A stretch of DNA of 64,000 bases from Oligoflexia bacterium (GTDB taxonomy: Bacteria > Bdellovibrionota > UBA1018): contig JACMNQ010000082.1 of the NCBI GenBank assembly GCA_014378465.1, positions 1-64,000 on the forward strand. Direction: 5' to 3'. The notes beneath the pieces are model-generated. The model did not search any database and was not told the origin of the DNA. It saw only the letters and a list, made by a program, of their open reading frames with translations. The translations under genes were made by a program, and so were the position numbers. This document shows, one piece after another, positions 1 to 64,000 of the stretch. How positions within the stretch are numbered: position 1 is the stretch's first letter; each line of letters starts with the position of its first letter.

Positions 1-35
1 AAAGGATGGGCCCCACCCCGGGAACCCGCGGGCCC

Positions 36-79
36 AAATGAAAAGGCCGAAACTCCGGGGAGTTTCGCCCTTTTCATTT
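36..79 (-). terminator. Long hairpin terminator after the HU/IHF gene
   Basis: Bases 48-55 pair perfectly with 60-67 around a four-base loop. An outer stem of 11 bases (36-46 with 69-79) continues beyond one mismatch. The outer arm is A-rich on one side and T-rich on the other, so the structure could end transcription from both directions. It lies 16 bases past the stop codon of the gene starting at 392. Confidence 0.85.
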
Positions 80-95
80 CAGCTCAAGAAGGGTT

Positions 96-392
96 TCAGG
101 CAGGAGCCTTGTCCGAACCTTCGTCGACCATTTCCTTCAGTTCTTTTCCGACTTTGAAGAAAGGAACACGCTTCGGAGGAACCTGCACGACCTGACCGGT
201 CTTCGGATTGCGACCCTGATAGCTGCCGTAACTGCGATTCACGAAGGACCCGAAGCCGCGAATTTCAATTCGATCGTCTTTCTTCAGGGCATCGCACATC
301 ATATCGAACACCCTGTTCACCACAAGCTCGGCCTGCTTGTGTTGAAGGTGGGCTTTCTCGGCAATCACATTGATCAGATCAGCTTTAGTCAT
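96..392 (-). CDS. HU/IHF-family DNA-bending protein (IHF-beta-like)
   Basis: 98 residues, the usual size of the family. The protein shows the N-terminal helices, then RIEIRGFGSF (residues 43-52) and GRNPKTG (60-66), the beta-arm that enters the minor groove and bends DNA. The 'EIRGFGSF' form is closer to IHF beta than to HU, but no partner subunit lies nearby, so it could be a homodimer. AAGGAG (403-408) lies 10 bases before the ATG. A sigma70-type promoter lies at 414-442 and a strong hairpin follows the stop. Expected to act in nucleoid organisation and as an architectural factor for transcription. Confidence 0.93.
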   Translation of the reverse strand: MTKADLINVIAEKAHLQHKQAELVVNRVFDMMCDALKKDDRIEIRGFGSFVNRSYGSYQGRNPKTGQVVQVPPKRVPFFKVGKELKEMVDEGSDKAPA

Positions 393-413
393 GAAGGCGT
401 TGCTCCTTATTTA

Positions 414-442
414 AAAGTAAAGACAACCCGTTGCTTTTGCAA
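414..442 (-). promoter_or_regulatory. Sigma70-type promoter of the HU/IHF gene
   Basis: Read on the minus strand, TTGCAA (437-442) and TACTTT (414-419) are separated by 17 bases. The -10 element lies about 22 bases from the start codon. Spacing and position fit, although neither box is perfect. Confidence 0.5.
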
Positions 443-502
443 GTCTTTTACAAATCTTTTAAAGTAACGCACGGGTTCAACGCGCCACTCGTTTGACAGA
501 AC

Positions 503-1339
503 CTAATGAGAGTTGAATTTGATGATCGACAGCACGACTTCAAAGGCGATCAGAAGGATGATGATCAATTCGAGCATCGTTTCACGTTTGGTCTTCGCCA
601 GATCCACGATGATCTCAATGCTCTCCTGAATGATCTTGATCTTGTACTCGAGCGCACGGTAGCGCGTATCGATCTCGACCATGGCCTTGAGCTCGCTGAA
701 AAGCTTGTCCAGCTCCACACTTTCCCAGGTCTCTTCAGGCGAATCAACGATGTAGAGATTGGAAATGATTTCCTGCTTCGTGTTCAGACAGAGCCCGATG
801 AACTTGATGAGATCTTCGGAACTCTCCAGAAAACGGCCTTGTTTCTCCAGCTTTTTGGAGAAAGTGTTGGTTTTCTCAAGCAGGTTCTCGATCAGGATCT
901 CATAGTACTCCAGAGCCGTGCTCTCGCCGATGAGCATGCACACGATCTTGATGCGCGCGAACGAAAGACTCGTCAGCACGACCCGGTCAAAATAGACCTT
1001 GTTGACCGAATCAACCGATGCCGGTTGAACTTCAACGAGAAAAGCTTCCGTCGTGTGATTGAAGTCCGTGCCGGCCCGCAAGTCGTGAATGGCCGAGAGC
1101 TCGCGCTCCTGAACGGCATCAGGCACGTTGAAGAACACCACGGATCCGTAGTTGTACACGAAGAGGTAGGAGTCCTCCGCATACCGAACGACGAGTTCGT
1201 AATTGGAAAACTCCGTGACCGGCATGCTCAGGCGGTCCTTCAGATTGATGAGCTTCAGCTTCTCGGCGACATGAAGCGCCTTGATCCGGTAAGTCTGACC
1301 CGGGCTGACGGGAGTACTGGAGGCAGTCGTCTGATTCAA
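503..1339 (-). CDS. RMD1/YagE (DUF155) family protein
   Basis: 278 residues. The C-terminal half carries the family pattern: an ETWE segment near residue 205, LDxLF, an EIDxRYxxLExK helix, a predicted coiled region and a final hydrophobic helix (about residues 253-272) that should anchor it in the membrane by its C terminus. RMD1/RMND1 homologues in eukaryotes act in mitochondria; the bacterial role is unknown. The start codon overlaps the stop of the MgtC-like gene upstream by 4 bases, so the two are probably co-translated. The family assignment is from motif recognition. Confidence 0.8.
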   Translation of the reverse strand: MNQTTASSTPVSPGQTYRIKALHVAEKLKLINLKDRLSMPVTEFSNYELVVRYAEDSYLFVYNYGSVVFFNVPDAVQERELSAIHDLRAGTDFNHTTEAFLVEVQPASVDSVNKVYFDRVVLTSLSFARIKIVCMLIGESTALEYYEILIENLLEKTNTFSKKLEKQGRFLESSEDLIKFIGLCLNTKQEIISNLYIVDSPEETWESVELDKLFSELKAMVEIDTRYRALEYKIKIIQESIEIIVDLAKTKRETMLELIIILLIAFEVVLSIIKFNSH

Positions 1340-2028
1340 AGTTGTTTGACCTCTTTGATGCCGCTGGTTCCCCAGAGATCCAGCACGAATTTCTTATGGT
1401 CGGCGCGATGGCCGCTGTAGCGCATGGTGAGGATACTGAGGGTGCCGCGTCCCGCGATGTCAAAATCATCCAGAACCAGATCATTCTTGGCCAAGGCCTG
1501 ATTGATGTTCTGGCGAACCGCCCCTTGAGGATCATCCGCGACGACTTCGCAGGAGAAAGTGAGGGAGCGACCGAGAACCCGGTCTTCAAACACATTGGTG
1601 GCCACGAGAATCAGCACGACCGTCACGGAGACCGCGACCGCGACATCCGCATACCCGATCCCGATGCAGATCCCGATGGCCGCGACGACCCAGATGGTGG
1701 CGGCGGTCGTGAGACCCACGATCGTGCCCCTGGACTGAATGATCGTCCCGCCGCCGAGAAAACCGATTCCGGAAACGATCTGCGCGGCGACTCGGGAAGG
1801 GTCACCGAAATGACCGCTGTCCGAGAGTGAAGTGGCAATCAGAATGGACACTGAAGTGTAAAGAGCGGATCCCACGCAGATCAGGATGTTGGTCTTGATC
1901 CCTGCAGGCTTGTTCTTGAGTTCACGCTCCAGGCCCACCAGGCCACCGCAGATGATCGAAAAGAAGATCTTCGGAGCGAAGAACTGCATGAGCTGAAGGA
2001 ATGACCAATGTGTCTGAAATTGACCCAT
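1336..2028 (-). CDS. MgtC/SapB family membrane protein
   Basis: 230 residues. The N-terminal two thirds hold four to five membrane helices with the MgtC hallmarks: GLVGLEREL near residue 29, the KPAGIKT loop and the conserved GIGFLGGGTI segment around residue 87. The soluble C-terminal part (from about 155) resembles the ACT-like tail of longer MgtC proteins. MgtC proteins modulate F-type ATPase activity and help growth at low magnesium or inside hosts; here only family membership is shown. It is first in a two-gene unit with the RMD1-like gene (4-base overlap). Confidence 0.88.
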   Translation of the reverse strand: MGQFQTHWSFLQLMQFFAPKIFFSIICGGLVGLERELKNKPAGIKTNILICVGSALYTSVSILIATSLSDSGHFGDPSRVAAQIVSGIGFLGGGTIIQSRGTIVGLTTAATIWVVAAIGICIGIGYADVAVAVSVTVVLILVATNVFEDRVLGRSLTFSCEVVADDPQGAVRQNINQALAKNDLVLDDFDIAGRGTLSILTMRYSGHRADHKKFVLDLWGTSGIKEVKQL

Positions 2029-2101
2029 CCTCCCATGTTAAGGGGGACGGGCAGTTCACGCAAGGTTAAGAATTTAAACCGGAAAAATGCCGCCGCCTGC
2101 T

Positions 2102-2803
2102 TCAAGTCTTGGCTTTTCCAGATGGCTTCGCGACGCGCCTGCTGGGGTTATGCGCTCCGTGTCGAACATCTTTGCCGGTCACTGCAAAAATGACGTCTTC
2201 CGCGATATTCGTGGCGTGATCACCGAGTCTCTCCAGATTTCGAGCGATCAGGATGAGATTGAGGGCTTGTTCAATGGTGGTCGGATCTTTTCCCATGTAA
2301 GCGATCAGCTCCTGAAAAATATGATGCTTCAAAGCGTCAACCGAATCATCACGCTGCAGGACATCGGCCGCCATCACCGAGTCACGTTTGACAAACGCGT
2401 CGAGCGCCGCGCGTACCATGACGCGAACTTCCTGAGACATCCGCGGCAGATCGATCAGGGGTTTCAGCGGAGGTCGTTCGAGGTAGCGCTTGCCGTTGTG
2501 AGAGATATTGACGGCCTGATCCCCCATCCGCTCCAAATCGGTGTTGATCTTGATCACGGCGACGATCAACCGGAGATCCGCTGCCAGTGGAGACTGGCGC
2601 GCGAGAAGCCTCAGGCAGGCTTCATCCACTTCGATGTGCGAGCGATTGATGATGGTTTCATACTCATGCACCTTCTCAAAGCGTTCGGGCTCGCGGTCAA
2701 TCAGGGCCTGAGTCGCCTCTTCGATCGCCTTCTCCACGTACCCGCCCATGAGCAGGATCCGCTCTTTCAGCTTCTGAATTTCAAGATCAATCGCTCTTTC
2801 CAT
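2102..2803 (-). CDS. phoU: Phosphate transport regulator PhoU
   Basis: 233 residues with the two-repeat helical bundle of PhoU. Each repeat carries a metal-binding signature: residues near 87-99 (NTDLERMGDQAVN) and near 187-199 (ARNLERLGDHATN). PhoU passes the state of the Pst transporter to the phosphate-sensing kinase and limits phosphate uptake. GAGGA lies 4 bases before the ATG. It is the last gene of the pst operon, 17 bases after pstB. The tail beyond residue 213 is basic and less conserved. Confidence 0.95.
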   Translation of the reverse strand: MERAIDLEIQKLKERILLMGGYVEKAIEEATQALIDREPERFEKVHEYETIINRSHIEVDEACLRLLARQSPLAADLRLIVAVIKINTDLERMGDQAVNISHNGKRYLERPPLKPLIDLPRMSQEVRVMVRAALDAFVKRDSVMAADVLQRDDSVDALKHHIFQELIAYMGKDPTTIEQALNLILIARNLERLGDHATNIAEDVIFAVTGKDVRHGAHNPSRRVAKPSGKAKT

Positions 2804-2820
2804 GGATTCCTCAAAGCCCT

Positions 2821-3606
2821 TCAGCCGAACCGGCCTGTGATGTAATCTTCCGTGCGTTTGTCGCGAGGATTCGTGAAGAGCCTCGAAGTGTCATCATACT
2901 CGATCAATTCACCCAAAAGAAAGAACGCAGTTCGGTCTGAGATTCGCGCGGCCTGCTGCATGTTGTGAGTCACGATCACGACTGTGACTTCCTTCTTGAG
3001 CTCAATGAGAAGTTCCTCAATCTTGGCCGTGGAGATCGGATCCAGCGCACTCGTGGGCTCGTCCATCAAAAGCACGGGAGGATTGACGGCCAGCGCGCGC
3101 GCGACGCAGAGACGTTGCTGCTGCCCCCCCGAAAGACTCGTTCCGGGCGCCTTGAGTTTGTCCTTCACTTCATTCCAGAGTGCTGCCTGTTTCAGCGATT
3201 TTTCAACGGTTTCAGCCAGCAGAGCCTTGTTGCCCATGCCCGCGAGTCTCAGCCCGACCGCAACATTGTTGAAGATGCTCATCGAAGGAAAGGGGTTGGG
3301 CTTTTGAAAGACCATTCCGATCTTGCGCCGAATGGCCACGGGGTCCGTGCCGGGCCCGTAGATGTCCTCACCACTCAGGAGCACCTGCCCTTCAACCCGC
3401 GCACCGGCGACTTCTTCGTGGAGGCGATTGAGGCACCTGAGAAATGTCGATTTTCCGCAGCCGGACGGGCCGATCATCGCGGTCACCGTGTTCTTCTCCA
3501 CCGGCAGTGAGATATCGCGGATCGCGTGCACGCTGCCGAACCAGGCGTTGATGTTCTTCGCGTCCAGAATGGTCTGTGTGATCACGATGTCTCGAGTTCC
3601 GCTCAT
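2821..3606 (-). CDS. pstB: Phosphate ABC transporter ATP-binding protein PstB
   Basis: 261 residues from the ATG at 3606. That start follows an AGGGAGAG ribosome-binding stretch and avoids an in-frame extension that would overlap pstA. Walker [10 protein letters not shown] (46-54), Q-loop, signature LSGGQQQR and Walker [12 protein letters not shown] are all present. The protein powers phosphate import through PstA and PstC at the inner membrane. The [11 protein letters not shown] segment after the Q-loop glutamine is typical of PstB and separates it from other ABC ATPases. Confidence 0.96.
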
Positions 3607-3629
3607 TTTGTTCTCTCCCTCTTTTTCAT

Positions 3630-4478
3630 TCAGTCCTTTGCAGGCGCGTGGCGTTTGAGAATCATCCGAGTCGTGAGATTCAGGATGAATACGAAAAGGA
3701 CCAGGACCAGGGCACCGGTCCAGGCCTGTTGATGCCATTCTTCGAAGGGACTGATCGCGTAGGTGTAGATCTGCACCGGAAGGGAGGCGATCGGCTGATC
3801 GAGACTCCTGGGCCAGTATTGACTTCCGAGCGCCGTGAAAAGAAGAGGCGCCGTCTCACCGGTCACTCGTGCGAGCCCAAGCATCACTCCCGTCATGATG
3901 CCGCTGAGACTCCCGCGCAGCACGATGATGAGAGTCACTTTCCAGCGCGAAATTCCGAGCGCGAGGCCCGCTTCACGAATGTGCACGGGCACGAGCTTGA
4001 GAAGCTCTTCCGTGGTGCGTGCCACGGTGGGGATCATGATCACGGCCAGGGCGGCGCCGCCCGCATAACTTGAAAATCTTCCCATCGGGATCACGAACAG
4101 CGAGTAAGCGAAAATTCCGATGATGATGGAAGGAACGCCCGCCAGAAGTTCCGTACAGAAGCGCAGAATCATCGAGAGTTTCGTCTTTCCGTACTCGGAG
4201 AGGTAGACGCCGGTCGCGATTCCCACCGGGATTCCGATCAATGAAGCCAGCGTGATGAGGATCAGACTGCCGAGGACGGCATTGGCCATCCCTCCCCCCA
4301 CTTCACCCACCGGCTTCGGGAGGGAGGTGAAGAAATTGACGTGCAGTCCGGGAAGTCCCTGCTGACAGACGTAGAGAAAGACGCTGAAGAGCGGAAACAG
4401 AGCGAGGATCGCGCAGCCGATAAGCAGCCCCACCATCAAGCGGTTGACGAGTTTTCGCCTGGGATTCACAGTGCTCAA
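3630..4478 (-). CDS. pstA: Phosphate ABC transporter permease PstA
   Basis: 282 residues with six predicted membrane helices. The coupling-helix region reads TEELLKLVP...[14 protein letters not shown], the EAA-type loop that docks on PstB. The [13 protein letters not shown] segment is typical of PstA. Its start overlaps the stop of pstC by 4 bases, as expected for genes making one complex. Confidence 0.95.
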
Positions 4479-5401
4479 AAGTCACGCCCCCGGTTCCGGT
4501 TCAATCGCCAGACGAGGATGCGTGCGACTGAGTTGATCGCGAAGGAAACGGCAAAGAGCGCAAGCCCCACGAAGGCGAGCGCGGAGAGGTGAAGGTCTCC
4601 TGACGCTTCGGCATACTCGTTTGCGATCACGCTTGCCATGGTCTGGCCGGGCGCGAACAGGGAGGCGGCGATCTCGGCGCGATTTCCGATCACCATGGTG
4701 ACGGCCATGGTTTCACCCAGGGCCCGAGCCAGGCCCAGAATCACGGCTCCCAGAATTCCCGAATGAGAACTTTCGAGAACTGCCAGTCGCATCGTCTCCC
4801 ATTTTGTTGCACCCAGAGCCCGAGCGGCTTCGCGTTGAGACTGCGGAACGGCCCTGAAGACTTCCTTGCAGATCGCGGCGATCGTGGGCGTGATCATCAT
4901 CGCCAGAATCAGGGCGGCGGCGAGCATACCCACGCCATAAGGCGCACCTCTGAACAGAGGCAGCCACCCGAAGTGACCCGAAAGCCAGGGCTCCACCGTG
5001 ATCCGAAGAAACGGAGCCAATACGAAAATTCCCCAGAGTCCATAGACGACGCTCGGGATCGCGGCCAGCATCTCGACGAGAAAGCCCACCGCCTCGGCCA
5101 AGCGTCTCGGAGCCAGTTCATTCAGAAAAAGCGCGACCCCGACACTGATCGGTGCGGCGATCAGAAGCGCAAGTCCGGATGAAACCAGAGTTCCAAAGAT
5201 GACTGGCCCTGCCCCGAAAACTTCCTGCACGGGATCCCAGTTCGTGCTGCTGAAAAATCCAAAGCCGAATTTATGAATTGCGGGCAGCGAGAGATGAATC
5301 AACTGCCAGGCGATTGCGCCCAGGAGCATCAGCACGGACAGCGCCACTCCATTGAGGAGCAGGTAGAAGATCCGGTCTCCGAGATGCGCTTCACGCCTCA
5401 C
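4475..5401 (-). CDS. pstC: Phosphate ABC transporter permease PstC
   Basis: 308 residues with six predicted membrane helices. The EAA loop reads EVFRAVPQSQREAARALGATKWETM, followed by ALGETMAVTMVIGN, a PstC signature. Paired with PstA it forms the phosphate channel. It lies 6 bases after the pstS stop and overlaps pstA by 4 bases. Confidence 0.95.
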   Translation of the reverse strand: MRREAHLGDRIFYLLLNGVALSVLMLLGAIAWQLIHLSLPAIHKFGFGFFSSTNWDPVQEVFGAGPVIFGTLVSSGLALLIAAPISVGVALFLNELAPRRLAEAVGFLVEMLAAIPSVVYGLWGIFVLAPFLRITVEPWLSGHFGWLPLFRGAPYGVGMLAAALILAMMITPTIAAICKEVFRAVPQSQREAARALGATKWETMRLAVLESSHSGILGAVILGLARALGETMAVTMVIGNRAEIAASLFAPGQTMASVIANEYAEASGDLHLSALAFVGLALFAVSFAINSVARILVWRLNRNRGRDF

Positions 5402-5407
5402 TTGAAA

Positions 5408-6526
5408 CTACTTTCCAGCCGGTACTGCCTGAACCGCTTGAATTTTGGCAACTTCTTCTTTCACCTTCTTGACGAGTTCCGCCGGCAACGGAGCATAAGA
5501 CAGGGGCTGAGCCAGCTTCTGGCCGTCCGTGAGCGCCCAGTCCAGAAATTTCCTGAACTGGGGAGCCTGCGTGGCTTTCATCCGCTGATAGACGAGAAGA
5601 TAAGTGAACGCGGAGATCGGGTAAGAGTCCTTGCCCTGAGCGTCCGTGATGGAAACTCGGAAATCCTTGGGCATGTTGGCGGCTTCCGCAGCCGCTGCCG
5701 CCGAAACGCTGTGGGGCGAGGGAGCGACAAACACCCCTGAACGATTCTTGAGCCGGGCCACGGGCAGATGATTGGTCTCAGCGTAGACGAGCTCCACATA
5801 CCCGAGCCCGCCCGGAGTCTGCTTGATCAGACCGGTGACTCCTTCGTTTCCTTTGCCACCGAGACCCACGGGCCACTTGAGTGCGGTGCCGGCGCCCACT
5901 TTCGATTTCCATTCAGGACTCACTTTGGAAAGGTAGTCCGTGAAGATGGCGGAAGTTCCGCTGCCGTCGGACCGATGCGCTACCATGACGAAGGTGTCCG
6001 GAAGGCTGGCGGCGAGCGAAGGATTCAGGGCCTTGAGCTTCGGATCATTCCACTTCGTGATCTTGCCCAGAAAAAGCTCCGCGAGCACTTCAGAAGAAAG
6101 ACGCAGATCGCCCTTGAAACCTGGCAGATGATAAGTGATGGCCACGGCGCCCAGAACAGTCGGGATGTGCAGAATCGGCAGTTGCGTTTTTGCCATCTGC
6201 TCGGCGGTCATCGGAGCATCGCTGGCCCCGAAATCGATCGTCTTCTCAAGAAGCTGCCGAACTCCTCCCCCGCTTCCGATGGACTGGTAATTGATCTCCA
6301 GGGAAGGATCGACTTTCCGATATTCAGAAAACCATTTTGAATAGAGAGGATAAGGAAACGTGGCACCGGCACCATTGATGGTCTGAACGGCCGCAGCCGC
6401 AACGTTCCCATTCATTCCGAGGGTCGCGACTTGAGAGAGCGTCAAAGCCATCGCACTGACGCACACGCTGGACCGAAGACTGGCCAATCGGGAATATTTC
6501 GATTTCTTCATCTGGATGGGATTCAT
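5408..6526 (-). CDS. pstS: Periplasmic phosphate-binding protein PstS
   Basis: 372 residues with an N-terminal export signal ending near the AAAA stretch at 43-46. The mature protein begins with GAGATFPYPLYSKW, then IGSGGGVRQL and FGASDAPM, and later HRSDGSGTSAIFTDYL. These are the phosphate-contacting segments of PstS. It delivers phosphate to PstCA. A second ATG five codons in (6511) is also possible; neither start has a good ribosome-binding site. It is first in the operon, so the phosphate-starvation promoter should lie at about 6527-6610. I could not find a convincing Pho box there. Confidence 0.94.
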   Translation of the reverse strand: MNPIQMKKSKYSRLASLRSSVCVSAMALTLSQVATLGMNGNVAAAAVQTINGAGATFPYPLYSKWFSEYRKVDPSLEINYQSIGSGGGVRQLLEKTIDFGASDAPMTAEQMAKTQLPILHIPTVLGAVAITYHLPGFKGDLRLSSEVLAELFLGKITKWNDPKLKALNPSLAASLPDTFVMVAHRSDGSGTSAIFTDYLSKVSPEWKSKVGAGTALKWPVGLGGKGNEGVTGLIKQTPGGLGYVELVYAETNHLPVARLKNRSGVFVAPSPHSVSAAAAAEAANMPKDFRVSITDAQGKDSYPISAFTYLLVYQRMKATQAPQFRKFLDWALTDGQKLAQPLSYAPLPAELVKKVKEEVAKIQAVQAVPAGK

Positions 6527-6610
6527 GCTCTGAACCTAGCGCAAGCGCGGCGCACCAGTCTGTCAGGACTTGGTTAGGATTCAAGGACTGGAGATTTGCC
6601 CGGATTTATA

Positions 6611-6638
6611 TTGACGCTTGGGGCTGAACCCCTAAACT
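6611..6638 (+). promoter_or_regulatory. Sigma70-type promoter for the barrel protein; possible leaderless start
   Basis: TTGACG (6611-6616) and TAAACT (6633-6638) are 16 bases apart. A transcript from this promoter would start near 6645, right at the ATG at 6647, so the message would have almost no leader. Confidence 0.5.
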
Positions 6639-6646
6639 AGAAGAAC

Positions 6647-7783
6647 ATGGTTATCCACCGTCACCTCTTCATCGGCCTGATGCCCGCACTGGCAGTTACC
6701 GTGGCCTCCGCGATCACCGGAATCGGAGGATGCGCGATTCGCTCGGCGCAGGCGGACGACGCAGCGCCAGCCGGTCACCAGCCGAACACGGATCAGACCG
6801 CTTTCGTCGTCAAAGAGAAGATTTCCGAACTCGAGTGGACCAACAAGGCGAAAGTCGTTCATCACGCCAAGGCACCGGGCACCGGGACCGGGAATGAGGA
6901 CGACCAATTTGCGGCCGTGCTCTTCGGACGCTACACTCGAAAAGGCTGGACCCTGTCCGTCGACAATCAGATCCTCTCGCTCGACGAAAGCGGAAATTTT
7001 ACCTACGAAACTCCCGTCTCCCGACAGGACATGTCCATCCAGCTGATGGCGATCGGCCCCTTCGGAGAAGTCGAACGCCAGAGCGTGACCTTTCAGTTTT
7101 CAAAATGGAAGAATCAGCGCGACGACGGTACCGGCGCTTTTGCAAAACGTCTTTTCATCACTCCCGGTTTCAGCCTGACCAGCCTGACGCACAAGGAAAC
7201 CAACGTCTCCGATTACAGCACGACCGCGCTCACTGCGAAAGTCTCCGCCAACTACCTGCTCTTTCCCCCACGCTGGGATCTGGGGGTCACGGCCTACCTG
7301 ACTGCGCTGCAGCTGAAAAAACCCTCTCAAGTGACCCTCACCGATTCCGGGGTCAGCACCGCTGATGTTTCCGTGCATTACCTCGGACTCAATCTTCGAC
7401 TGGGCTATATTTTTCCCCAGCTCAAGGACCCCTGGAGACTGGCCCTTTACAGCGGTTTCTACTACACGACGATGCTGGTGAATCCGAAACTCTTCGGCTT
7501 TCAGAACCTGAGTGGACCTCAGCTGTACCCTTCCCTCCGCCGAACCCTCAAGAAAGGCGACGCGGTCGTCGGCTATGTGAAATACTCGCCCGTCTCCAAC
7601 AACTTCGCGCTGCTCAATTTTTCGAACCGCGAAATTGCAGCGGGCGCGGCCTACATCTTTCCACGGAATGCTCAGGGACGCGGCTTTTCGACCTCAGCGG
7701 ATTACTCGAACATTCAATTCGGCATCAACGGAATCAGTGTTTCGACGACCACTCTCAGCCTGGGAGTGGGATACGGGTTCTGA
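6647..7783 (+). CDS. Predicted outer-membrane beta-barrel protein, unknown function
   Basis: 378 residues. A hydrophobic N-terminal segment (residues 6-32) should act as an export signal. Residues 90-135 look like a small beta-sandwich ahead of the barrel. From about 155 onward amphipathic beta-strands rich in aromatic residues alternate, and the chain ends in ...GVGYGF. A terminal Phe is the typical signal for barrel insertion by BamA. I do not recognise the family and cannot tell a pore from a structural barrel. It is transcribed away from pstS. No strong ribosome-binding site precedes the ATG. Confidence 0.72.
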   Translation: MVIHRHLFIGLMPALAVTVASAITGIGGCAIRSAQADDAAPAGHQPNTDQTAFVVKEKISELEWTNKAKVVHHAKAPGTGTGNEDDQFAAVLFGRYTRKGWTLSVDNQILSLDESGNFTYETPVSRQDMSIQLMAIGPFGEVERQSVTFQFSKWKNQRDDGTGAFAKRLFITPGFSLTSLTHKETNVSDYSTTALTAKVSANYLLFPPRWDLGVTAYLTALQLKKPSQVTLTDSGVSTADVSVHYLGLNLRLGYIFPQLKDPWRLALYSGFYYTTMLVNPKLFGFQNLSGPQLYPSLRRTLKKGDAVVGYVKYSPVSNNFALLNFSNREIAAGAAYIFPRNAQGRGFSTSADYSNIQFGINGISVSTTTLSLGVGYGF

Positions 7784-7838
7784 GTTTCTCATCCTGAGCG
7801 GGATCATCGCATCGCCTCGGAACGTCACGGACGGGTCG

Positions 7839-8021
7839 ATGAGACGCGGCCAACAGATCACCACGCAGAAAAAGGGTTCGGGCATCGGCTCCAGCATCCT
7901 CCTGGACTATGCGAAAATCCTGGGCGGCGATCTCAGCTTTTCGAACGGAACCACAGGCGCGGTGGTCAGGCTCGACTTCAGCCACTCGCATCGCGGTTCC
8001 CGCAAAAACCGTTCAGGCTGA
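7839..8021 (+). pseudogene. Remnant of a histidine kinase ATPase domain (C-terminal 60 residues)
   Basis: The frame reads TTQKKGSGIGSSILLDYAKILGG, then DLSFSNGTTGAVVRLDFS. This matches the end of a HATPase_c domain of NtrB-type kinases: TTKxxGxGIGLxI, an hGG helix, then GGAxFxLxF. The H box, N box and G1 box are missing, and the upstream bases belong to the barrel gene. No good ribosome-binding site is present. Best read as the surviving tail of a deleted kinase; a translated small protein is less likely. Confidence 0.5.
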
Positions 8022-8056
8022 AAATCTGAACTCAAGATCCTGATTTCTTTCACCGG

Positions 8057-8839
8057 TCACTTGCGAGCGCTGACGACGAACTTGTTGTAGAAAAGACTGC
8101 AGCCCGGCTTGTGCATTTCCGCAAGATAGATTTCACAGAAAGACAGCGCGCGGGCTCGAGATCCGAAAATCTCCGAGAACAAGGGCATCGAAAAATTGAA
8201 TCTCTGTTTTGTCTGCTCAATTTCGTCGTGAAGGTCCTGTCCCTGAAAATCGACGATGGTTGAAGTCCAGGTGCAATCCCTGAATCCCCCGTTCACCAGG
8301 ATTCCTGGAATTTTTCGGCCGATGAAGAGATCAAAACGCAGGGCGACTCTCAATTGCTCGAGCATCTGGGCAAGCTCCGGATTCTGATGCCCAAGATTGA
8401 AGACGATCCCATCAAAATCAATGATGCGAATCCTGCCGCCCGGTTTGAGAACTCGCAGGAGTTCGTGAGTCACCGCATTCACATTTTCCAGATGCTCGTA
8501 CACATAGCGAGCGACCACCCAGTCGTAATGATTGTCCGGCCTGGGAATGGCCTCGAGTCTGCTCTCAAAGAACTGAATATCTTGGTGCTTCAGGGCGCAC
8601 GAAAGCTCTCTCGCCTGGTGAACTCGAATCACTGAGCCATCACATGCTTCGATGACGGCTTCTTCACAGCGATCTTTCAAGATTCTGGAAAGCAGACCGG
8701 TCCCGCATCCTGCGTCCAGCAGCCGCATTCCGGGCGCCAGTTGGAGGTTTTCGATCTCTTGTTCAGGAAGATAGTTGCGCAAACGGGACTGTGATTCGAG
8801 ACGCTCAGCTTCAGCACGATTTTCCAGTACATAGCTCAT
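8057..8839 (-). CDS. Class I SAM-dependent methyltransferase
   Basis: 260 residues. Motif I, MRLLDAGCGTGLLSR, lies at about residues 38-52 and binds S-adenosylmethionine. An acidic residue after the second strand (EACDGS) contacts the ribose. The later YDWVVARYVYEHLEN and LLRVLKPGGRIRIIDFD are motifs II and III of small-molecule methyltransferases. The C-terminal third is family-specific and gives no substrate clue. The gene diverges from an alpha/beta hydrolase across a 71-base gap with a 16-base palindrome. Confidence 0.85.
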   Translation of the reverse strand: MSYVLENRAEAERLESQSRLRNYLPEQEIENLQLAPGMRLLDAGCGTGLLSRILKDRCEEAVIEACDGSVIRVHQARELSCALKHQDIQFFESRLEAIPRPDNHYDWVVARYVYEHLENVNAVTHELLRVLKPGGRIRIIDFDGIVFNLGHQNPELAQMLEQLRVALRFDLFIGRKIPGILVNGGFRDCTWTSTIVDFQGQDLHDEIEQTKQRFNFSMPLFSEIFGSRARALSFCEIYLAEMHKPGCSLFYNKFVVSARK

Positions 8840-8852
8840 GGGCTTTCTCTCC

Positions 8853-8868
8853 AGATATCAAGATATCT
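8853..8868. repeat. Palindrome AGATATC-AA-GATATCT between divergent genes
   Basis: Seven-base arms (8853-8859 and 8862-8868) around two bases. It lies 14 bases before the methyltransferase start and 43 bases before the hydrolase start. Placement and symmetry fit an operator for a dimeric regulator serving one or both genes, but no regulator is identified. Confidence 0.4.
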
Positions 8869-8910
8869 TAACGGAGTTCGAAACTTTCGAAAGAGTGTTA
8901 TCTTTGGCCC

Positions 8911-9759
8911 ATGTCTTTGAATTACTTCTTCGTGCACGGCGGCCCAGGACTGAACAGCTCTCCCGAAAAATCGCTCCTCGCTCCCCAGTTCAAGGCTGCG
9001 GGACTTTCATTGAGTTTCTGGGATGAACCCTCTCGAAGTCGAGGCACCCATGAGGTCTTTGAAGGCACGTCCACGGGTCCTGCGAAGTGCGCCTCACCCT
9101 ACCGGGCGTGGGTCCTTTCTCTCGAAAGAGCACTCCTGACGGAGGCTTCGAAAATTCGAGGAAAAATCCACGTCATTTCGCATTCGTTTTCCGCATTGCC
9201 TACCCTCGAAATCGTCAGGCGAAATCCCGATGTCTTCGCATCCCTCACCTTTCTGGCTCCCGCTTCGAGTCTTCTGGATACCTACAAAAATCTCCTGCGA
9301 GTGGCCGCTCGCGATTTCCAGCTGGCCGCTCCCGAAAAATCCGCTCTGCTTGAAAACCTCATTCGAGATACCCGCGCAGTCATGGACGACGCGCTCAAGC
9401 GGGGCCTGGAGCTGGCCTTTCAGGACCCAGCGCTTCTGCCCCAGTATTTCGCTGATCAAACTCGTTTCTCAGAGGCGATGACCGCCTTTCAAGCCCCGGG
9501 CGCCGCGCCTGATTTTGAGTCCCTCTTTTCCGTGCTGGCAGACTTTAAGAACCATGAGACTGAAAATCTGCTGGACTCCCCACTTCCGATACGCACTCGG
9601 GTCCTCTTCGGTGAACTCGATCCTCTCTGCCCCAGTTCAACGGAGCTGGGTCGCTTTCAGAAATGCTTCACGCACCTGACTCATCACATTCTTGCCGGCG
9701 CTTCTCATTACCTGCATCTCGATCAGACTGAAAATTTCATCGCTTTGTTGAAAACCTGA
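8911..9759 (+). CDS. Alpha/beta-fold hydrolase
   Basis: 282 residues without an export signal. It opens with FVHGGPG (residues 7-13), the oxyanion-hole motif of proline-iminopeptidase-like hydrolases. The nucleophile elbow is SHSFS with Ser92. GELDPLCP supplies the likely catalytic Asp and GASHYLHLDQ the His near residue 268. The first elbow residue is Ser instead of the usual Gly. Peptidase, esterase and lactonase are all possible. Confidence 0.82.
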   Translation: MSLNYFFVHGGPGLNSSPEKSLLAPQFKAAGLSLSFWDEPSRSRGTHEVFEGTSTGPAKCASPYRAWVLSLERALLTEASKIRGKIHVISHSFSALPTLEIVRRNPDVFASLTFLAPASSLLDTYKNLLRVAARDFQLAAPEKSALLENLIRDTRAVMDDALKRGLELAFQDPALLPQYFADQTRFSEAMTAFQAPGAAPDFESLFSVLADFKNHETENLLDSPLPIRTRVLFGELDPLCPSSTELGRFQKCFTHLTHHILAGASHYLHLDQTENFIALLKT

Positions 9760-9813
9760 CATCCCCGTTCTTAAGGCACCTGAAGCTCACGCGCGGGCCC
9801 ATGTGAACTTATC

Positions 9814-9842
9814 TTGACGCAACAAGTCATAAATAGTACATT
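9814..9842 (+). promoter_or_regulatory. Sigma70-type promoter of the synthase/dehydrogenase operon
   Basis: TTGACG (9814-9819) and TACATT (9837-9842) are 17 bases apart. They lie in a locally A+T-rich stretch 54 bases before the ATG at 9896. This is one of the better promoter matches in the window. Confidence 0.55.
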
Positions 9843-9895
9843 AGGAATAGAACACTTATTTCTCAGCGGTACGTCATGTGGAGAGGAAGAAGTCT

Positions 9896-10654
9896 ATGGT
9901 TGAATTTTCGCGCCTGCGATTCGTGATCCTGGATTGCCCCTATCTCCTGTCTCAAGACTCACAAGCTCGTGACCTCTTCTCCAGGATGGTGCGTTTGAAG
10001 TATGAAGGGTACTCGGCGCACTACGGTACCGGTTCCCTCCCTCTTGATACGACCGACTTCATCGGGACTCATCACTTGATCTGCGAAGAAAGAGAGGGAG
10101 AGCTTCACCCAGTCCTGGGCTACAAGACCGTTTCCCTGGAGCGATGCCAGCTTTTCAACAATCCGTTTCCAGCGCTGAGTCTCGCAATCACTTCCAAAGC
10201 GACTTCGCACGCTGCAAAAGTGACTGAGATCATTCTGGCATCTGAGGCCAAAAATCGCGGACTTTTCTATGGGGGTGGATGGACGATGGCGCCTCATGCT
10301 CAGGCCGATCGGGAATCGGCCAAGGATCTCAAAGATCGGATGGCAGCCATGCTGACGACTTATCACCTACGAGAAGCCCAGGGAGAAGAGCTGTGCCTGG
10401 GCGTGCTTCGGTTCAAGACCGAACGCTACTTTTCAAAAATCGGTTATGAACCGCTTCGGGACGCCGAGGGCGAAATTCTGCCCACCTTTCACCTGCGCTC
10501 CCTCCTGGGCGAAGAAGTTCAGATGCTTCATTGCAGAAACTTCAGCCTGGAGGCTCGGCAACTGGCAAAAAATCACGAAATTCTCTGGAATCAGAGATTG
10601 CAACTTGCCCCTGCTCAGCTGAACTCCTTCACTCAAACCAGGAAAGTGGCTTGA
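9896..10654 (+). CDS. GNAT-fold FeeM/LuxI-like acyl synthase (putative N-acyl amino acid or autoinducer synthase)
   Basis: 252 residues from the ATG at 9896, which has a GAGAGGAAG ribosome-binding stretch 8 bases upstream; an in-frame GTG at 9878 is less likely. The layout resembles LuxI/FeeM proteins: an aromatic and basic helix (RLKYEGYSAHYG), an acidic pair (LDTTDF), a beta-strand with THHLICEE, and PVLGYKTVSLERC where these enzymes have G-x-RL. A central TEI strand follows, and RYFSKIGYEPL matches the GNAT 'yxklGFe' end motif. Such enzymes join an acyl group from acyl-ACP or acyl-CoA to an amine. Substrate and product are unknown, and identity to known synthases appears low. The next gene, an acyl-CoA dehydrogenase, begins one base after its stop. 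Confidence 0.55.
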   Translation: MVEFSRLRFVILDCPYLLSQDSQARDLFSRMVRLKYEGYSAHYGTGSLPLDTTDFIGTHHLICEEREGELHPVLGYKTVSLERCQLFNNPFPALSLAITSKATSHAAKVTEIILASEAKNRGLFYGGGWTMAPHAQADRESAKDLKDRMAAMLTTYHLREAQGEELCLGVLRFKTERYFSKIGYEPLRDAEGEILPTFHLRSLLGEEVQMLHCRNFSLEARQLAKNHEILWNQRLQLAPAQLNSFTQTRKVA

Positions 10655-10655
10655 T

Positions 10656-11882
10656 ATGACTTCAACACTCCTTTCGTCCATCAGCTCCCCTGATCTCAAA
10701 TCTCTCCGGACTTTCGTCCGGGCAAAGATCATTCCCGCATCCAGGGAACATGACGAGCAGGAAACCTTTCCACTGGAAATATTTCGGATGCTCCACGCTC
10801 AAGGATGGCTGCAGGCCTTTCTCCCCCAGGAGTTTGGCGGAACGCAGGCGACGACCGCCGACATGATCGAGATCATGAGGGAGATCGCGTACGGCTCACC
10901 CGGAATCACCACTTCGATCGCGGCCAATCTCCTCGCTTACGTCCCCATCATTGGGCATGCCCTGCCGGAAATTCGGGAATCAGTCTGCCGAGATTTCCTG
11001 GAACGCTTCTCACTTTCCAGCTTCTGCTTCACTGAACCCGACCACGGGAGCGACGTGCTCCGGATTCATACCACTGCGACACGAACTGAGGACGGCTATG
11101 TGCTCAATGGCAAAAAGTGTTTCGTGACCAACGGCAACTTTGCAGAACGCTTTGTCGTGGTTGCTCGGCTGGTACCGCGCTCAGGCATCGAACTTCACCC
11201 TCGCGAAGCTTTTGCACTATTTCTCGTCTCTGGTGATTCTGCCGGCGTCGCACGTGGGGCCCCCTACCGCAAACTGGGCCACCGCGACTCCAATACCACC
11301 GACATCTTCCTTGACCAGGTCAAAGTACCGCTCAATCACCTCATCGGCAATGAAGGAGAGGGACTGAAAATCGCGTTCGAATCAATTCAAAGGAGCCGGA
11401 CCCTGCTTTCAGCCTCGGCAGTCGGGTTGGCACTGCGGGCCTATGATCTGAGCTGTGATTATGTGAACAGTCGAAGTCTTTATGACAAACTCCTGATGGA
11501 GCAACCCGCCATCCGAAATGCACTCGTCCAGATGCGGACGGACATCGAAGCATCGTGGCAACTCACGAAGGTGGCCGCGGCAAATTGGGATTCAGGCGAT
11601 CGGTCGTTTGCCCCCTCGAGCATGGCAAAACTTTACTGCGGTCAGATGGCAGTGCGAGTGAGCGGACAAGCCCTCGAACTTTTCGGAGGCTGGGGCTACA
11701 CAAGCGAGTTTGCGATCGAGAAGGTCTGCCGCGACGCCAAACTCTATGATCTCGCCGAAGGCCCGACTTTCGTTCAGCAAACCATCCTGGCTCGGGAGCT
11801 TCTCAAGGACTACGACAAAGCCGCACACGCGAAAAAGCCCGACATCAGAACGGCTCCGGTTTCGAGTCGCAAGGCAGCCTGA
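10656..11882 (+). CDS. Acyl-CoA dehydrogenase family protein
   Basis: 408 residues with the full fold: an N-terminal helical domain, FCFTEPDHGSD (about 124-134) and FVTNG (about 164-168) for flavin and substrate contacts, and a C-terminal helical domain with ELFGGWGYTSEF. Glu in LYDLAEGPTFVQQ (near 371) sits at the usual catalytic base position. The enzyme should use FAD to introduce an alpha-beta double bond into an acyl thioester. Because it is coupled to the GNAT synthase, it may prepare the acyl donor or modify the product; that is inference. A role in ordinary fatty acid breakdown is less likely because no other beta-oxidation gene is nearby. Confidence 0.9.
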   Translation: MTSTLLSSISSPDLKSLRTFVRAKIIPASREHDEQETFPLEIFRMLHAQGWLQAFLPQEFGGTQATTADMIEIMREIAYGSPGITTSIAANLLAYVPIIGHALPEIRESVCRDFLERFSLSSFCFTEPDHGSDVLRIHTTATRTEDGYVLNGKKCFVTNGNFAERFVVVARLVPRSGIELHPREAFALFLVSGDSAGVARGAPYRKLGHRDSNTTDIFLDQVKVPLNHLIGNEGEGLKIAFESIQRSRTLLSASAVGLALRAYDLSCDYVNSRSLYDKLLMEQPAIRNALVQMRTDIEASWQLTKVAAANWDSGDRSFAPSSMAKLYCGQMAVRVSGQALELFGGWGYTSEFAIEKVCRDAKLYDLAEGPTFVQQTILARELLKDYDKAAHAKKPDIRTAPVSSRKAA

Positions 11883-11885
11883 CCC

Positions 11886-12848
11886 TCAGGCAGAAGCGAG
11901 ATGCGGTCCTGGTCTGGAAAGACCCGCCCGCCCCTGAAAATCGAAGTGAAATCTGCACACGCCTGCACCGGAATGAACACAGTCGGTCTCAGTCACTTTG
12001 CTGAAAGGGAGTCCGAGGTACCCACTGAGCGATTGGAAGGAGCCGACCTTGGCTGAGCAGACGTGCGTGCTTCCGATGACCTTCTGCATGAGTTCATCCT
12101 GCACTTCCGTACTGGGCCTTGCGGTGACCACACAGTGGTGATCTGAAATTTCCACCAGCTGATAGATGCAGTTCTTGTCAAAATAAGGTGAAATCAGTTC
12201 CGTGAAAACGTGCTCGTGCAACATGCGAGAAGTTCCATAGCTCCTCAGGAGACGTCCGAGCGGAGTCTTTCGATTCGCCACGAAAGAATGCTCACCCATG
12301 GACTTCATAACATCCGTGGAGCAGCCACTTTTCGAAAGGTACTCGCAAAGCTCAGTGACGAAGTTGATGTTGATGGATTGATCCGGGTCCTTGAACAAGG
12401 CTTCACTCATCTGAAAATGACGGAGAATCCGACTGCGAGTACGCCAGCCATGGTTCAGTTCCACATAATCCAGAAGATGAATCGAAGTGCGTCTGCGGCT
12501 GAATGCACCGACTGAAAACCTTGCAGGAAGCGGGTCATGATCACCTTTCTCCCGAGCTGACAATGCGGCATAATCAACATCGCCCCTCATCACCGACTCA
12601 AACGAAAGACCGAAGCGAGCCGCCACTGACTCTACGGTGCGGGCCGCGAGTGGGACTCTTTCAATCAGAAGGCGCAAATACTGTTTCTCAGTCAGGCCAA
12701 GAACCTGAAGCCAGTCGTCGCCGGCAAGCTCCGCTGCCCGGCGAATTCGTTCGAGCGTATCTTCGACAGGCTGAGGAAATCTCGCGGACTTCAGCTGGCC
12801 ATGCGGTTCAGGCGGTAAGTGCACTTCGGAGCTCCTCGGTAATGACAT
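11886..12848 (-). CDS. Regulator-like protein: helix-turn-helix plus V4R-like C-terminal domain (paralogue 1)
   Basis: 320 residues. Residues 30-95 look like an XRE-type helix-turn-helix ending in MRGDVDY. A middle block follows (SRRRTSIHLLDYVELNHGW...RHFQMSEALF), shared with the gene at 13720-14745 and the fragment at 15855-16043. The C-terminal domain ends in ETDCVHSGAGVCRF (about 289-303), like the Cys-x-His...Gly...Cys end of V4R (4-vinyl reductase) domains, which bind small molecules or metals in several bacterial regulators. The start overlaps the preceding gene by 58 bases, so the true start may be later. The gene runs towards the acyl-CoA dehydrogenase. Function as a ligand-responsive regulator is inference. 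Confidence 0.55.
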   Translation of the reverse strand: MSLPRSSEVHLPPEPHGQLKSARFPQPVEDTLERIRRAAELAGDDWLQVLGLTEKQYLRLLIERVPLAARTVESVAARFGLSFESVMRGDVDYAALSAREKGDHDPLPARFSVGAFSRRRTSIHLLDYVELNHGWRTRSRILRHFQMSEALFKDPDQSININFVTELCEYLSKSGCSTDVMKSMGEHSFVANRKTPLGRLLRSYGTSRMLHEHVFTELISPYFDKNCIYQLVEISDHHCVVTARPSTEVQDELMQKVIGSTHVCSAKVGSFQSLSGYLGLPFSKVTETDCVHSGAGVCRFHFDFQGRAGLSRPGPHLASA

Positions 12849-13684
12849 TCAAGTTCTTCAAGTTGTGCGGCATGGGTGGGGCGAACGGAAAGACCCACGA
12901 ACTTTTCAAAATAGCTCTTCTTGTAGCGGCAGAGAAAATCGCCGAGAGTCGAATCGTCCCGGTAGTTGAACTGCGCAAGGTGGGCCTCCGGACGGACGGA
13001 AAAATCAAAGGACCGGGAATCACCGGCCTCGATCACATAATCAAAATTGCACTCATACCCTCTGGCTCCTGAAAGAACTTCAAACAGCAGACTGGAGTCG
13101 TCACGAGCGTCAGAGTAAAGCTGATGAAATTTTCCCTGAGTGCGAGACCGAGTCGCAAGGCTCGTGAGGGCATCGAGACTCTCCGGAGTGAGGTACTGCT
13201 GCTGGATCAGAAGTCGACTGAGATCCATGCAGAACCGGAGATTGACCTGCTGATCCAGATCCACGAAGAAGTCCGGATCAAAAGCCTTGGAAACCAGGTA
13301 CTTTTCAAATTCTTTTGGTCCGAGGTGGAGCTCTGCAAATTCGAGAAAAGGAGCCATGGCTTTGATTTTTGAGCCACGGGCTTCACGGTACTCCTGCGGT
13401 ATGTTGAAATTCAGACCGTAGGTATCATGGTCCAGAGTCGCCATGCCGCCCCGTTCGATCTGTCCCACGAGCAGACTGTCCGTGGAAATGCAGGTCAACT
13501 CACAGAAGTGATACCAATCCGTGGCGGTAGGAGCTGCAACTGCAGTCTCCAGGTCCGAAACATAGGATACCGTCAGACCCAGCTCCCGGGCGACATCTCG
13601 TTTCGACAGCCCCAGACCCTTGCGCGCCGATCTCAAGACTTTCGCTGCTTTGAGGTCTGAAAGGGTTGTGCCGTTCGAATTCAT
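12791..13684 (-). CDS. XRE-type regulator with diverged V4R-like C-terminal domain (paralogue 2)
   Basis: 297 residues from the ATG at 13684, which has AGGA at a usable distance; an in-frame ATG at 13696 has none. The clearest helix-turn-helix of the three: RSARKGLGLSKRDVARELGL then SYVSDLET (about residues 19-48). The middle part aligns loosely with the other two paralogues. The C terminus reads ELECHYRGAPKCTYRL, keeping both cysteines and the glycine but in a shortened form. Its stop lies inside the start of paralogue 1, so the pair is translationally linked. Role proposed: DNA-binding regulator with a ligand-sensing tail. Confidence 0.6.
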   Translation of the reverse strand: MNSNGTTLSDLKAAKVLRSARKGLGLSKRDVARELGLTVSYVSDLETAVAAPTATDWYHFCELTCISTDSLLVGQIERGGMATLDHDTYGLNFNIPQEYREARGSKIKAMAPFLEFAELHLGPKEFEKYLVSKAFDPDFFVDLDQQVNLRFCMDLSRLLIQQQYLTPESLDALTSLATRSRTQGKFHQLYSDARDDSSLLFEVLSGARGYECNFDYVIEAGDSRSFDFSVRPEAHLAQFNYRDDSTLGDFLCRYKKSYFEKFVGLSVRPTHAAQLEELECHYRGAPKCTYRLNRMAS

Positions 13685-13719
13685 CACTGTTCTCATCCTA
13701 CCGAAGTTAACGCGTCACC

Positions 13720-14745
13720 TTACTCTTCTGTACCTGAGCGCAGCAGTAAAGTAAAGTTCCCAGAATTCGGTTTGGAATCAGAATGACCGGGATTTGAAGT
13801 ACTTGCCGAACGTTTTACCGAGCGTGATCGGGGTTCTGCGCCACCGGCCCCTGAACCGAAATGGAGAGTATAGTCGCAGGAAGCCCCGCCGTGAGCGATG
13901 CAGTTCGTCTCCTCAACTCTCGCAGACGGGAAACCTGCGAACCAGGGAAAGGCGGAAAGAGCGCCCATCCGGATTGAACAGAGAACCTGACTTTTCAGGA
14001 CTTCTTCTCCCACTGCATCGATCGCATCTGGCCGTGGACGACACTTGATCTGACAGCTGGATGGACCCAGTTCCGAGAGACTCCAGTCAAAGTTCTTCTC
14101 GAAATGAAGACCAATCACTTCCGTGACCATCTTTTCGAACAGTTCGCGCGGACTCCCGAGCGTTCGCAGCCCTGCCACGAACGGAGCTTTGCGATGAGTC
14201 CACATCACATGCCTCCCCATGCTGGAGAGAAGCTGCGAATCGCGGGACTGCCGGAAGATATGATGGCCCACATCTGACACAAACTTCACACTGATCATTT
14301 CCTGTGGGGCAGCCAAGGCCTTCTCAGTCATCTGAAATCGCTGAAGCGTGAGCGCTCGTTTTTGCCAGCCGAACTGCTGCTCAATGAAATCAAGAACCCC
14401 CAGGGCGACGCTTCGTCGACTGAGCGCGCCTTGAAGGTAACGCTCAGGAATCGCTGAAGAGACTCCCTGGTGCTGAAGCACCAGCGCATGATAGTCAATC
14501 TGACCCGTGAAGAGCTCGTCGAATCCGATGTTGAGGCGTTTGGCCAGTTGGACGGCCCCTGAGGCAGGAGGACTGAGATTGCATTTCCGGAGATGAAAAA
14601 GTTGGGAGGAGTGAAGTGCCAACACTTCACAGACCTCCGAATCAGGCATTCCGAGAACCAGCTGAATCCTGTGAATCACTTTCCAAAAATGCTCGTTCAG
14701 TTCAGTTTCGTGCAATTCGGCTCCCTGCGTGAACTCATACATCAA
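13720..14745 (-). CDS. Regulator-like protein: helix-turn-helix plus V4R-like C-terminal domain (paralogue 3)
   Basis: 341 residues. N-terminal helices (about 20-85) resemble an XRE-type domain ending in FTGQIDYHAL. The shared middle block follows: ALSRRSVALGVLDFIEQQFGW and LQRFQMTEKAL. The V4R-like end is EETNCIAHGGASCDYTLHF (about 271-289). A further 50 residues, rich in Ser, Arg and Gly, form a low-complexity tail that the other copies lack. It is upstream of paralogue 2 with a 35-base gap, so the three likely form one transcript. Target genes and ligand are unknown. Confidence 0.58.
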   Translation of the reverse strand: MMYEFTQGAELHETELNEHFWKVIHRIQLVLGMPDSEVCEVLALHSSQLFHLRKCNLSPPASGAVQLAKRLNIGFDELFTGQIDYHALVLQHQGVSSAIPERYLQGALSRRSVALGVLDFIEQQFGWQKRALTLQRFQMTEKALAAPQEMISVKFVSDVGHHIFRQSRDSQLLSSMGRHVMWTHRKAPFVAGLRTLGSPRELFEKMVTEVIGLHFEKNFDWSLSELGPSSCQIKCRPRPDAIDAVGEEVLKSQVLCSIRMGALSAFPWFAGFPSARVEETNCIAHGGASCDYTLHFGSGAGGAEPRSRSVKRSASTSNPGHSDSKPNSGNFTLLLRSGTEE

Positions 14746-14957
14746 CTTTGGTCATCCGCTAGACAAATGCAGACATTTCTCGCTCATACGCGGGTTCGTC
14801 AGGGTCAAAAGCTCCCACCTCGCGAAGGCGAATATCAACTATTTCAGTTGACGACCTCGTTCGACGGCTGATAACCGCTCAAAAAGTCCCGCACGCGGTG
14901 ATCAATCCCCCCCTCCAAGCTGGACTCGAGGTCTGACATGCCGCCTGAGCGAACAGC

Positions 14958-15728
14958 TTGCCGAAACTCTCGCATCAAACGATGGACTATCTGGTCAAAG
15001 ACGCCGTGGCCGCACTTGAAGTGATCGATTTGCGCTTTCCGGGCAGAAAGCTCGGCCTGATTGGCCACAGCGAAGGTGCCCTGGTCTCACTTCGAGTCGC
15101 GGCCCTCCGATCGGGCACTGCTCCTCTGGACGCGCTCTTTCTCCTGGCTCCGCCAACTCAGGACTTTGACGAGGTCCTGAAGTACCAGTTTCACGACTAT
15201 CCACTACGATTTTTGCGCGAAAAATATGATCAGAACCGCGACGGACTTCTGTCCGGCGACGAAACATCCGCTCTGAACGAAACAGGCCTCCCTGCCTTGA
15301 GTATTCTCGGGGTAAACTGGAGGAGCCTGGATCAGGATCAGGACGGTGCACTCTCCCTCGAAACTGACCTCGTCCCTGCGTATGCGGCCGGCTTGCTCCA
15401 GATCAAGGAACTCGTGAACACCACGATGAAGCCCTGGTACGATTCCATCAAAGCCCTGCCCGACTTTCCTGAGTTGGCTCAGGCCGTGAAGAATACGCCC
15501 GTCCATGATTATCAGGGCTTGAAAGATCCTCAGGTCGACGGCGCGCTGGCACCTGCCGCTTCCAATAATTTTCGTAATCTGAAGGCACTTCGCCTTTTTC
15601 CGGAATACGGTCACGGCTTCGCTCCCCTCGAAGGAGTGCACGGAGAAGTGAAGACGAGCGGCCGATTTCAAGACACCGTTCTGAAACAACTTGTTCAGGA
15701 TCTCGCCGACTCGTTCAGACCAGTCTGA
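14958..15728 (+). pseudogene. N-terminally truncated alpha/beta hydrolase with EF-hand-like loops
   Basis: The open frame begins at a TTG 12 bases after an in-frame stop (14946-14948). It encodes the nucleophile elbow GHSEG (36-40) only 36 residues from the start, so about 100 residues of hydrolase fold are missing. GHGF near 221 supplies the likely catalytic His. Between them sits an insert with a canonical EF-hand loop DQNRDGLLSGDE (91-102) and a second, weaker loop DQDQDGALSLET (125-136). No ribosome-binding site is evident. It is a 5'-deleted gene, or the head lies in another frame that I could not recognise. Confidence 0.6.
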
Positions 15729-15854
15729 GGTGCCGAGCTTTTTCAAGGGGATTTGAAAAAGTGAATTCGTAAGTGCATTCGGAGCTGCCATGATTGACGC
15801 AGGAATTTTTTTTGATCTGCGTGATCGCGAACCCGGTGTAAAGGGGAAAACTCT

Positions 15855-16043
15855 TCAGATATCCAAGGCAAACCTGCCGCTGATGGGAGCATCTGGATCC
15901 TTGAATATGGCTTCGGTCACCTGAAGCCGGCGAAGCATGAGCGCACGTTTTTGCGGGCCGAACCTGGCTTCAATCCCGAGGCAGTTCTGAATCAGGTCAA
16001 GCGTGTCCCGGAACCGGTGATCCTGAGAAGTTGGACGGGTCAT
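15855..16043 (-). pseudogene. Fragment of a fourth V4R-type regulator paralogue
   Basis: 62 codons. The stretch FRDTLDLIQNCLGIEARFG, then QKRALMLRRLQVTEAIFKDP, aligns with the shared middle block of paralogues 1 and 3 (for example LTLQRFQMTEKAL and RHFQMSEALFKDP). The helix-turn-helix and the Cys-rich end are missing. The frame starts with ATGA overlapping the stop of the DisA_N-like gene, so it may still be translated as a short peptide. Confidence 0.6.
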
Positions 16044-17278
16044 AGAAAATCGAGTCGATGCACATCTGACTGAGTCAGGTGGGGCGTCGTGAAAAACAGG
16101 CTCACCTGTCCGTCCGCACTGATTTTGAAGGCCGTCGCTCCATTTTTAGCCGCTGAATAGGCGGCGGCATCGCGCATTCCAAAAGCGTTCACAGCCGAGG
16201 AATGAGAAATGATCATGGAGCCGAGTTGCACCAGATTGCCCTGAAGATCGAGAATGAGGGCGCCATCGACTGAAGAGAGTTCCACGAGCTTTCGAACTTC
16301 CGGAATCGAATACTCCAGTCCATTGAAGGGCGAATGCGTGAAGATCGAATTCAGCGGCGAAGCTTCCGCACGTGCGATGCCCTTGACGACATAGGCGTTC
16401 AGGTTCTCCGCCCTGTCGAGCACGATCAGGCCTCCCTGCCTCTTCACACCCATGTCAAAGATGATCTGAAAAAGGCTGCAGGCGACGCAGGTCGGATCTT
16501 CGGGCGCTTTGTTCTCCCCGATCTGGCGACTGAGGATTTCAGCGATGGAAAGAATGATGCTGTCCCGGTCATAGATCGTCCAGGCCGCGCCTCGACGTTT
16601 GGACGCGAGCATCCCATCTTTCCCGGCGATCATGAAAGAGCCATTGGCCGTCATGTGAAAGACGATCGAATCCGGATTTTTCAGGGTGCTGATCACGGGA
16701 TGCAGCAGATCCGGATAGAAGCGATACCCTTGCACGTCCTTCACTTCAGGCTGTGATACGGACTCGAGCGCTTTGATCCCGAGCTTCTGGTCGACCCGAA
16801 AATAAGTGTAAGGCGTGCTGGCGAGCCAGTCGAACACCTTGAAATAGACTGGATCTGAAAGCGTCGCCGGCTGCTGAAGAGTCGGCCCGGGCTCCAGCAC
16901 GAGAGTTTTCGGAATGAGCTGGTTTTCGGTGGTTCGCAGGCTGAGGCGTCTGAAGTAATCCAGGACCAGGTTCCAGGAAGTGATCTGGGTTCTCGATTCA
17001 AGCCAGGCCACCGCGAACTTCTGCTGAACCCACTCTCGGCCGAGAATTTCAGGGATCGAAGTGCCCGTGAAGGGCCGGACTTCATCGCAGATGGAAACGG
17101 CACGCCTGAGGTAAGCTTCAAGCTCCGGGGACAGCGGGACCGTTGAATGAAAGCGCGACTTTTCGCCCGCGACTTCGAGGTCCACGGCCACCGTGCCCGA
17201 TCGCGCCTGATAAAGCTGCGGGAGCGTGTCGAAGATCAGTCGGTTGACGGAACCGGGATCAGCAGTGGCATCTTTCAT
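16040..17278 (-). CDS. Protein with diverged DisA_N (diadenylate cyclase-like) C-terminal domain
   Basis: 412 residues, no export signal. Residues 1-290 are of unrecognised type, with a CVAC pair near 265. The last 90 residues resemble a diadenylate cyclase (DisA_N) domain: SSVDGALILD with DGA at 338-340, then FGMRDAAAYSAAKNGATAF (366-384) where active enzymes have GTRHRAA, and KISADGQVSLF where they have VSEETGxIS. DGA is kept, but the RHR phosphate-binding signature is changed to M-R-D. It may bind a nucleotide without making c-di-AMP, or use another substrate. The gene starts 16 bases after the exported protein upstream. Confidence 0.55.
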   Translation of the reverse strand: MKDATADPGSVNRLIFDTLPQLYQARSGTVAVDLEVAGEKSRFHSTVPLSPELEAYLRRAVSICDEVRPFTGTSIPEILGREWVQQKFAVAWLESRTQITSWNLVLDYFRRLSLRTTENQLIPKTLVLEPGPTLQQPATLSDPVYFKVFDWLASTPYTYFRVDQKLGIKALESVSQPEVKDVQGYRFYPDLLHPVISTLKNPDSIVFHMTANGSFMIAGKDGMLASKRRGAAWTIYDRDSIILSIAEILSRQIGENKAPEDPTCVACSLFQIIFDMGVKRQGGLIVLDRAENLNAYVVKGIARAEASPLNSIFTHSPFNGLEYSIPEVRKLVELSSVDGALILDLQGNLVQLGSMIISHSSAVNAFGMRDAAAYSAAKNGATAFKISADGQVSLFFTTPHLTQSDVHRLDFL

Positions 17279-17294
17279 GACATTCGCACCGGCT

Positions 17295-18053
17295 TCAGAA
17301 CCTGTAATTCAGGCTGGCGCCCGCGCCTTGGGGATTGGGCAGGACCGCGAACTGTACCGTACCGACGTCCTGAATTTCATGCGAAGCGGACGTGATTGAA
17401 TCTCCACCGGCCCAGTCCCGGTAATGATTCCACTCGACTTCGCGAAAGCTCTGCTTGAAGTGATTGATGAGTGCAGAGCCCAGATTGACTCCGCCGAAGA
17501 TCAGCCATGCCTGGTTGGAGACCGTACGTGAAGAGGCGAAGTAGACTCCCGTGCCCAGGGCCGCGAACGCGAAGCCGATGGAGCTGCCGGTGATTCGGCG
17601 ATCATGATCCACTTCAGCTCTCTCCTTGAAAAGAATTTCGTAGCCTTTGATCTGCTCGGCGAGAGGGAGACCTTCCAGTTTCCGGGCCTGCATCTGCCAG
17701 TCATTTTCCAGATCAGTCGACATCGCGAGAACGAGTGCTCCGGCAACAGGCAGAGCGATCCCGAGAGCGATGGCGACTCCACTGGCCGAATCATGACCGG
17801 CGGACGTATCATCCTTCAGGCCACCGCGTCTGGCATCGAGGAGCAGACCGGCGCCGAGAAATCCGACGCCCCCTCCAATGAGGCTCCAGCCGACGTTCTT
17901 GCGAGAGTTCCGGGTCGACTCTGAAAAAGTCTCAAGCGTCCACTTGAGTCGATGCATTTTTTCTTCCGGACTGGGCCCGGCGGCGCGGGATATCGGGCTG
18001 CCAGCCAGATTCAGCCCCAGCCACACGATCAAGAGACATCTCGTCAGTTTCAT
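17295..18053 (-). CDS. Exported protein of unknown function with glycine-rich membrane segments
   Basis: 252 residues. A signal peptide is cleaved probably near residue 25 (AAG). A short acidic and basic region is followed by hydrophobic, Gly-rich stretches at about 53-75, 93-112 and 155-190. The C terminus ends in LNYRF, with the terminal Phe seen in outer-membrane proteins. The hairpin-like Gly-rich repeats resemble small bacterial membrane proteins without assigned function. It is the first gene of a two-gene unit with the DisA_N-like protein. Confidence 0.6.
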   Translation of the reverse strand: MKLTRCLLIVWLGLNLAGSPISRAAGPSPEEKMHRLKWTLETFSESTRNSRKNVGWSLIGGGVGFLGAGLLLDARRGGLKDDTSAGHDSASGVAIALGIALPVAGALVLAMSTDLENDWQMQARKLEGLPLAEQIKGYEILFKERAEVDHDRRITGSSIGFAFAALGTGVYFASSRTVSNQAWLIFGGVNLGSALINHFKQSFREVEWNHYRDWAGGDSITSASHEIQDVGTVQFAVLPNPQGAGASLNYRF

Positions 18054-18311
18054 GTCTCTGGTTTTAGTGTCCTCTCACTTTTTTGTCACCTTCAAATTCG
18101 GACGATTTCGGTTCAATTTCGCCTTAAAGCGTCATGAAGGTTCGGAGTTCAACACCGAACAGGTCCGAGCAGGAACATGAGGAAAAAAGGAATGGTTCCA
18201 TTTTCATTTGATATTGGACAGGTATCAAAGAATGCGAAACGATCAAGGCCCCCGGCTCTGGCTTCTGAAGTTGCACTACAACCGCAGTATCAAGTGAAGG
18301 GAACCGTACTG

Positions 18312-18827
18312 ATGAAATTCGAACTGACAAAAGTCGCGAAACTCGCTCTTGCCCTAAGCCTCACTCTCTGTACCCAGCTGGCGCTCGCCGGCAATGACGT
18401 CGACCCAAAATGCATTTCAAACGGACAGGACATCGGAATCAATAACGCCGAGGTCATCCACTGGAAGCACACGACGAAGAATCAGTTTCTCGCACGCGCC
18501 CATGTGCAAGGCACGGTTTCAAAAGTATTCCCCGATCACAGCGGTCACAAACACTTCGAGATCAAACTGGACGCCGGAGCCGGTGAGACTCTCGAAATCG
18601 TCTACAACCTGTCTTTTGGCAAATTGCCGGCCCTGGCCGCCGGGATGCCTGTCGAAGCTTGCGGGGATTACATCACGTCAAACGCGGCGACGAGTGCTTA
18701 CCCTGCCTCCCCTGACGGAGCGATTTTGCACTGGTTGCACGGCACTGGCAAAGGGCAGGGTTCAGGTCTGGCGACTGCCCACGACGCCGGCTACCTCGAA
18801 ATCAGTGACGTCATCTATGGCCAATGA
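18312..18827 (+). CDS. Exported DUF3465-like protein
   Basis: 171 residues from the ATG at 18312, preceded by AAGGGAA; the upstream extension of the frame has no signal peptide. The signal peptide ends at about ALAG (residue 27). The mature part (ARAHVQGTVSKVF...GHKHFEIKL...ILHWLHGTGKG) follows the DUF3465 pattern: an OB-like fold with a 'V-x-G-x-V' strand, a histidine-containing F-x-L strand and an 'H-W-x-H' end. The biological role of DUF3465 is not known. Two cysteines (near 37 and 117) could form a disulphide. Confidence 0.62.
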   Translation: MKFELTKVAKLALALSLTLCTQLALAGNDVDPKCISNGQDIGINNAEVIHWKHTTKNQFLARAHVQGTVSKVFPDHSGHKHFEIKLDAGAGETLEIVYNLSFGKLPALAAGMPVEACGDYITSNAATSAYPASPDGAILHWLHGTGKGQGSGLATAHDAGYLEISDVIYGQ

Positions 18828-18944
18828 TTCATCTCACTGGGTCAAAATGCCGAACTGAACAGGTCAGTTTGAAATTCATTTGATTGAATGAGAGCTGCAT
18901 TAAATAGCTGTAACTACTCAACTTATTGGCCTGATAATACTTGA

Positions 18945-18974
18945 TTGACATGATCCACTATTGTGTGATTTAAG
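18945..18974 (+). promoter_or_regulatory. Possible sigma70-type promoter upstream of the exported protein at 19079
   Basis: A perfect TTGACA (18945-18950) is followed after 18 bases by TTTAAG (18969-18974), in the most A+T-rich intergenic stretch of the neighbourhood. The -10 box is weak, so this rests mainly on the -35. Confidence 0.4.
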
Positions 18975-19078
18975 ATGCGGCGTGACTGATTTTCGAGGCC
19001 GCCAGAATGGGCGTCATTTCGGAATCTCACTCCGACTGTCCGTCTCATTCCGTCTCATGCAATGATCAGGAGTTTATC

Positions 19079-20137
19079 GTGAAGTATTTGAACTGGACCT
19101 TGGCTGCATTGATCACGGCGACTGCGCCCACCGCTTTCGGAGATGTTCAGCACATTCAGATTCGTGGAGGCGACAACCAGGAAGTCAACCTGAGCTCCTC
19201 CGAGTATCACACCATTTATGCCACGGTTCAGGTCCCGAGCACCTGCTACATGACCGTCCAGCGCGGTTACATCCGTGAAGAGCTGCCGCCCATTTCTCGC
19301 CGAGTCTGTGATCCGGTCTTCCCTCCTCGACGTGAGCGTGATGAGGGACGCGGACACCTGCCTCCTCCTCCCGCGGCAGCTCCGCAGCCCAATCCTTGCC
19401 GCACTGTTCTCATTCTGCAGTACCGCGAGGTTCCACGCTACGTTCAGGAACCTTACTCCTGCCTGAAACTGCGGACTGTCGCCGTGGGCGAACAGACTGA
19501 TTACTTCGTCAGTGCCCGAGTCAGCGTGCAATCTCAGCTGGCTCCGGCTGGAGCTCAGCCGAATGAAGATCTCGCGATCAGCCTGAACGGCACCAGCCTC
19601 AGCGCTTCATCCACGAGTGGGACCAACTCCGTGATTCTCCGCGGACAATTGAATGCTTCCGCTGCCATCACCCGCCCTGAGGTCGGTTACGACAGCATGA
19701 ACGGGACTGCTGGCGAAAAGCAGGTCACTGGAACTCTGGCGCTCGAACTCTACAGAGTGGCTGACGTCACTTCTCCCGCTGCGGGCGGGATCAACGATCT
19801 CAAATTCGACGGTCGTGACATCACTTTCACCGTCGGCAAGGTCATGCTGCCTCAGTTCTTCAGCGGACATGTCAGCATTGAACGCAAGCGTGCGCTCTGG
19901 GTGGACAAGAAAATCGCCGATGTGGACTTCAACGCTTCGACCGTGGAACTCCACGAGCAGGGCGAACGCACTCAAGTGGTCATTCATGCCAGCGCTCTCG
20001 TGAGCGAAGAGATCAAATCCAGGTCCAAGTACGAAATCGAACTGAGAATCAACAACGGTTCCGATGGCCAGATGCTGAACCGCCAGGTGATCCCTGCCGA
20101 CCTGCGAGCCACTCAAAAGACGACTTTCAAGATGTGA
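19079..20137 (+). CDS. Exported protein of unknown function with proline-rich linker
   Basis: 352 residues from a GTG at 19079, with AGGAG (19068-19072) at an ideal 6-base distance. This start gives a clean signal peptide (KYLNWTLAALITATAPTAFG). Residues 30-120 contain four spaced cysteines and a Pro-rich stretch (LPPPPAAAPQPNPC). The rest is predicted beta-rich without a motif I recognise. An adhesin, a surface-layer or a periplasmic binding role are all open. It is probably monocistronic: a hairpin follows at 20167-20201. Confidence 0.65.
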   Translation: MKYLNWTLAALITATAPTAFGDVQHIQIRGGDNQEVNLSSSEYHTIYATVQVPSTCYMTVQRGYIREELPPISRRVCDPVFPPRRERDEGRGHLPPPPAAAPQPNPCRTVLILQYREVPRYVQEPYSCLKLRTVAVGEQTDYFVSARVSVQSQLAPAGAQPNEDLAISLNGTSLSASSTSGTNSVILRGQLNASAAITRPEVGYDSMNGTAGEKQVTGTLALELYRVADVTSPAAGGINDLKFDGRDITFTVGKVMLPQFFSGHVSIERKRALWVDKKIADVDFNASTVELHEQGERTQVVIHASALVSEEIKSRSKYEIELRINNGSDGQMLNRQVIPADLRATQKTTFKM

Positions 20138-20690
20138 TCCCCCCACAGCTTGAAGCTCTGATAGCGAAATCCGGCCGAGAGCGTGAGCTCCGTCCGGATT
20201 TGGCCGTGAATGGAAATGAAACGAGACCTTTCGTGCGGCTTTCTCGCAGGACTCAGAGAAACAGCGAGAACAGCGTACAAAGGAGACGGAAAAACGGCCA
20301 TTTTGGCCTGTAAAAATCCAAGCAGGTCGGACCCTGTGTTTCAAGATCGTCTTTCAATGGCTCTTCATCGCATTCATGCTCTTTCTTCTCCGTTTCAGTT
20401 CGAAGTCCCGGCTGCAGATCGCCGATGCATTGAAGCCCCGAGGTGCCTCAAGGGTCGGTCCGACATTTTCACTTGTGAGACAGTTCATCGAGTCGATGAA
20501 CGCCAGGAAAATTCACTTTTTCCACATGTCGATGAGAACGGTCCGGCTGATACTGGTATTCAGCGTCGTTCTTGAAAAATAATCCTCCACCTGCTGCACA
20601 CGTCGCAAGACGGACCGGAATGTCCAGATCGCCCAGTGGACTTCTGATTCTGAGACCCTCGCGCCCGCTCCCACGATCAGCGTGCGCATC
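20138..20690. other. 553-base stretch without a recognisable gene
   Basis: Apart from the hairpin at 20167-20201 I see no convincing coding sequence. Short open frames on both strands lack ribosome-binding sites and give no recognisable protein. The stretch could hold promoters, remnants too diverged to read, or an untranslated RNA. Confidence 0.5.
20167..20201 (+). terminator. Hairpin after the gene ending at 20137
   Basis: AAATCCGG (20167-20174) pairs with CCGGATTT (20194-20201), with partial pairing inside the loop. It lies 30 bases after the stop. No T-run follows on the plus strand, so it may stabilise the RNA end or be a weak terminator. Confidence 0.4.
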
Positions 20691-21092
20691 TCAGGCGGCG
20701 CGGCTTTTCTGAGGTCTTGATCCTTTTGCATGGCGCTCAATCACGCTCAGAAGGTCGTCGATATTGACCGGCTTTCGCATCTGACCCGCGACTTGGCCTT
20801 CAAGTGGGCCGCGGTAAGGAACCACGGCAGAAAGAAGGTACACGGGAATGGAGCGAACGGAAGGGTCCAGTTGCTCGCGCGCCTGAAGAAACTCACGGCC
20901 GCCCATGACCGGCATCATCAGATCCAGCAGCATGACCTCTGGCAGCGACTTCGGGCATTGAAGCGACTCGATCGCTTCCTGGCCATTCGAGAAGCCTTCA
21001 GGCGCGTAGCCCTCGAGCTCGAGAATTTCAACGAGCGAGTCTCGGATATCCTGGTCGTCTTCAATGACGTAAATGCTGGCTGAATTCGACAT
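20691..21092 (-). CDS. Single-domain response regulator (receiver only)
   Basis: 133 residues from the ATG at 21092; a GTG at 21101 is an alternative. The receiver fold is complete: acidic pair EDD near the N terminus, phospho-acceptor Asp in VMLLDLMMP (about residue 57), Ser in YLLSA, and the conserved Lys in MRKP. There is no output domain, so it should act by protein contact, like CheY or Spo0F proteins. It lies 124 bases downstream of a broken histidine kinase on the same strand, its likely former partner. Confidence 0.88.
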   Translation of the reverse strand: MSNSASIYVIEDDQDIRDSLVEILELEGYAPEGFSNGQEAIESLQCPKSLPEVMLLDLMMPVMGGREFLQAREQLDPSVRSIPVYLLSAVVPYRGPLEGQVAGQMRKPVNIDDLLSVIERHAKGSRPQKSRAA

Positions 21093-21215
21093 ATGCCCCA
21101 CTCTATTACAAGTCCGGGACCTGAACGCAACCCGAGCGAAGAATATAAAGGGATATATGCGCGTGAATCAGGATATCCGCACGGGACACGCAAAATCATT
21201 TGAAAGCTGGCCGCT

Positions 21216-22612
21216 TCAAACTCCTGCAGGCGCCTTCGGAAGCTTGACGACGAATGTCGTACCGGACGACACTTCGCTGGAGACTTCGATGCTTCCGCCG
21301 TGCTCCTGCACGATCTGCTGCGACAAATACATTCCCAGCCCCAGACCGCTGATATTGGTCGATGAAATTGCGCGTTCAAACCGACCGAAAATGGTTTTGA
21401 GCCGTGATGGAGCGATCCCGATTCCTTCATCTCGAATGGACAGGATGACGGAATCGGGTTGAGCGGAGGAAACCTTGACGTGAACCGGCTTGCCATCCTC
21501 ATGCTTCATCGCATGGGTGACCAGATTGGTGATCACTTGCTCGATCCGGTAGGCATCTCCCTCGAACTTGGCTTCCTGGACTTCAATTTCGAGCTGAACG
21601 CCCAATGCTCCGAGCTGATCGGCAGGATCGATCCCTTCTCTCAGAAGCTGCAACCGTCCAGAAGCCACTCGAGAGATATCCAGCATGTCTTCAATCAGCT
21701 GATTCAACTTTTCAAGCTGCCGATTGACGAGATCCACTCGACGCTTGACCCGGGCTTCAGAGTACACGGTCGGATCACCGCTCTTGATCTGCCGATCAGC
21801 GACCTGGAACTGCAGTCCCAACGAAGTCACCGGAGTCTTGAGTTCATGAGAGCAGATGTTGATGAATTCGTCGCGAGCTTTGATGGATCTCTCCAATTCA
21901 GTCTGTGTGGACTTCAGATTCATGATGAGAACCTGCTTGATCCCCTCGCTCAGCTTCCGCTCCGTCAGATCCTGCTCCACTCGCATGAGATCGGAGAGTT
22001 CGGAGGTGTCATTCCTGAGAAGCGTGGCGCTCGACGAAACCCAGGTCATCCGGATGGACTGCCCGAAGCCAACCTGAGCACTTGGCCTGCTCGAGAACCA
22101 GTCCAGTCCGCTCACTCCATCTGGGATTGACGTAAATGCAGGCGCCCGTCGAACTCGCGACGAAGAGCCCTACGGTCGCGCTCTCCACGAGTGACTTGGC
22201 GAAGATCTGACTTGAAGCGAGATACCGTTCGACGGATTTTCGCTCGGAGACGTCGAAACCGATATGAATGAAATTCTCGAGAGTGGAGTCTGAAACGCGC
22301 ACGGGGATCAGGGAAAGTTCGGTCCAGAACTCAAAACCGCTTCGGCTTCGATTCCTGATCTCGCCCTTCCACGGACGGTCGTGCTCGGCCTCGCGCAGGA
22401 CGGTTCTGAAAAGTTCCTCTGCACTTTCTTCTTCGCCGTGTTCCATCAAAAGCGAATAGGGTTGGCCCACCAACAAAGCTCACATGGCGTCTGAATTCGG
22501 ACTTCAGAGGCGTGCGCTCGCGCAGGTAATGCGCGAACTCGGTCCATTTTTCAGGATCGGCAACGACATCATGAGGGCAGGCGCTGAAAACCGGCTGAGA
22601 ATCCGCGGTCAT
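21216..22612 (-). pseudogene. Frameshifted and internally deleted PAS-PAS histidine kinase
   Basis: Three frames carry successive parts of one kinase. The start (22612 to about 22480) looks like the end of a first PAS domain. 22476-22009 holds a PAS domain ending in DVSERK and the first half of the next (NPRWSERTGL, AVHPDD). 22115-21216 holds the end of that PAS (TWVSSSATLL...EQDLTERK), the HisKA box ICSHELKTP and a HATPase domain with DEGIGIAPS and GLGLGMYLS. Part of the third PAS is missing at the second frame change. The N box reads NLVTHAMK, with His where the ATP-binding Asn is expected. Together this points to a decayed gene. The 299-residue HisKA/HATPase part could still be expressed from a GTG at 22115. 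Confidence 0.75.
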
Positions 22613-22785
22613 GAAGATCGATGTATTTCTTCGTTACGCCGCAGTCCAGAGGACGAGCCAGAAATAAACGCATGGCATTATGCAATCACCAGTTGAATTC
22701 AATCCCTGAGTGATAGCCCAGCCAGAAGAAAAGAGCTCTGAATCTCTTGCTTCTTGGTGCGTCATTCCTTAGCATTTGTTCACAT

Positions 22786-23676
22786 ATGAACCTCTTTCAA
22801 ATCATCATCCTGGCCGTAGTTCAGGGTCTCGCTGAACTTCTTCCTGTTTCGAGTTCAGCCCATGTCATCGTCGCCCAGCGACTGATGGGAATCGATCCGA
22901 CCACCCCGGAGATGACCCTGCTGCTCGTGATGCTGCACACGGGGACCATGTTCGCGGTGATCCTCCACTTTCGAAAGCAGTGGCAGAAACACTTCCAATC
23001 GCGTGAAACTTTTCTGAAGTACGCGAAAGCGGTGATCCTCGCCACTGCCGTCACGGGAATCATCGGCCTGGCCCTCAAGTCCATCATTGAAAAGGTCTTC
23101 ATGAGTGACGTTCCGCACGCCGAAATCGAACACCTCTTTGGAAACCTCCTTCTGATCGCCTGTTCCCTCTTCGCTGCTGGCACCTTGATCTTCATTGCGG
23201 GCTCAAGGGACTGGGCCTCCAAAGGCCCTGATTCTGCAGCGACGGGCTTGTCGGGGCCCCGTGATTCCGAGATCACGGTGAAGGACTCTCTCCTGATGGG
23301 TGCCGTTCAGGGCCTCTGCCTTCCCTTTCGCGGCTTCTCCCGCTCCGGAGCCACCATTTCAACCGGGCTCATGTCGGGACTCTCGCGCCTGACCGCTGAA
23401 GAATTCAGCTTTGCCCTGGCCGTGGTTCTCACGCCTCCCGTGGTGCTGCGCGAACTTCTGCGCCTGTCGAAAGCGCATGCCCTCAGCGGGAGTGGGATGA
23501 CCACCACCCAGCTCCTGAGCCCTGGACTGCTCGGGATGGTATTCAGTTTTCTGGCGGGGCTCGTGGCGCTTCGATTCCTGTCCCAGCTGCTCGAAGCCGG
23601 CAAATGGAAATTCTTCGGGATCTACTGCTGGGTCGCCTCACTCGTCGTATTCGGGATCCATCTCGCCGGCTTCTGA
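22786..23676 (+). CDS. uppP: Undecaprenyl-diphosphatase UppP (BacA)
   Basis: 296 residues from the ATG at 22786. A TTG 13 codons earlier is in frame but unnecessary. Both active-site motifs are present: GLAELLPVSSSAH (residues 14-26) and FRGFSRSGATIS near 191-202, in a protein of about eight membrane helices. The second motif has Arg where most family members have Pro before GFSRSG. The enzyme recycles undecaprenyl diphosphate to the monophosphate for peptidoglycan and O-antigen synthesis, and overexpression gives bacitracin resistance in other bacteria. Apparently monocistronic. Confidence 0.92.
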   Translation: MNLFQIIILAVVQGLAELLPVSSSAHVIVAQRLMGIDPTTPEMTLLLVMLHTGTMFAVILHFRKQWQKHFQSRETFLKYAKAVILATAVTGIIGLALKSIIEKVFMSDVPHAEIEHLFGNLLLIACSLFAAGTLIFIAGSRDWASKGPDSAATGLSGPRDSEITVKDSLLMGAVQGLCLPFRGFSRSGATISTGLMSGLSRLTAEEFSFALAVVLTPPVVLRELLRLSKAHALSGSGMTTTQLLSPGLLGMVFSFLAGLVALRFLSQLLEAGKWKFFGIYCWVASLVVFGIHLAGF

Positions 23677-23744
23677 AATAAACCTGAGAACCCTCCGCAG
23701 ATGTCGGTTGTCGTCGTTGATTTTGACGTGATACAGCCAGAGTC

Positions 23745-25520
23745 ATGTACAGCACGGATCCCTTTAAATACGGCAAAAGGCTGCAGACTTCCGACGCGGT
23801 CGTCTTTGCACTTCTAGGCCTGGGGATCTACGGGCTCATTGCGACGGCTCAGCGCTGGCAGGGGGTTTATCAGCCCGACTTCAAGATGGACCTGGCCCTG
23901 TCAGCCCTCCCCCTCTATGGACTTTACTCTCTCTTCCGGGCGATGATCGCTTACTCCCTCTCTCTGTCGTTCACTCTCATTTTTGGGTATCTGGCCGCCA
24001 AGAACCGCTTCGCCGAAAAACTGATCGTGCCCCTGCTGGACATCGGACAGTCCATCCCGGTGCTGGGTTTCCTTCCGGGTCTGGTCCTGGGCCTGGTTGC
24101 AGTCTTTCCAAAGACCAATATCGGCCTGGAGCTTGCCTGCATCATCATGATCTTCACGGGTCAGGTCTGGAACATGACTTTCAGTTACATCTCGTCCCTG
24201 AAGGCCGTACCCACTCAGCTGCATGAAATGGCTGACAACATCGGGCTGGGACGAGTCCAGAAACTGCTGAGCCTGGAGCTTCCCTGCGCGGCCACCGGAC
24301 TCGCCTGGAACAGTCTCATGTCCATGGCCGGAGGCTGGTTTTTCCTCACCGTTTGCGAGGCCTTCACTCTCGGGGACAAGAACTTCCGCGTGCCGGGTCT
24401 GGGATCCTACATGGCGCTCGCCATCGAGCAGAACAATCACCGCGCGATGTTCGCCGGCGTCTTTCTGATGATCTTCATCATCGTCTTCATGGACTTCGTC
24501 ATCTGGCGCCCCATCATCGCCTGGACCGCGCGCTTCAGACTTTCCGAGAGCAACGAATCGCTCCATTCCGACATTCCGTTCATGTCACTGCTGCTCAAGG
24601 GTTCTCCATTTTTTCAGAGGCTGATCGATCTGCTCAATACCGTGCTGATCCGCGCCGGAAATTTCAGGATCAAGGACCGGACTTCGACTCCCAATCCGCT
24701 TGAAACCTTCATCGCCAAGAACCCACGAGGTCAGCGACGCCGCCTGAAAAAGCTGATCGCCTACTTCAATGCTTCAAAATTCTTTCAGTTCTTCATCATC
24801 GCGGCCCTCATCGTGATCGGCTTCGTGATCGCCGGAAAAGTCTACCAGCTGGTGGAGACGCTGCACTGGAATGACTGGCGCGACATCTTCGTGGCGACTT
24901 CGTTCACTTTCATGCGCGTGCTTGCCGCACTCCTCATCGCCTCGCTCTGGGCCATTCCCGCCGGCATCTGGATCGGACTTTCTCCCAAGCTCACACGCGC
25001 GTTTCAGCCTTTCATTCAGGTGGGTGCTTCCTTTCCCGCTCCCATGCTCTACCCTCTCGCACTGGGGATCTTCAACGCAATGGGGCTTGAATTGTCCATC
25101 AGCTCAAGTTTTCTCATGCTGCTCGGAGTTCAGTGGTACGTGCTTTTCAACGTGCTGGCCGGCGCCATCGGGATCTCACAGGACCTGCGTGAATCCTTTC
25201 GCCTGATTGGCCTGACCAACCGGACCAAATGGATGAAGCTTTACCTGCCTTCAATCTTTCCTGCACTTGTCACGGGCTGGGTCACTGCCGCCGGCGGGGC
25301 CTGGAATGCCAGCATCGTGTCGGAATATGTGATCTATCAGGGCCATACTCTGAAGACGCGGGGCCTGGGCGCCATGATCAGTGAAGCGACCAACTCAGGC
25401 AACTTTCACATTCTGGCCGCCTGCCTGATCGTGATGATCGTCACCGTGGTGTCGATCAATCGTCTGGGGTGGTCGAGGGTCTACCAGATCGCGGAAACCC
25501 GTTTCCGTTTTGAGCGCTGA
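23745..25520 (+). CDS. ABC transporter permease with two fused membrane domains (nitrate/sulfonate/taurine type)
   Basis: 591 residues, twice the usual permease length. Two BPD_transp_1 domains lie at about 60-260 and 370-580. Each carries an EAA-type coupling loop: ELHEMADNIGLGRVQK near 165 and DLRESFRLIGLTNRTKW near 480. The linker of about 80 residues is polar. This two-domain form pairs with an ATPase bearing an extra C-terminal domain, as the next gene does, 35 bases downstream. The substrate cannot be told from sequence because no binding protein is encoded here. Confidence 0.85.
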   Translation: MYSTDPFKYGKRLQTSDAVVFALLGLGIYGLIATAQRWQGVYQPDFKMDLALSALPLYGLYSLFRAMIAYSLSLSFTLIFGYLAAKNRFAEKLIVPLLDIGQSIPVLGFLPGLVLGLVAVFPKTNIGLELACIIMIFTGQVWNMTFSYISSLKAVPTQLHEMADNIGLGRVQKLLSLELPCAATGLAWNSLMSMAGGWFFLTVCEAFTLGDKNFRVPGLGSYMALAIEQNNHRAMFAGVFLMIFIIVFMDFVIWRPIIAWTARFRLSESNESLHSDIPFMSLLLKGSPFFQRLIDLLNTVLIRAGNFRIKDRTSTPNPLETFIAKNPRGQRRRLKKLIAYFNASKFFQFFIIAALIVIGFVIAGKVYQLVETLHWNDWRDIFVATSFTFMRVLAALLIASLWAIPAGIWIGLSPKLTRAFQPFIQVGASFPAPMLYPLALGIFNAMGLELSISSSFLMLLGVQWYVLFNVLAGAIGISQDLRESFRLIGLTNRTKWMKLYLPSIFPALVTGWVTAAGGAWNASIVSEYVIYQGHTLKTRGLGAMISEATNSGNFHILAACLIVMIVTVVSINRLGWSRVYQIAETRFRFER

Positions 25521-25555
25521 ATGCAGCTGAATGATGTAATGAGAAAGGTCGAAGC

Positions 25556-26887
25556 ATGATGTCCCCTCCCAACCCTGCATCCACGATTTCACCCCTGGTT
25601 GAACTTCAAAATGTTCATCAGACCTTCAAGCTCAGCTCCGGTCAGAAGATCAAGGTCCTCAAGGACATCAACCTGAGTCTCATGCCCAATGAGATTCTGA
25701 CTCTGCTGGGCCCCTCCGGTTCGGGAAAATCAACCTGCCTGCGAATCATGGCCGGACTTCAGGAGCCGACTCAGGGCAAGGCCAAGCGCCACGGTCACAC
25801 CTTTGATGGCGCCAACACCGACATCGCGATGGTCTTCCAGAACTTCGCGCTCCTCCCCTGGCTGAAGATCTTTGAAAACGTCGCCCTCGGACTTGAGCCG
25901 CTTCGCCTCTCGAAGGATGAAGTCAATGAGCGCGTGAAACGAGCCATCGATCTGGTCGGTCTCGAAGGTTTCGAAGAAGCTTACCCGCGCGAACTTTCCG
26001 GCGGCATGAAGCAACGAGTGGGCATCGCGCGCGCGCTCGTCATGGAACGCCCGATTCTCTGCCTGGATGAACCCTTCAGCGCGCTGGACGTCCTCACCGC
26101 TGAAGTTCTCCGCAAGGAAGTGCTGAATCTCTGGATCTCCAAGAAGACTTCCATCCAGAGCATCATTCTCGTCACCCACAATATCCTCGAGGCCGTTTCG
26201 CTCGGTGGCCGCATTCTCGTGATGGGCGCCAATCCAGGGCACATCCGCATCGCCATCAAGAACGATCTGCCCTACCCTCGTGACGAAAAGAGCGGAAAAT
26301 TCAAGGAACTCGTCGACAACATCCATGATGTCATCACCGAGTCCGTCATTCCCGACGCGCCGGAGTGGGTTCCTCCTGCACTTGCCGCCTCCGTGGCCGA
26401 ATCCTTTCCTCCAGTACCCATGAATGAAGTGATCGGACTCATCGAAATGGTCTGTGATCAGGGCGGGCGTCTCGACGCCTTCGCACTTGCACACACGCTC
26501 ATGAAGGATTCCGTGCAGATTCTGCTGATGGCGAAAGCGGCTGAACTTCTGGATTTCGTGGATACTCCCAAAAACGCGATCGTCGCGACCGATCTCGGCA
26601 GGCGCTTTGCCAGGGGCGACGTGAACACTCGCAAGAAAATGCTCCATTCTCAGCTCGAACAGCTGCAGATGGTGAAGCTTCTCAAGGGCAAACTCGAGTC
26701 CTCCGAAGACTTCTCCATCCAGCGTGAAGAGGCCATCCAGCTGATTCAGGACTGGTTGCCGAACGAACCGGCTTCCGTCGTTCTGGACACTCTGATTCAG
26801 TGGTGCCGTTACGGAGAACTTTTCGGCTTCAATGCTGACAAGCAGACCATTTACCTCGATCGCGGCGAAGAAGTCGGCGAAGGTTGA
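25556..26887 (+). CDS. ABC transporter ATPase with C-terminal AAA-associated domain
   Basis: 443 residues. The nucleotide-binding domain (about 12-250) has Walker A GPSGSGKST, signature LSGGMKQR and Walker B ILCLDEPFSALD, closest to NrtD/SsuB/TauB ATPases. Residues 285-430 match the 'AAA-associated' C-terminal domain found in this subfamily: VIGLIEMVCDQGGRLDAFALAH, then DLGRRFARGDVNTRKKML and an ending WCRYGELFGF. That domain is thought to sense a regulatory signal. It acts with the fused permease upstream. Confidence 0.88.
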   Translation: MMSPPNPASTISPLVELQNVHQTFKLSSGQKIKVLKDINLSLMPNEILTLLGPSGSGKSTCLRIMAGLQEPTQGKAKRHGHTFDGANTDIAMVFQNFALLPWLKIFENVALGLEPLRLSKDEVNERVKRAIDLVGLEGFEEAYPRELSGGMKQRVGIARALVMERPILCLDEPFSALDVLTAEVLRKEVLNLWISKKTSIQSIILVTHNILEAVSLGGRILVMGANPGHIRIAIKNDLPYPRDEKSGKFKELVDNIHDVITESVIPDAPEWVPPALAASVAESFPPVPMNEVIGLIEMVCDQGGRLDAFALAHTLMKDSVQILLMAKAAELLDFVDTPKNAIVATDLGRRFARGDVNTRKKMLHSQLEQLQMVKLLKGKLESSEDFSIQREEAIQLIQDWLPNEPASVVLDTLIQWCRYGELFGFNADKQTIYLDRGEEVGEG

Positions 26888-26917
26888 ACCCAGACGTTGA
26901 TTCGACAGGACTCCTGC

Positions 26918-27970
26918 ATGAAGCATAACTGGATGATCTACGGGGCAAACGGCTACACGGGCAAACTGATCGCCGAAGAAGCCGCGCGAAGAAAACTCAC
27001 ACCCATTCTCGCAGGACGAAGTGCTGCAGTCACCGAACTCTCTCAACGCTTGAAGCTGGAAAGTCGGCTCTTTTCCCTGGATGAGGAGAGCCCGCAGATC
27101 GCGGCGCACCTCAACGGGATCGATCTCGTGCTCCACTGTGCAGGGCCCTTTTCACGAACCTGTCGGCCGATGCTCGACGCGTGCCTTCTGACTGGAACTC
27201 ATTACCTGGATATCACCGGAGAAATTGATGTCTTTGAAGCGATTCATGCGCGAAGTGTTGAAATCGCGAGAGCCGGAATCACGGCGTTGCCGGGAGTGGG
27301 CTTTGATGTCGTGCCCACCGACTGCCTTGCAGCCGGCCTCAAGAAGAAACTCCCGGACGCCACTCACCTCAGCATGGCTTTCAGGTCTGCGGGAAAGTTC
27401 AGTCCAGGCACGGCCAAAAGCATGCTCGAAGGTCTTGCCAGGGGTTGCAAGGTTCGGAGAGAAGGAAGAATCGAGACTGTCCCCTTCGGACTGAAGTCAC
27501 GTCAGATCGCGTTTGAAGGAAGCCTCAGCTCAAGTCAGAATGCGATCCTTGCTCCTTGGGGGGATGTTTCAACGGCTTTTCATTCTACGGGAATTCCCAA
27601 TATCGAATTCTTCATCGCCAATCCAAATTTCGTAGCCACCGGGATGCGCATCGCTTCAGCAGTCGCGAAGCTGAGGCCGTTTCACAAACTTGCCGAATCG
27701 TGGATCAACCGGAACATCTCCGGCCCTGACGAAACTACACGTCAGCTTGGCAATTCGTGGATCTGGGGAGAAGCCGGAAACTTGACCGGGCAGACCGTTA
27801 CCTCACGAATCCAGGTGGCCGCAGGCTACCCATTCACCGTACTGAGCGCTCTCGAATGCGTGAGACGCATTCGGTTGAAAGCTCCGACCCCGGGTGCCAC
27901 CACTCCTTCACTGGCGTTCGGTGCGGAGTTCGTGTTCGACATTCCGGGAACGCATGAATTTCAGTCCTGA
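26918..27970 (+). CDS. Saccharopine-dehydrogenase-like NAD(P)-binding protein (trans-acting enoyl reductase type)
   Basis: 350 residues from the ATG at 26918, with AGGA upstream; an earlier TTG is in frame. A Rossmann start IYGANGYTGKLIA (about 8-20) is followed by AGRS and the HCAGPFSRTCRPMLDAC segment. GTHYLDITGEIDVFEAI and LPGVGFDVVPTDCLA complete the family pattern. Relatives include actinobacterial trans-acting enoyl reductases for complex lipids and many uncharacterised oxidoreductases. Substrate unknown. A hairpin at 27975-27998 closes the unit. Confidence 0.85.
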   Translation: MKHNWMIYGANGYTGKLIAEEAARRKLTPILAGRSAAVTELSQRLKLESRLFSLDEESPQIAAHLNGIDLVLHCAGPFSRTCRPMLDACLLTGTHYLDITGEIDVFEAIHARSVEIARAGITALPGVGFDVVPTDCLAAGLKKKLPDATHLSMAFRSAGKFSPGTAKSMLEGLARGCKVRREGRIETVPFGLKSRQIAFEGSLSSSQNAILAPWGDVSTAFHSTGIPNIEFFIANPNFVATGMRIASAVAKLRPFHKLAESWINRNISGPDETTRQLGNSWIWGEAGNLTGQTVTSRIQVAAGYPFTVLSALECVRRIRLKAPTPGATTPSLAFGAEFVFDIPGTHEFQS

Positions 27971-27974
27971 AATG

Positions 27975-27998
27975 ATCCAGGCAGCACTTCGCCTGGAT
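27975..27998 (+). terminator. Hairpin between convergent genes
   Basis: ATCCAGGC (27975-27982) pairs perfectly with GCCTGGAT (27991-27998) across 8 bases, 4 bases after the stop at 27970. The following bases are T- and C-rich without a clean T-run. It may serve both convergent genes. Confidence 0.45.
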
Positions 27999-28014
27999 AT
28001 CCTTCCATTTCAAA

Positions 28015-28434
28015 CTATTTTCGATTGCGAACCTGCAGCGTGAGTTTGTAAGCGGCCGTTGAAGTCTGTGACTTCGAAAAATTTTTGGGATCCTGGGTCA
28101 ATTTCGGAGTTCCACAATTGGCCGAGAGGACTCGGCCGGGATTGAGCTCTTTCAACTCTTTCTTCCACTCCGCGCAGGCTTTCTTCCAGCTGGCCAGTGA
28201 GTCGGCGACGGAGGCGGACTCGTCTCCGATGATCTCTTCGGTGCCCTCCACCACTTTCACATCTTCCGGATCCAGTGAACCCGGGTCTCCATGACGAATC
28301 ACCACTTGCGTGTCCTTGTCCGCAGGGATCCCTTTCAGCCCGAGTCCACTTTCTTCGGCATAAGCTGCGCCGTAGACGCAGCATGAAAGCAGGAACCCGA
28401 TCACCATCAAACCAGGGCGTCTATTCGTCTTCAT
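28015..28434 (-). CDS. Small exported protein of unknown function
   Basis: 139 residues. The signal peptide (residues 1-26, ending AYA) is followed by a mostly polar, acidic mature part. Two cysteines (near 87 and 107) could form a disulphide. No family recognised. It diverges from the hemerythrin-like remnant across an intergenic region with a 17-base inverted repeat. Confidence 0.6.
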   Translation of the reverse strand: MKTNRRPGLMVIGFLLSCCVYGAAYAEESGLGLKGIPADKDTQVVIRHGDPGSLDPEDVKVVEGTEEIIGDESASVADSLASWKKACAEWKKELKELNPGRVLSANCGTPKLTQDPKNFSKSQTSTAAYKLTLQVRNRK

Positions 28435-28470
28435 GAGTCGATCCTACTCCCAGACAGCGGACGGTTCAAT

Positions 28471-28520
28471 ACCCTATCGAGCGGCAGAACCTCAGATTGG
28501 CCCCTGCCGCTCGACAGGGT
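28471..28520. repeat. 17-base inverted repeat between divergent genes
   Basis: Arms 28471-28487 and 28504-28520 match at 16 of 17 positions around a 16-base spacer. It lies between the exported protein at 28434 and the hemerythrin-like frame at 28546. It could be an operator, a structured leader on either strand, or a terminator for readthrough. No second copy was seen in the window. Confidence 0.5.
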
Positions 28521-28545
28521 TGGGACATGTCTTGCATTTTCAATC

Positions 28546-29009
28546 ATGATGACAAAATTCGACGCGACCCAGCTTCGTGCGCCAGAGATGAAGGCAGGGG
28601 TTCTGAATGAACTGCTCATGTTTCTGGAAATTCACAGCACTCTTGAGGAGGAACTTTTCTATCCGGAACTTCAGAAATTTGATGATGCCGCAGCACTGAT
28701 TGAAAAGAGTTTTGAAGATCCCACCGCTATGGAAAACTGGATCCAGTGTATCCGAAGTGCACCGAAAACCGCAGCGGCGGGAATCGCACTCATCGAAATG
28801 CGCGAAGCCGTGGAGCTCCACTGCGCCACCGAGGAGAAGGAGTTGTTCCCCTCGCTGAGCGACTCATGGGCGCCAAACTTGTCGAACTGGCCACACGAAT
28901 GCAGGAACGCAAGATTCAACTCCTGAGCCAGGCTCGGTGCGCGGGACTGAAACCCGAGTCGATTCAGAATCCAGAGGGTGGCGAGCAGAGCCGGAGAAAA
29001 TCGGCTTAG
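28546..29009 (+). pseudogene. Hemerythrin (HHE) domain gene, frameshifted and 5'-truncated
   Basis: Frame one (28546-28926) reads LEIHSTLEEELFYPEL and VELHCATEEKELFPSL, the HxxxE iron-ligand motifs of two hemerythrin helices. After about 28860 the expected last helix (GAKLVELATRMQERK and following) continues in another frame to 29009. The first helix with its DH motif is also missing at the N terminus. The encoded protein would lack ligands for a full di-iron site, so loss of function is likely. A sequencing error could explain the frameshift but not the missing first helix. Confidence 0.6.
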
Positions 29010-29335
29010 AGTTGAGCCGGATCAAAATCGCAGAACGTGACTGAAGCGATGGCGACCTTGGCATCGTTCATCCTCTCGCAGGTGATGAGCACCTCGCCAG
29101 CTTCATTCACCTGAATCTCGGAATGGGTCAATTTCACATGTTGTGAAATCTTGAGCTTCGCCCAGGCCGGGCTGTCCTTGTCCTGGATCTGGCCGTCCCG
29201 AATATCCTTGAAACCCCGCTTCAGGGTCGGTGAAGCCACTCTTCCCACCAGTACCTGAAAAACTCCCTCTTCCCGGCGAACGAATTGAATCTCTTTTCCG
29301 CTTCGCATCGGGGCCGTATGGATCTTGGATTTCAT
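29006..29335 (-). CDS. Small cytoplasmic protein of unknown function
   Basis: 109 residues from the ATG at 29335, with GGAG 4 bases before it; the frame extends upstream to 29452 without a better start. Beta-rich and mixed in charge: MRSGKEIQFVRREEGVFQVLVGRVASP, then a lysine-rich central part. The C terminus (KVAIASVTFCDFDP) looks like the end of a small beta-barrel. A PilZ-like fold is conceivable, but the RxxxR and D/NxSxxG motifs are absent. It overlaps the end of the hemerythrin remnant on the other strand. Confidence 0.5.
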   Translation of the reverse strand: MKSKIHTAPMRSGKEIQFVRREEGVFQVLVGRVASPTLKRGFKDIRDGQIQDKDSPAWAKLKISQHVKLTHSEIQVNEAGEVLITCERMNDAKVAIASVTFCDFDPAQL

Positions 29336-29605
29336 GTCTCCATCTTTCCCCATTTCCGGGGGCCCTTGTACTGAATTGTGAAAATTTCCACCCAATTGGG
29401 CTTCGTTCTTGAGCCAACTTCGCTCCCCTAGCGTTTCCTTCTCCAATCCCATCTAGAAGGACATGAAAAACCGGGATTTCGTCCCTTCGTGGCTCAATCA
29501 CGTCACTATATTAATGTGATGCGTTAAATCAGTTGCCAAAAATGACGCTTCCCGGTAAATGACCCCATCACCCATCGCCGTCCCCTGAGGACTGGAGAAC
29601 TTTTC

Positions 29606-29935
29606 ATGAAATCCGCCATTTTCAGCCTGATTACTCTTGTTTCTTTGTCCGCCTTCGCTTCGGATGACAACCGAATGACCGAAAGTCAGTTCAGCGCCGT
29701 AAACGGCATGCAGGCGTGCATCGATTATACGAAGAGTCTTGCCAATGAAGGCCTCTGTCGCCACCTCCGCTCAGAGCCTCTCGTGACGGTCGCCTGCAAC
29801 CAGACCACCCGGACGGTTCGCCAGGAACGCCTCTGCCTGCAGGGTCAGGTAGCCCCGGAGACCGCTCAAGCCTGCCAGGAAAACAGCTTTTCCCGCTCTG
29901 AACAGGTGCAGTGCCTCAAACAGGCTTCAAACTGA
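29606..29935 (+). CDS. Small exported Cys-rich protein
   Basis: 109 residues with a short signal peptide (MKSAIFSLITLVSLSAFAS). The mature part has six cysteines (CIDY, LCRH, ACNQ, LCLQ, ACQE, QCLK), spaced as for three disulphides in a helical scaffold. An AGGACTGGAGA stretch precedes the ATG. No family recognised. First of four consecutive exported proteins on this strand. Confidence 0.68.
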   Translation: MKSAIFSLITLVSLSAFASDDNRMTESQFSAVNGMQACIDYTKSLANEGLCRHLRSEPLVTVACNQTTRTVRQERLCLQGQVAPETAQACQENSFSRSEQVQCLKQASN

Positions 29936-29961
29936 TCTTCAAATTGAAAGGATCCCGGCTC

Positions 29962-30204
29962 ATGAAAAAAACCACACTGTTGGCTCTTGTCCTGTCTTTC
30001 GTATCACTTTCCGCTCTTTCCACTTTCGGAGCCTCACAGGCTCTGGCCGCTGATGAGTGCAAGCACGAATGCAAAGCTATCAAGCACGCCTGCAAGAAGG
30101 CGGCATCCAAAACCTGTTCTGGCGACCTCATCTGCATTCTCGGTGAGTTCGAAGATTGCCGCGATGTCTATGCTGACTGTCTTGAAAAGTGCGTCCAGGA
30201 GTGA
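29962..30204 (+). CDS. Small exported Cys-rich helical protein
   Basis: 80 residues from the ATG at 29962, with AAAGGAT upstream. The signal peptide ends near ALAA (residue 30). The 50-residue mature chain holds eight cysteines in repeating CxxxC and CxxxxxxC patterns (CKHECKAIKHACKK, CSGDLICILGEFEDC, CLEKCV). This resembles a twin-CX3C helical hairpin stabilised by disulphides. It starts 26 bases after the previous Cys-rich gene and lies just before a phospholipase-D-like gene. Function unknown. Confidence 0.68.
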   Translation: MKKTTLLALVLSFVSLSALSTFGASQALAADECKHECKAIKHACKKAASKTCSGDLICILGEFEDCRDVYADCLEKCVQE

Positions 30205-30228
30205 CCTCTGTGAAGGTGGAGTAGTAAG

Positions 30229-31545
30229 ATGAAGAATTCCGGGCTGCTCCTTTTGACTGTTTCTGTCTTCGCAGGTTTTGCGTGCTTCTCCGCCTGTGCG
30301 GCGGAAGACCTGCCGCCGCAACCGCCCGGCATTTACCGCGTGATCGACCAGCCCGAAGAAGGCTTCCGTACCCGGATCGAGCTCATTCAAAAGGCCCGTG
30401 TCTCCATTGATTTCGCGTCCTACTCCTGGGCCAACGACGCTGTCGGTTTGCAGATGCTCGCCGTGATTCGCGAGGCAGCGCGCCGGGGAGTTCGTGTCCG
30501 GATCATCGTCGATGGTCTGTACAACAGAATTCCCGCTGCAATTCGCTCCACACTGCTGGACGAAGGCATACCCATCCTGGATTACAATCCACCTAAATTC
30601 CTCAAATTGAGCAGCTACCTGCACCGCATGCACACGAAGCTCTTCATCGTCGATCATCAGACCATGATCATGGGCAGCCGCAACATCGAGAACAGCTACT
30701 TCGGTTTCGCGAACAAGAATTATGTTGACCGTGACATCCTGGTTCAGGGCCCGAAGCCCATTCAGGCCGCAACCGACTATTTTGATGAACTCTGGGAACT
30801 GCCGACCTCGATGGAGCGCATCCGGAAACTCAAACAGTCGCCTGATGACGCCTCCGATGTGCTCGATCAGGCGCTTGAGGAACTGAAGGCGAGAGACTAC
30901 ACCACGACCGAACTGGGCGACTACACGGTGGGATCCTCGGTCGCTGAAGAACTGAGCTTCTACAACAATCTTCCCGAAATCGTCAAATCGACTCCCCAGA
31001 TCGCTGAGCGCCTCATGGAGCTCATCTCCAAAGCCCGAAAATCCGTGATGATCGAATCCGGTTATCTGGTGATCTCACCGGAAATGCTGAAGATCATCAA
31101 GGCGGCGATTGCCCGCGGTGTCACGGTGAGAGTTCTCACCAACTCGGTTCGCTCCACGGATGAACCCCTGGCTCAAGCGGCATACCTCAGCATGAGGCAC
31201 CGTCTCCGCCGCATCGGAATTGATCTCTGGGAATACAACGGTGACGATCACCTGCACGTCAAATCGTACATCATTGATTCAAAATCCGTGATCATCGGCA
31301 GCTACAACCTGGATCAGCTTTCCCGCATGCAGAACACGGAAACGATTTCCTGCATCGATGACGAACAGATTGCGGCCAAGGTGCTGCAGTCCATGAACGA
31401 AAACCTGAAACATGCCACACAACTGACCCCGACGGATGATGCTCCCGTACCGTCCGTGCGCAGAAGCCGTCAGCCTTTCTTCAAAGTCATCGAAGTCAGA
31501 GTGATGCAGTACCTGCTGGGCGCGCTGCTCCGACGCGTGATTTGA
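30229..31545 (+). CDS. Exported phospholipase D-like protein with two HKD motifs
   Basis: 438 residues with an N-terminal signal (about residues 1-24; the CAA near the end could be a lipobox-like site). Two HKD half-sites are present: HTKLFIVDHQTMIMGSRN (about 135-152) and HVKSYIIDSKSVIIGSYN (about 343-360). Two half-sites in one chain build one active site, as in cardiolipin synthases and secreted phospholipases D. No membrane helices lie between them. Likely works in the periplasm or outside the cell on phospholipid or nucleic acid. Confidence 0.85.
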   Translation: MKNSGLLLLTVSVFAGFACFSACAAEDLPPQPPGIYRVIDQPEEGFRTRIELIQKARVSIDFASYSWANDAVGLQMLAVIREAARRGVRVRIIVDGLYNRIPAAIRSTLLDEGIPILDYNPPKFLKLSSYLHRMHTKLFIVDHQTMIMGSRNIENSYFGFANKNYVDRDILVQGPKPIQAATDYFDELWELPTSMERIRKLKQSPDDASDVLDQALEELKARDYTTTELGDYTVGSSVAEELSFYNNLPEIVKSTPQIAERLMELISKARKSVMIESGYLVISPEMLKIIKAAIARGVTVRVLTNSVRSTDEPLAQAAYLSMRHRLRRIGIDLWEYNGDDHLHVKSYIIDSKSVIIGSYNLDQLSRMQNTETISCIDDEQIAAKVLQSMNENLKHATQLTPTDDAPVPSVRRSRQPFFKVIEVRVMQYLLGALLRRVI

Positions 31546-31583
31546 GAGCCACTTTGCAACTCGCAGCGAAAGGTGATTCCGTC

Positions 31584-33812
31584 ATGAAAAACCCCCTGCC
31601 CGGCCAATTCACTCTGACGCTTGCACTGAGTGTCGCTTGCGCACTTTTCATCCACGCCGCCTCTGCAGGCGGGGACTCTCCGTCAGCCAGCCCTCGCTTT
31701 GAGCCAATTCCCCGGGCTTCGGGGCGTGACGAAGTCATCCCGCAGGTGGATCGCTATCTCAGGGCCCGGTATGGCATTCTGCCGGGCTGCAGCTCTGAAG
31801 CCCTTCAGAGCATTCGGGAAGCCCTGGACCTTGAACTACGCTCCGCCCGAAAAGACCAACGCGGCACTGACGAAGCTTTCATTCAAAGCGCCTCTGAACG
31901 TCTCGCGAAAGTCTCCCCTCACTCCTGCGTTCCCGGGCAGTGGAGTCTGGATCTTCTCGTTCCAAAAAGAATCTTCTACAGCATGATCTCTGAAGAATTG
32001 ACCACTCCAAAAAGCAAGGCCGCACAGCTTCTGCGAAAATCCCATGATTTTCTCGTGGGACTGGATCGAGATTTCAAGCTGCTGGAACGGCTCGTGCTGA
32101 AATCCTGGGCATTCTCCGTTCCAATGGGCTCCGCGGACATGAAGAGAGAAGCCACGAACCTTCACCGCGATGGCAAGCTCCTGAACCCGACCGATCTGAG
32201 CGAGCTCAGTGTCCTGGAGCTTTCGAAGCTCAGTCCCGATCCCGCGCATCCGATGTGGTCCGATGAACGCCAGCCCCGCAAGGAAGCTGATCTGACCGCA
32301 AAATTGGAAAAATCAGTCAGCCATGCACTCTCTCTCAGAAGTGGGCGTCCGATCTCCTATCAGTTCACTCAAGCCGATCACGTGCTGTTCTTTGAGCGCA
32401 TCAAGGAAACCAACACTTCGGCGAAGATCCTCGTCAAAGACGCCCTGGGTGTCGCCTGGAAGATGAAGTGGGGCATCGAAGCGCAGACTGAACCCGTGGC
32501 TCAAAGCCTGATTTTGAAACTCGGAGCGCGCTTCGCGCAGCCCGTCTTTTCAAATGGTTCGACGGACGAAGTGGTGCTCATCCTCCCGGCCCTCCCGGCC
32601 GGAAGCACCACCTCAGAGGCAGGCACGTGCAAGGCTCCGGCTCAGGCATCGACGCTCAATGAATGCCTGAAACGGTCCATTTTTCAGTTCAACCTGGCAC
32701 CTTACGTCCGCCATTCGGGAAAGATCACCGCCGACAACCTGAGTTCAGTCCTGAAACTTCTGCCCCGCGAAAGCCGGATCGCCACCGGCGCCGCGTCAGC
32801 GCGCTCGCTCATCGGGCGTTCCTTCGTCACTTTCCATGAAAGCTCAGTTCGCTTCGAGCCGATGAAAGGCGTGATGTTGAGAAAAGGAGCGGTTCCGCTC
32901 AGTTCCCTCGGTGCGCTCGAGGACCGTGTCACCCGCGGGCTGATCGTCTTCAATTTCTGGATCGAAAATCTGGATCCCAAAGAAGACAACACCAAGAATT
33001 ACCTGATTTCCAACTTTTCAGATGAACATTCGGGTATCCCTTCGGCTGTTCACCCGGAATACGTGGAGGCCCAGTATGACCTGGGAGCGAGTCTCGGCGG
33101 TTTCATCTCCCAGGGTTCGCCCAATGATCTGAAAACTGGAAAGGACTTCATCTCCATCCGTTCGATTTTAGGAAAAAAACGAATCTTCTTCAAGGCTCCG
33201 ATGGCTTTCTATTCCAAAGCCTGGCGGCGCACGACTTACGCGGACGCCCTCTGGATGGCACGCAAGATCACCGAGCTGAGTCGTGGAGATATCGAAACTG
33301 CGGTCGCCCTTTCAAAATGGGCGGACATCGGCCAGAAGGCCTGGGTCTACAAACTCATTGAACGTCGAAACGGCATCGCCGAAGTCTTCAACCTCCCGCT
33401 CATGAACAACCCGGCGCCCTCTTTTTCCGTTTCACTGGAAACTGATCGGGAGATCAGGGAAGTGGCCGCCCATTATGGGATTTCGGAATCTCTGATTCTG
33501 GCGGAGATCGAACGCGCCGGCCTAGACCGCACGGGTCTTCGCGATGAACTGCTGAAAGCGGGTACGATCGCGGATTGCAGTGAGAGCATTCTCATCGGGA
33601 TTCTGGAACGCACTCACTACCCTTCAGGTCTCTCACGCCGCATCGGCCGTTATGTGGACAGTGACCTCAGGGAACGGGGCTGCCACCTCGGAGACTCTCC
33701 TCGCCCAAAGGGCTTTCTCAATCTCTTGAGCGTCAAGTTCAGGCATTCCAGCGAAAAATCGCTGACTTCGGCGGAAATTTTCGCCCGCGACTCGGAACTC
33801 AATCATCGCTGA
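31584..33812 (+). CDS. Large exported protein with protein-kinase-like motifs, unknown function
   Basis: 742 residues from the ATG at 31584, which gives a signal peptide (residues 1-28); an in-frame start 14 codons earlier overlaps the previous gene. Residues 255-510 carry a kinase-like order of motifs: GVAWKMKWGIEAQTEP (290-304, Lys295 and a following Glu), NLDPKEDN (462-469; D-x-K-x-x-N as in the catalytic loop of kinases) and YDLG (498-501; DFG-like). The region resembles hypothetical proteins of soil bacteria and deltaproteobacteria as I remember them. Kinase activity would be unexpected in the periplasm and is only inferred. The C-terminal 200 residues are helical and unassigned. Confidence 0.55.
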   Translation: MKNPLPGQFTLTLALSVACALFIHAASAGGDSPSASPRFEPIPRASGRDEVIPQVDRYLRARYGILPGCSSEALQSIREALDLELRSARKDQRGTDEAFIQSASERLAKVSPHSCVPGQWSLDLLVPKRIFYSMISEELTTPKSKAAQLLRKSHDFLVGLDRDFKLLERLVLKSWAFSVPMGSADMKREATNLHRDGKLLNPTDLSELSVLELSKLSPDPAHPMWSDERQPRKEADLTAKLEKSVSHALSLRSGRPISYQFTQADHVLFFERIKETNTSAKILVKDALGVAWKMKWGIEAQTEPVAQSLILKLGARFAQPVFSNGSTDEVVLILPALPAGSTTSEAGTCKAPAQASTLNECLKRSIFQFNLAPYVRHSGKITADNLSSVLKLLPRESRIATGAASARSLIGRSFVTFHESSVRFEPMKGVMLRKGAVPLSSLGALEDRVTRGLIVFNFWIENLDPKEDNTKNYLISNFSDEHSGIPSAVHPEYVEAQYDLGASLGGFISQGSPNDLKTGKDFISIRSILGKKRIFFKAPMAFYSKAWRRTTYADALWMARKITELSRGDIETAVALSKWADIGQKAWVYKLIERRNGIAEVFNLPLMNNPAPSFSVSLETDREIREVAAHYGISESLILAEIERAGLDRTGLRDELLKAGTIADCSESILIGILERTHYPSGLSRRIGRYVDSDLRERGCHLGDSPRPKGFLNLLSVKFRHSSEKSLTSAEIFARDSELNHR

Positions 33813-34051
33813 GCCCCTCTGACTGCGGCCATCTCACCCAGCGAAGAAACCTGCCTGATCGACGGATGCAGCTGCCAGAAGACCATGAGCGGTCAATGAA
33901 GCCAGGCCCGAGATCATGAGTACCATCACCCTCGCAGGATCAAATCCCAACGGACGAGGCGTGAGGATATAGAGGACAGGATGTCCGTGCTCCAAGGGTA
34001 GTCGCTCCAGTGCCGAGCGTATCACGGGTGGGGGGGGTTGAGGTTGAGAAG

Positions 34052-34126
34052 TGGTGGCCTCACGTGGAATCGAACCACGAACTAACCCTTAGGAAGGGTC
34101 TATTATATCCATTTAACTATGAGGCC
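34052..34126 (-). tRNA. tRNA-Arg (anticodon CCT)
   Basis: On the minus strand the 7-base acceptor stem (34120-34126 with 34056-34062) pairs fully. The T arm is CGTGG-TTCGATT-CCACG. The anticodon stem-loop is GACCC-TTCCTAA-GGGTT with anticodon CCT, reading AGG codons. The D stem is GTTA/TAAT with one G-T pair. The discriminator is A and the 3' CCA is encoded (34052-34054). No integrated element is seen at its 3' end. Confidence 0.93.
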
Positions 34127-34187
34127 ACTGCTTTCATTTCTAGTACAAGCTTGAGAATTAGGCAACCACAGCCCTGCCCTGGAGAGA

Positions 34188-34883
34188 CTATCGGTCGCGG
34201 GTGGCCACGGTACGGCCCAGAGGCGTCTTGCGCGCCACAGGATTGAAGCCCCGGGGAGTGATCAAAGCCACGGGATCCATGGCCAGAACTCCATCTCGAA
34301 CTTCAAAATGGAGGTGGGGACCCGTCGATTTGCCGGTATTGCCCGAGATCGCGATTTTCTGGCCGCGTTTCACTTTTTCGCCCCGTCGAACGAGCAGTTT
34401 TGAATTGTGGGCATAAACTGTGGAAAGCTTGCCTCCATGCTTGATCACCACCATTTTGCCGTAACCGCGAATCTTCGAATCCGCGTAGAGCACCTGGCCT
34501 GAAGAAGCGGCATAGACCGAAGTCCCCACTTTTGCCTTGAGATCGACTCCGTCGTGAAAGTCTGAACCACGCTGACCGTAATTCGAGGTGACGGCGACTT
34601 CCTGAAGAGGCCACTGCCAGTCTGAAGTGAGCGTGCGGGTTTCTCGCGAAATTTCGACGAGGACAGGTGTTTCACCGCTGTGGCGAGGGCCAAAAGGCGA
34701 GGCGGGTTTGCGCGCGACCAAGTGGTTGTCCCGCGCATCTCGGGCGTAGCGCGGCGTCTTCATCTTGCCCCAGTACTGAAACAGTCCTTCACGCTCCGGA
34801 GGCGCGGGCCGCACGGTGGAACATCCGATCAGAAGCAGTGAAACCAGCAGCGTCAGTGAAGTGCCTGGATTGAATTTTCTCAA
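34188..34883 (-). CDS. M23 family (LytM/NlpD-like) lipoprotein
   Basis: 231 residues. The lipobox LLIGC puts the lipidated Cys at residue 21. The M23 domain (about 95-215) has the zinc ligands HDGVD and HLHFE plus YAHNSK. With all ligands present it may be an active endopeptidase, unlike E. coli NlpD, which is degenerate and activates amidases. It overlaps surE by 4 bases; the surE-nlpD neighbourhood is conserved in many proteobacteria. Confidence 0.9.
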   Translation of the reverse strand: MRKFNPGTSLTLLVSLLLIGCSTVRPAPPEREGLFQYWGKMKTPRYARDARDNHLVARKPASPFGPRHSGETPVLVEISRETRTLTSDWQWPLQEVAVTSNYGQRGSDFHDGVDLKAKVGTSVYAASSGQVLYADSKIRGYGKMVVIKHGGKLSTVYAHNSKLLVRRGEKVKRGQKIAISGNTGKSTGPHLHFEVRDGVLAMDPVALITPRGFNPVARKTPLGRTVATRDR

Positions 34884-35683
34884 GACTTCTTTCTCCTGGC
34901 TGCGCCCGAACCGACCGGGTCCATGGACCAGTCTTCCTGAAGCGTGTTGAGAAAAGAGTAATCGGTCGAATCCAGATTGAGGGGCGTGAGAGAAGCGTAA
35001 CCCTGATCGACGGCAAGGCAGTCGGTGTCTCTCTCCCTGTGAAAACCGCGGTATTCTCCGCCGACCCAGAAGTAGTCTTTTCCGCGGTGATCCTTGCGCC
35101 GAAGAATTTCTCCGCTGTAGTACCGGAAACCCTGACGGGCCAGCCGGATTCCCTTCACCTTCGCGAGCGGCAGGTCCGGCGAATTGAGATTGAGCAGGGT
35201 GTGCTTTGGCAATTCAAGCTTCTTGAAATTTTTCAAGACCTTCACCGCCAGTTTTGCCGCCGTGGCGTAATGCAATTTTGACTCGAGCGGAGCTTTCGAG
35301 AAGTCCACGGAGAGACTCACTGCAAGCGCAGGCAATCCAAGTATGCATGCTTCGCGAGCTGCAGACACCGTGCCCGAATAATAGACGTCCTGTCCCAGAT
35401 TGGCCCCGCGATTGATGCCGGAAACCACAAGGTCCGGCATGCCTTTCATGATTTCGCGAATGCCGATGTAGACACAATCAGCCGGAGAACCACTGACACC
35501 GTAGAAATCCTTCGCCATCGGGATCATGCGCAGCGGTTTGTCGAGGGTGAGCGCGTGCCCCATCGTGCTTCGCTCCTCGAGGGGGGCCACCACATACACC
35601 TGTCCAAGTTTTTTGAGTTCCTGGTACATCGCGCGTAAACCGACTGCGTGTACACCGTCATCATTGGAGAGAAGAATGCGCAT
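34880..35683 (-). CDS. surE: 5'/3'-nucleotidase SurE
   Basis: 267 residues. The N-terminal LLSNDDGVHAVGLRAM carries the metal-binding DD pair (residues 8-9). Further ligands lie in VVAPLEERSTMGHALT (Ser in the ERS segment) and SGINRGANLGQDVYYSGTVSAAREA (Asn of GINRG). SurE dephosphorylates nucleoside monophosphates and is linked to stationary-phase survival. A promoter-like pair lies at 35717-35744. Confidence 0.93.
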   Translation of the reverse strand: MRILLSNDDGVHAVGLRAMYQELKKLGQVYVVAPLEERSTMGHALTLDKPLRMIPMAKDFYGVSGSPADCVYIGIREIMKGMPDLVVSGINRGANLGQDVYYSGTVSAAREACILGLPALAVSLSVDFSKAPLESKLHYATAAKLAVKVLKNFKKLELPKHTLLNLNSPDLPLAKVKGIRLARQGFRYYSGEILRRKDHRGKDYFWVGGEYRGFHRERDTDCLAVDQGYASLTPLNLDSTDYSFLNTLQEDWSMDPVGSGAARRKKS

Positions 35684-35716
35684 CCCCAGATGATACGTGC
35701 ACCCTCGAAAACTGCC

Positions 35717-35744
35717 ACGTTAAAATGCCGCGCAGCGCCGTCAA
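35717..35744 (-). promoter_or_regulatory. Promoter-like sequence upstream of surE
   Basis: On the minus strand TTGACG (35739-35744) and TAACGT (35717-35722) are 16 bases apart, with the -10 about 34 bases before the surE ATG. The -35 is strong and the -10 only partial. Confidence 0.4.
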
Positions 35745-35798
35745 CGCGTTGGCGGACGCTGCATTAAATGCCTGTTTTACAGCCCGAATTCTGCAAAC

Positions 35799-36554
35799 TC
35801 ACCGCAGGAGCGGATCGCGAAGAGACGCCACTTTCTCAATTTCCTGATTGCGCGACTCCCCTTCAGGAGTATTGACGCTCGTGTACACGCAACTCGTGCC
35901 GGAAGCTTCGAGCACCGCACAAGCAGCGACCAGAATCGAGTGCCCCATGAAAACGGAGCCCAGCATCGAGAGCGGGCCTGCGCGCAAGGTATCACTCAGC
36001 GAAACACAGGCGTCACCGACATGTCCTCCGAGATCCACGGTTTCATCGCAGACTTCATAGAGTCGCTTGCCGGAGGCATGGCGAGAAGGAACACCTGAAC
36101 TGTGCACCACACTCGTGAACGCCACCGTGTGCAGGCCGCGCTTCTTCGCGTCGAGTGCAAAATCCACCACCGCACTGTTCACTCCCGACTGAGATGAGAT
36201 CCAGATCATCTCCCCTTCCCTTGGCTGCGCCCGACTCAGAATGGCGTTGGCTGCGCCTGGAGTCCTCTCCAGGACGCGAACCACGGATGGACCCGCCGTG
36301 GGCAGCAGGTAGTCGGCGACGACCGGGATCACGAACGATGCCCCGCCTGCGCGGTGGTAGAGCTCCAGCGGAAAAAGCCCGGAATGGCCGCTCCCGAAAA
36401 CAAAAAGGGATTTTCCGGCCTTCACGTCAGAAACCAGGCGATCCACGAGACTCTGCATCACGACCGTATTCCGATCGAGCATCGACGCCAGATGCGGAAG
36501 GGCCTTTTCTGAATAGGATTTCACCGTGATTTCTGCACTATTCTTCTGGTTCAT
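35799..36554 (-). CDS. SIS-domain sugar isomerase/phosphosugar-binding protein
   Basis: 251 residues from the ATG at 36554, preceded by GAGGA at 8 bases. The SIS fold shows GKSLFVFGSGHSG (about 43-55), the first phosphosugar-binding loop, and MIWISSQSGVNSAVVDFAL with the Ser/Thr-rich second loop. It resembles the uncharacterised UPF0309-type group, which carry a sugar isomerase domain and bind phosphosugars. Substrate not evident. It lies 49 bases after lptD on the same strand. Confidence 0.82.
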   Translation of the reverse strand: MNQKNSAEITVKSYSEKALPHLASMLDRNTVVMQSLVDRLVSDVKAGKSLFVFGSGHSGLFPLELYHRAGGASFVIPVVADYLLPTAGPSVVRVLERTPGAANAILSRAQPREGEMIWISSQSGVNSAVVDFALDAKKRGLHTVAFTSVVHSSGVPSRHASGKRLYEVCDETVDLGGHVGDACVSLSDTLRAGPLSMLGSVFMGHSILVAACAVLEASGTSCVYTSVNTPEGESRNQEIEKVASLRDPLLR

Positions 36555-36603
36555 CGTTTCATTCCTCAATTGCTTCACTGGCCACACTGGCTGGAGTGCC
36601 CGT

Positions 36604-39009
36604 TCATTGCGCCGCCGTTTTGCTTGTCACTTCGGAGACGCCACCAAAACCGCTGCCCGTCAGATTCAAAGACAGATCCACTCCAAAGGAAGTATCCCAG
36701 CCCGTGTCGCGGTCCTTGTTCAGAATCGGAGCCGCTCTCTGGGCAAAGCTCACATCAAACTTCCAGCACTGCGAAGGGCTCTGAAAGCTCACTCTCGAGA
36801 TCGCTTCCTGCCACTTGCGCAGAATCAGGTCATACGAGATCGAAATCGACGGCATGACATAGTCGTTGAGGGAATAGATCAAACTGCCTCGGAAATTCTT
36901 GGTCTGCGACTGACTGGTAGCCCGGTTGTACGCGTAATTGACCGCGATGCTGCGCTCAAACTGGAGCACATTCTGCCGAACCGCCTTTTCGAAGGTGTAG
37001 GCAGCCGAACCGGAGAAGAGGTGCCGACTCGTATTGTCCGTGATCGGCTGATAAGGGATGTAGAAGTAATCGGCAGAACCGCTCCACTTGTCAAACTCCA
37101 GCCCGAGGTTGGAAAAAAAGCGCGAGAGGGGTTTCCTTGAACCTTCCTGTTCCCTCAACTGGCGAAAGTTGAGAGATTGACCGGCGCTCAGGTCGATCGA
37201 GCGCTGATAACTCGCACCGTCGCTGAGGACATTTCCTTTGCGCCGGATCAACTGGGTGTCAAATCCGTACGAGAGTGCATTGCCCTGGGGAGGAAAGTAA
37301 TTGGAAGCGACGCTCGTGCTGTCCAGAGGCACGATGTCTTCATTGTCGAAGTTGTAGCCCGAGACGTTTCTGTCATTGGCGTAATTGATCTGATCAATGA
37401 AGGGATGCCGGGGCTTCGTGTAGGCCGGAATGGCGGAATAGTTCAGGAGCGGCCGGACCAGGTGTTTGACCTTCGGCACATTCACATCGTCCGTGTCGTA
37501 GATCCTTTCCAATTGAGCGCTCAGATCGAGCTGCAGGAGCAGGTAACTCCGGGAGAGATTGGGCGCGACGTTGTGAAAGGAATAGAAGTACTGCTTGTAC
37601 TGGAGTGAAGGGACGAAGGAAAGCACGTCCCAGGGACGAAACGTCGTGTAGAGCGAAGGCGTGATCGAGACGCGGGTCGCTTTTCGGAGTGGATCAATCC
37701 CGAGACGAGGCGGCGTGCCTGTCGCGAAGACGGCTCCAGGAGTGCTGAGCTGATCCCGGTCGAAATCGGGTCCGGCGCGCGTGAAGTTCGTCGCTCCCAG
37801 CGTGATGCCGGCCGCGATGGGGCCTTCAAACAGAAACTTGTCGTTGGTGGTCAGGACCGCTTCCGGAAAGACCTGCACCGTGTTGACGTCAAACTTCCGC
37901 GGATCGGGGTCCGTGCTGATGATGTTGCGGTATCGTCGGGCACTGGCAAAGATGCTCACTTGATTGGTCGCATGCGAGAGACTCAGGATCGAAGGGAGAA
38001 ACGCTTCCTGCTGATTGGGAAGATCTCCCACTTTGCTTGGATACAGATTGTCGCTCACTTCGATGATGCGAAGTTTTTCGTCGATTTCGAAGGGCAGGAC
38101 CTGCGACTGCGAGACATTGAGTGCGTAACGACGGGATTGATTGCCGAGTCCGATGCCGTTGAGATACTCCGCGAAAGTGCGATCGTTCAGGTAATAGAAA
38201 TTCGCGATCCCGGAGCTCCGGTCCCCCAGAGAATATCGGCCTTCGAGTTCGGCTCTTCGGCCGCGGCCACCGTAAGTCCCCAGGCCGATCGTCAGGTCTG
38301 AACTGCGATTGATCGCCCAGAAAAAAGGCTGAACGAAAGTCACTCCCCCGTTCTGAAGTCCGAAGCGGGGGAAGAGCAGGCCACTTTGCCGGCGAGTCTT
38401 GAGCGGGACGACGAGGTACGGCAGCCAGAAAACCGGTGCGTCCTTGATCTTCGCCGTCACATCTTTCAGAAAAGCGTAACCGTTGATCTGCAGGTCAACG
38501 TCGGCTCCGTTCAGACTCCAGCTCTGCGGGCAATCCTTGCAGGTCGTGTACTCGCCTCGGTGAGTCTGAAAGCGTCCTTCGCCCAGTTTGTTGATGCGTT
38601 CACCGGAAAGCGTGAAATTTTCATTGGAGACTCGCCCTCCCATGATCGTCCCGGTTCGAGTGTCGAGATTGAAGTGCATTTCATCGCCGTGAATGACTGA
38701 TCCCGTGGCGATGTAGATGACGTTGCCTTTGGCGTCCAGAGTCCGGTTGTCGAGATCCAGCTTGATCTCATCGGCCGTGAGAGTTTCTCCCACCTGACTG
38801 ACGGCTGCGTGCCCAGTCAGCGTCACGCGATTGGACTTGCGATCCCAGTAGGTCTTGTCTCCAGACGAGTGCATGGGCGAAGATTCAGGTGCACCCCATG
38901 CGGCCATAGGCAGGCCAATCGCCAGAGCGGCAAGCAGAGGAACGGGGACCAGGACCGTTCGTTCTGAAATCCACCGTGAAAGAGTCCACTGCTTGAAATT
39001 GTGCTTCAT
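36604..39009 (-). CDS. lptD: LPS-assembly protein LptD
   Basis: 801 residues from the ATG at 39009, which gives a signal peptide ending near AWGA (residue 40). The N-terminal jellyroll (LptA/OstA-like) has repeated 'V-x-L-x-G-x-A/N' and 'A-D-E-I/MHFN' units. The following CKDCPQSW...FWLPYLVVPLKTRRQSGLLFPRFG is the hallmark entry into the barrel. The rest is a long beta-barrel. LptD places lipopolysaccharide in the outer leaflet together with LptE. Only the CxxC pair is conspicuous, so the disulphide pattern differs from E. coli. Confidence 0.9.
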   Translation of the reverse strand: MKHNFKQWTLSRWISERTVLVPVPLLAALAIGLPMAAWGAPESSPMHSSGDKTYWDRKSNRVTLTGHAAVSQVGETLTADEIKLDLDNRTLDAKGNVIYIATGSVIHGDEMHFNLDTRTGTIMGGRVSNENFTLSGERINKLGEGRFQTHRGEYTTCKDCPQSWSLNGADVDLQINGYAFLKDVTAKIKDAPVFWLPYLVVPLKTRRQSGLLFPRFGLQNGGVTFVQPFFWAINRSSDLTIGLGTYGGRGRRAELEGRYSLGDRSSGIANFYYLNDRTFAEYLNGIGLGNQSRRYALNVSQSQVLPFEIDEKLRIIEVSDNLYPSKVGDLPNQQEAFLPSILSLSHATNQVSIFASARRYRNIISTDPDPRKFDVNTVQVFPEAVLTTNDKFLFEGPIAAGITLGATNFTRAGPDFDRDQLSTPGAVFATGTPPRLGIDPLRKATRVSITPSLYTTFRPWDVLSFVPSLQYKQYFYSFHNVAPNLSRSYLLLQLDLSAQLERIYDTDDVNVPKVKHLVRPLLNYSAIPAYTKPRHPFIDQINYANDRNVSGYNFDNEDIVPLDSTSVASNYFPPQGNALSYGFDTQLIRRKGNVLSDGASYQRSIDLSAGQSLNFRQLREQEGSRKPLSRFFSNLGLEFDKWSGSADYFYIPYQPITDNTSRHLFSGSAAYTFEKAVRQNVLQFERSIAVNYAYNRATSQSQTKNFRGSLIYSLNDYVMPSISISYDLILRKWQEAISRVSFQSPSQCWKFDVSFAQRAAPILNKDRDTGWDTSFGVDLSLNLTGSGFGGVSEVTSKTAAQ

Positions 39010-39035
39010 GGTGTCATCAGCGTTTTCGAAGCACT

Positions 39036-39923
39036 CTAGATCGACTTCAGATCTGAAGGAAATTTGCAGGTTTCCCGACCCAGTCGCCAGAGCCACTGAC
39101 GGAGCTCCGTCGTGAGATCCTTGCGGGCGACGATGCGGTCGACGAACCCATGTTTCAGGAGAAATTCGCTGCGCTGACAGCCCGGGGGCAGAGCCTGACG
39201 AATCGTCTGCTCGATCACGCGCGGTCCCGCAAAACCGATGAGGGCACCGGGCTCCGCGATCATGAGGTCTCCGAGCATCGCGAACGAGGCAGCGACTCCG
39301 CCCGTGGTCGGATCAGTCAGAAGTGAAATGTAAGGCAGTCCCTGCTCGCGCATGCGCTGAATGAGACCGCTCGTTTTTGCCATCTGCATGAGGGAAAGAA
39401 TTCCCTCCTGCATGCGAGCACCGCCACTGGCGGACACGATCACGGCGGGGAGACGATCCTGCAGGGCAGCCTCAAAAAGCCTCGAAACTTTTTCTCCGAC
39501 GACGACTCCCATGCTTCCGCCCATGAATTTGAATTCAAAGACCCCGAGGTGAAACGGCAGTCCGAGAACTTTCGCACGTCCCACGATGAAAGCGTCACGC
39601 ACGCCGGTAGTGCTTGCGGCTGAGCGCAGGCGATCTCGGTAAGGTTTGATATCATCAAACTCCAGGGGATCCGTGGAGACCAGGTCTTCGGCGTATTCTT
39701 CAAAACTGCCTTCGTCCGTGAGGAGCGCGATTCGCTCGGCCGCTGACATTCGAAAGTGATGAGAACATTCCGGGCAGACCTGAAGGGAATCCTTGAGAGT
39801 CTTCGATTGGAGAATTTCACCACAGCTCGCGCATTTCACCCAAAGTCCTTCGGGAACCTTGGAAGTGCGCTCCGAAACTTGAGCCTTGATGCGAGGTGTT
39901 TTTAAGTCGTCAAACCATGCCAT
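39036..39923 (-). CDS. accD: Acetyl-CoA carboxylase carboxyltransferase subunit beta
   Basis: 295 residues from the ATG at 39923 (MAWFDDLKTP, the usual AccD opening). A four-Cys zinc ribbon CASC...CPEC lies near residues 31-53. The crotonase-type domain follows, with GGSMGVVVGEK, SASGGARMQEG and TDPTTGGVAASFAMLGD, all AccD signatures. With AccA it transfers carboxyl to acetyl-CoA to form malonyl-CoA. It lies 26 bases before lptD. The ATG lacks a good ribosome-binding site and is preceded by a perfect palindrome at 39940-39961. Confidence 0.95.
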   Translation of the reverse strand: MAWFDDLKTPRIKAQVSERTSKVPEGLWVKCASCGEILQSKTLKDSLQVCPECSHHFRMSAAERIALLTDEGSFEEYAEDLVSTDPLEFDDIKPYRDRLRSAASTTGVRDAFIVGRAKVLGLPFHLGVFEFKFMGGSMGVVVGEKVSRLFEAALQDRLPAVIVSASGGARMQEGILSLMQMAKTSGLIQRMREQGLPYISLLTDPTTGGVAASFAMLGDLMIAEPGALIGFAGPRVIEQTIRQALPPGCQRSEFLLKHGFVDRIVARKDLTTELRQWLWRLGRETCKFPSDLKSI

Positions 39924-39939
39924 AGGATATGGCGCAAAC

Positions 39940-39961
39940 CTAACAGGCAAATGCCTGTTAG
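39940..39961. repeat. Perfect 22-base palindrome upstream of accD
   Basis: CTAACAGGCA (39940-39949) and TGCCTGTTAG (39952-39961) flank two bases. The palindrome fills about half of the 48-base gap between the HD-GYP stop and the accD start. It could be a regulator-binding site for lipid synthesis genes or a short terminator hairpin for the upstream gene. Confidence 0.5.
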
Positions 39962-39971
39962 CAAATAGAGT

Positions 39972-41030
39972 TCACTCCATGACGAGGGTTTTTTTGCTCT
40001 TGAAATCGGTCTCATAGGCAGTTCTGAAGGCCCGCACCACACGTGGATCAAACTGAGCGCCTTCATGACGGACGATTTCCTGAAAGGCGAGCTCGGGAGC
40101 CTGGCCCTTTCGATAGGGTCGGGTGCTCACCATTGCGTCATAGGTATCTGCAACCGCGACGATTCGAGCGATCAAGGGGATTTGCTCCCCTTGGAGTTTT
40201 GACGGGTATCCCAGTCCATCCCAGCGCTCGTGGTGGTAACGCACTCCATCAACGATATCCTGAAAATCCTGGATCTGCTGATCGCTGGAGTGCCTTCGTG
40301 AAACGCGGATACGACTCAGAATGTCAAAACCGAACTGAGGATGAGACTGCATGAGCGTCCACTCATCGATCGAGAGCGAAGCTTCCTTCTTGAGGATTCG
40401 ATCTTCGATACCGATTTTTCCCACATCATGAAGAAGAGCACTGAAGCGCACCTTTTCCAGATCCTCGCGACCGAGTCCGAGATGCCGGGCGATGCAGAGC
40501 GAATAATGGACGACGCGCTTGGTGTGGCCGCCGGTGTAACGGTCTTTCTTTTCAATCGCTTCGGCCAGTGCCTCAAAGGCCCCGTGGAAATGGGTATCGA
40601 GCGTGTCCCAGGCCGTGGCCACCTGATGTGCCAGACCTCGCAGCAGCTGATGGTCTTCGAGTCCGAAGGAACCATTGATCTTGCGTGCGGCACAGAGGGT
40701 CCCCAAAGCGCGGTCACGGGTGCGAACCGGAATCAGAAGAAGATTTTCAGTCTGCATTCTGAAATCAAGATCCGTGTTCAGCGAAAGCGTCGCGACTTCG
40801 CAACCCAGGAGTTCGCGGACCAGAGGACCCGTTGTCTTTTCGAGTTCCACGACGGAGGTGCAAGTTCGCAGTGCTTCAAAAAATCGATTGAGGAGTTCGA
40901 GTCGTTCCACCATCGTGCGCCCTACTGCAACGCCCGAGACGACGGGGGTGGCGGGAGCAGGCACGCGGGACATTTCTGGTGAGGCGGAAAGTGCAGGAAC
41001 GGAACGGAGCTGAAATTGAGTCTCGATCAT
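39972..41030 (-). CDS. GAF-like plus HD-GYP domain protein (putative c-di-GMP phosphodiesterase)
   Basis: 352 residues. Residues 45-145 resemble a GAF domain (LLxVPVRTRDRALGTLCAAR). The HD-GYP domain (about 150-335) has GGHTKRV, LLHDVGKIGI, SHPQFG and HHERWDGLGYP, with DTYDAMVSTRPYR. All metal ligands of active HD-GYP enzymes appear present. It should hydrolyse cyclic di-GMP, with the GAF part sensing a signal. No receiver domain. Confidence 0.88.
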   Translation of the reverse strand: MIETQFQLRSVPALSASPEMSRVPAPATPVVSGVAVGRTMVERLELLNRFFEALRTCTSVVELEKTTGPLVRELLGCEVATLSLNTDLDFRMQTENLLLIPVRTRDRALGTLCAARKINGSFGLEDHQLLRGLAHQVATAWDTLDTHFHGAFEALAEAIEKKDRYTGGHTKRVVHYSLCIARHLGLGREDLEKVRFSALLHDVGKIGIEDRILKKEASLSIDEWTLMQSHPQFGFDILSRIRVSRRHSSDQQIQDFQDIVDGVRYHHERWDGLGYPSKLQGEQIPLIARIVAVADTYDAMVSTRPYRKGQAPELAFQEIVRHEGAQFDPRVVRAFRTAYETDFKSKKTLVME

Positions 41031-41170
41031 CCAGGCGTCTTCCTGACTTCCGGGCCCGGGGCCCTGTGAACGTGCTGAAAATCATTTTCGGCACTTTGAA
41101 CTCGCGCTGCTCGGAAAGCTCAGTTGTGAATCTGAGAAAGAATCGAAGAAGACCCCGGTGGGATCAAACC

Positions 41171-41273
41171 AAAAAAAATGCCTCAGTGAACATCATCCTG
41201 ACGTCACTGAGGCCCACGAGAACTTGTAATCTATTCTCCCCGAACCCATCCATGGATTCATTCCACAACCACA
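41171..41273 (-). ncRNA. Candidate small RNA downstream of rsmI
   Basis: On the minus strand a promoter-like pair TTGACC (41302-41307) and TAGACT (41280-41285), 16 bases apart, lies after the rsmI stop. About 100 bases further is a strong intrinsic terminator. The sequence between can form short hairpins, such as GAGAA with TTCTC, and has no open frame of note. A transcript of about 100 nt would result. It does not look like SRP RNA or 6S RNA. The alternative is that it is merely the rsmI 3' untranslated end. Confidence 0.4.
41172..41213 (-). terminator. Strong intrinsic terminator after rsmI/candidate small RNA
   Basis: GCCTCAGTGA (41180-41189) pairs perfectly with TCACTGAGGC (41204-41213). 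On the minus strand the hairpin is followed by A and eight T residues. This is among the clearest terminators in the window. Confidence 0.88.
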
Positions 41274-41279
41274 CTTATG

Positions 41280-41307
41280 AGTCTACGGAGGTTCCATTCC
41301 GGGTCAA
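41280..41307 (-). promoter_or_regulatory. Promoter-like pair for the candidate small RNA
   Basis: TTGACC (41302-41307) and TAGACT (41280-41285) are spaced by 16 bases on the minus strand. An A-rich stretch lies just upstream (about 41320-41337), like an UP element. Confidence 0.4.
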
Positions 41308-41328
41308 CCCCCCAATTGCATTTTTCCA

Positions 41329-42249
41329 TTATTTTTTCCCAGAGAGTTTCAAAGCGCACTCATAGACCGATTTTTTTGCGACACCAAAACTTTGGCTCAC
41401 CTCGCGAGCCGCATCTGAAGCGCTTACACGGGCATTTAAAAGACATTGTAAAGTCTTAACCCAATCTGAACTATGCGCTTCCCTCCCACTCCGCTCGGCA
41501 ATTTCTGCCCGAGTGCCACCATGGAACTGAACGGCCAAACACCATTCTCCCAGATTTCCCTCGGAAATCAGCTCTTCTTTGACCTGATCTCTCACGGAGA
41601 TCGCATCTCCCACGAAAAGTCTTTCGTGAATCTTGCTCAATTCCTTTGCAGCGATCACGCGCAGTGCGGGCTCCGATTCCGAAATGAACTCGAGAGTTTC
41701 CCTCATGCGTTCGGGGCTCTCATACCAGACGAAAACTTTTGAAACCGGGAGAGCCTTGCGGAGCTGTTCAAACTCCTTCCGCTTTTCTGCAGCTTTTCTT
41801 GGGAAAAATCCGCGAAAAGTGAAGGCCGTATCTTCAAACCCCGCCACACTCAGGAGCGCGACGACCGCTGAAGCTCCAGGAATCGGTGTGACTCGGACTC
41901 TTGCCAGGTGCGCCGCCGCAACGAGCTTCGCACCCGGATCACTGATGCCGGGAGTTCCGGCATCACTCACGAGAGCGAGCGACTCCCCTGCCTGCAGTCG
42001 CTCGATGGCCTTTTCCAACTGGATCGCCGTGGCGTGCTCATCAAATCGGTAGAGCGATGCCGTGATTTCAAGCACTGCGAGCAGCTTGGAAGTCCGGCGG
42101 GTATCTTCGCACAGAATCGCGTCAGCGGATTTCAGCGCGAAGCAGCCCCTTTCACTCAAGTCCATCAGGTTGCCGATGGGCGTTGCGACGACCCAAAGCC
42201 CAGGCTGCAGCTTTTGCGCAGGCAAATCTTTCCTCTTTTTCTCATCCAT
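41329..42249 (-). CDS. rsmI: 16S rRNA (cytidine(1402)-2'-O)-methyltransferase RsmI
   Basis: 306 residues from the ATG at 42249, where GGTGA precedes at 5 bases; in-frame starts further upstream would overlap the divergent STAS gene. The tetrapyrrole-methylase fold begins GLWVVATPIGNLMDLS, with EDTRRTSKLL, LVSDAGTPGISDPG and PIPGASAVVALLS. These are diagnostic of RsmI. The C-terminal helical tail is present. It methylates C1402 of 16S rRNA for decoding fidelity. Confidence 0.95.
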   Translation of the reverse strand: MDEKKRKDLPAQKLQPGLWVVATPIGNLMDLSERGCFALKSADAILCEDTRRTSKLLAVLEITASLYRFDEHATAIQLEKAIERLQAGESLALVSDAGTPGISDPGAKLVAAAHLARVRVTPIPGASAVVALLSVAGFEDTAFTFRGFFPRKAAEKRKEFEQLRKALPVSKVFVWYESPERMRETLEFISESEPALRVIAAKELSKIHERLFVGDAISVRDQVKEELISEGNLGEWCLAVQFHGGTRAEIAERSGREAHSSDWVKTLQCLLNARVSASDAAREVSQSFGVAKKSVYECALKLSGKK

Positions 42250-42290
42250 GGGGATCACCATAATTGAAAGCAGGCTGGAGGCCAACTGAG

Positions 42291-42647
42291 ATGAAGACAA
42301 ACGTGAAAAAGCTGGGCGATACGATGATTGTAACCATGGACGGCACACTCGACTATGAGATGCAGGAACCGCTTCGCGAGGATCTCTCCAAACTGATCCG
42401 CAACCACAAGACGGACTCCGTCCCGACCAAGATCATCTTCAATCTGGAAGGCCTTGAGTTCGTGGGCTCCAGCGGCATCTCTTCCTTCATCCAGACTCTC
42501 AAGGAGTTCGGCAATCGCACTCCGACCAAGCCGCGCTATTGCAATGTGAAGAGTGAATTCCGAAAGGTCATGAAAGCGTTTGACGAAGCCGACAGTTTCG
42601 AATTCTTTGAAAATGAAGACCGTGCCAAAAAAAGTTTTGACCAGTAA
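42291..42647 (+). CDS. STAS-domain protein (anti-sigma factor antagonist type)
   Basis: 118 residues from the ATG at 42291, with GGAGG 9 bases upstream. A single STAS domain: VTMDGTLDYEMQEPLREDL, then IIFNLEGLEFVGSSGISSFI. The Ser in the SSG motif (near residue 64) is the position phosphorylated by partner-switching kinases in SpoIIAA-type proteins. No kinase or phosphatase partner is adjacent. It diverges from rsmI across 41 bases. Confidence 0.85.
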   Translation: MKTNVKKLGDTMIVTMDGTLDYEMQEPLREDLSKLIRNHKTDSVPTKIIFNLEGLEFVGSSGISSFIQTLKEFGNRTPTKPRYCNVKSEFRKVMKAFDEADSFEFFENEDRAKKSFDQ

Positions 42648-42686
42648 GCTGATGAGTGAGCCAGCACACCTTCTGAGTTGATTTCG

Positions 42687-43187
42687 TCAGAAGTGATAGA
42701 TCGCCAGAGTCGTATAGAACGTCGCCGGTTTTCTTTCAAATGAAGCTCCAGGAGAAACCGCTCCCCCGGGCGCACCCGAAAGAGCCGGCGATTGCATTGG
42801 CGCAATGCCCATCACGTCCCCCCCGCTGCCGTAGCCTGCCCCTGCGCCATTGAGAACAAAAGTTCCATTGGGTCCATACCTCGACGGCACGTACTCCGAG
42901 TTGAAGGGATTCTCCGGATCATCCCGGTGCGTGATGTGATAGATCCCTGCGACGATCCCAAGGTAAAGTCCCACGGACGTTCCGATGAAAATGGCGCGTG
43001 TGCTCTTGGAAAACGGATAGGTGCCCAGTCCGACCAGGGTCCCGGCCACCGCTCCATATCCGGCAATCGTCACCACCGACCGGAAGTTGGACCTGCGAGG
43101 ACCTGCGCCTTCGGCCGCAAGAGCGCTCCGGGAGTTCAGAAAAATGCAGGGCAGAAGGAGGATGAGGAGCAGGCGCGAGGCATTCAC
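42687..43187 (-). CDS. Exported membrane protein of unknown function
   Basis: 166 residues. The signal peptide ends near ALAA (residue 25). Two hydrophobic Gly-rich helices (about 38-62 and 66-88) are followed by a Gly/Pro/Ser-rich segment and the C terminus TLAIYHF. The YHITHRDDPENPFN segment after the helices is a recognisable feature, but I do not know a family name. Possibly inner-membrane with a periplasmic tail. Confidence 0.6.
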   Translation of the reverse strand: MNASRLLLILLLPCIFLNSRSALAAEGAGPRRSNFRSVVTIAGYGAVAGTLVGLGTYPFSKSTRAIFIGTSVGLYLGIVAGIYHITHRDDPENPFNSEYVPSRYGPNGTFVLNGAGAGYGSGGDVMGIAPMQSPALSGAPGGAVSPGASFERKPATFYTTLAIYHF

Positions 43188-43226
43188 TCCTTGAGCCTAA
43201 TGGACAATCTCCGATCCCTCAAGGCC

Positions 43227-43748
43227 TCACTGAATGCGCCATGCGTTCGGAAAGTGAGTCAGCTTTTCTCCGTCCCATTCCATGACATCACAACGAACGC
43301 TCTGAGCTTTCCCCTGATAGCGGGCCAGAAACTTCTCAATGACCTTTCGTAAACGCAATTGCTTCGGGAAGGTCACGCTCTCCAGCCCGCTCACCCAGCT
43401 TCCTTTTGCACGAGCGCGCACTTCGATCATCACGAGCTCGACACGACTCCCCACCCCAGCACGGCCACCGGCCAGTTCGCGGATTGCGGCTGGGTGAGTT
43501 TCCTCCACTACCAGATCAATTTCCCCAAAACGACTGCGGTAGTTCTGAGCGAGCACTCGGACGAGTTTGCCTGAAATCCCGGGATACTCGGAAAGCCACC
43601 AGTCCCGCGCCAGCCGCTCGATTCGGTCCCCGCGGACTTTCGTCGAAGCCGAAGTTCCATCATTTGCATTTTTTTCTGGCCAGATGCGCCGAACAGGGCC
43701 GTTTAACGGGATGACGAGTTTCGGACGTGGAGCATCTGGCGCCTTCAT
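43227..43748 (-). CDS. UPF0102 (YraN) family nuclease-like protein
   Basis: 173 residues from the ATG at 43748; a start four codons earlier is equally possible. The family core is present: GDRIERLARDWW, VRVLAQNYRSRFGEIDLVVEE (E and D of the nuclease-like motif) and VMIEVRARAKGSW (E-x-R). YraN proteins have a Holliday-junction-resolvase-like fold and unknown function. About 40 extra N-terminal residues make it longer than usual. Its place near rnhB and rplS agrees with the conserved rplS-rnhB-yraN order, although an unrelated plus-strand gene now lies between. Confidence 0.82.
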   Translation of the reverse strand: MKAPDAPRPKLVIPLNGPVRRIWPEKNANDGTSASTKVRGDRIERLARDWWLSEYPGISGKLVRVLAQNYRSRFGEIDLVVEETHPAAIRELAGGRAGVGSRVELVMIEVRARAKGSWVSGLESVTFPKQLRLRKVIEKFLARYQGKAQSVRCDVMEWDGEKLTHFPNAWRIQ

Positions 43749-43834
43749 GAGGCGAAGCAAGAGCAGGATTCAAACCAGACCCCTTTGAATTCTGTGATGT
43801 TAACTTTTCACACCCGGGTTTCTGGCATGGCTCT

Positions 43835-43850
43835 GGCACCTCTATGGCAG
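43835..43850 (+). promoter_or_regulatory. Possible sigma54 (-24/-12) promoter
   Basis: TGGCAC (43835-43840), five bases, then TGGCA (43846-43850) keeps the required GG-N10-GC spacing and matches the -24 box fully. The -12 box has TGGCA where TTGCA is usual. It lies 83 bases before the ATG at 43933. Confidence 0.4.
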
Positions 43851-43932
43851 ATCTCAGGAAGACTTTCTGCGTCACACCTCTTACCTTACCCCTGATCTAC
43901 CCTGACTGCCGATTCAAAAAGGAGAGTAACTC

Positions 43933-44439
43933 ATGCCTCAAACCACCCGAAATTTCGCCCCTTCTCATCTCATGGAAAGTGCACATCACGTTGCAGACCA
44001 GTACCTCACTCATCCCATGGAAAAAGTGCGCGAGAAGATCCCGGCCGCGCTTGAAAAGGTCAAAACCACCACATCCCATATGCCGCCCACTCCGTTTCTC
44101 GCACTGACCGTCGGGAGCGTTGTCTTTTCGGGTGCGATGACTTTTCGCAGGCTTCAGCGGATTGACCGGAAGAGCGCCTGGGCATTGGCAGGCCTCTGGG
44201 CTCCATCACTGCTGCTCGCGGGCGTCTACGGAAAACTCCTTCAGAACTATCGCAGCAATCCGTCCAATGGTCCCCGCACTCCCGACGTGATTTATCACCC
44301 GTCGGAAGTGGCGGCCGGTCCTCGCCACATGAGTATTGCCGAGCCCCGCAAAACCGAAGCCGATGACTTCATCTCCTACAAGAGCGCGACGTCGAACATC
44401 TCACCTTCGGGAAAAGGTACGGGCGGCTACAGTTACTGA
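43933..44439 (+). CDS. Membrane protein of unknown function
   Basis: 168 residues with AGGAGAG just upstream of the ATG. The N-terminal 45 residues are helical and amphipathic (HHVADQYLTHPMEKVREKIP). Two hydrophobic helices (about 53-72 and 79-101) follow, and a polar, Ser/Gly-rich tail ends in GGYSY. No signal peptide. No family recognised. It is the only plus-strand gene in the 43-49 kb minus-strand block, and may be driven by the sigma54-like sequence upstream. Confidence 0.62.
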   Translation: MPQTTRNFAPSHLMESAHHVADQYLTHPMEKVREKIPAALEKVKTTTSHMPPTPFLALTVGSVVFSGAMTFRRLQRIDRKSAWALAGLWAPSLLLAGVYGKLLQNYRSNPSNGPRTPDVIYHPSEVAAGPRHMSIAEPRKTEADDFISYKSATSNISPSGKGTGGYSY

Positions 44440-44446
44440 CTGCGCA

Positions 44447-45262
44447 TCACTCTTCTTCGTCTTCAGTGACCGCCAGCGCTTCGTCCTCGAAATCATCGAA
44501 GTTCGGTGATTCACTTGAACGTGGCGCCAGCGGCAAGTCCATCTGAAGCAGGGCCGCGACGACTTGCGCGACTGGAGCAAACGATCTGCGGTGAATGTCA
44601 CAGATCCCCAGAGACTGAATCGCACGAGCATGCATCGGAGTGCCATAGCCCTTGTGAACCCCGAAACTGTAACCGGGGTAAGTCGCGTCATAAGCTCGCA
44701 TCATCTCATCCCGGTGAACTTTGGCCAGGATCGAAGCGCAAGCGATGCTCAGACTCTTCTGATCTCCCTTGATGATCGCAGTGGAAGGACAGGGCAGGTC
44801 TTTCGGGATGAATTTTCCGTCCACGAGAATGTGTTCGGCAGAATGTTGCAGCGTCGTGATGGCGCGAACCATCGCCAGATGCGAAGCATGATGAATATTG
44901 ATGCGGTCGATTTCGGCGACATCGGCCTGCCCAACGGACCAGCCTCTCGCCCAGGCCTTGATCAGAGGCGCGAGCTCCGCGCGGGTATCGGAATCAACGA
45001 GCTTGCTGTCGGTGACCTTCTTGAGCCAGGAAACTTTTCGTTTATCATAGAGCGCAGGATCCTTCGGAAGGATCACGGCGGCAGCGACGACGGGACCTGC
45101 AAGGCAACCCCGACCCACCTCATCCACACCGGCGACGATCCGGAGCTCAAAACCCACTTCGCGTTCGTAGGAGACATCCGGGCGCGGACGTTTGATCATC
45201 TTCTTCTTCGGAGAAGCCTGGGTGAGAGTTTTGGATTTTCTGGACTTCGGGGGCGCCGTCAT
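44447..45262 (-). CDS. rnhB: Ribonuclease HII
   Basis: 271 residues. The catalytic core is clear: AGVDEVGRGCLAGPVVAAAV (Asp and Glu of the DEDD set, near 43-48), DSKLVDS, and AIIKGDQKSLSIACASILAKVHRDEMM with the third and fourth acidic residues. N- and C-terminal extensions are charged and variable. It removes single ribonucleotides and RNA primers from DNA. It lies 100 bases after rplS, with a terminator hairpin between. Confidence 0.93.
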   Translation of the reverse strand: MTAPPKSRKSKTLTQASPKKKMIKRPRPDVSYEREVGFELRIVAGVDEVGRGCLAGPVVAAAVILPKDPALYDKRKVSWLKKVTDSKLVDSDTRAELAPLIKAWARGWSVGQADVAEIDRINIHHASHLAMVRAITTLQHSAEHILVDGKFIPKDLPCPSTAIIKGDQKSLSIACASILAKVHRDEMMRAYDATYPGYSFGVHKGYGTPMHARAIQSLGICDIHRRSFAPVAQVVAALLQMDLPLAPRSSESPNFDDFEDEALAVTEDEEE

Positions 45263-45300
45263 GAGGCTAACCTACACTGATCCGCCGACCCGATTGAAAA

Positions 45301-45335
45301 TAAAAAAGGCAGAAGAGGCCGAAGCCGCTTCTGCC
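45301..45335 (-). terminator. Intrinsic terminator after rplS
   Basis: GGCAGAAG (45308-45315) pairs with CTTCTGCC (45328-45335), with an inner GGC/GCC pair and a CGAA loop. On the minus strand six T residues follow. It separates rplS from rnhB. Confidence 0.85.
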
Positions 45336-45362
45336 TGAATTTGAAGAATATGAAACCAAAGC

Positions 45363-45845
45363 TTACTTCTTGGCTTCCTTGGACTTGGCTTCCTTGGCTT
45401 CGCGTGCAGCGCTCGAAGCGGCAGCAGAGGCCTGAGTTTCGATGTCGCGTTCGATGCGAGCCGCTTTTCCTTCGAGACCGCGGATGTAGTAGAGTTTCGC
45501 TCTGCGAACTTTACCCTGCTGAGCGATTTCAAGCTTCGCGATCTTTGGGGAGGTTTCGAGAAAAATACGCTCGACGCCCACGCCGTGAGAGATCTTGCGA
45601 ACGGTGAAGGACTTGCTTGCGCCAGTGTTGGATCGAGCGATGACAAGACCTTCGTAGATCTGGACGCGTTCTTTTTCGCCTTCTTTGATTCGGACGTGAA
45701 CCTTCAAGGTATCGCCGGCGCGAAACTGTGGGAAATCAGTGCGGAGAGTCGCCTGGGAGGCCAGCTTCACACGATCAGCGAGACCGGAGATACGGATGTG
45801 GGTACCGCGGGAAAGGGTCTTGGGATGAATTCTTTTCTTTGCCAT
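45363..45845 (-). CDS. rplS: 50S ribosomal protein L19
   Basis: 160 residues, about 45 more than most L19 proteins. The core is typical: [30 protein letters not shown] and [24 protein letters not shown], followed by [20 protein letters not shown]. An N-terminal extension of about 25 residues and an Ala/Lys-rich C-terminal tail (from about 138) account for the extra length. L19 sits at the 30S-50S interface. Last in the rpsP-khpA-trmD-methyltransferase-rplS set. Confidence 0.95.
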
Positions 45846-45941
45846 AAGTCACCTGAGATAACTGAAACATTTGAATCGTACTAGCGCTCAAGCCACTCAA
45901 ACTTCCGTCACGAAAAATCCGTGGTCGTCACTTTGAGCCGG

Positions 45942-46544
45942 TTAGTGTCCGAACAGTCGATCGAGAATGATCGCAACCGCTGATCGAACCGAGAGATGGT
46001 TGTACCCTTCTCCCTCTTCATCTTTCGGCCCGTACACCGGGGCTAGAATCCGGTGCACCTCGGGATGAAAGATTTCCGCTACTCCCCAGCCCGTTCCAAA
46101 CACCAGCACACAGGGCCGGGTTCGTTTCGGATCCATGAGCTCCTGCCGATAATCGGCATAACTGATGGAATTGGGAAGTGGCCTTGCATCGGTCAGAACC
46201 ACTTCGGGTTCTTCCCCATGCTCGTCACGGATCGCCTTTTTCACCTCGTCAAAATCACGAGCAAGCCGGGCCACTGAAAGCGCAGAAACGCGGTCCGGGT
46301 GATGCATCCTGGAATGCTCCGTCTGCCAGTGGCCGAGGAGTCTCCCAACAAGCTCGTGCTGAATCTCCAAGGGGTTCACAATGAAGTACTTGCGGATCCC
46401 ATAAGTTCGAGCCGAACGTGAAATATCATGGATATCCATGTTCGTCACAGCCGTAGTCACAAGCTCTCCAAGACGATTGGTCATCGGATAATGGAGAAGC
46501 ACTAGATAAACAGGCGTAGCCACGAGAACTTTTGGATAGCACAC
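45942..46544 (-). CDS. SPOUT-type RNA methyltransferase (Methyltrn_RNA_4 family)
   Basis: Up to 200 residues. The N terminus reads VYLVLLHYPMTNRLGELV then TTAVTNMDIHDISRSARTYG, the family signature. The C-terminal half has RPCVLVFGTGWGVAEIF and NHLSVRSAVAIILDRLFG, the SAM-binding trefoil knot of SPOUT enzymes. The family sits between trmD and rplS in many deltaproteobacteria and related phyla. The exact start is uncertain: the GTG at 46544 lies inside a GGAGG sequence, so initiation probably occurs a few codons later. Confidence 0.85.
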   Translation of the reverse strand: MCYPKVLVATPVYLVLLHYPMTNRLGELVTTAVTNMDIHDISRSARTYGIRKYFIVNPLEIQHELVGRLLGHWQTEHSRMHHPDRVSALSVARLARDFDEVKKAIRDEHGEEPEVVLTDARPLPNSISYADYRQELMDPKRTRPCVLVFGTGWGVAEIFHPEVHRILAPVYGPKDEEGEGYNHLSVRSAVAIILDRLFGH

Positions 46545-46658
46545 CTCCGCTCAAAGCCGCAACTTTTTGATCAGCAGAAGTTCAATTCCTGTTCGCCGGC
46601 GTTATCGAAACGCATTAAGTCATCAAATCAATCATGAGGGTGAGCCTGCCGCGGATCC

Positions 46659-47354
46659 CTACTTTTTCAGCAGGTCCGGACGCTTCGAGGCGGTCCGGTC
46701 CCGCATCTGCTGTTTTCGCCAGAGGGCAATGGCTTTATGGTCTCCGCTCAAGAGTACATCCGGTACTGAGAGGCCCTCGAAGTCGCGAGGACGAGTGTAC
46801 TGGGGGTATTTCAACAAACCATTCTCCAAGCTGTCTTCGGTCAGAGAGCGATCATTGCCGACGACCCCGGGAAGAAGGCGCGTGATGGTATCGGCCATGA
46901 CCAGCGCCGGCAGCTCCCCACCGGTCAGGACATAATCGCCGATGGACACTTCACGGTCCACGCAGAGCTCAATGAAACGCTCATCCACGCCTTCGTAATG
47001 CCCGCATACGAAAATGATCTTTTCGTAGCCAGCGAGCTCCTTGGCCATTCCCTGATCAAAGCGTGGCCCTTGGGGAGAAGTCATGATGGTCAGAGTCTTT
47101 GCGCCTTTTTCAGGCTTTTTCTCAAGTCCGGTGATGGACTTCCAAGCCGCATGCAGGACATCCGCTTTCATGAGCATGCCTTCGCCACCGCCATATGGGG
47201 TGTCGTCCACCGTGTGATGCCGGTCGGCCGCGAAATCGCGAATCTGGGTCGCATGAAAAGACACGATGCCTTTCTGTGCGGCCTTGCCCATCAGACTGAA
47301 ATCCAAAAGGGTTGAAAAAACCTCTGGAAACAAAGTCAAAAAATGAATTTGCAA
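46659..47354 (-). CDS. trmD: tRNA (guanine(37)-N1)-methyltransferase TrmD
   Basis: About 231 residues from a TTG at 47354, where homology starts (LQIHFLTLFPEVF). The frame runs another 57 codons upstream into khpA without TrmD-like sequence. Motifs: TVDDTPYGGGEGMLM, VCGHYEGVDERF, YVLTGGELPALVMAD and RLLPGVVGND are all diagnostic. It methylates G37 of tRNAs reading CNN codons and prevents frameshifting. The TTG has no good ribosome-binding site; coupling to khpA is possible. Confidence 0.93.
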   Translation of the reverse strand: MQIHFLTLFPEVFSTLLDFSLMGKAAQKGIVSFHATQIRDFAADRHHTVDDTPYGGGEGMLMKADVLHAAWKSITGLEKKPEKGAKTLTIMTSPQGPRFDQGMAKELAGYEKIIFVCGHYEGVDERFIELCVDREVSIGDYVLTGGELPALVMADTITRLLPGVVGNDRSLTEDSLENGLLKYPQYTRPRDFEGLSVPDVLLSGDHKAIALWRKQQMRDRTASKRPDLLKK

Positions 47355-47400
47355 ACGCGCGGATGCAGAAGCGACATTGGCCGAGGCTTCAGGCAGAGAG

Positions 47401-47670
47401 TTACTCGATGATCTCGAGGACTGTGCGTTTTCTGAGTTTGGTTGAGGCACCGTTGAGTATCGTCCGGACTGCACGTGCTGTGCGGCCTTGCTTGCCAATG
47501 ATCTTGCCCAGATCTTCTTTGGCAACTTTCAGCTCGATCACCGTAGTGTTCTCGCCGATGATCTCGTTGATTTCCACACGATCGGGAAAATCCACAAGCA
47601 TGCGAGCCATGTACTCGATGAGTTTTGAAAGTTCTCCCAGCTGTTTTCCACCACTCGACTCTTGCGCCAT
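47401..47670 (-). CDS. khpA: KH-domain RNA-binding protein KhpA
   Basis: 89 residues from the ATG at 47670, with GGGGAG 8 bases upstream. A single KH domain carries [15 protein letters not shown] (GxxG loop). Small KH proteins of this type lie between rpsP and rimM/trmD in many bacteria, form complexes with KhpB in Gram-positive species and bind many RNAs. Confidence 0.9.
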
Positions 47671-47855
47671 GTGCAATTCTCCCCTTGTAGGACAGCGTTA
47701 GCAGCACACTACATTAGCTTCATCATTTGCCATTTGGGTCAGCGGAACCGGAACCCGGCACCGTTGCATCAAATCCAAGCTGACTTAAGCCAATGCCTAA
47801 GCAAGCCCAGCGGCCATCAGACCCTCAAATGAAGGTCTGACTGGAACGCTAAGCC

Positions 47856-48101
47856 TTATTTTGCAAGAGTTTTAAGGAGTTGTCCAACCGTTTTAGTGAC
47901 TTGGGCGCCGTTTGCGCGCCATTTGTTCACTGAAGCCAGGTCGACCTTGAGTTTGTCGGCAGTTTCTTTGGCTTTTGGGTAGTAGTGGCCCAATTTGTCC
48001 AGGTACTCGCCATCGCGCTTTTTAGCGGAATCGATAGCAACTACAAGATATTGTGGATTTTTCTTAGCGCCTTGTCTTTGAAGACGGATCATTACGGCCA
48101 T
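47856..48101 (-). CDS. rpsP: 30S ribosomal protein S16
   Basis: 81 residues, normal length. AVMIRLQRQGAKKNPQYLVVAID and DGEYLDKLGHYYPKAK are characteristic of S16. AAGGAA lies 9 bases before the ATG. It is first of the rpsP-khpA-trmD-methyltransferase-rplS group and has its own promoter at 48132-48160. A gap of 185 bases separates it from khpA. Confidence 0.96.
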   Translation of the reverse strand: MAVMIRLQRQGAKKNPQYLVVAIDSAKKRDGEYLDKLGHYYPKAKETADKLKVDLASVNKWRANGAQVTKTVGQLLKTLAK

Positions 48102-48131
48102 TTAATTACATTTCCTTTCGAAAGTTTTAGC

Positions 48132-48160
48132 TAATTAACAACTTAGACAGGGACCGTCAA
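48132..48160 (-). promoter_or_regulatory. rpsP: Sigma70-type promoter of rpsP
   Basis: On the minus strand TTGACG (48155-48160) and TAATTA (48132-48137) are exactly 17 bases apart, in an A+T-rich stretch 30 bases before the ATG. Confidence 0.6.
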
Positions 48161-48176
48161 CTGAGTTATTTGTGCT

Positions 48177-48196
48177 TTTTGCCTGAATCGGCAAAA
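48177..48196. terminator. Short bidirectional hairpin between rpsP and the receiver gene
   Basis: TTTTGCC (48177-48183) pairs with GGCAAAA (48190-48196) around six bases. Each strand ends the hairpin in a short T-run. It follows the stop of the receiver-type gene but is 25 bases from it on the opposite side of the rpsP promoter. Modest stem, so weak. Confidence 0.4.
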
Positions 48197-48221
48197 GAAA
48201 CCACAAAAGCGAAGCATGAAG

Positions 48222-48626
48222 CTAAGCAAACAACGTAGTGGCGAGGTCAAAAAGAGTCTTCTGAATGCGAACACGGTCTTCGTCGAGTGTATTCCAAGTG
48301 GGTTTCACCATTCTCCCGACCGCTCCGTCTGCCAGAGCGTGTGTTCTTCCCACAATACTGGTGATGAGTAAAACAGGAATTTCCAGGGCCTTCACTTCAG
48401 CCAGGAAATCCAGACTCGATTCACCGGGCAGGATCTCATCCAGCAGAACCAGATGAGGGCGCCGCCGAGTCAATTCCACGCGCGCTTCAAAAGTATTGGA
48501 AACTGCGCCGGAGACCTTGATTCCCGGGATTTCACGAAGCGTGAGGTCCAGCAGCTCCCTCATCGCATCGACATCTTCGACGATCAGGATCTGCAATGGG
48601 TTCGGGATGGACCTGGGCTTGCTCAA
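48222..48626 (-). CDS. Receiver-domain protein (response regulator)
   Basis: 134 residues. Receiver domain: VEDVDAM (acidic pair E-D, residues 17-18), phospho-Asp in LVLLDEILPG (about 62), Thr in LLITSI and Lys in MVKPT. No output domain follows. The start overlaps the stop of the upstream gene by 4 bases, so it works or is made together with that unknown protein. Confidence 0.82.
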   Translation of the reverse strand: MSKPRSIPNPLQILIVEDVDAMRELLDLTLREIPGIKVSGAVSNTFEARVELTRRRPHLVLLDEILPGESSLDFLAEVKALEIPVLLITSIVGRTHALADGAVGRMVKPTWNTLDEDRVRIQKTLFDLATTLFA

Positions 48627-49036
48627 ATTCGACTCACAGTCATTTCAAAATTACTGATTCGACTCGTGTTGCCCAGTCGGCTGATGGCGCCCACGTTGGC
48701 ATTTTCGCCTGCTGCGGAATCCGTTGCGGCCCCCATTGCCGCGATCACGGCCTGACAGTGTTCTGGAGTCAGAGCGAGAGATGCCACCCAGGCATCCGTT
48801 TCCGGATGGGCGAGGAGCTGACGGGTCTCGGTTTCACGAAGTTTCCAGAAAATCGTCCATTTCTGAGGCAGATCCACGCGAAGTTCAGACTTCGGCGACG
48901 CCAGGATCGCCTGCAGTCCCTCGCGAATCAGCTGAAGATCCTCTTTCGCGATTTTCATCTCCAGCTGGGTCTCGTACCGGGGATGAGTCGAGGCTTTGAG
49001 TTCGATCGGTTTTTGAGTGAAATTGAGATAAGCCAT
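48623..49036 (-). CDS. Protein of unknown function linked to a receiver protein
   Basis: 137 residues. Begins MAYLNFTQKPIELKASTH. An EMKIAKEDLQLIREGLQAILAS helix and KWTIFWKLRETETRQLLAHPETDAWVASLAL helices suggest a compact alpha/beta fold. The C-terminal 35 residues are low in complexity. Overlaps the receiver gene by 4 bases and starts at the base after the DUF309-like gene ends, so all three are probably co-expressed. No family recognised. Confidence 0.62.
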   Translation of the reverse strand: MAYLNFTQKPIELKASTHPRYETQLEMKIAKEDLQLIREGLQAILASPKSELRVDLPQKWTIFWKLRETETRQLLAHPETDAWVASLALTPEHCQAVIAAMGAATDSAAGENANVGAISRLGNTSRISNFEMTVSRI

Positions 49037-49495
49037 TTAGAAAACCTTCCGCATTGCTTTCAATGTTTTAGCCTGATTCAGGAGCTTTGCACACTCATTC
49101 TGAGGAATAGTCTGTGATTGCTCAAACTTCACGACGTCTTGCATTAATTGATGCAGTCCCGGGATCTCTATCCAGAGTGCAGGCTGGGAGGCGCCAGAGG
49201 CTCGCTGACTTTCCGACTGTTCCGCAAGTTCCCGGCAGCGCCGAGCGACGGCGATCGCCGGTCGGAAGCGGCCTTTCTCGAGGTGGATGAAAGCGGCACA
49301 CCCCATGATCAGACTCTGCAAATGGGCTTTGAGAGGCTGTGAAAGTTTCGTCCACCCCTGCTCCCAGGCCTCGTGTGCATCCCAGTACTGGCTGGAATTG
49401 AAGAGCTCAATCCCCCGCTCCGCAGCCGCCTTGAGTGCACGCTTCGCTTCCTCGTCCACCCCTGCGCTTATGGTGTTTGAATCCCGATCCATCAT
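49037..49495 (-). CDS. DUF309 family protein
   Basis: 152 residues from the ATG at 49495; the next codon is also ATG, and the frame upstream would overlap the divergent gene. The family core ELFNSSQYWDAHEAWEQGW, then SLIMGCAAFIHLEKGRFRPAIAV, is clear: FN-G-x-Y-W-x-AHExWE helices. DUF309 proteins form helical bundles with His/Glu that may bind a ligand; the role is unknown. First gene of a three-gene unit ending in a receiver protein. Confidence 0.8.
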   Translation of the reverse strand: MMDRDSNTISAGVDEEAKRALKAAAERGIELFNSSQYWDAHEAWEQGWTKLSQPLKAHLQSLIMGCAAFIHLEKGRFRPAIAVARRCRELAEQSESQRASGASQPALWIEIPGLHQLMQDVVKFEQSQTIPQNECAKLLNQAKTLKAMRKVF

Positions 49496-49512
49496 TGTTA
49501 TAGGTATTCTCC

Positions 49513-51012
49513 ATGGGCGCCACATTACAAGGAACAAAAACTTACTTTCAAACTCACCCTCTCGCGGGAGCTGCAAAACCTCCCGTCGTCCTGGGCAAAA
49601 CGGGCTTTTCCGTATCCCCCGTGGGCTTTGGGGGCTACCGGGTCTACGACACGAATTCCGACCACACGGCTGCTCTGAAACTTGCGATCGAATCCGGTTG
49701 CAACCTCATCGACACCAGCACCAATTACACCAACGGTGCCTCTGAAAAAGCGATCGGCAAAGTTCTCGCCCAGCTCTTCGCTGAAAAGAAAATCACGCGC
49801 GAACAGGTCGTCGTCGTCACCAAGATCGGGTACGTGCAGGGTGAAAACATGGAGCACGTGCAGGCTCGCCTGGCGCAGCGTCAGCCCTTCAGTGAGATGG
49901 TCGAAGTGCATGAAGACTGTTGGCACTGCATTTCTCCAGACTTTCTCAAGGATCAGATCACTCGCTCCCTGAAACGCCTGGGGCTTGACCAGATCGACGT
50001 TCTGCTCCTGCACAATCCAGAGTACTTCCTGAAGAAGAATCCGGATCACTCGGAATACTACCGCCGCATTCAGCAGGCGTTTGAATACCTGGAAACTGAA
50101 GTGGCTGCGGGCCGCATCCAGTACTACGGCATCTCCTCGAACACGTTCGTCGAACCTAAAGACCACCCTCATTACACTTCGTTTGAAACCACGCTCACGA
50201 AAGCCGAAGAACTCACGCACGACAACCATTACGCCGTGATTCAATTTCCCATGAATCTGTACGAGCCCGGAGCCGTGCTTGAAGAGAACAACAGCGGCCA
50301 GTGCGTGGTCGAGATGGCGCGCGAAGAGAACATCGGCACTCTCGTCAACCGTCCCCTCAACGCGTTTTTCGGCAAACAGATGATTCGTCTTGCGGACTTT
50401 CCCTCGCACCATGGAATGGATACGGTGGGGCTCCTCAAGAACGCTTTCACCGCGGCGATGGAGCTCGAGGCTCGTTACCCGGGCAAAGCGGTCCTGCCCG
50501 CACAGAACATTGCCTGGGGCCACATCATCAAGGAAAACATTTCCAAGCTTTCAGATCTGGACAACTGGAAACAGGTCCTCGCCCACCAGATCCGCCCGAC
50601 GCTGGCGCAGGCTTATGAAAAACTCGCGCCTCATGCCGAGATGAAGGACTGGACTGAAAAGTACGTCCGCGTGGCGGAAGTGCTCTTTCTGGCATTCACC
50701 GCATTTCTCGAGTCCCAGGCCGCGATGCGCTCCCAGCAGACCAAAGCGGATCTGGACCAGGTCGTGCCCGCGTTGAAGACTTCGCCCACTCTCACGCAGA
50801 AAGCCGTCCGCATCTACCGCTCGATCCCCGGCATTCATTGCGTTCTCGTTGGCATGAGGCAAGTTGCCTACGTGAAGAACATTCTGGACCTGCAGCCCGC
50901 ACTGGATCCCCAGGATGCACTGGACGCCCTGGGCGCGGTTCAGGCGCGGAATGAAGGTTCAGATGCGGCCCTCGACGAAAGCCATGTGAGTGAAGGCGAG
51001 ACGGAACATTGA
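49513..51012 (+). CDS. Aldo/keto reductase family protein, long form
   Basis: 499 residues against about 330 for most family members. VSPVGFGGYRVYD and NLIDTSTNYTNGASEKAIGKVL contain the Asp and Tyr of the catalytic tetrad; VVVTKIG supplies the Lys. LLLHNPEYFL contains the His at the tetrad position. The extra length is a helical insertion and tail (about 310-440) followed by IPGIHCVLVGMRQVAYVKN. Closest to the COG0667-type aldo/keto reductases. Substrate unknown. It diverges from the DUF309 gene with only 17 bases between. Confidence 0.85.
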   Translation: MGATLQGTKTYFQTHPLAGAAKPPVVLGKTGFSVSPVGFGGYRVYDTNSDHTAALKLAIESGCNLIDTSTNYTNGASEKAIGKVLAQLFAEKKITREQVVVVTKIGYVQGENMEHVQARLAQRQPFSEMVEVHEDCWHCISPDFLKDQITRSLKRLGLDQIDVLLLHNPEYFLKKNPDHSEYYRRIQQAFEYLETEVAAGRIQYYGISSNTFVEPKDHPHYTSFETTLTKAEELTHDNHYAVIQFPMNLYEPGAVLEENNSGQCVVEMAREENIGTLVNRPLNAFFGKQMIRLADFPSHHGMDTVGLLKNAFTAAMELEARYPGKAVLPAQNIAWGHIIKENISKLSDLDNWKQVLAHQIRPTLAQAYEKLAPHAEMKDWTEKYVRVAEVLFLAFTAFLESQAAMRSQQTKADLDQVVPALKTSPTLTQKAVRIYRSIPGIHCVLVGMRQVAYVKNILDLQPALDPQDALDALGAVQARNEGSDAALDESHVSEGETEH

Positions 51013-51719
51013 AAGACGCTCACGTGGCAACGTCCTCAGGTGGAAGACGCACTTATCGCTACTATGACCTCGTCATGGTGGCCTTCGTCACCGTACTTCT
51101 CTGCTCGAACCTGATCGGTGCATCAAAAGTCGCGACCTTTCATGGAGTGACTTTCGGAGCAGGGATTCTCTTTTTTCCGATCAGTTATGTTTTTGGCGAT
51201 ATCCTCACTGAAGTCTATGGTTACGCCCGTGCCCGGAAAGTGGTCTGGGCCGGCTTCGCGGCAATGATCTTCGCCTCGCTCATGAGCTACGTCGTGGTGG
51301 CCCTGCCTCCCGCCGAGGGTTGGCCCCATCAAGCGGCCTATGAAGTCGCCTTCGGTTCGACTTTCAGAATCGTGATGGCATCGCTCATGGCCTTCTCCGT
51401 CGGAGAATTCGCGAACTCCTTCGTGCTGGCTAAAATGAAAATCATGACGGATGGCAAGTTCCTCTGGTTGCGGACCATCGGTTCCACCGTGGTCGGCGAA
51501 GCGGTCGATTCAGTCATCTTCTACCCGATCGCATTTCTGGGAACCTGGAGCACGGCGCTCGTCGTGCAGGTCATGATCAGCAATTACTGTCTGAAAGTCA
51601 TCGTCGAAGTGGTCATGACGCCGGTCACTTACAAGATCGTCGGTTTTCTGAAGCGCGCTGAGAATGAAGACTACTTTGACCGCGACACTGATTTCAATCC
51701 GTTCACTCTGAAAGCGTAA
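51009..51719 (+). CDS. VUT (YhhQ) family transporter, queuosine precursor type
   Basis: 236 residues from a TTG overlapping the previous stop; a GTG at 51024 is an alternative. Six hydrophobic helices are predicted. Family segments: LVMVAFVTVLLCSNLIGASKV, LFFPISYVFGDILTEVYGYARARKVVWAGF and LRTIGSTVVGEAVDSVIFYPIAF. E. coli YhhQ imports 7-cyano-7-deazaguanine or 7-aminomethyl-7-deazaguanine for queuosine synthesis. No queuosine gene lies in this window, so salvage is likely but not shown. Confidence 0.85.
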   Translation: MKDAHVATSSGGRRTYRYYDLVMVAFVTVLLCSNLIGASKVATFHGVTFGAGILFFPISYVFGDILTEVYGYARARKVVWAGFAAMIFASLMSYVVVALPPAEGWPHQAAYEVAFGSTFRIVMASLMAFSVGEFANSFVLAKMKIMTDGKFLWLRTIGSTVVGEAVDSVIFYPIAFLGTWSTALVVQVMISNYCLKVIVEVVMTPVTYKIVGFLKRAENEDYFDRDTDFNPFTLKA

Positions 51720-51731
51720 AGCCGCCGATTC

Positions 51732-51758
51732 CAGGAGAAACAGGAGAACCAGGAGAAC
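51732..51758 (+). repeat. Three tandem 9-base units carrying ribosome-binding sites before hldD
   Basis: CAGGAGAAA, CAGGAGAAC and CAGGAGAAC follow each other without a gap (51732-51740, 51741-51749, 51750-51758). Each holds AGGAG. The last is 4 bases from the first ATG (51760) and 7 from the second (51763). Confidence 0.85.
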
Positions 51759-51762
51759 AATG

Positions 51763-52797
51763 ATGAGTTCCGCACCGCATGCAAAAGATTCCAAACCCAG
51801 AATTCTCGTCACCGGCGCCGCTGGCTTCATCGGTGCACGTTTCGTCGAGACCTGCACGGAGCGGGATATCCCGACGATTGCCGTGGACCTTCTGACTCAT
51901 TTCAAAAACCGCACCGAGCACCACATCTTTGAGTTCGACAACGTGGTGGACCGCGACGGGCTGTCTGACTGGCTGGAGCTGAGACAGCCTCATCTTCAGG
52001 CCATCGTTCACCTCGGCGCCTGCACGGACACGACGCAAATGGACGTCGCCTACCTCAATCGAATGAATCTGGAGTATTCAAAGATGCTCTGGAATTACGC
52101 TTCCAGGCACAAGATCCCGTTCATTTATGCAAGCAGCGCGGCGACCTACGGCGAGGGAGAACTCGGTTACAATGATGACGAATCGCTGATCACGCGACTG
52201 AAACCGCTGAACCCCTACGGCGAATCCAAACGCCTCTTTGACCTCTGGGCGCTGGATGAGGAAAAGAAAGGCAACCACCCTCCGTCCTGGGCCGGCTTCA
52301 AATTCTTCAATGTCTATGGTTACGGAGAACGGCACAAGAAGAAGATGGCGAGCGTCGTGCTTCACGCCTTTGATCAGATTTCTCAGTCCGGTTCAGTCCA
52401 ACTCTTTCAGAGCCACAAGGACGGAATCGCCGACGGCGAACAGAAGCGGGATTTCATTTTCGTGCAGGACCTTGTGAAAGTGATTCACTTCGCACTCTCA
52501 AAACCCATCCCCCGCGGGATCTTCAATCTCGGCACGGGTCAGGCCAGAACATTTCTGGACCTGGTGAATGCGACTTTCATCGCGATGGGGCGCATCCCCG
52601 CGATCAGCTTCATCCCGACTCCTGAACACCTGAAAGAGCGGTACCAGTATTTCACACAGGCACAGATGGACCGCCTCAGAGCCGAAGGATATGCGCGGCC
52701 CTTCACTTCCATCGAAGAAGGGGTCGCCGACTATGTCGCTCGGCTCCAAAAGAATCAGGCCCTGGCCGCCAAGGGCGACCTGAGAGCGGAAGAGTAA
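51763..52797 (+). CDS. hldD: ADP-L-glycero-D-manno-heptose-6-epimerase
   Basis: 344 residues from the second of two ATG codons (51763), which has the better ribosome-binding distance. Rossmann motif VTGAAGFIGARFVE, the diagnostic HLGACTDTTQMD, the active-site ASSAATYGEGELGYN and YGESKRLFDLW with the catalytic Tyr and Lys. FFNVYGYGERHKKKMASVVLHAFDQI is typical of HldD. It makes L,D-heptose for the LPS inner core. It fits a Gram-negative cell, in agreement with lptD. Confidence 0.94.
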   Translation: MSSAPHAKDSKPRILVTGAAGFIGARFVETCTERDIPTIAVDLLTHFKNRTEHHIFEFDNVVDRDGLSDWLELRQPHLQAIVHLGACTDTTQMDVAYLNRMNLEYSKMLWNYASRHKIPFIYASSAATYGEGELGYNDDESLITRLKPLNPYGESKRLFDLWALDEEKKGNHPPSWAGFKFFNVYGYGERHKKKMASVVLHAFDQISQSGSVQLFQSHKDGIADGEQKRDFIFVQDLVKVIHFALSKPIPRGIFNLGTGQARTFLDLVNATFIAMGRIPAISFIPTPEHLKERYQYFTQAQMDRLRAEGYARPFTSIEEGVADYVARLQKNQALAAKGDLRAEE

Positions 52798-52903
52798 AAG
52801 AGGCTGAGATCGGGATGAGCCAGGCATTTCTGGGGCGCTGAACGTGCGCTTTCCGGGGTACTCAGACGTGGCGCTTGAGCGGACTTTCTGCTTTAATCCC
52901 CTC

Positions 52904-54379
52904 ATGGCCCAACACCTTCGCGAAGCGCTGGCATCCGTAAATTCCCTCCTGACTCTGAATGATTCATCCGGAACCTCAGGCGGAGTCCAGTGGATCGGAC
53001 TTCGGGAAGTTCGCGAGAAAACGACGATCTGCCATGCCCGTGATGAGAAGCCTTACATCAACGAAGTGCAGGACTCGCACGGGATCATGGTCGAAGTCCT
53101 TGCCAACGGGCAGTTCGGCTACGCCGCCAGCTCCAGTCGCGACGGCGCAAGCCTCAGGCGCGCCGTCGAACGTGCTCATACGCAGGCAATGCAAGCGTCG
53201 CGCTGGGCAATTCATCGTTTCAGCCTGGAGCAGAGACCCGTGACCACTGCTCACTACTCGTCGTCCGTGCAGTACCCTCTCTCGGAATTCTCAGCCGGCA
53301 CGCTCAATGACGTCCTGATCAGCATCTGTCAGAAACTGCAGAGACCGAAGATCGTCCGCACGGAAGCGTTCGTGCAGGCCATCGAAACCGATGTGCATTT
53401 CGTGAGCTCCAATGGATCGGACGCGCACCAGAACTTTTCCTATCTCACCGCTGATTTCGAAGCGACGGCGAGCGATGGTTCGCTCGTTCAATCCCGGACC
53501 GACGGGGGTCTCCGCGGCCGAAGTTACCAGGGAGGTTGGGAATTCATCCGGGATCCGGCACTCTGGAGCCGCATCGAGCGCGTCTCCGAACAGGCCATCG
53601 AACTCCTGAGCGCTGAAAATTGCCCAAGCGAAACTCTACCCCTCATTCTTCTGCCTGACCAGATGATGCTGCAGATTCATGAAAGCATCGGCCATCCGCT
53701 TGAGCTCGACCGGATTCTCGGCGACGAAAGAAATTATGCCGGCTGGTCGTTCGTGAAGCTCGAGGATTTTGGAAAACTTCAGTACGGCTCTTCTCTGATG
53801 AACGTCACGTTCGATCCGACCGTCCAGAAGGAATACGCGAGCTATGCCTGGGATGATACGGGCTGCAGCGCCACTCGCGAACACCTGATCGAAAACGGCG
53901 TGCTGAAACGCCCACTGGGCGGAATGGAAAGCCAACTCCGTGCAGGACTTGCCGGAGTCGCCAATGCGCGGGCAAGTTCGTGGAACCGCGCGCCGATTGA
54001 CCGGATGGCCAACATCAATCTTGAGCCTGGAACCAGTACTCTTGACGAAATGATCGCTTCGGTTGAACGAGGCATCATCATGGAGTCCAATCGCTCCTGG
54101 TCGATCGATGACTTCCGCAACAAATTTCAGTTCGGTTGCGAGTATGCACAGCTCATCGAAAACGGAAAGATCACGCGCACCCTGAAGAATCCGAACTACC
54201 GCGGAGTCACCGTACCCTTCTGGAACAATCTCCGAAAAGTCGGAAATGCCGAGACCGTGGGAACCTACGGCACGCCTCATTGTGGAAAAGGTGAACCCAA
54301 CCAGGCGATTCGCGTGGGCCATGCTTCACCCGCATGCCTCTTTGATGGCATTGAAGTGTTTGGCGGAGGTGCCGTATGA
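52904..54379 (+). CDS. TldD-type metalloprotease
   Basis: 491 residues from the ATG at 52904; a GTG 20 codons earlier is in frame. The zinc motif HESIGHPLELD (259-269) matches HExxGHxxExD of active TldD. The pair TldD/PmbA makes a heterodimeric zinc protease that cuts peptides such as microcin B17 precursor and CcdA in E. coli. YASYAWDDTGCSATREHLIENGVL and NARASSWNRAPIDRMANINLEPG are family segments. The next gene overlaps by 4 bases. Confidence 0.88.
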   Translation: MAQHLREALASVNSLLTLNDSSGTSGGVQWIGLREVREKTTICHARDEKPYINEVQDSHGIMVEVLANGQFGYAASSSRDGASLRRAVERAHTQAMQASRWAIHRFSLEQRPVTTAHYSSSVQYPLSEFSAGTLNDVLISICQKLQRPKIVRTEAFVQAIETDVHFVSSNGSDAHQNFSYLTADFEATASDGSLVQSRTDGGLRGRSYQGGWEFIRDPALWSRIERVSEQAIELLSAENCPSETLPLILLPDQMMLQIHESIGHPLELDRILGDERNYAGWSFVKLEDFGKLQYGSSLMNVTFDPTVQKEYASYAWDDTGCSATREHLIENGVLKRPLGGMESQLRAGLAGVANARASSWNRAPIDRMANINLEPGTSTLDEMIASVERGIIMESNRSWSIDDFRNKFQFGCEYAQLIENGKITRTLKNPNYRGVTVPFWNNLRKVGNAETVGTYGTPHCGKGEPNQAIRVGHASPACLFDGIEVFGGGAV

Positions 54380-55764
54380 ATGCGCTGCCGGCTTTCATGT
54401 CTCGCGACTATTTTGAACGACTCAAGGCCGACCTCATGGGTCAACTCTCGTCCGGCCAGCACCTTTACCTGAGCCTTGCGGCCGAACAGACTCAGTTCAT
54501 TCGAATCAACGGGCATCAGGTCCGCACGAAGGAAACGGGCGCAAGAATCAGACAGATTGGAACCGTTGAAGAAGCGCTGCTCACCTGCACCTACATTCAT
54601 GAGTCGGCGCCCGGAATTCTTCACCGCAATGTGAGAACAGTGACTCTCTGCGGAGACTATGGCCAGGACTGGGACCACGCGCAGAGCACGATCACTTACC
54701 TCAAGACCGAAACTCCCAGGATCCGGCAGGATCTTTTCGCGAAGTTGCCTGAAAGGCTCACTTCGAGTGAAAAGGAGCAGACGGGAAAGCTGCTGTCCAT
54801 TCATGAGGCTCCTGAAGCACTTCTTTCACCGATTGCCTCGGTTGATCTGGCTGGCATCTACAGTTCCGGAAAAATGGTCAGAGCCATGGCCAATTCGGCA
54901 GGCCTTCTTCACTGGTTTTCGACGGACACCTTCAACTTTGATTATTCGCTTTTCACCCCATCCCAAAGAGCGGTCAAGGCCACTTATTCCGGCACTCACT
55001 GGGACACTGCGGCCTATGCAGCTTCGATCACTTTGTCACAGGACAAACTGAAACGCCTGGATCACCCGGCACGGAAACTGGGTCGGGGATCCTACCGGGC
55101 TTATCTCGAGCCTGCAGCCGTGCATGATCTGGTCAACATGTTTTCCTGGAACTGCATCGGAGAAGCTTCCATTCAGCAGGGCCTCAGCCCCTTGAAGAAA
55201 CTTCGAGGCGGGCAGACCCACTTTTCAAAAAAATTCAGCCTGAGCGAAGATTTCAGTCGCGGGGACACGCCGCGCTTCAACGAAGAGGGCGCACTCGCTC
55301 AAGAAAAGCTCGCCCTCATTCAGGACGGTCGCCTGACGAATGCCCTCATCAGCTCTCGCTCGGCAAAGGAGTATGGCCTGACTCCGAACGGAGCTTCGGC
55401 CAATGAAACAATGAGGTCACCCTCCGTGAAGACCGGGAGCCTGAAGAGTTCCGACATGCTCAAGCGTCTGGGAACGGGTCTTTACCTGTCGAACCTCCAC
55501 TACCTGAACTGGAGCGATCCGGCCGAAGCGCGCATCACCGGCATGACCCGTTACGCCTGTTTTTACGTCGAAAATGGTGAAATCATCGAGCCGATTGAAA
55601 ACATGCGCTTTGACGACACGCTCTTTTCACTCCTCGGCGACGCGCTTGAGGAAGTGAGCGATCAGGCTGCCATCATTTCGAACACGGATACTTACGGAAT
55701 GCGAAGCCTGGGGAGCGCCGCCATTCCCGGCATACTCGTTTCTGAAATGAAGCTGACCTTATAG
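54376..55764 (+). CDS. PmbA/TldE-like subunit
   Basis: 462 residues overlapping the TldD gene by 4 bases. It shares the N-terminal two-layer fold and the C-terminal barrel of the family (GLHWFSTDTFNFDYSLF, TYACFYVENGEIIEPIENMRFDD) but lacks the HExxGH motif, as expected for the non-catalytic partner. More diverged from E. coli PmbA than the TldD partner is from E. coli TldD. The two should form one heterodimer. It converges on the next gene with a 6-base overlap. Confidence 0.8.
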   Translation: MNALPAFMSRDYFERLKADLMGQLSSGQHLYLSLAAEQTQFIRINGHQVRTKETGARIRQIGTVEEALLTCTYIHESAPGILHRNVRTVTLCGDYGQDWDHAQSTITYLKTETPRIRQDLFAKLPERLTSSEKEQTGKLLSIHEAPEALLSPIASVDLAGIYSSGKMVRAMANSAGLLHWFSTDTFNFDYSLFTPSQRAVKATYSGTHWDTAAYAASITLSQDKLKRLDHPARKLGRGSYRAYLEPAAVHDLVNMFSWNCIGEASIQQGLSPLKKLRGGQTHFSKKFSLSEDFSRGDTPRFNEEGALAQEKLALIQDGRLTNALISSRSAKEYGLTPNGASANETMRSPSVKTGSLKSSDMLKRLGTGLYLSNLHYLNWSDPAEARITGMTRYACFYVENGEIIEPIENMRFDDTLFSLLGDALEEVSDQAAIISNTDTYGMRSLGSAAIPGILVSEMKLTL

Positions 55765-56727
55765 TTTAGCCAGTGCTTCGTTCAGACTCTTCATGAGTTC
55801 TGCGTCCGTTCCCTTGCCATCGGTCGGGTATCCTACCGGCTCAACCACGGTGCACCCCAGTCCTTTTTCTTCGAGAAGCTTCAGAACTCCAGCCGCATGA
55901 AGCCCGCCGAAAATCACGGCTATGTCCGTGTCTTTGGATTTTGACAGGGTTTTCGCGATCGTTTGAACCAGGCTCTGATTGCGCTTCTCCAGTCCCGCCT
56001 GTGCACGCGCGACCGCTGATTTCAGTTCCGTTTTCAGCATGTGAATGGCCTGATCAACCGTGGTGGTCTTGGGCAGTTTGAAGCGCTCCACCACGCCATC
56101 CAGGTAATTTTTCGCACGCGTCGGATCATTGCGGTACTGCTCCAGGCGCAGGATGAAGCCCAAGGTTCCGCGAGCATCTGAAAACGCGAGATTGGACTCC
56201 TTGATCAGGGATTCGTCATCCCCACAGAGAGTGGAAAGGTTCTTGCCATGCTTGGCTTCGAGCTTGAGCGGAATGCTCGTCATCACTCGCACGTAGTCCG
56301 GGTACTTCGCGATCTTCTCCAGATCCGGAAGAGTCCAACCATTGAATTTGAGCTTCGAGCCGTGCGAGATCTCGCCCATGCAGCCTTCGGCATAGATCGT
56401 CCTGAGCTGCCCCGCCGTGATCCACTGGTCGAGCTGCTGGTAGATGGCCACCTGATTTTTTGTTTGAGGTGGCTCCACAAAATTCTCGGTGTCTTTGGTG
56501 ACCACGTCGGGAGCCAGGTGCCACTGCTCGAAGAACCAGACGTGTTGTTTCGAGGTTTTCGAGGCCGGCGAACTGCACTCGGCCACCGCTTTGCCGAAGG
56601 CGGGGTCGAGCTTCACCGGAGAGGCGCCCAGTGCCTGGGACAATCCCGAAAGGGAAGAGCCGAAGTGTCCGAGAAAAATTAGAGCTAGGGAGGAAATCAG
56701 GATACCGACGCGATTGAGATTGAGCAT
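55759..56727 (-). CDS. Exported protein, possibly ChaN/TIKI-like fold
   Basis: 322 residues from the ATG at 56727, giving a signal peptide ending near LGAS (residue 35). Scattered motifs recall the ChaN/EreA/TIKI superfamily: FFEQWHL (E-x-x-H) near 65, IYAEGC near 110 and VIFGGLHAAGVLKLL near 275. Such proteins bind metal or haem, or act as proteases or esterases. Similarity is weak and rests on motif order only. Three to four cysteines lie in the mature part. Confidence 0.5.
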   Translation of the reverse strand: MLNLNRVGILISSLALIFLGHFGSSLSGLSQALGASPVKLDPAFGKAVAECSSPASKTSKQHVWFFEQWHLAPDVVTKDTENFVEPPQTKNQVAIYQQLDQWITAGQLRTIYAEGCMGEISHGSKLKFNGWTLPDLEKIAKYPDYVRVMTSIPLKLEAKHGKNLSTLCGDDESLIKESNLAFSDARGTLGFILRLEQYRNDPTRAKNYLDGVVERFKLPKTTTVDQAIHMLKTELKSAVARAQAGLEKRNQSLVQTIAKTLSKSKDTDIAVIFGGLHAAGVLKLLEEKGLGCTVVEPVGYPTDGKGTDAELMKSLNEALAKL

Positions 56728-56763
56728 GAGAGATAAATTACCAGACCCCACCCGATGCGCAAA

Positions 56764-56880
56764 TCAAAAGCTCCAGGTCCTGGCCTCGGCCGTCAGATAG
56801 TCGACGAAGACCCGAGCTCTGTAAGCCAGAAGTCTGCGTGTGGGGCTGACTGCGCAGATCGCGGCGACTCCACTCCAGTG
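56764..56880 (-). pseudogene. Remnant of a LysR-type regulator C terminus
   Basis: The last 38 codons (WSGVAAICAVSPTRR, then LLAYRARVFVDYLTAEA) match the end of LysR effector domains, where 'vyPxxRxLxxkvRaFvDfL' is conserved. The rest of a LysR gene is missing: upstream the frame enters the GH15 gene. Not a functional gene. Confidence 0.55.
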
Positions 56881-56896
56881 CTCACACTGAAATCGC

Positions 56897-58903
56897 TCAT
56901 CCCCAGATTTCCTTTTCGAGATGACGATCCAGCACTTCTCGAACGAAGAGCAGGAACATGGCATGCGACCACGCCAGCGGGATGACCCAGCAGGGTTGTC
57001 CCGTTTCGCGGTGGACCTGCTCGGCGAGCATGCCCGTCGAAGTCGCCTTCTCCATCACCCAGTCAAAGCTCTCCTTGGCGTGAGCGAGGTCGCCTGTCGC
57101 CAGATCCACGGTTGCCAGCCAGAGCGTCGTCAGGATCCAGGGGTTTCCGCCTCGGTAGGTATCCTGTTCATACCGGATGATGCCGCCGACCTGATGATTC
57201 CACAACTTCTCCCGCAACTGCGCAACGACGCGTTTCGCGGCCACATCAGTTTTCTTGAAAATTCCGAAGGGATAGATCAGTCCCAACATTGAAATATCGG
57301 CCGCCTCATCCCAATAACCGCTCGGATCTTCGTAATTCCAGGAGCTCGTGACGAACGAACGGCGGATCGGTCCTTCCGCCCCGAGAAATTTTTCCGAGAT
57401 GATCTGCGCCAGCGCACGACCCCACTCGCGGTAATGCTTTTCAAGCCTCTGATCTCCCAATTCATGCGCCAGGAACGACCCCGCCGTGAACGCCGATGAG
57501 ACCGCGGCCAGTGAGTAGGCATGGATTCCCATGCGCTCTTCCCACAGATCGTGAGAAGGCCGCCCGAGGGGGTGCTTGGGGCCGTGAAACTGCTCCAGAA
57601 ACGTCAGGCCCTTTTTGAGATTGGGCCAGATCCTTTCGAGCCAGAAAAGATCCTGAGTTTTTCGAAAGTGCAGGTAAGCTGCCCCGATCACGGTAGCAGG
57701 TTCATCAATCTGAATTCGGCCCCAGCTCGGTCCAGCGTGTTTGGTCGCCGCGTAACGCTGCCACCAGGTGCCTGAAGGATCCTGCGTGTCCTGGCAGAAT
57801 TTGAAGTAATGCTCGACTCGTTCTCGGAACCCGAAAGCTCCCAGTGCGCTCGCCAGGTACGATCCGTCTCGAGGCCAGCTATACCCGTATCCGCCTGATA
57901 CGCGCGAGTGTGGATCCACTTCGGCTGCCGCCATGAGGGCGCCCGTGTGCGTGTCCTGAAGCGCATGAAGAACATCAATGGATCTTTCAGCCAGCGCACG
58001 CACCCCCGCATGCGAGATCCGCTCAAGAATGTCATTGGCCGGCGCCAGTCGTCTGGCTGACATGCCGTCGATCATCTGAAAGAAACTTTTCGCCGGCACA
58101 CTCTTCGTGCTCTTCAGCATCTGATCCATGACGGGTTCGCTTTCCGCGCAGATGATCACGAATTCAATGCGGGAATTGCCACCCGGCTGGAGAGGATCAT
58201 CCTGAGGAGCCAGGGCCGCGAAGGAGCCCCAGGTCGCTGGTCCCTGAACCACCTGATCCCAGCCCAGCGGCGAAGAACCATGAGGAAAATCGTGAAGGTC
58301 ACTCGCACCGATCGGAGCCGCGATTCTCTCCCCACTCCACAGCCGGGAGCGATCATGTTCATTGAGGTGCCCCACTCTCACCCACTGAATGCGTTCCTTG
58401 GCGAAGATCCCAAGCCAGCGCTTGCCGCGGTGATGGACGATCCCGTTGAAATCGGGATGAAAGAGCGAGCAGTGTGCGGAAGTCGAATTTCCCATCCAGG
58501 GGATGCACTGGTGCCAGACACCGGCTCTCTTCTCGCCGGAATTGGCCGATGATTCGGAGATTTCCCAGGTATCGAGCATCGTCGCGTCGGTGGGATGCAT
58601 TCCGATCCTTCTCACGACGGTCAGATCGCTCTTTCGATGGCGGTACTCCGCGTGGAGAATCTGCGTGCCGCTCAAAAGCCGGATGTGCGTCTCAAATTCT
58701 TCCGGAATCACCGGAATGATCTGAAGCGGCTCTCCGGCTTTCTCCAGCAGGACCGCCGAACGGAAAACGCCGATCTTCGATTGCAAAGCATCGATGTTGG
58801 GAGCGAAAAGCTGTTCGATCTCTCCCATGGAATCGAAAGTCGCCAGCAGCGTTCCGTTGCCCATCTGAATTTCTGAAGGTGCTCTTGATTCCCAGCCGTT
58901 CAC
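56897..58903 (-). CDS. Glycoside hydrolase family 15 (glucoamylase-like)
   Basis: 668 residues. An N-terminal beta-sandwich (about 1-270) precedes the (alpha/alpha)6 barrel. Barrel motifs are GGYGYSWPRDGSYLASAL, PSHDLWEERMGIHAYSLAA with the general-acid Glu, and MLAEQVHRETGQPCWVIPLAWSHA with the general-base Glu near 640. No export signal, so it should act on cytoplasmic glucan such as glycogen or maltodextrin, releasing glucose. It is last in an alpha-glucan operon and overlaps GalT by 4 bases. Confidence 0.9.
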   Translation of the reverse strand: MNGWESRAPSEIQMGNGTLLATFDSMGEIEQLFAPNIDALQSKIGVFRSAVLLEKAGEPLQIIPVIPEEFETHIRLLSGTQILHAEYRHRKSDLTVVRRIGMHPTDATMLDTWEISESSANSGEKRAGVWHQCIPWMGNSTSAHCSLFHPDFNGIVHHRGKRWLGIFAKERIQWVRVGHLNEHDRSRLWSGERIAAPIGASDLHDFPHGSSPLGWDQVVQGPATWGSFAALAPQDDPLQPGGNSRIEFVIICAESEPVMDQMLKSTKSVPAKSFFQMIDGMSARRLAPANDILERISHAGVRALAERSIDVLHALQDTHTGALMAAAEVDPHSRVSGGYGYSWPRDGSYLASALGAFGFRERVEHYFKFCQDTQDPSGTWWQRYAATKHAGPSWGRIQIDEPATVIGAAYLHFRKTQDLFWLERIWPNLKKGLTFLEQFHGPKHPLGRPSHDLWEERMGIHAYSLAAVSSAFTAGSFLAHELGDQRLEKHYREWGRALAQIISEKFLGAEGPIRRSFVTSSWNYEDPSGYWDEAADISMLGLIYPFGIFKKTDVAAKRVVAQLREKLWNHQVGGIIRYEQDTYRGGNPWILTTLWLATVDLATGDLAHAKESFDWVMEKATSTGMLAEQVHRETGQPCWVIPLAWSHAMFLLFVREVLDRHLEKEIWG

Positions 58904-60057
58904 AGTTCTTTCTCCCGAAATGCTCTTGCCGCATCTTCTGGCGCGACTCGCACCACCGGGATGCCTGTGGCGATCTCAAAGCCGGTTTTTCTGATCAGTC
59001 TCGGGTACACTCGCACGAACCAGTGCATGGAGGAACTGCCGGGATTGGCAAAACCAAGGGGATTGGGTGCGGAAAAAATGACAATATTGAGAGCGAACTC
59101 TCCCAGCAGTCGATTGAGTCGGGTGAAGATCTGAGACACGAGCCGCGAGAGATCGCGCAGTTCATCTTCGGTCGCATCCTGAAAATTGGAATGATGCTGC
59201 GAAGGATAGATCGAAAATTGATAGTCATACTCGGGCGCATAATCCATCAGCGCCACGAACTGAGTGGTTGCGGTCATGAAGCGCTCGGAATGAGCACGCC
59301 TAGACGACAGGTCGGCCTTCTTTTTCCGGGGAGGCGGAGTGGACATTCGTTCGTTCTGAGTGGATCGATTGGCCTGACCCATGAGATCCGGCTCCTCTTT
59401 CCTGAGCACTTCGCAGACCTGGCACTCACGCGCGGAGTTGAGACGCATCACGGGTTCCGGAATGAACGGCATCCCGAGCAACTCGAAATGGGGATGCTCG
59501 TGGTGAGTGCCTGCGGCAGTCTGGTGATTTTTGAAGAGTTGAACGTACAGGAGTCGGCGGTCCTGATAGAGATCACTCATTCTCTTCTGCAAAGTCTTGA
59601 ACACCTGAATCGACCGCTCCACATCCATTTCCCAGAACGGAGCGTTGTGATTGGGACTTTCGACGATCACTTCGTGCACACCGAACCCGGGTTTGGAAGT
59701 GAGAAGAGCGCTGAGGGCTTCTGAATGCCCGAGTGCCTTGAGATCGGTGAATAGATCGGGAGCTTCAAGCTTCATGGCGGGATGGCGATGAGCGAAAACG
59801 CGGGTCTGCCACCGATTCGGACCCGCGCTTGCCAGATCCTGTGTCCGGTAGATCTCCGGAGATGAAAAAGCTTCATTGCCCGGGCAATAGGGACAAGGTC
59901 CTGGATAATCCAGCTGGTCCTCGAGAGGATGCGAGAGATGCACGGACTGCGCACGGGGAGAAGCCTGGGTGACTCTCACCCGGTTCGGGCGCGTGGCTTT
60001 CTCAGGAACGATGAGACAGGGGTTGCCAAACAGCGGATCCGCTCTGAATTCACTCAT
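58900..60057 (-). CDS. Galactose-1-phosphate uridylyltransferase-like protein
   Basis: 385 residues. The opening FRADPLFGNPCLIVPEKATRP and CPYCPGNEAFSSPEIYR match GalT, with the Cys pair of the metal site. The active-site segment reads THHEHPHFELLG, so the H-P-H core with the nucleophilic His is kept but the next residues are F-E where GalT has G-Q or S-Q. It could be a UDP-hexose transferase or a sugar-1-phosphate nucleotidyltransferase of the wider GalT/ADP-glucose phosphorylase group. It overlaps the GH57 gene by 4 bases, so a role in glucan turnover is likely. Confidence 0.8.
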   Translation of the reverse strand: MSEFRADPLFGNPCLIVPEKATRPNRVRVTQASPRAQSVHLSHPLEDQLDYPGPCPYCPGNEAFSSPEIYRTQDLASAGPNRWQTRVFAHRHPAMKLEAPDLFTDLKALGHSEALSALLTSKPGFGVHEVIVESPNHNAPFWEMDVERSIQVFKTLQKRMSDLYQDRRLLYVQLFKNHQTAAGTHHEHPHFELLGMPFIPEPVMRLNSARECQVCEVLRKEEPDLMGQANRSTQNERMSTPPPRKKKADLSSRRAHSERFMTATTQFVALMDYAPEYDYQFSIYPSQHHSNFQDATEDELRDLSRLVSQIFTRLNRLLGEFALNIVIFSAPNPLGFANPGSSSMHWFVRVYPRLIRKTGFEIATGIPVVRVAPEDAARAFREKEL

Positions 60058-61379
60058 GCCGTTGCTCGCTCACTTTCGTCAGATCGTTCGTGAAGGTGCT
60101 TCACCCGACGCTCCATGTCGGCGATCACATTCATGAAGAGAATATGCGCATCGTAGGGAGATTCATAGGGGCTGAAGTACTTGTGCACGTCTCCATCATT
60201 GAAATATTTCGTGCACATGTAATAGAAATGGTCGCTCGTCGTCAGCCGCCTCCAGGTTTCGAGCAGCTGTGCTCCTTTTTCACCGGGGGCCCTCCCCAGA
60301 GCTTCCGCCTCCTCTTTCACGGCCTTCTCCAGCGCATGGACCGCTCGAAGGGAAGAGTCCTGAATCCCATTGCCTTGCCAGGCAGAGAGGTCCCTTTCCG
60401 AATCAGCCCAGGAGAAAGGTTCTGGCGCATCGAGTTCATGAAGTTGAGCCATGCCCGCCTGCCGGGCGGAGCTCACGGCTTCAGTCGGGGTCACGAACTG
60501 AAAACCTCGCTTCAGGAGTTTGCCGGGCAAGGCTCGCATGAAATCAAAGATACCCGTGTCTTCCCACTGATGTTCACCGAAAGTTTCGTAATCCATGAAA
60601 AGACCCACGAAGGGATTTCCGCCCTGGGCTGCCACCGGATTTTCAGCGTCGATGAAACGGATCCATTGCGCGAACTTTTCCGAGGTCAGGGGCCATTGGG
60701 CCCAGTCCCGGTCCGAGAAGCGAAAGGCGATGTCATCACTCAGGCGGTAATTCCTGAGGAGCGCGACCACTTCGCCTGCGCCCTTCATCCGGTATTTGAA
60801 AAGGGGGCTTCGGTTCGAAGCAGGACCAGGAGAAGAGCTGCCTTGCCCCCGCCGCATGATATGATCCGCGCTCTCCATGAGCATGCCCTCGAAACCCAGC
60901 TCCTGAACCTGCCGGGCGATCCCACTGCTCGAGATGAGTTCCGTGTTTCGGAACACTCGGGACGGAGGAACGAGGAGCCGAGTGCAGAGCTGACGATGAA
61001 TCGCGATCTGTTCCCTGAATTCTTCGGGACTGTGCAGTGCCGCCAGTGAATGGTGAGAAGTTTCAGAAAGCAATTCAACCTGGCCCGTCTCAAAAAGACG
61101 TTTGAAGGAAGGAATCACCTCGGGCGCGTATTCCTCCATCTGCTGGAGCACCGTGCCGGTGATTGAAAAAGCGGCCTTGAAAGCGGAACCGTGCTCCTGA
61201 ATCAGGTCCAACAGGAGATTGTTCATGGGCAAGTAACATTTGTTCGCGACCTTGCGGAGAATCGTCGCATTCAGCTCCTCATCAAAGTAACTTTCACTGC
61301 GTCCCACTTCTCGAAAGCGGTACTGCCTCAATCGCCAGGGCTGATGAACCTGAAAGTAGAAGCAGAGGTCAGTTGCCAT
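60054..61379 (-). CDS. Glycoside hydrolase family 57 alpha-amylase-like enzyme
   Basis: 441 residues from the ATG at 61379 (MATDLCFYFQVHQPWRLRQY, the GH57 opening). VELLSETSHHSLAAL contains the nucleophile Glu, and FMDYETFGEHQWEDTGIF the acid Asp. HxH in FYFQVHQPW is the first conserved region. Such enzymes are alpha-amylases, 4-alpha-glucanotransferases or branching enzymes; the short length and lack of a branching-enzyme C-terminal domain favour amylase. It overlaps the upstream glycosyltransferase by 11 bases. Confidence 0.88.
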   Translation of the reverse strand: MATDLCFYFQVHQPWRLRQYRFREVGRSESYFDEELNATILRKVANKCYLPMNNLLLDLIQEHGSAFKAAFSITGTVLQQMEEYAPEVIPSFKRLFETGQVELLSETSHHSLAALHSPEEFREQIAIHRQLCTRLLVPPSRVFRNTELISSSGIARQVQELGFEGMLMESADHIMRRGQGSSSPGPASNRSPLFKYRMKGAGEVVALLRNYRLSDDIAFRFSDRDWAQWPLTSEKFAQWIRFIDAENPVAAQGGNPFVGLFMDYETFGEHQWEDTGIFDFMRALPGKLLKRGFQFVTPTEAVSSARQAGMAQLHELDAPEPFSWADSERDLSAWQGNGIQDSSLRAVHALEKAVKEEAEALGRAPGEKGAQLLETWRRLTTSDHFYYMCTKYFNDGDVHKYFSPYESPYDAHILFMNVIADMERRVKHLHERSDESERATA

Positions 61380-63021
61380 GGCTCCCCCGCGGCGCTTTCT
61401 GGCGGACATTTCCGGCCGGAGTGGTGAAGCGCTCATAAGTGTGAAGCGCTTTGATGGCTGAATCATCCCAGCTCAAGGCACGAACCTGAGCCATGCCCTC
61501 TTCGACCAGCTGCTTCGACAGTTCCGGAAGTCGAAGGGCGGCGATCATCTGATCCGCCAATTTCTCATGATCCCAGAAATCGACCTGAAGGGCGCGACTG
61601 AGCACTTCTCTCACTCCGGACTGCTTGGACAGAATCACAGGGATGCCGTTGTGAATGGCTTCGAGAGCGACGAGGCCGAAGGGTTCTGAAATGCTCGGCA
61701 TGACCAGCACTTTCGACTGTCCCAGAATGGCGTCCACTTGAGCGGGATTCATGAAGCCCGTGAACTGAACGCGTTTCTCGATTCCAAGACTGTGAGCGAG
61801 CGCGCGCATCTGCTCGTTGAGATCCCCTGTCCCGATCATGAGGAACCTGGCCTCCGGAATGACTTCGGCCACGAGGGCGGCCGCCTTGAGAAAATGGTCA
61901 GGGCCCTTCTGAAAAGTCATGCGGCCCAGAAAAATCACCATCGGCTCCCTTTCAGCGTCGGGAGCAGTGAGAAGAGTCTGAGTCGCTTCATCCGGTGCAT
62001 TGTAAAGCACACTGATCTTCCTGCGGTGGATGCCGTAAAGACGCTCAATGATGCCTGCAGTGTACTTGCTCACCGCAAAAATGTGAGCCGCGCGATTGAA
62101 GGCTTCGCGTTCGATCCGGAACACGTCACTGTTGAGCACATCTCCGGAACGGTCGTACTCGGTGGCATGCACATGAAGAAACACGGGGACTCCGGTGATT
62201 CTCTGGTATTCAAAAGCGGCCGGAAAAGTCATCCAGTCATGAGCATGGACCACATCCACTTCATGAAATTCGGCAAGCTGCCTCACGCTGAAGCAGAACT
62301 TCTCAATCTCGCTCCACAGGTTCTTGCCATAGATTTCAGCATTCGCGCCCAGAAGCTCGGGGGGCGGGACCTGAGCTTCAGACAGGGGGGCTGCAAGAAT
62401 GCGCTCGCGCAGAGAAGCCGCCACCGCCTCCGTATCCTCGTTGAATTCATGATCCTCGTAACCCGTACCCAGGTAGTCATCAGCGCTCGACGCCTCGGTC
62501 ACGGACACGCTGGGCTCAGGGTCCGCGTCTCTCAGAGCTTTTCCGAAGTTTCCGGGCGTTGAAAAAATACGGGACTCGAAAATCTTTCGAATGTGCTCAG
62601 GCATCGGAGTTTCGGGTGCCCGCCCGTAAGGGAGAAGCTCCGCGGGCGACTTCGAATGGGTGATGCTCCCCGCTTTCCTTTGCACTTCGGTGGGCACTTC
62701 GGTGGGCGTTTCGGTGTCGGGCCAGCCCGCCTCAATCAGACATTCCCGGGCTCCTACGACTTCGAGGCGTTCTTCCGAAATTCGGTTGGGAAATGTGGGA
62801 AGAACGAAATGAACCTGAGCTCCCTGACGGGCCAGCGCCTGAGAAAATCCGCGACAGGCTTTTCCCAAGCCACCCGCGTAGCGAGGCGGATACTCCCAAC
62901 CGAGCATCAGGACTCGCGGCCCTCCCGAAGAATGCTTTTCACGAGTGGGTCGTGTCACCTGGGCTGATCCCGTTCTGGAATTCTTGGGTGTCGATTGCAC
63001 TGTTTCAAAGTCCCACAGCAC
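61369..63021 (-). CDS. Glycogen synthase-like glycosyltransferase (GT-B fold)
   Basis: 550 residues. VLMLGWEYPPRYAGGLGKACRGF (about 37-59) is the N-terminal motif of starch/glycogen synthases. VVHAHDWMTFPAAF, then FLGRMTFQKGPDHFL and SISEPFGLVALEAIHNGIPVI (E-x7-E) make up the C-terminal domain. An insert of about 110 residues (105-215), charged and repetitive (PTEVPTEV), separates the first strands. Probably transfers glucose from ADP- or UDP-glucose to a growing alpha-1,4-glucan. It overlaps the debranching gene by 17 bases. Confidence 0.87.
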   Translation of the reverse strand: MLWDFETVQSTPKNSRTGSAQVTRPTREKHSSGGPRVLMLGWEYPPRYAGGLGKACRGFSQALARQGAQVHFVLPTFPNRISEERLEVVGARECLIEAGWPDTETPTEVPTEVQRKAGSITHSKSPAELLPYGRAPETPMPEHIRKIFESRIFSTPGNFGKALRDADPEPSVSVTEASSADDYLGTGYEDHEFNEDTEAVAASLRERILAAPLSEAQVPPPELLGANAEIYGKNLWSEIEKFCFSVRQLAEFHEVDVVHAHDWMTFPAAFEYQRITGVPVFLHVHATEYDRSGDVLNSDVFRIEREAFNRAAHIFAVSKYTAGIIERLYGIHRRKISVLYNAPDEATQTLLTAPDAEREPMVIFLGRMTFQKGPDHFLKAAALVAEVIPEARFLMIGTGDLNEQMRALAHSLGIEKRVQFTGFMNPAQVDAILGQSKVLVMPSISEPFGLVALEAIHNGIPVILSKQSGVREVLSRALQVDFWDHEKLADQMIAALRLPELSKQLVEEGMAQVRALSWDDSAIKALHTYERFTTPAGNVRQKAPRGSHGN

Positions 63022-64000
63022 CGGAAATCTTCAACGTTTTTTTCTTCATTTTCTTTTTGAACTTCCCGGGTTCACTTGAGCCCGCTTCCGGGCTGGAAGC
63101 AGATGCGCCGCGAATGCTCTTGCGCTCTCGACGTCCAAGCCAGCGCTGAGCGAGAAGGGCGGTCAGCTTGTTCACGAGCCCGAACTTCTTGCGTGCCTTC
63201 GCTTCCTCGAGGCAGGCCAGACTCCAGGCCTGCGCTGGCGCTCCTCGGGGCTTGAAGGGAGCTTCGGCATCGAAAAGTTCGGCAATGTGGCCTCGAATCG
63301 GCATTCTTTCGAGCGCCTTGTCGTCAAACATCTTGCGGGCGAGTGTTTTGCGCCCCTGCAGTTCACCGCGCTTTCCCAGTCGTGATCTTGCCATTTCGAA
63401 GTGTCCTCCCAGCCAGCCCCACGCGGGACCCTGATGATAAGCCATGTCGCGTTCTTCCTGAGAGCCGCAGCACTCCGGTCGATATCGCGAATCTTTCGGT
63501 TCAAGCGTCCGCAGGCCCACAGGCGTCCAAAGAGTTTCATAGATTTGAGTGAAGTCTCGCAGGAGGCTCTCCTCATCCTGCAGAGCAAGCGACGGCGCCA
63601 GCGGGATGCTGTGAAGAAAGATCCGGTTGGGCCGCTCCTCTTCATGGGTTGAATTCAGGACAGCGCGTCCCAGACGCTCAAGTTCCTGCCAGTTCTCGGT
63701 CGAGTCATACGGAGATTTTTCATCCGCCCAGAGGGCCTGAAGGCAACGGGCCTGAAACCAGAGCGCGTTGATTTCAGGAAGCACTCCTGTGCGCGGAGTG
63801 ACCGGAGCGCCTTCGAAACGAGCGTCCATCCAAGTCGTGTGGGCTTCAGTCACTTCCAGAAGGGCATCCGCATTCAGCTTCAGAAAAGGGTGACGCCCGG
63901 CCTGAATGGAATCAATCGCCAGATTCAGTAAGGAAACATAGCGCTTCTGAAACTCCAGGGATGGGTCAAGCCCAGGGGTGATTTTGCGACTGGAGGTCCT
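63005..64000 (-). CDS. Glycogen debranching enzyme, C-terminal part (amylo-alpha-1,6-glucosidase), partial
   Basis: At least 330 residues; the frame is open to the window end, so the N terminus lies outside. GDE_C features: HPFLKLNADALLEVTEAHTTWMDARFEG, PRTGVLPEINALWFQA and RPECCGSQEERDMAYHQGPAWGWLGG, the glucosidase domain pattern. The last 40 residues are Lys-rich (GKFKKKMKKKTLK). It removes alpha-1,6 branch points. First visible gene of the operon; its promoter must lie beyond 64000. Confidence 0.9.
   Translation of the reverse strand, partial: RTSSRKITPGLDPSLEFQKRYVSLLNLAIDSIQAGRHPFLKLNADALLEVTEAHTTWMDARFEGAPVTPRTGVLPEINALWFQARCLQALWADEKSPYDSTENWQELERLGRAVLNSTHEEERPNRIFLHSIPLAPSLALQDEESLLRDFTQIYETLWTPVGLRTLEPKDSRYRPECCGSQEERDMAYHQGPAWGWLGGHFEMARSRLGKRGELQGRKTLARKMFDDKALERMPIRGHIAELFDAEAPFKPRGAPAQAWSLACLEEAKARKKFGLVNKLTALLAQRWLGRRERKSIRGASASSPEAGSSEPGKFKKKMKKKTLKISGAVGL

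Follow-up and report, generated by a model that had tools for sequence, protein, structure and literature searches.

A LuxI/FeeM-shaped predicted acyltransferase and HTH–V4R regulators form a putative acyl-signal module in Bdellovibrionota

Bdellovibrionota, the predatory bacteria and their relatives, carry a conserved gene module that pairs an enzyme predicted to have a LuxI/FeeM-like fold with helix-turn-helix (HTH) regulators whose sensor domain resembles the zinc-containing phenol sensors, and which looks like a chemical-signalling system with a receptor type not known for acyl signals. The module was examined in a window of 64,000 nucleotides from an Oligoflexia bacterium (GenBank assembly GCA_014378465.1, contig JACMNQ010000082.1, positions 1 to 64,000), where the original prediction had placed a LuxI/FeeM-like synthase, an acyl-CoA dehydrogenase and three V4R-type regulators at 9896–14745. 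The open reading frames behind that observation are confirmed: a 252-residue putative synthase (9896–10654, plus strand) is followed after one base by the acyl-CoA dehydrogenase (10656–11882, plus strand), and three minus-strand regulators, V4R_a (11886–12848), V4R_b (12791–13696) and V4R_c (13720–14745, with an ATG start at 14742), converge on them, with 3 bases between the stops of the dehydrogenase and V4R_a. V4R_a and V4R_b overlap by 58 bases and V4R_c lies 23 bases upstream, consistent with one operon. These boundaries are, however, too narrow: a SAM-dependent methyltransferase (MT; 8057–8839, minus strand; Pfam Methyltransf_11, 2.8e-17) and an alpha/beta-hydrolase (ABH1; 8911–9759, plus strand; Abhydrolase_6, 5.9e-8) recur with the synthase in relatives, and a second hydrolase (ABH2; 14958–15728, plus strand) extends the module to 8057–15728.

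The synthase has no match in Pfam or NCBIfam at E<=1, and neither phmmer nor a credible profile match links it to any protein in the PDB; a single-protein scan of genome contigs also found no relatives. In contrast, an AlphaFold model based on 13 aligned sequences is confident (pLDDT 92, pTM 0.89), and its best Foldseek matches in the PDB are the CoA-dependent acyl-homoserine lactone (AHL) synthase BjaI (PDB 5w8g/5w8a; 8.6e-6, probability 1.00) and the N-acyl amino acid synthase FeeM (2g0b_B; 1.1e-5, TMt 0.59), with LasI, EsaI, RpaI and MesI further down. Ordinary acetyltransferases (ElaA, 3efa, 1xeb) are also returned with similar, slightly weaker scores, so that fold alone does not settle the substrate. 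The Q/R-x-x-G-x-G/A acetyl-CoA loop of classic GNATs is nevertheless absent from the motif region of 76 of 76 family members, as is the E-x-x-R of LuxI (E101/R104, strand beta5) from the equivalent region. D54 (76/76), K/R77 (76/76) and K/R35 (75 of 75 aligned) are invariant, and H59 (71/76) and D51 (66/76) nearly so; K/R35, D51, D54 and K/R77 look equivalent to the R24/D45/D48/R70 constellation of LuxI enzymes, a resemblance judged without superposed coordinates.

By sequence, the protein belongs to neither family. None of 13 members hits the LuxI profile PF00765 at E<=1; a PF00765 search of 20 relatives found nothing, although its control genomes gave no hit either, and the 4 of 291 weak hits over cut-off in the phylum lie at other loci. 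Only 1 of 13 members has a weak, below-cut-off match to the FeeM profile PF21926 (E 0.006), profile-profile comparison with FeeM relatives gives nothing, and the family locus is not among the PF21926 hits of genomes in which true FeeM homologues exist as separate, longer proteins. The only profile-profile similarity is with an alignment of OlsB-like N-acyltransferases (hhalign 56%, E 1.2e-4, over 76 columns), which aligns D51-x-x-D54 with their D-x-x-D. Compared with BjaI, the protein shares D-x-x-D and basic residues in its N-terminal half and the arrangement of a small synthase beside its regulator, but it is only about 10% identical, has extra helices at 92–118, and is accompanied by a regulator that is not LuxR and by an extra putative capping enzyme. 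With FeeM it shares the acyl-amine synthase layout, but V4R regulators, MT and ThiF are not known to be part of FeeM clusters.

The regulators belong to one family, as V4R_b aligns with the V4R_a/c profile (hhalign 99.9%, 2.8e-35). V4R_b contains an XRE-type HTH recognized by Pfam (HTH_31, 1.3e-8), and the family alignment matches HTH structures at its N-terminus (best 1e-4). V4R_a has a sub-threshold match to the V4R profile PF02830 (E 0.011; 16.2 bits against a cut-off of 31) and V4R_c has none, whereas 11 of 16 family members match it (best 7e-6). The V4R_a model (pLDDT 87) matches H-NOX domains, the phenol sensors PoxR and MopR, and TRAPP, that is, the V4R superfamily. Because no alignment column contains His in 8 or more of 16 receptors, haem sensing of the H-NOX kind was rejected as unlikely; instead, 15 of 16 V4R_a/c receptors keep three cysteines (C264-x25-C290-x7-C298 in V4R_a; signature at 256 in V4R_c) at the spacing of the zinc ligands Cys151, Cys177 and Cys185 of DmpR (PMC7264223), whereas the cysteines are only partly kept in V4R_b, a divergent second subtype that recurs at synthase loci. 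Relative to DmpR, MopR and PoxR, an XRE-like HTH at the N-terminus replaces the AAA+ sigma54 module, and the genomic partner is a putative acyl synthase rather than aromatic catabolism. None of the window regulators has a Pfam match to the LuxR/GerE HTH plus autoinducer-binding domain; while a synthase gene adjacent to a one-component transcription factor inferred to sense its product recalls LuxI/LuxR quorum sensing, neither protein belongs to the LuxI or LuxR family, the receptor comes from another superfamily and the synthase is only fold-related.

The synthase family occurs in 14 of the 58 nearest relatives and in 85 of 369 Bdellovibrionota genomes, and a search with a Bdellovibrionaceae-centred alignment returned four records (Bdellovibrionaceae, Bdellovibrio sp., Bdellovibrionia and Bacteriovorax sp.); no viral contigs were found. 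When 74 neighbourhoods were mapped together with the window, a V4R-family gene was found within 6 kb of the synthase in 67 of 75 loci across at least 6 families, usually immediately next door and tail-to-tail. Of the eight other loci, three (L027, L079 and L113) are near contig ends, and five (L085, L102, L116, L117 and L119) have the synthase without a V4R gene. Among the 58 nearest genomes, strong V4R_a/c homologues (E<1e-40) occur in 13 of 14 synthase-positive genomes but in only 1 of 44 negative ones. The trees of synthase and V4R_a/c correlate (r 0.79 overall; 0.70 within family f9, with 0 of 2000 permutations; 0.40 within family f1, not significant with 267 of 2000), and although this is not corrected for the species tree, the spread over many families and several gene orders makes hitchhiking unlikely. 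Lack of co-occurrence had been set in advance as grounds for abandoning the proposal, and the module passes this test.

All-against-all clustering of neighbouring genes shows that the other constant partners are an MT, a ThiF/E1-like protein (Pfam ThiF, 7e-34; relatives MoeB, ThiF, MccB, TcdA and PaaA) and alpha/beta-hydrolases, with ABH1 homologues in the neighbourhood of 26 loci. MT and ThiF are alternatives: 34 loci have MT only, 30 ThiF only, 1 both and 10 neither (Fisher p 3e-11, not corrected for phylogeny). On the synthase tree the label switches at least 7 times, against 16–25 for shuffled labels, so the exclusivity is not one ancient split. ThiF/MccB/TcdA enzymes adenylate carboxylates and methyltransferases can esterify them, although the MT is not specific to carboxylates by sequence, its weak match being to the LahSB methyltransferase (6uak, 1.2e-6). 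The simplest common substrate would be the free carboxylate of an N-acyl amino acid, and the effect of either enzyme would be to remove its charge, as the lactone ring does in AHLs. Two of the loci without V4R, L117 and L119, have a haem-oxygenase-like enzyme, perhaps a third chemistry, and L113 shares the gene cluster. The acyl-CoA dehydrogenase (Acyl-CoA_dh_1, 9.9e-31) is MCAD-like (5.9e-65), with a Glu aligned with the catalytic-region Glu of MCAD, but lies beside the synthase in only 3 of 75 loci (the window, L018, where it is 49% identical, and L100); oxidation of a medium-chain acyl-CoA before transfer is therefore plausible in this lineage only.

The explanation judged best, and somewhat more likely than not, is a self-contained chemical-signalling module. 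In this view, the LuxI/FeeM-fold enzyme would join an acyl group, probably from acyl-CoA and here first oxidized by the dehydrogenase, to an amino acid or similar amine; the free carboxylate would then be capped by the MT (methyl ester) or, in other genomes, by the ThiF/E1-like enzyme (lactone, cyclic or amide form), giving a neutral, membrane-permeable molecule. HTH–V4R one-component regulators would bind it in a zinc-stabilized pocket and control transcription, probably including that of their own cluster, and alpha/beta-hydrolases would turn the signal over. What the analysis establishes is gene content, predicted folds, motif and neighbourhood conservation and the near-exclusivity of MT and ThiF; the acyl donor, the amine and other substrates, the condensation reaction and its product, carboxyl capping, ligand identity and binding, proteolysis, and signalling itself, including any diffusible or density-dependent action, are inferred. 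The original interpretation, that the enzymes make an unsaturated acyl-amine sensed by a receptor type other than LuxR, is thus partly supported: the LuxI/FeeM-like fold, the V4R-type receptors and the co-occurrence hold, but the conserved enzymatic partners are MT or ThiF plus hydrolases rather than the dehydrogenase, and "unsaturated" is at best a local variant. For the MT variant the predicted product class is that of NAME, an AHL-like neutral N-acyl amino acid ester; NAME synthase genes are reported as unknown, and no homology is claimed.

A broader reading, possible but slightly less likely than not, is a phylum-wide quorum-sensing class in which a third lineage of LuxI-fold synthase makes carboxyl-capped N-acyl amino acids in interchangeable chemotypes (methyl ester, ThiF-activated, haem-oxygenase-like-modified) sensed by zinc-containing HTH–V4R receptors unrelated to LuxR. 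Predator density and development are obvious things to sense, yet searches of open-access literature found no report of a synthase–receptor signalling pair in Bdellovibrionota, and nothing relevant on V4R combined with quorum sensing or on Bdellovibrio signal synthases; the genome paper of another predator, Micavibrio, reports LuxI/LuxR genes (PMC3189940), but we found in it no system of the present kind. A conserved synthase–receptor–capping-enzyme unit gives direct genes to test in cultured predators, and would add a receptor superfamily for acyl signals and two or three new signal chemistries.

Tree correlation and adjacency could also reflect an operon for lipid or natural-product synthesis with local feedback control. 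The strongest alternative, though unlikely, is an aminolipid or surfactant pathway, in which the enzyme makes a bulk N-acyl amino acid membrane lipid or surfactant and the V4R regulators are a homeostatic sensor of its acyl precursor, rather than receptors of a cell-to-cell signal. The OlsB-like profile similarity, the hydrophobic ligands of V4R/TRAPP folds and the presence of hydrolases are in line with this; on the other hand, bulk lipid operons rarely carry two or three paralogous one-component regulators per synthase, and swaps of the putative capping enzymes and a degron-like tail on the synthase (see below) fit a low-abundance regulatory molecule better. Less likely still is a small natural-product cluster making an antibiotic-like N-acyl amino acid derivative, with pathway-specific V4R regulators that sense the product or prey or host compounds: FeeM-type enzymes were found through antibacterial N-acyl tyrosines, and ThiF/MccB-like and haem-oxygenase-like enzymes are typical tailoring enzymes, but no dedicated exporter or resistance gene recurs among the most frequent neighbours, and the minimal conserved unit is synthase plus regulator plus one capping enzyme. 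An ordinary small-molecule N-acetyltransferase (for example one detoxifying an aromatic amine) controlled by aromatic-sensing V4R regulators is very unlikely, despite the GNATs among the Foldseek hits and the sensing of phenols by the V4R sensors of DmpR, MopR and PoxR, given the missing acetyl-CoA motif, the best matches to acyl-signal synthases, and MT/ThiF partners and, here, a dehydrogenase that point to longer acyl groups. A defence reading was dropped, as PADLOC gave only a generic HTH (V4R_b) and E1-E2 (ThiF) resemblance.

Histidine kinases near many loci are presumed to reflect a large paralogous family. Upstream of the synthase, a pattern scan gave one promoter-like site (TTGACG-17-TACATT; 9814–9842, plus strand) against 1.9 expected by chance, so that it is weak, and no inverted-repeat operator was found. 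ABH2 is 38–41% identical to hydrolases at the synthase loci L020, L023 and L025 but lacks the N-terminus of these relatives (342–429 residues, with the match starting at residue ~100–180), and its upstream frame has stops. Finally, the window synthase and dehydrogenase end in -KVA and -KAA, respectively, and across the family the synthases end in -AA in 38 of 66 cases and in -xA in 57 of 66, against 12 and 56 of 703 background open reading frames in the same loci; this is the form of an ssrA-like ClpXP degron, and suggests by inference that the synthase may be short-lived.

The synthase family ends in -AA (38/66) or -xA (57/66), against 1.7% and 8% of background ORFs, respectively, as seen at positions 10646-10651 of the window and across the synthase loci L016-L120; this ending, which is also enriched in ACAD (2/3), ThiF (13/31 xA) and V4R_b (15/37 xA), looks like an ssrA-like degron. 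True FeeM-family proteins (PF21926) occur at other loci in relatives (L121, L122, L123 and L124); several of these are 420-570 aa long with a C-terminal extension, and three also end in -KAA/-KVA.

Beside the synthase, the methyltransferase is replaced by a ThiF/E1-like adenylating enzyme at positions 6123-7025 of synthase locus L107 and in 29 further ThiF-only loci; the two enzymes are almost mutually exclusive. Some synthase loci without V4R carry a haem-oxygenase-like enzyme (L117, 7952-8614; L119, 7355-8110; L113, 8061-8735; PF14518, tested in L117 and L119), together with a conserved protein of ~250 aa without any Pfam match.

Within the window, ABH2 (region 14746-15728) lacks about 100-180 N-terminal residues that its relatives have and its upstream frame has stops, suggesting a truncated or decaying gene. 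Next to the module, a 412-aa protein (16040-17278) has a sub-threshold DisA/diadenylate cyclase match (PF02457, E 2.5e-5) at its C-terminus. Finally, a fourth V4R-family regulator of the same genome lies away from the synthase (G000, contig C44, 4242-5099) and is an orphan receptor candidate.
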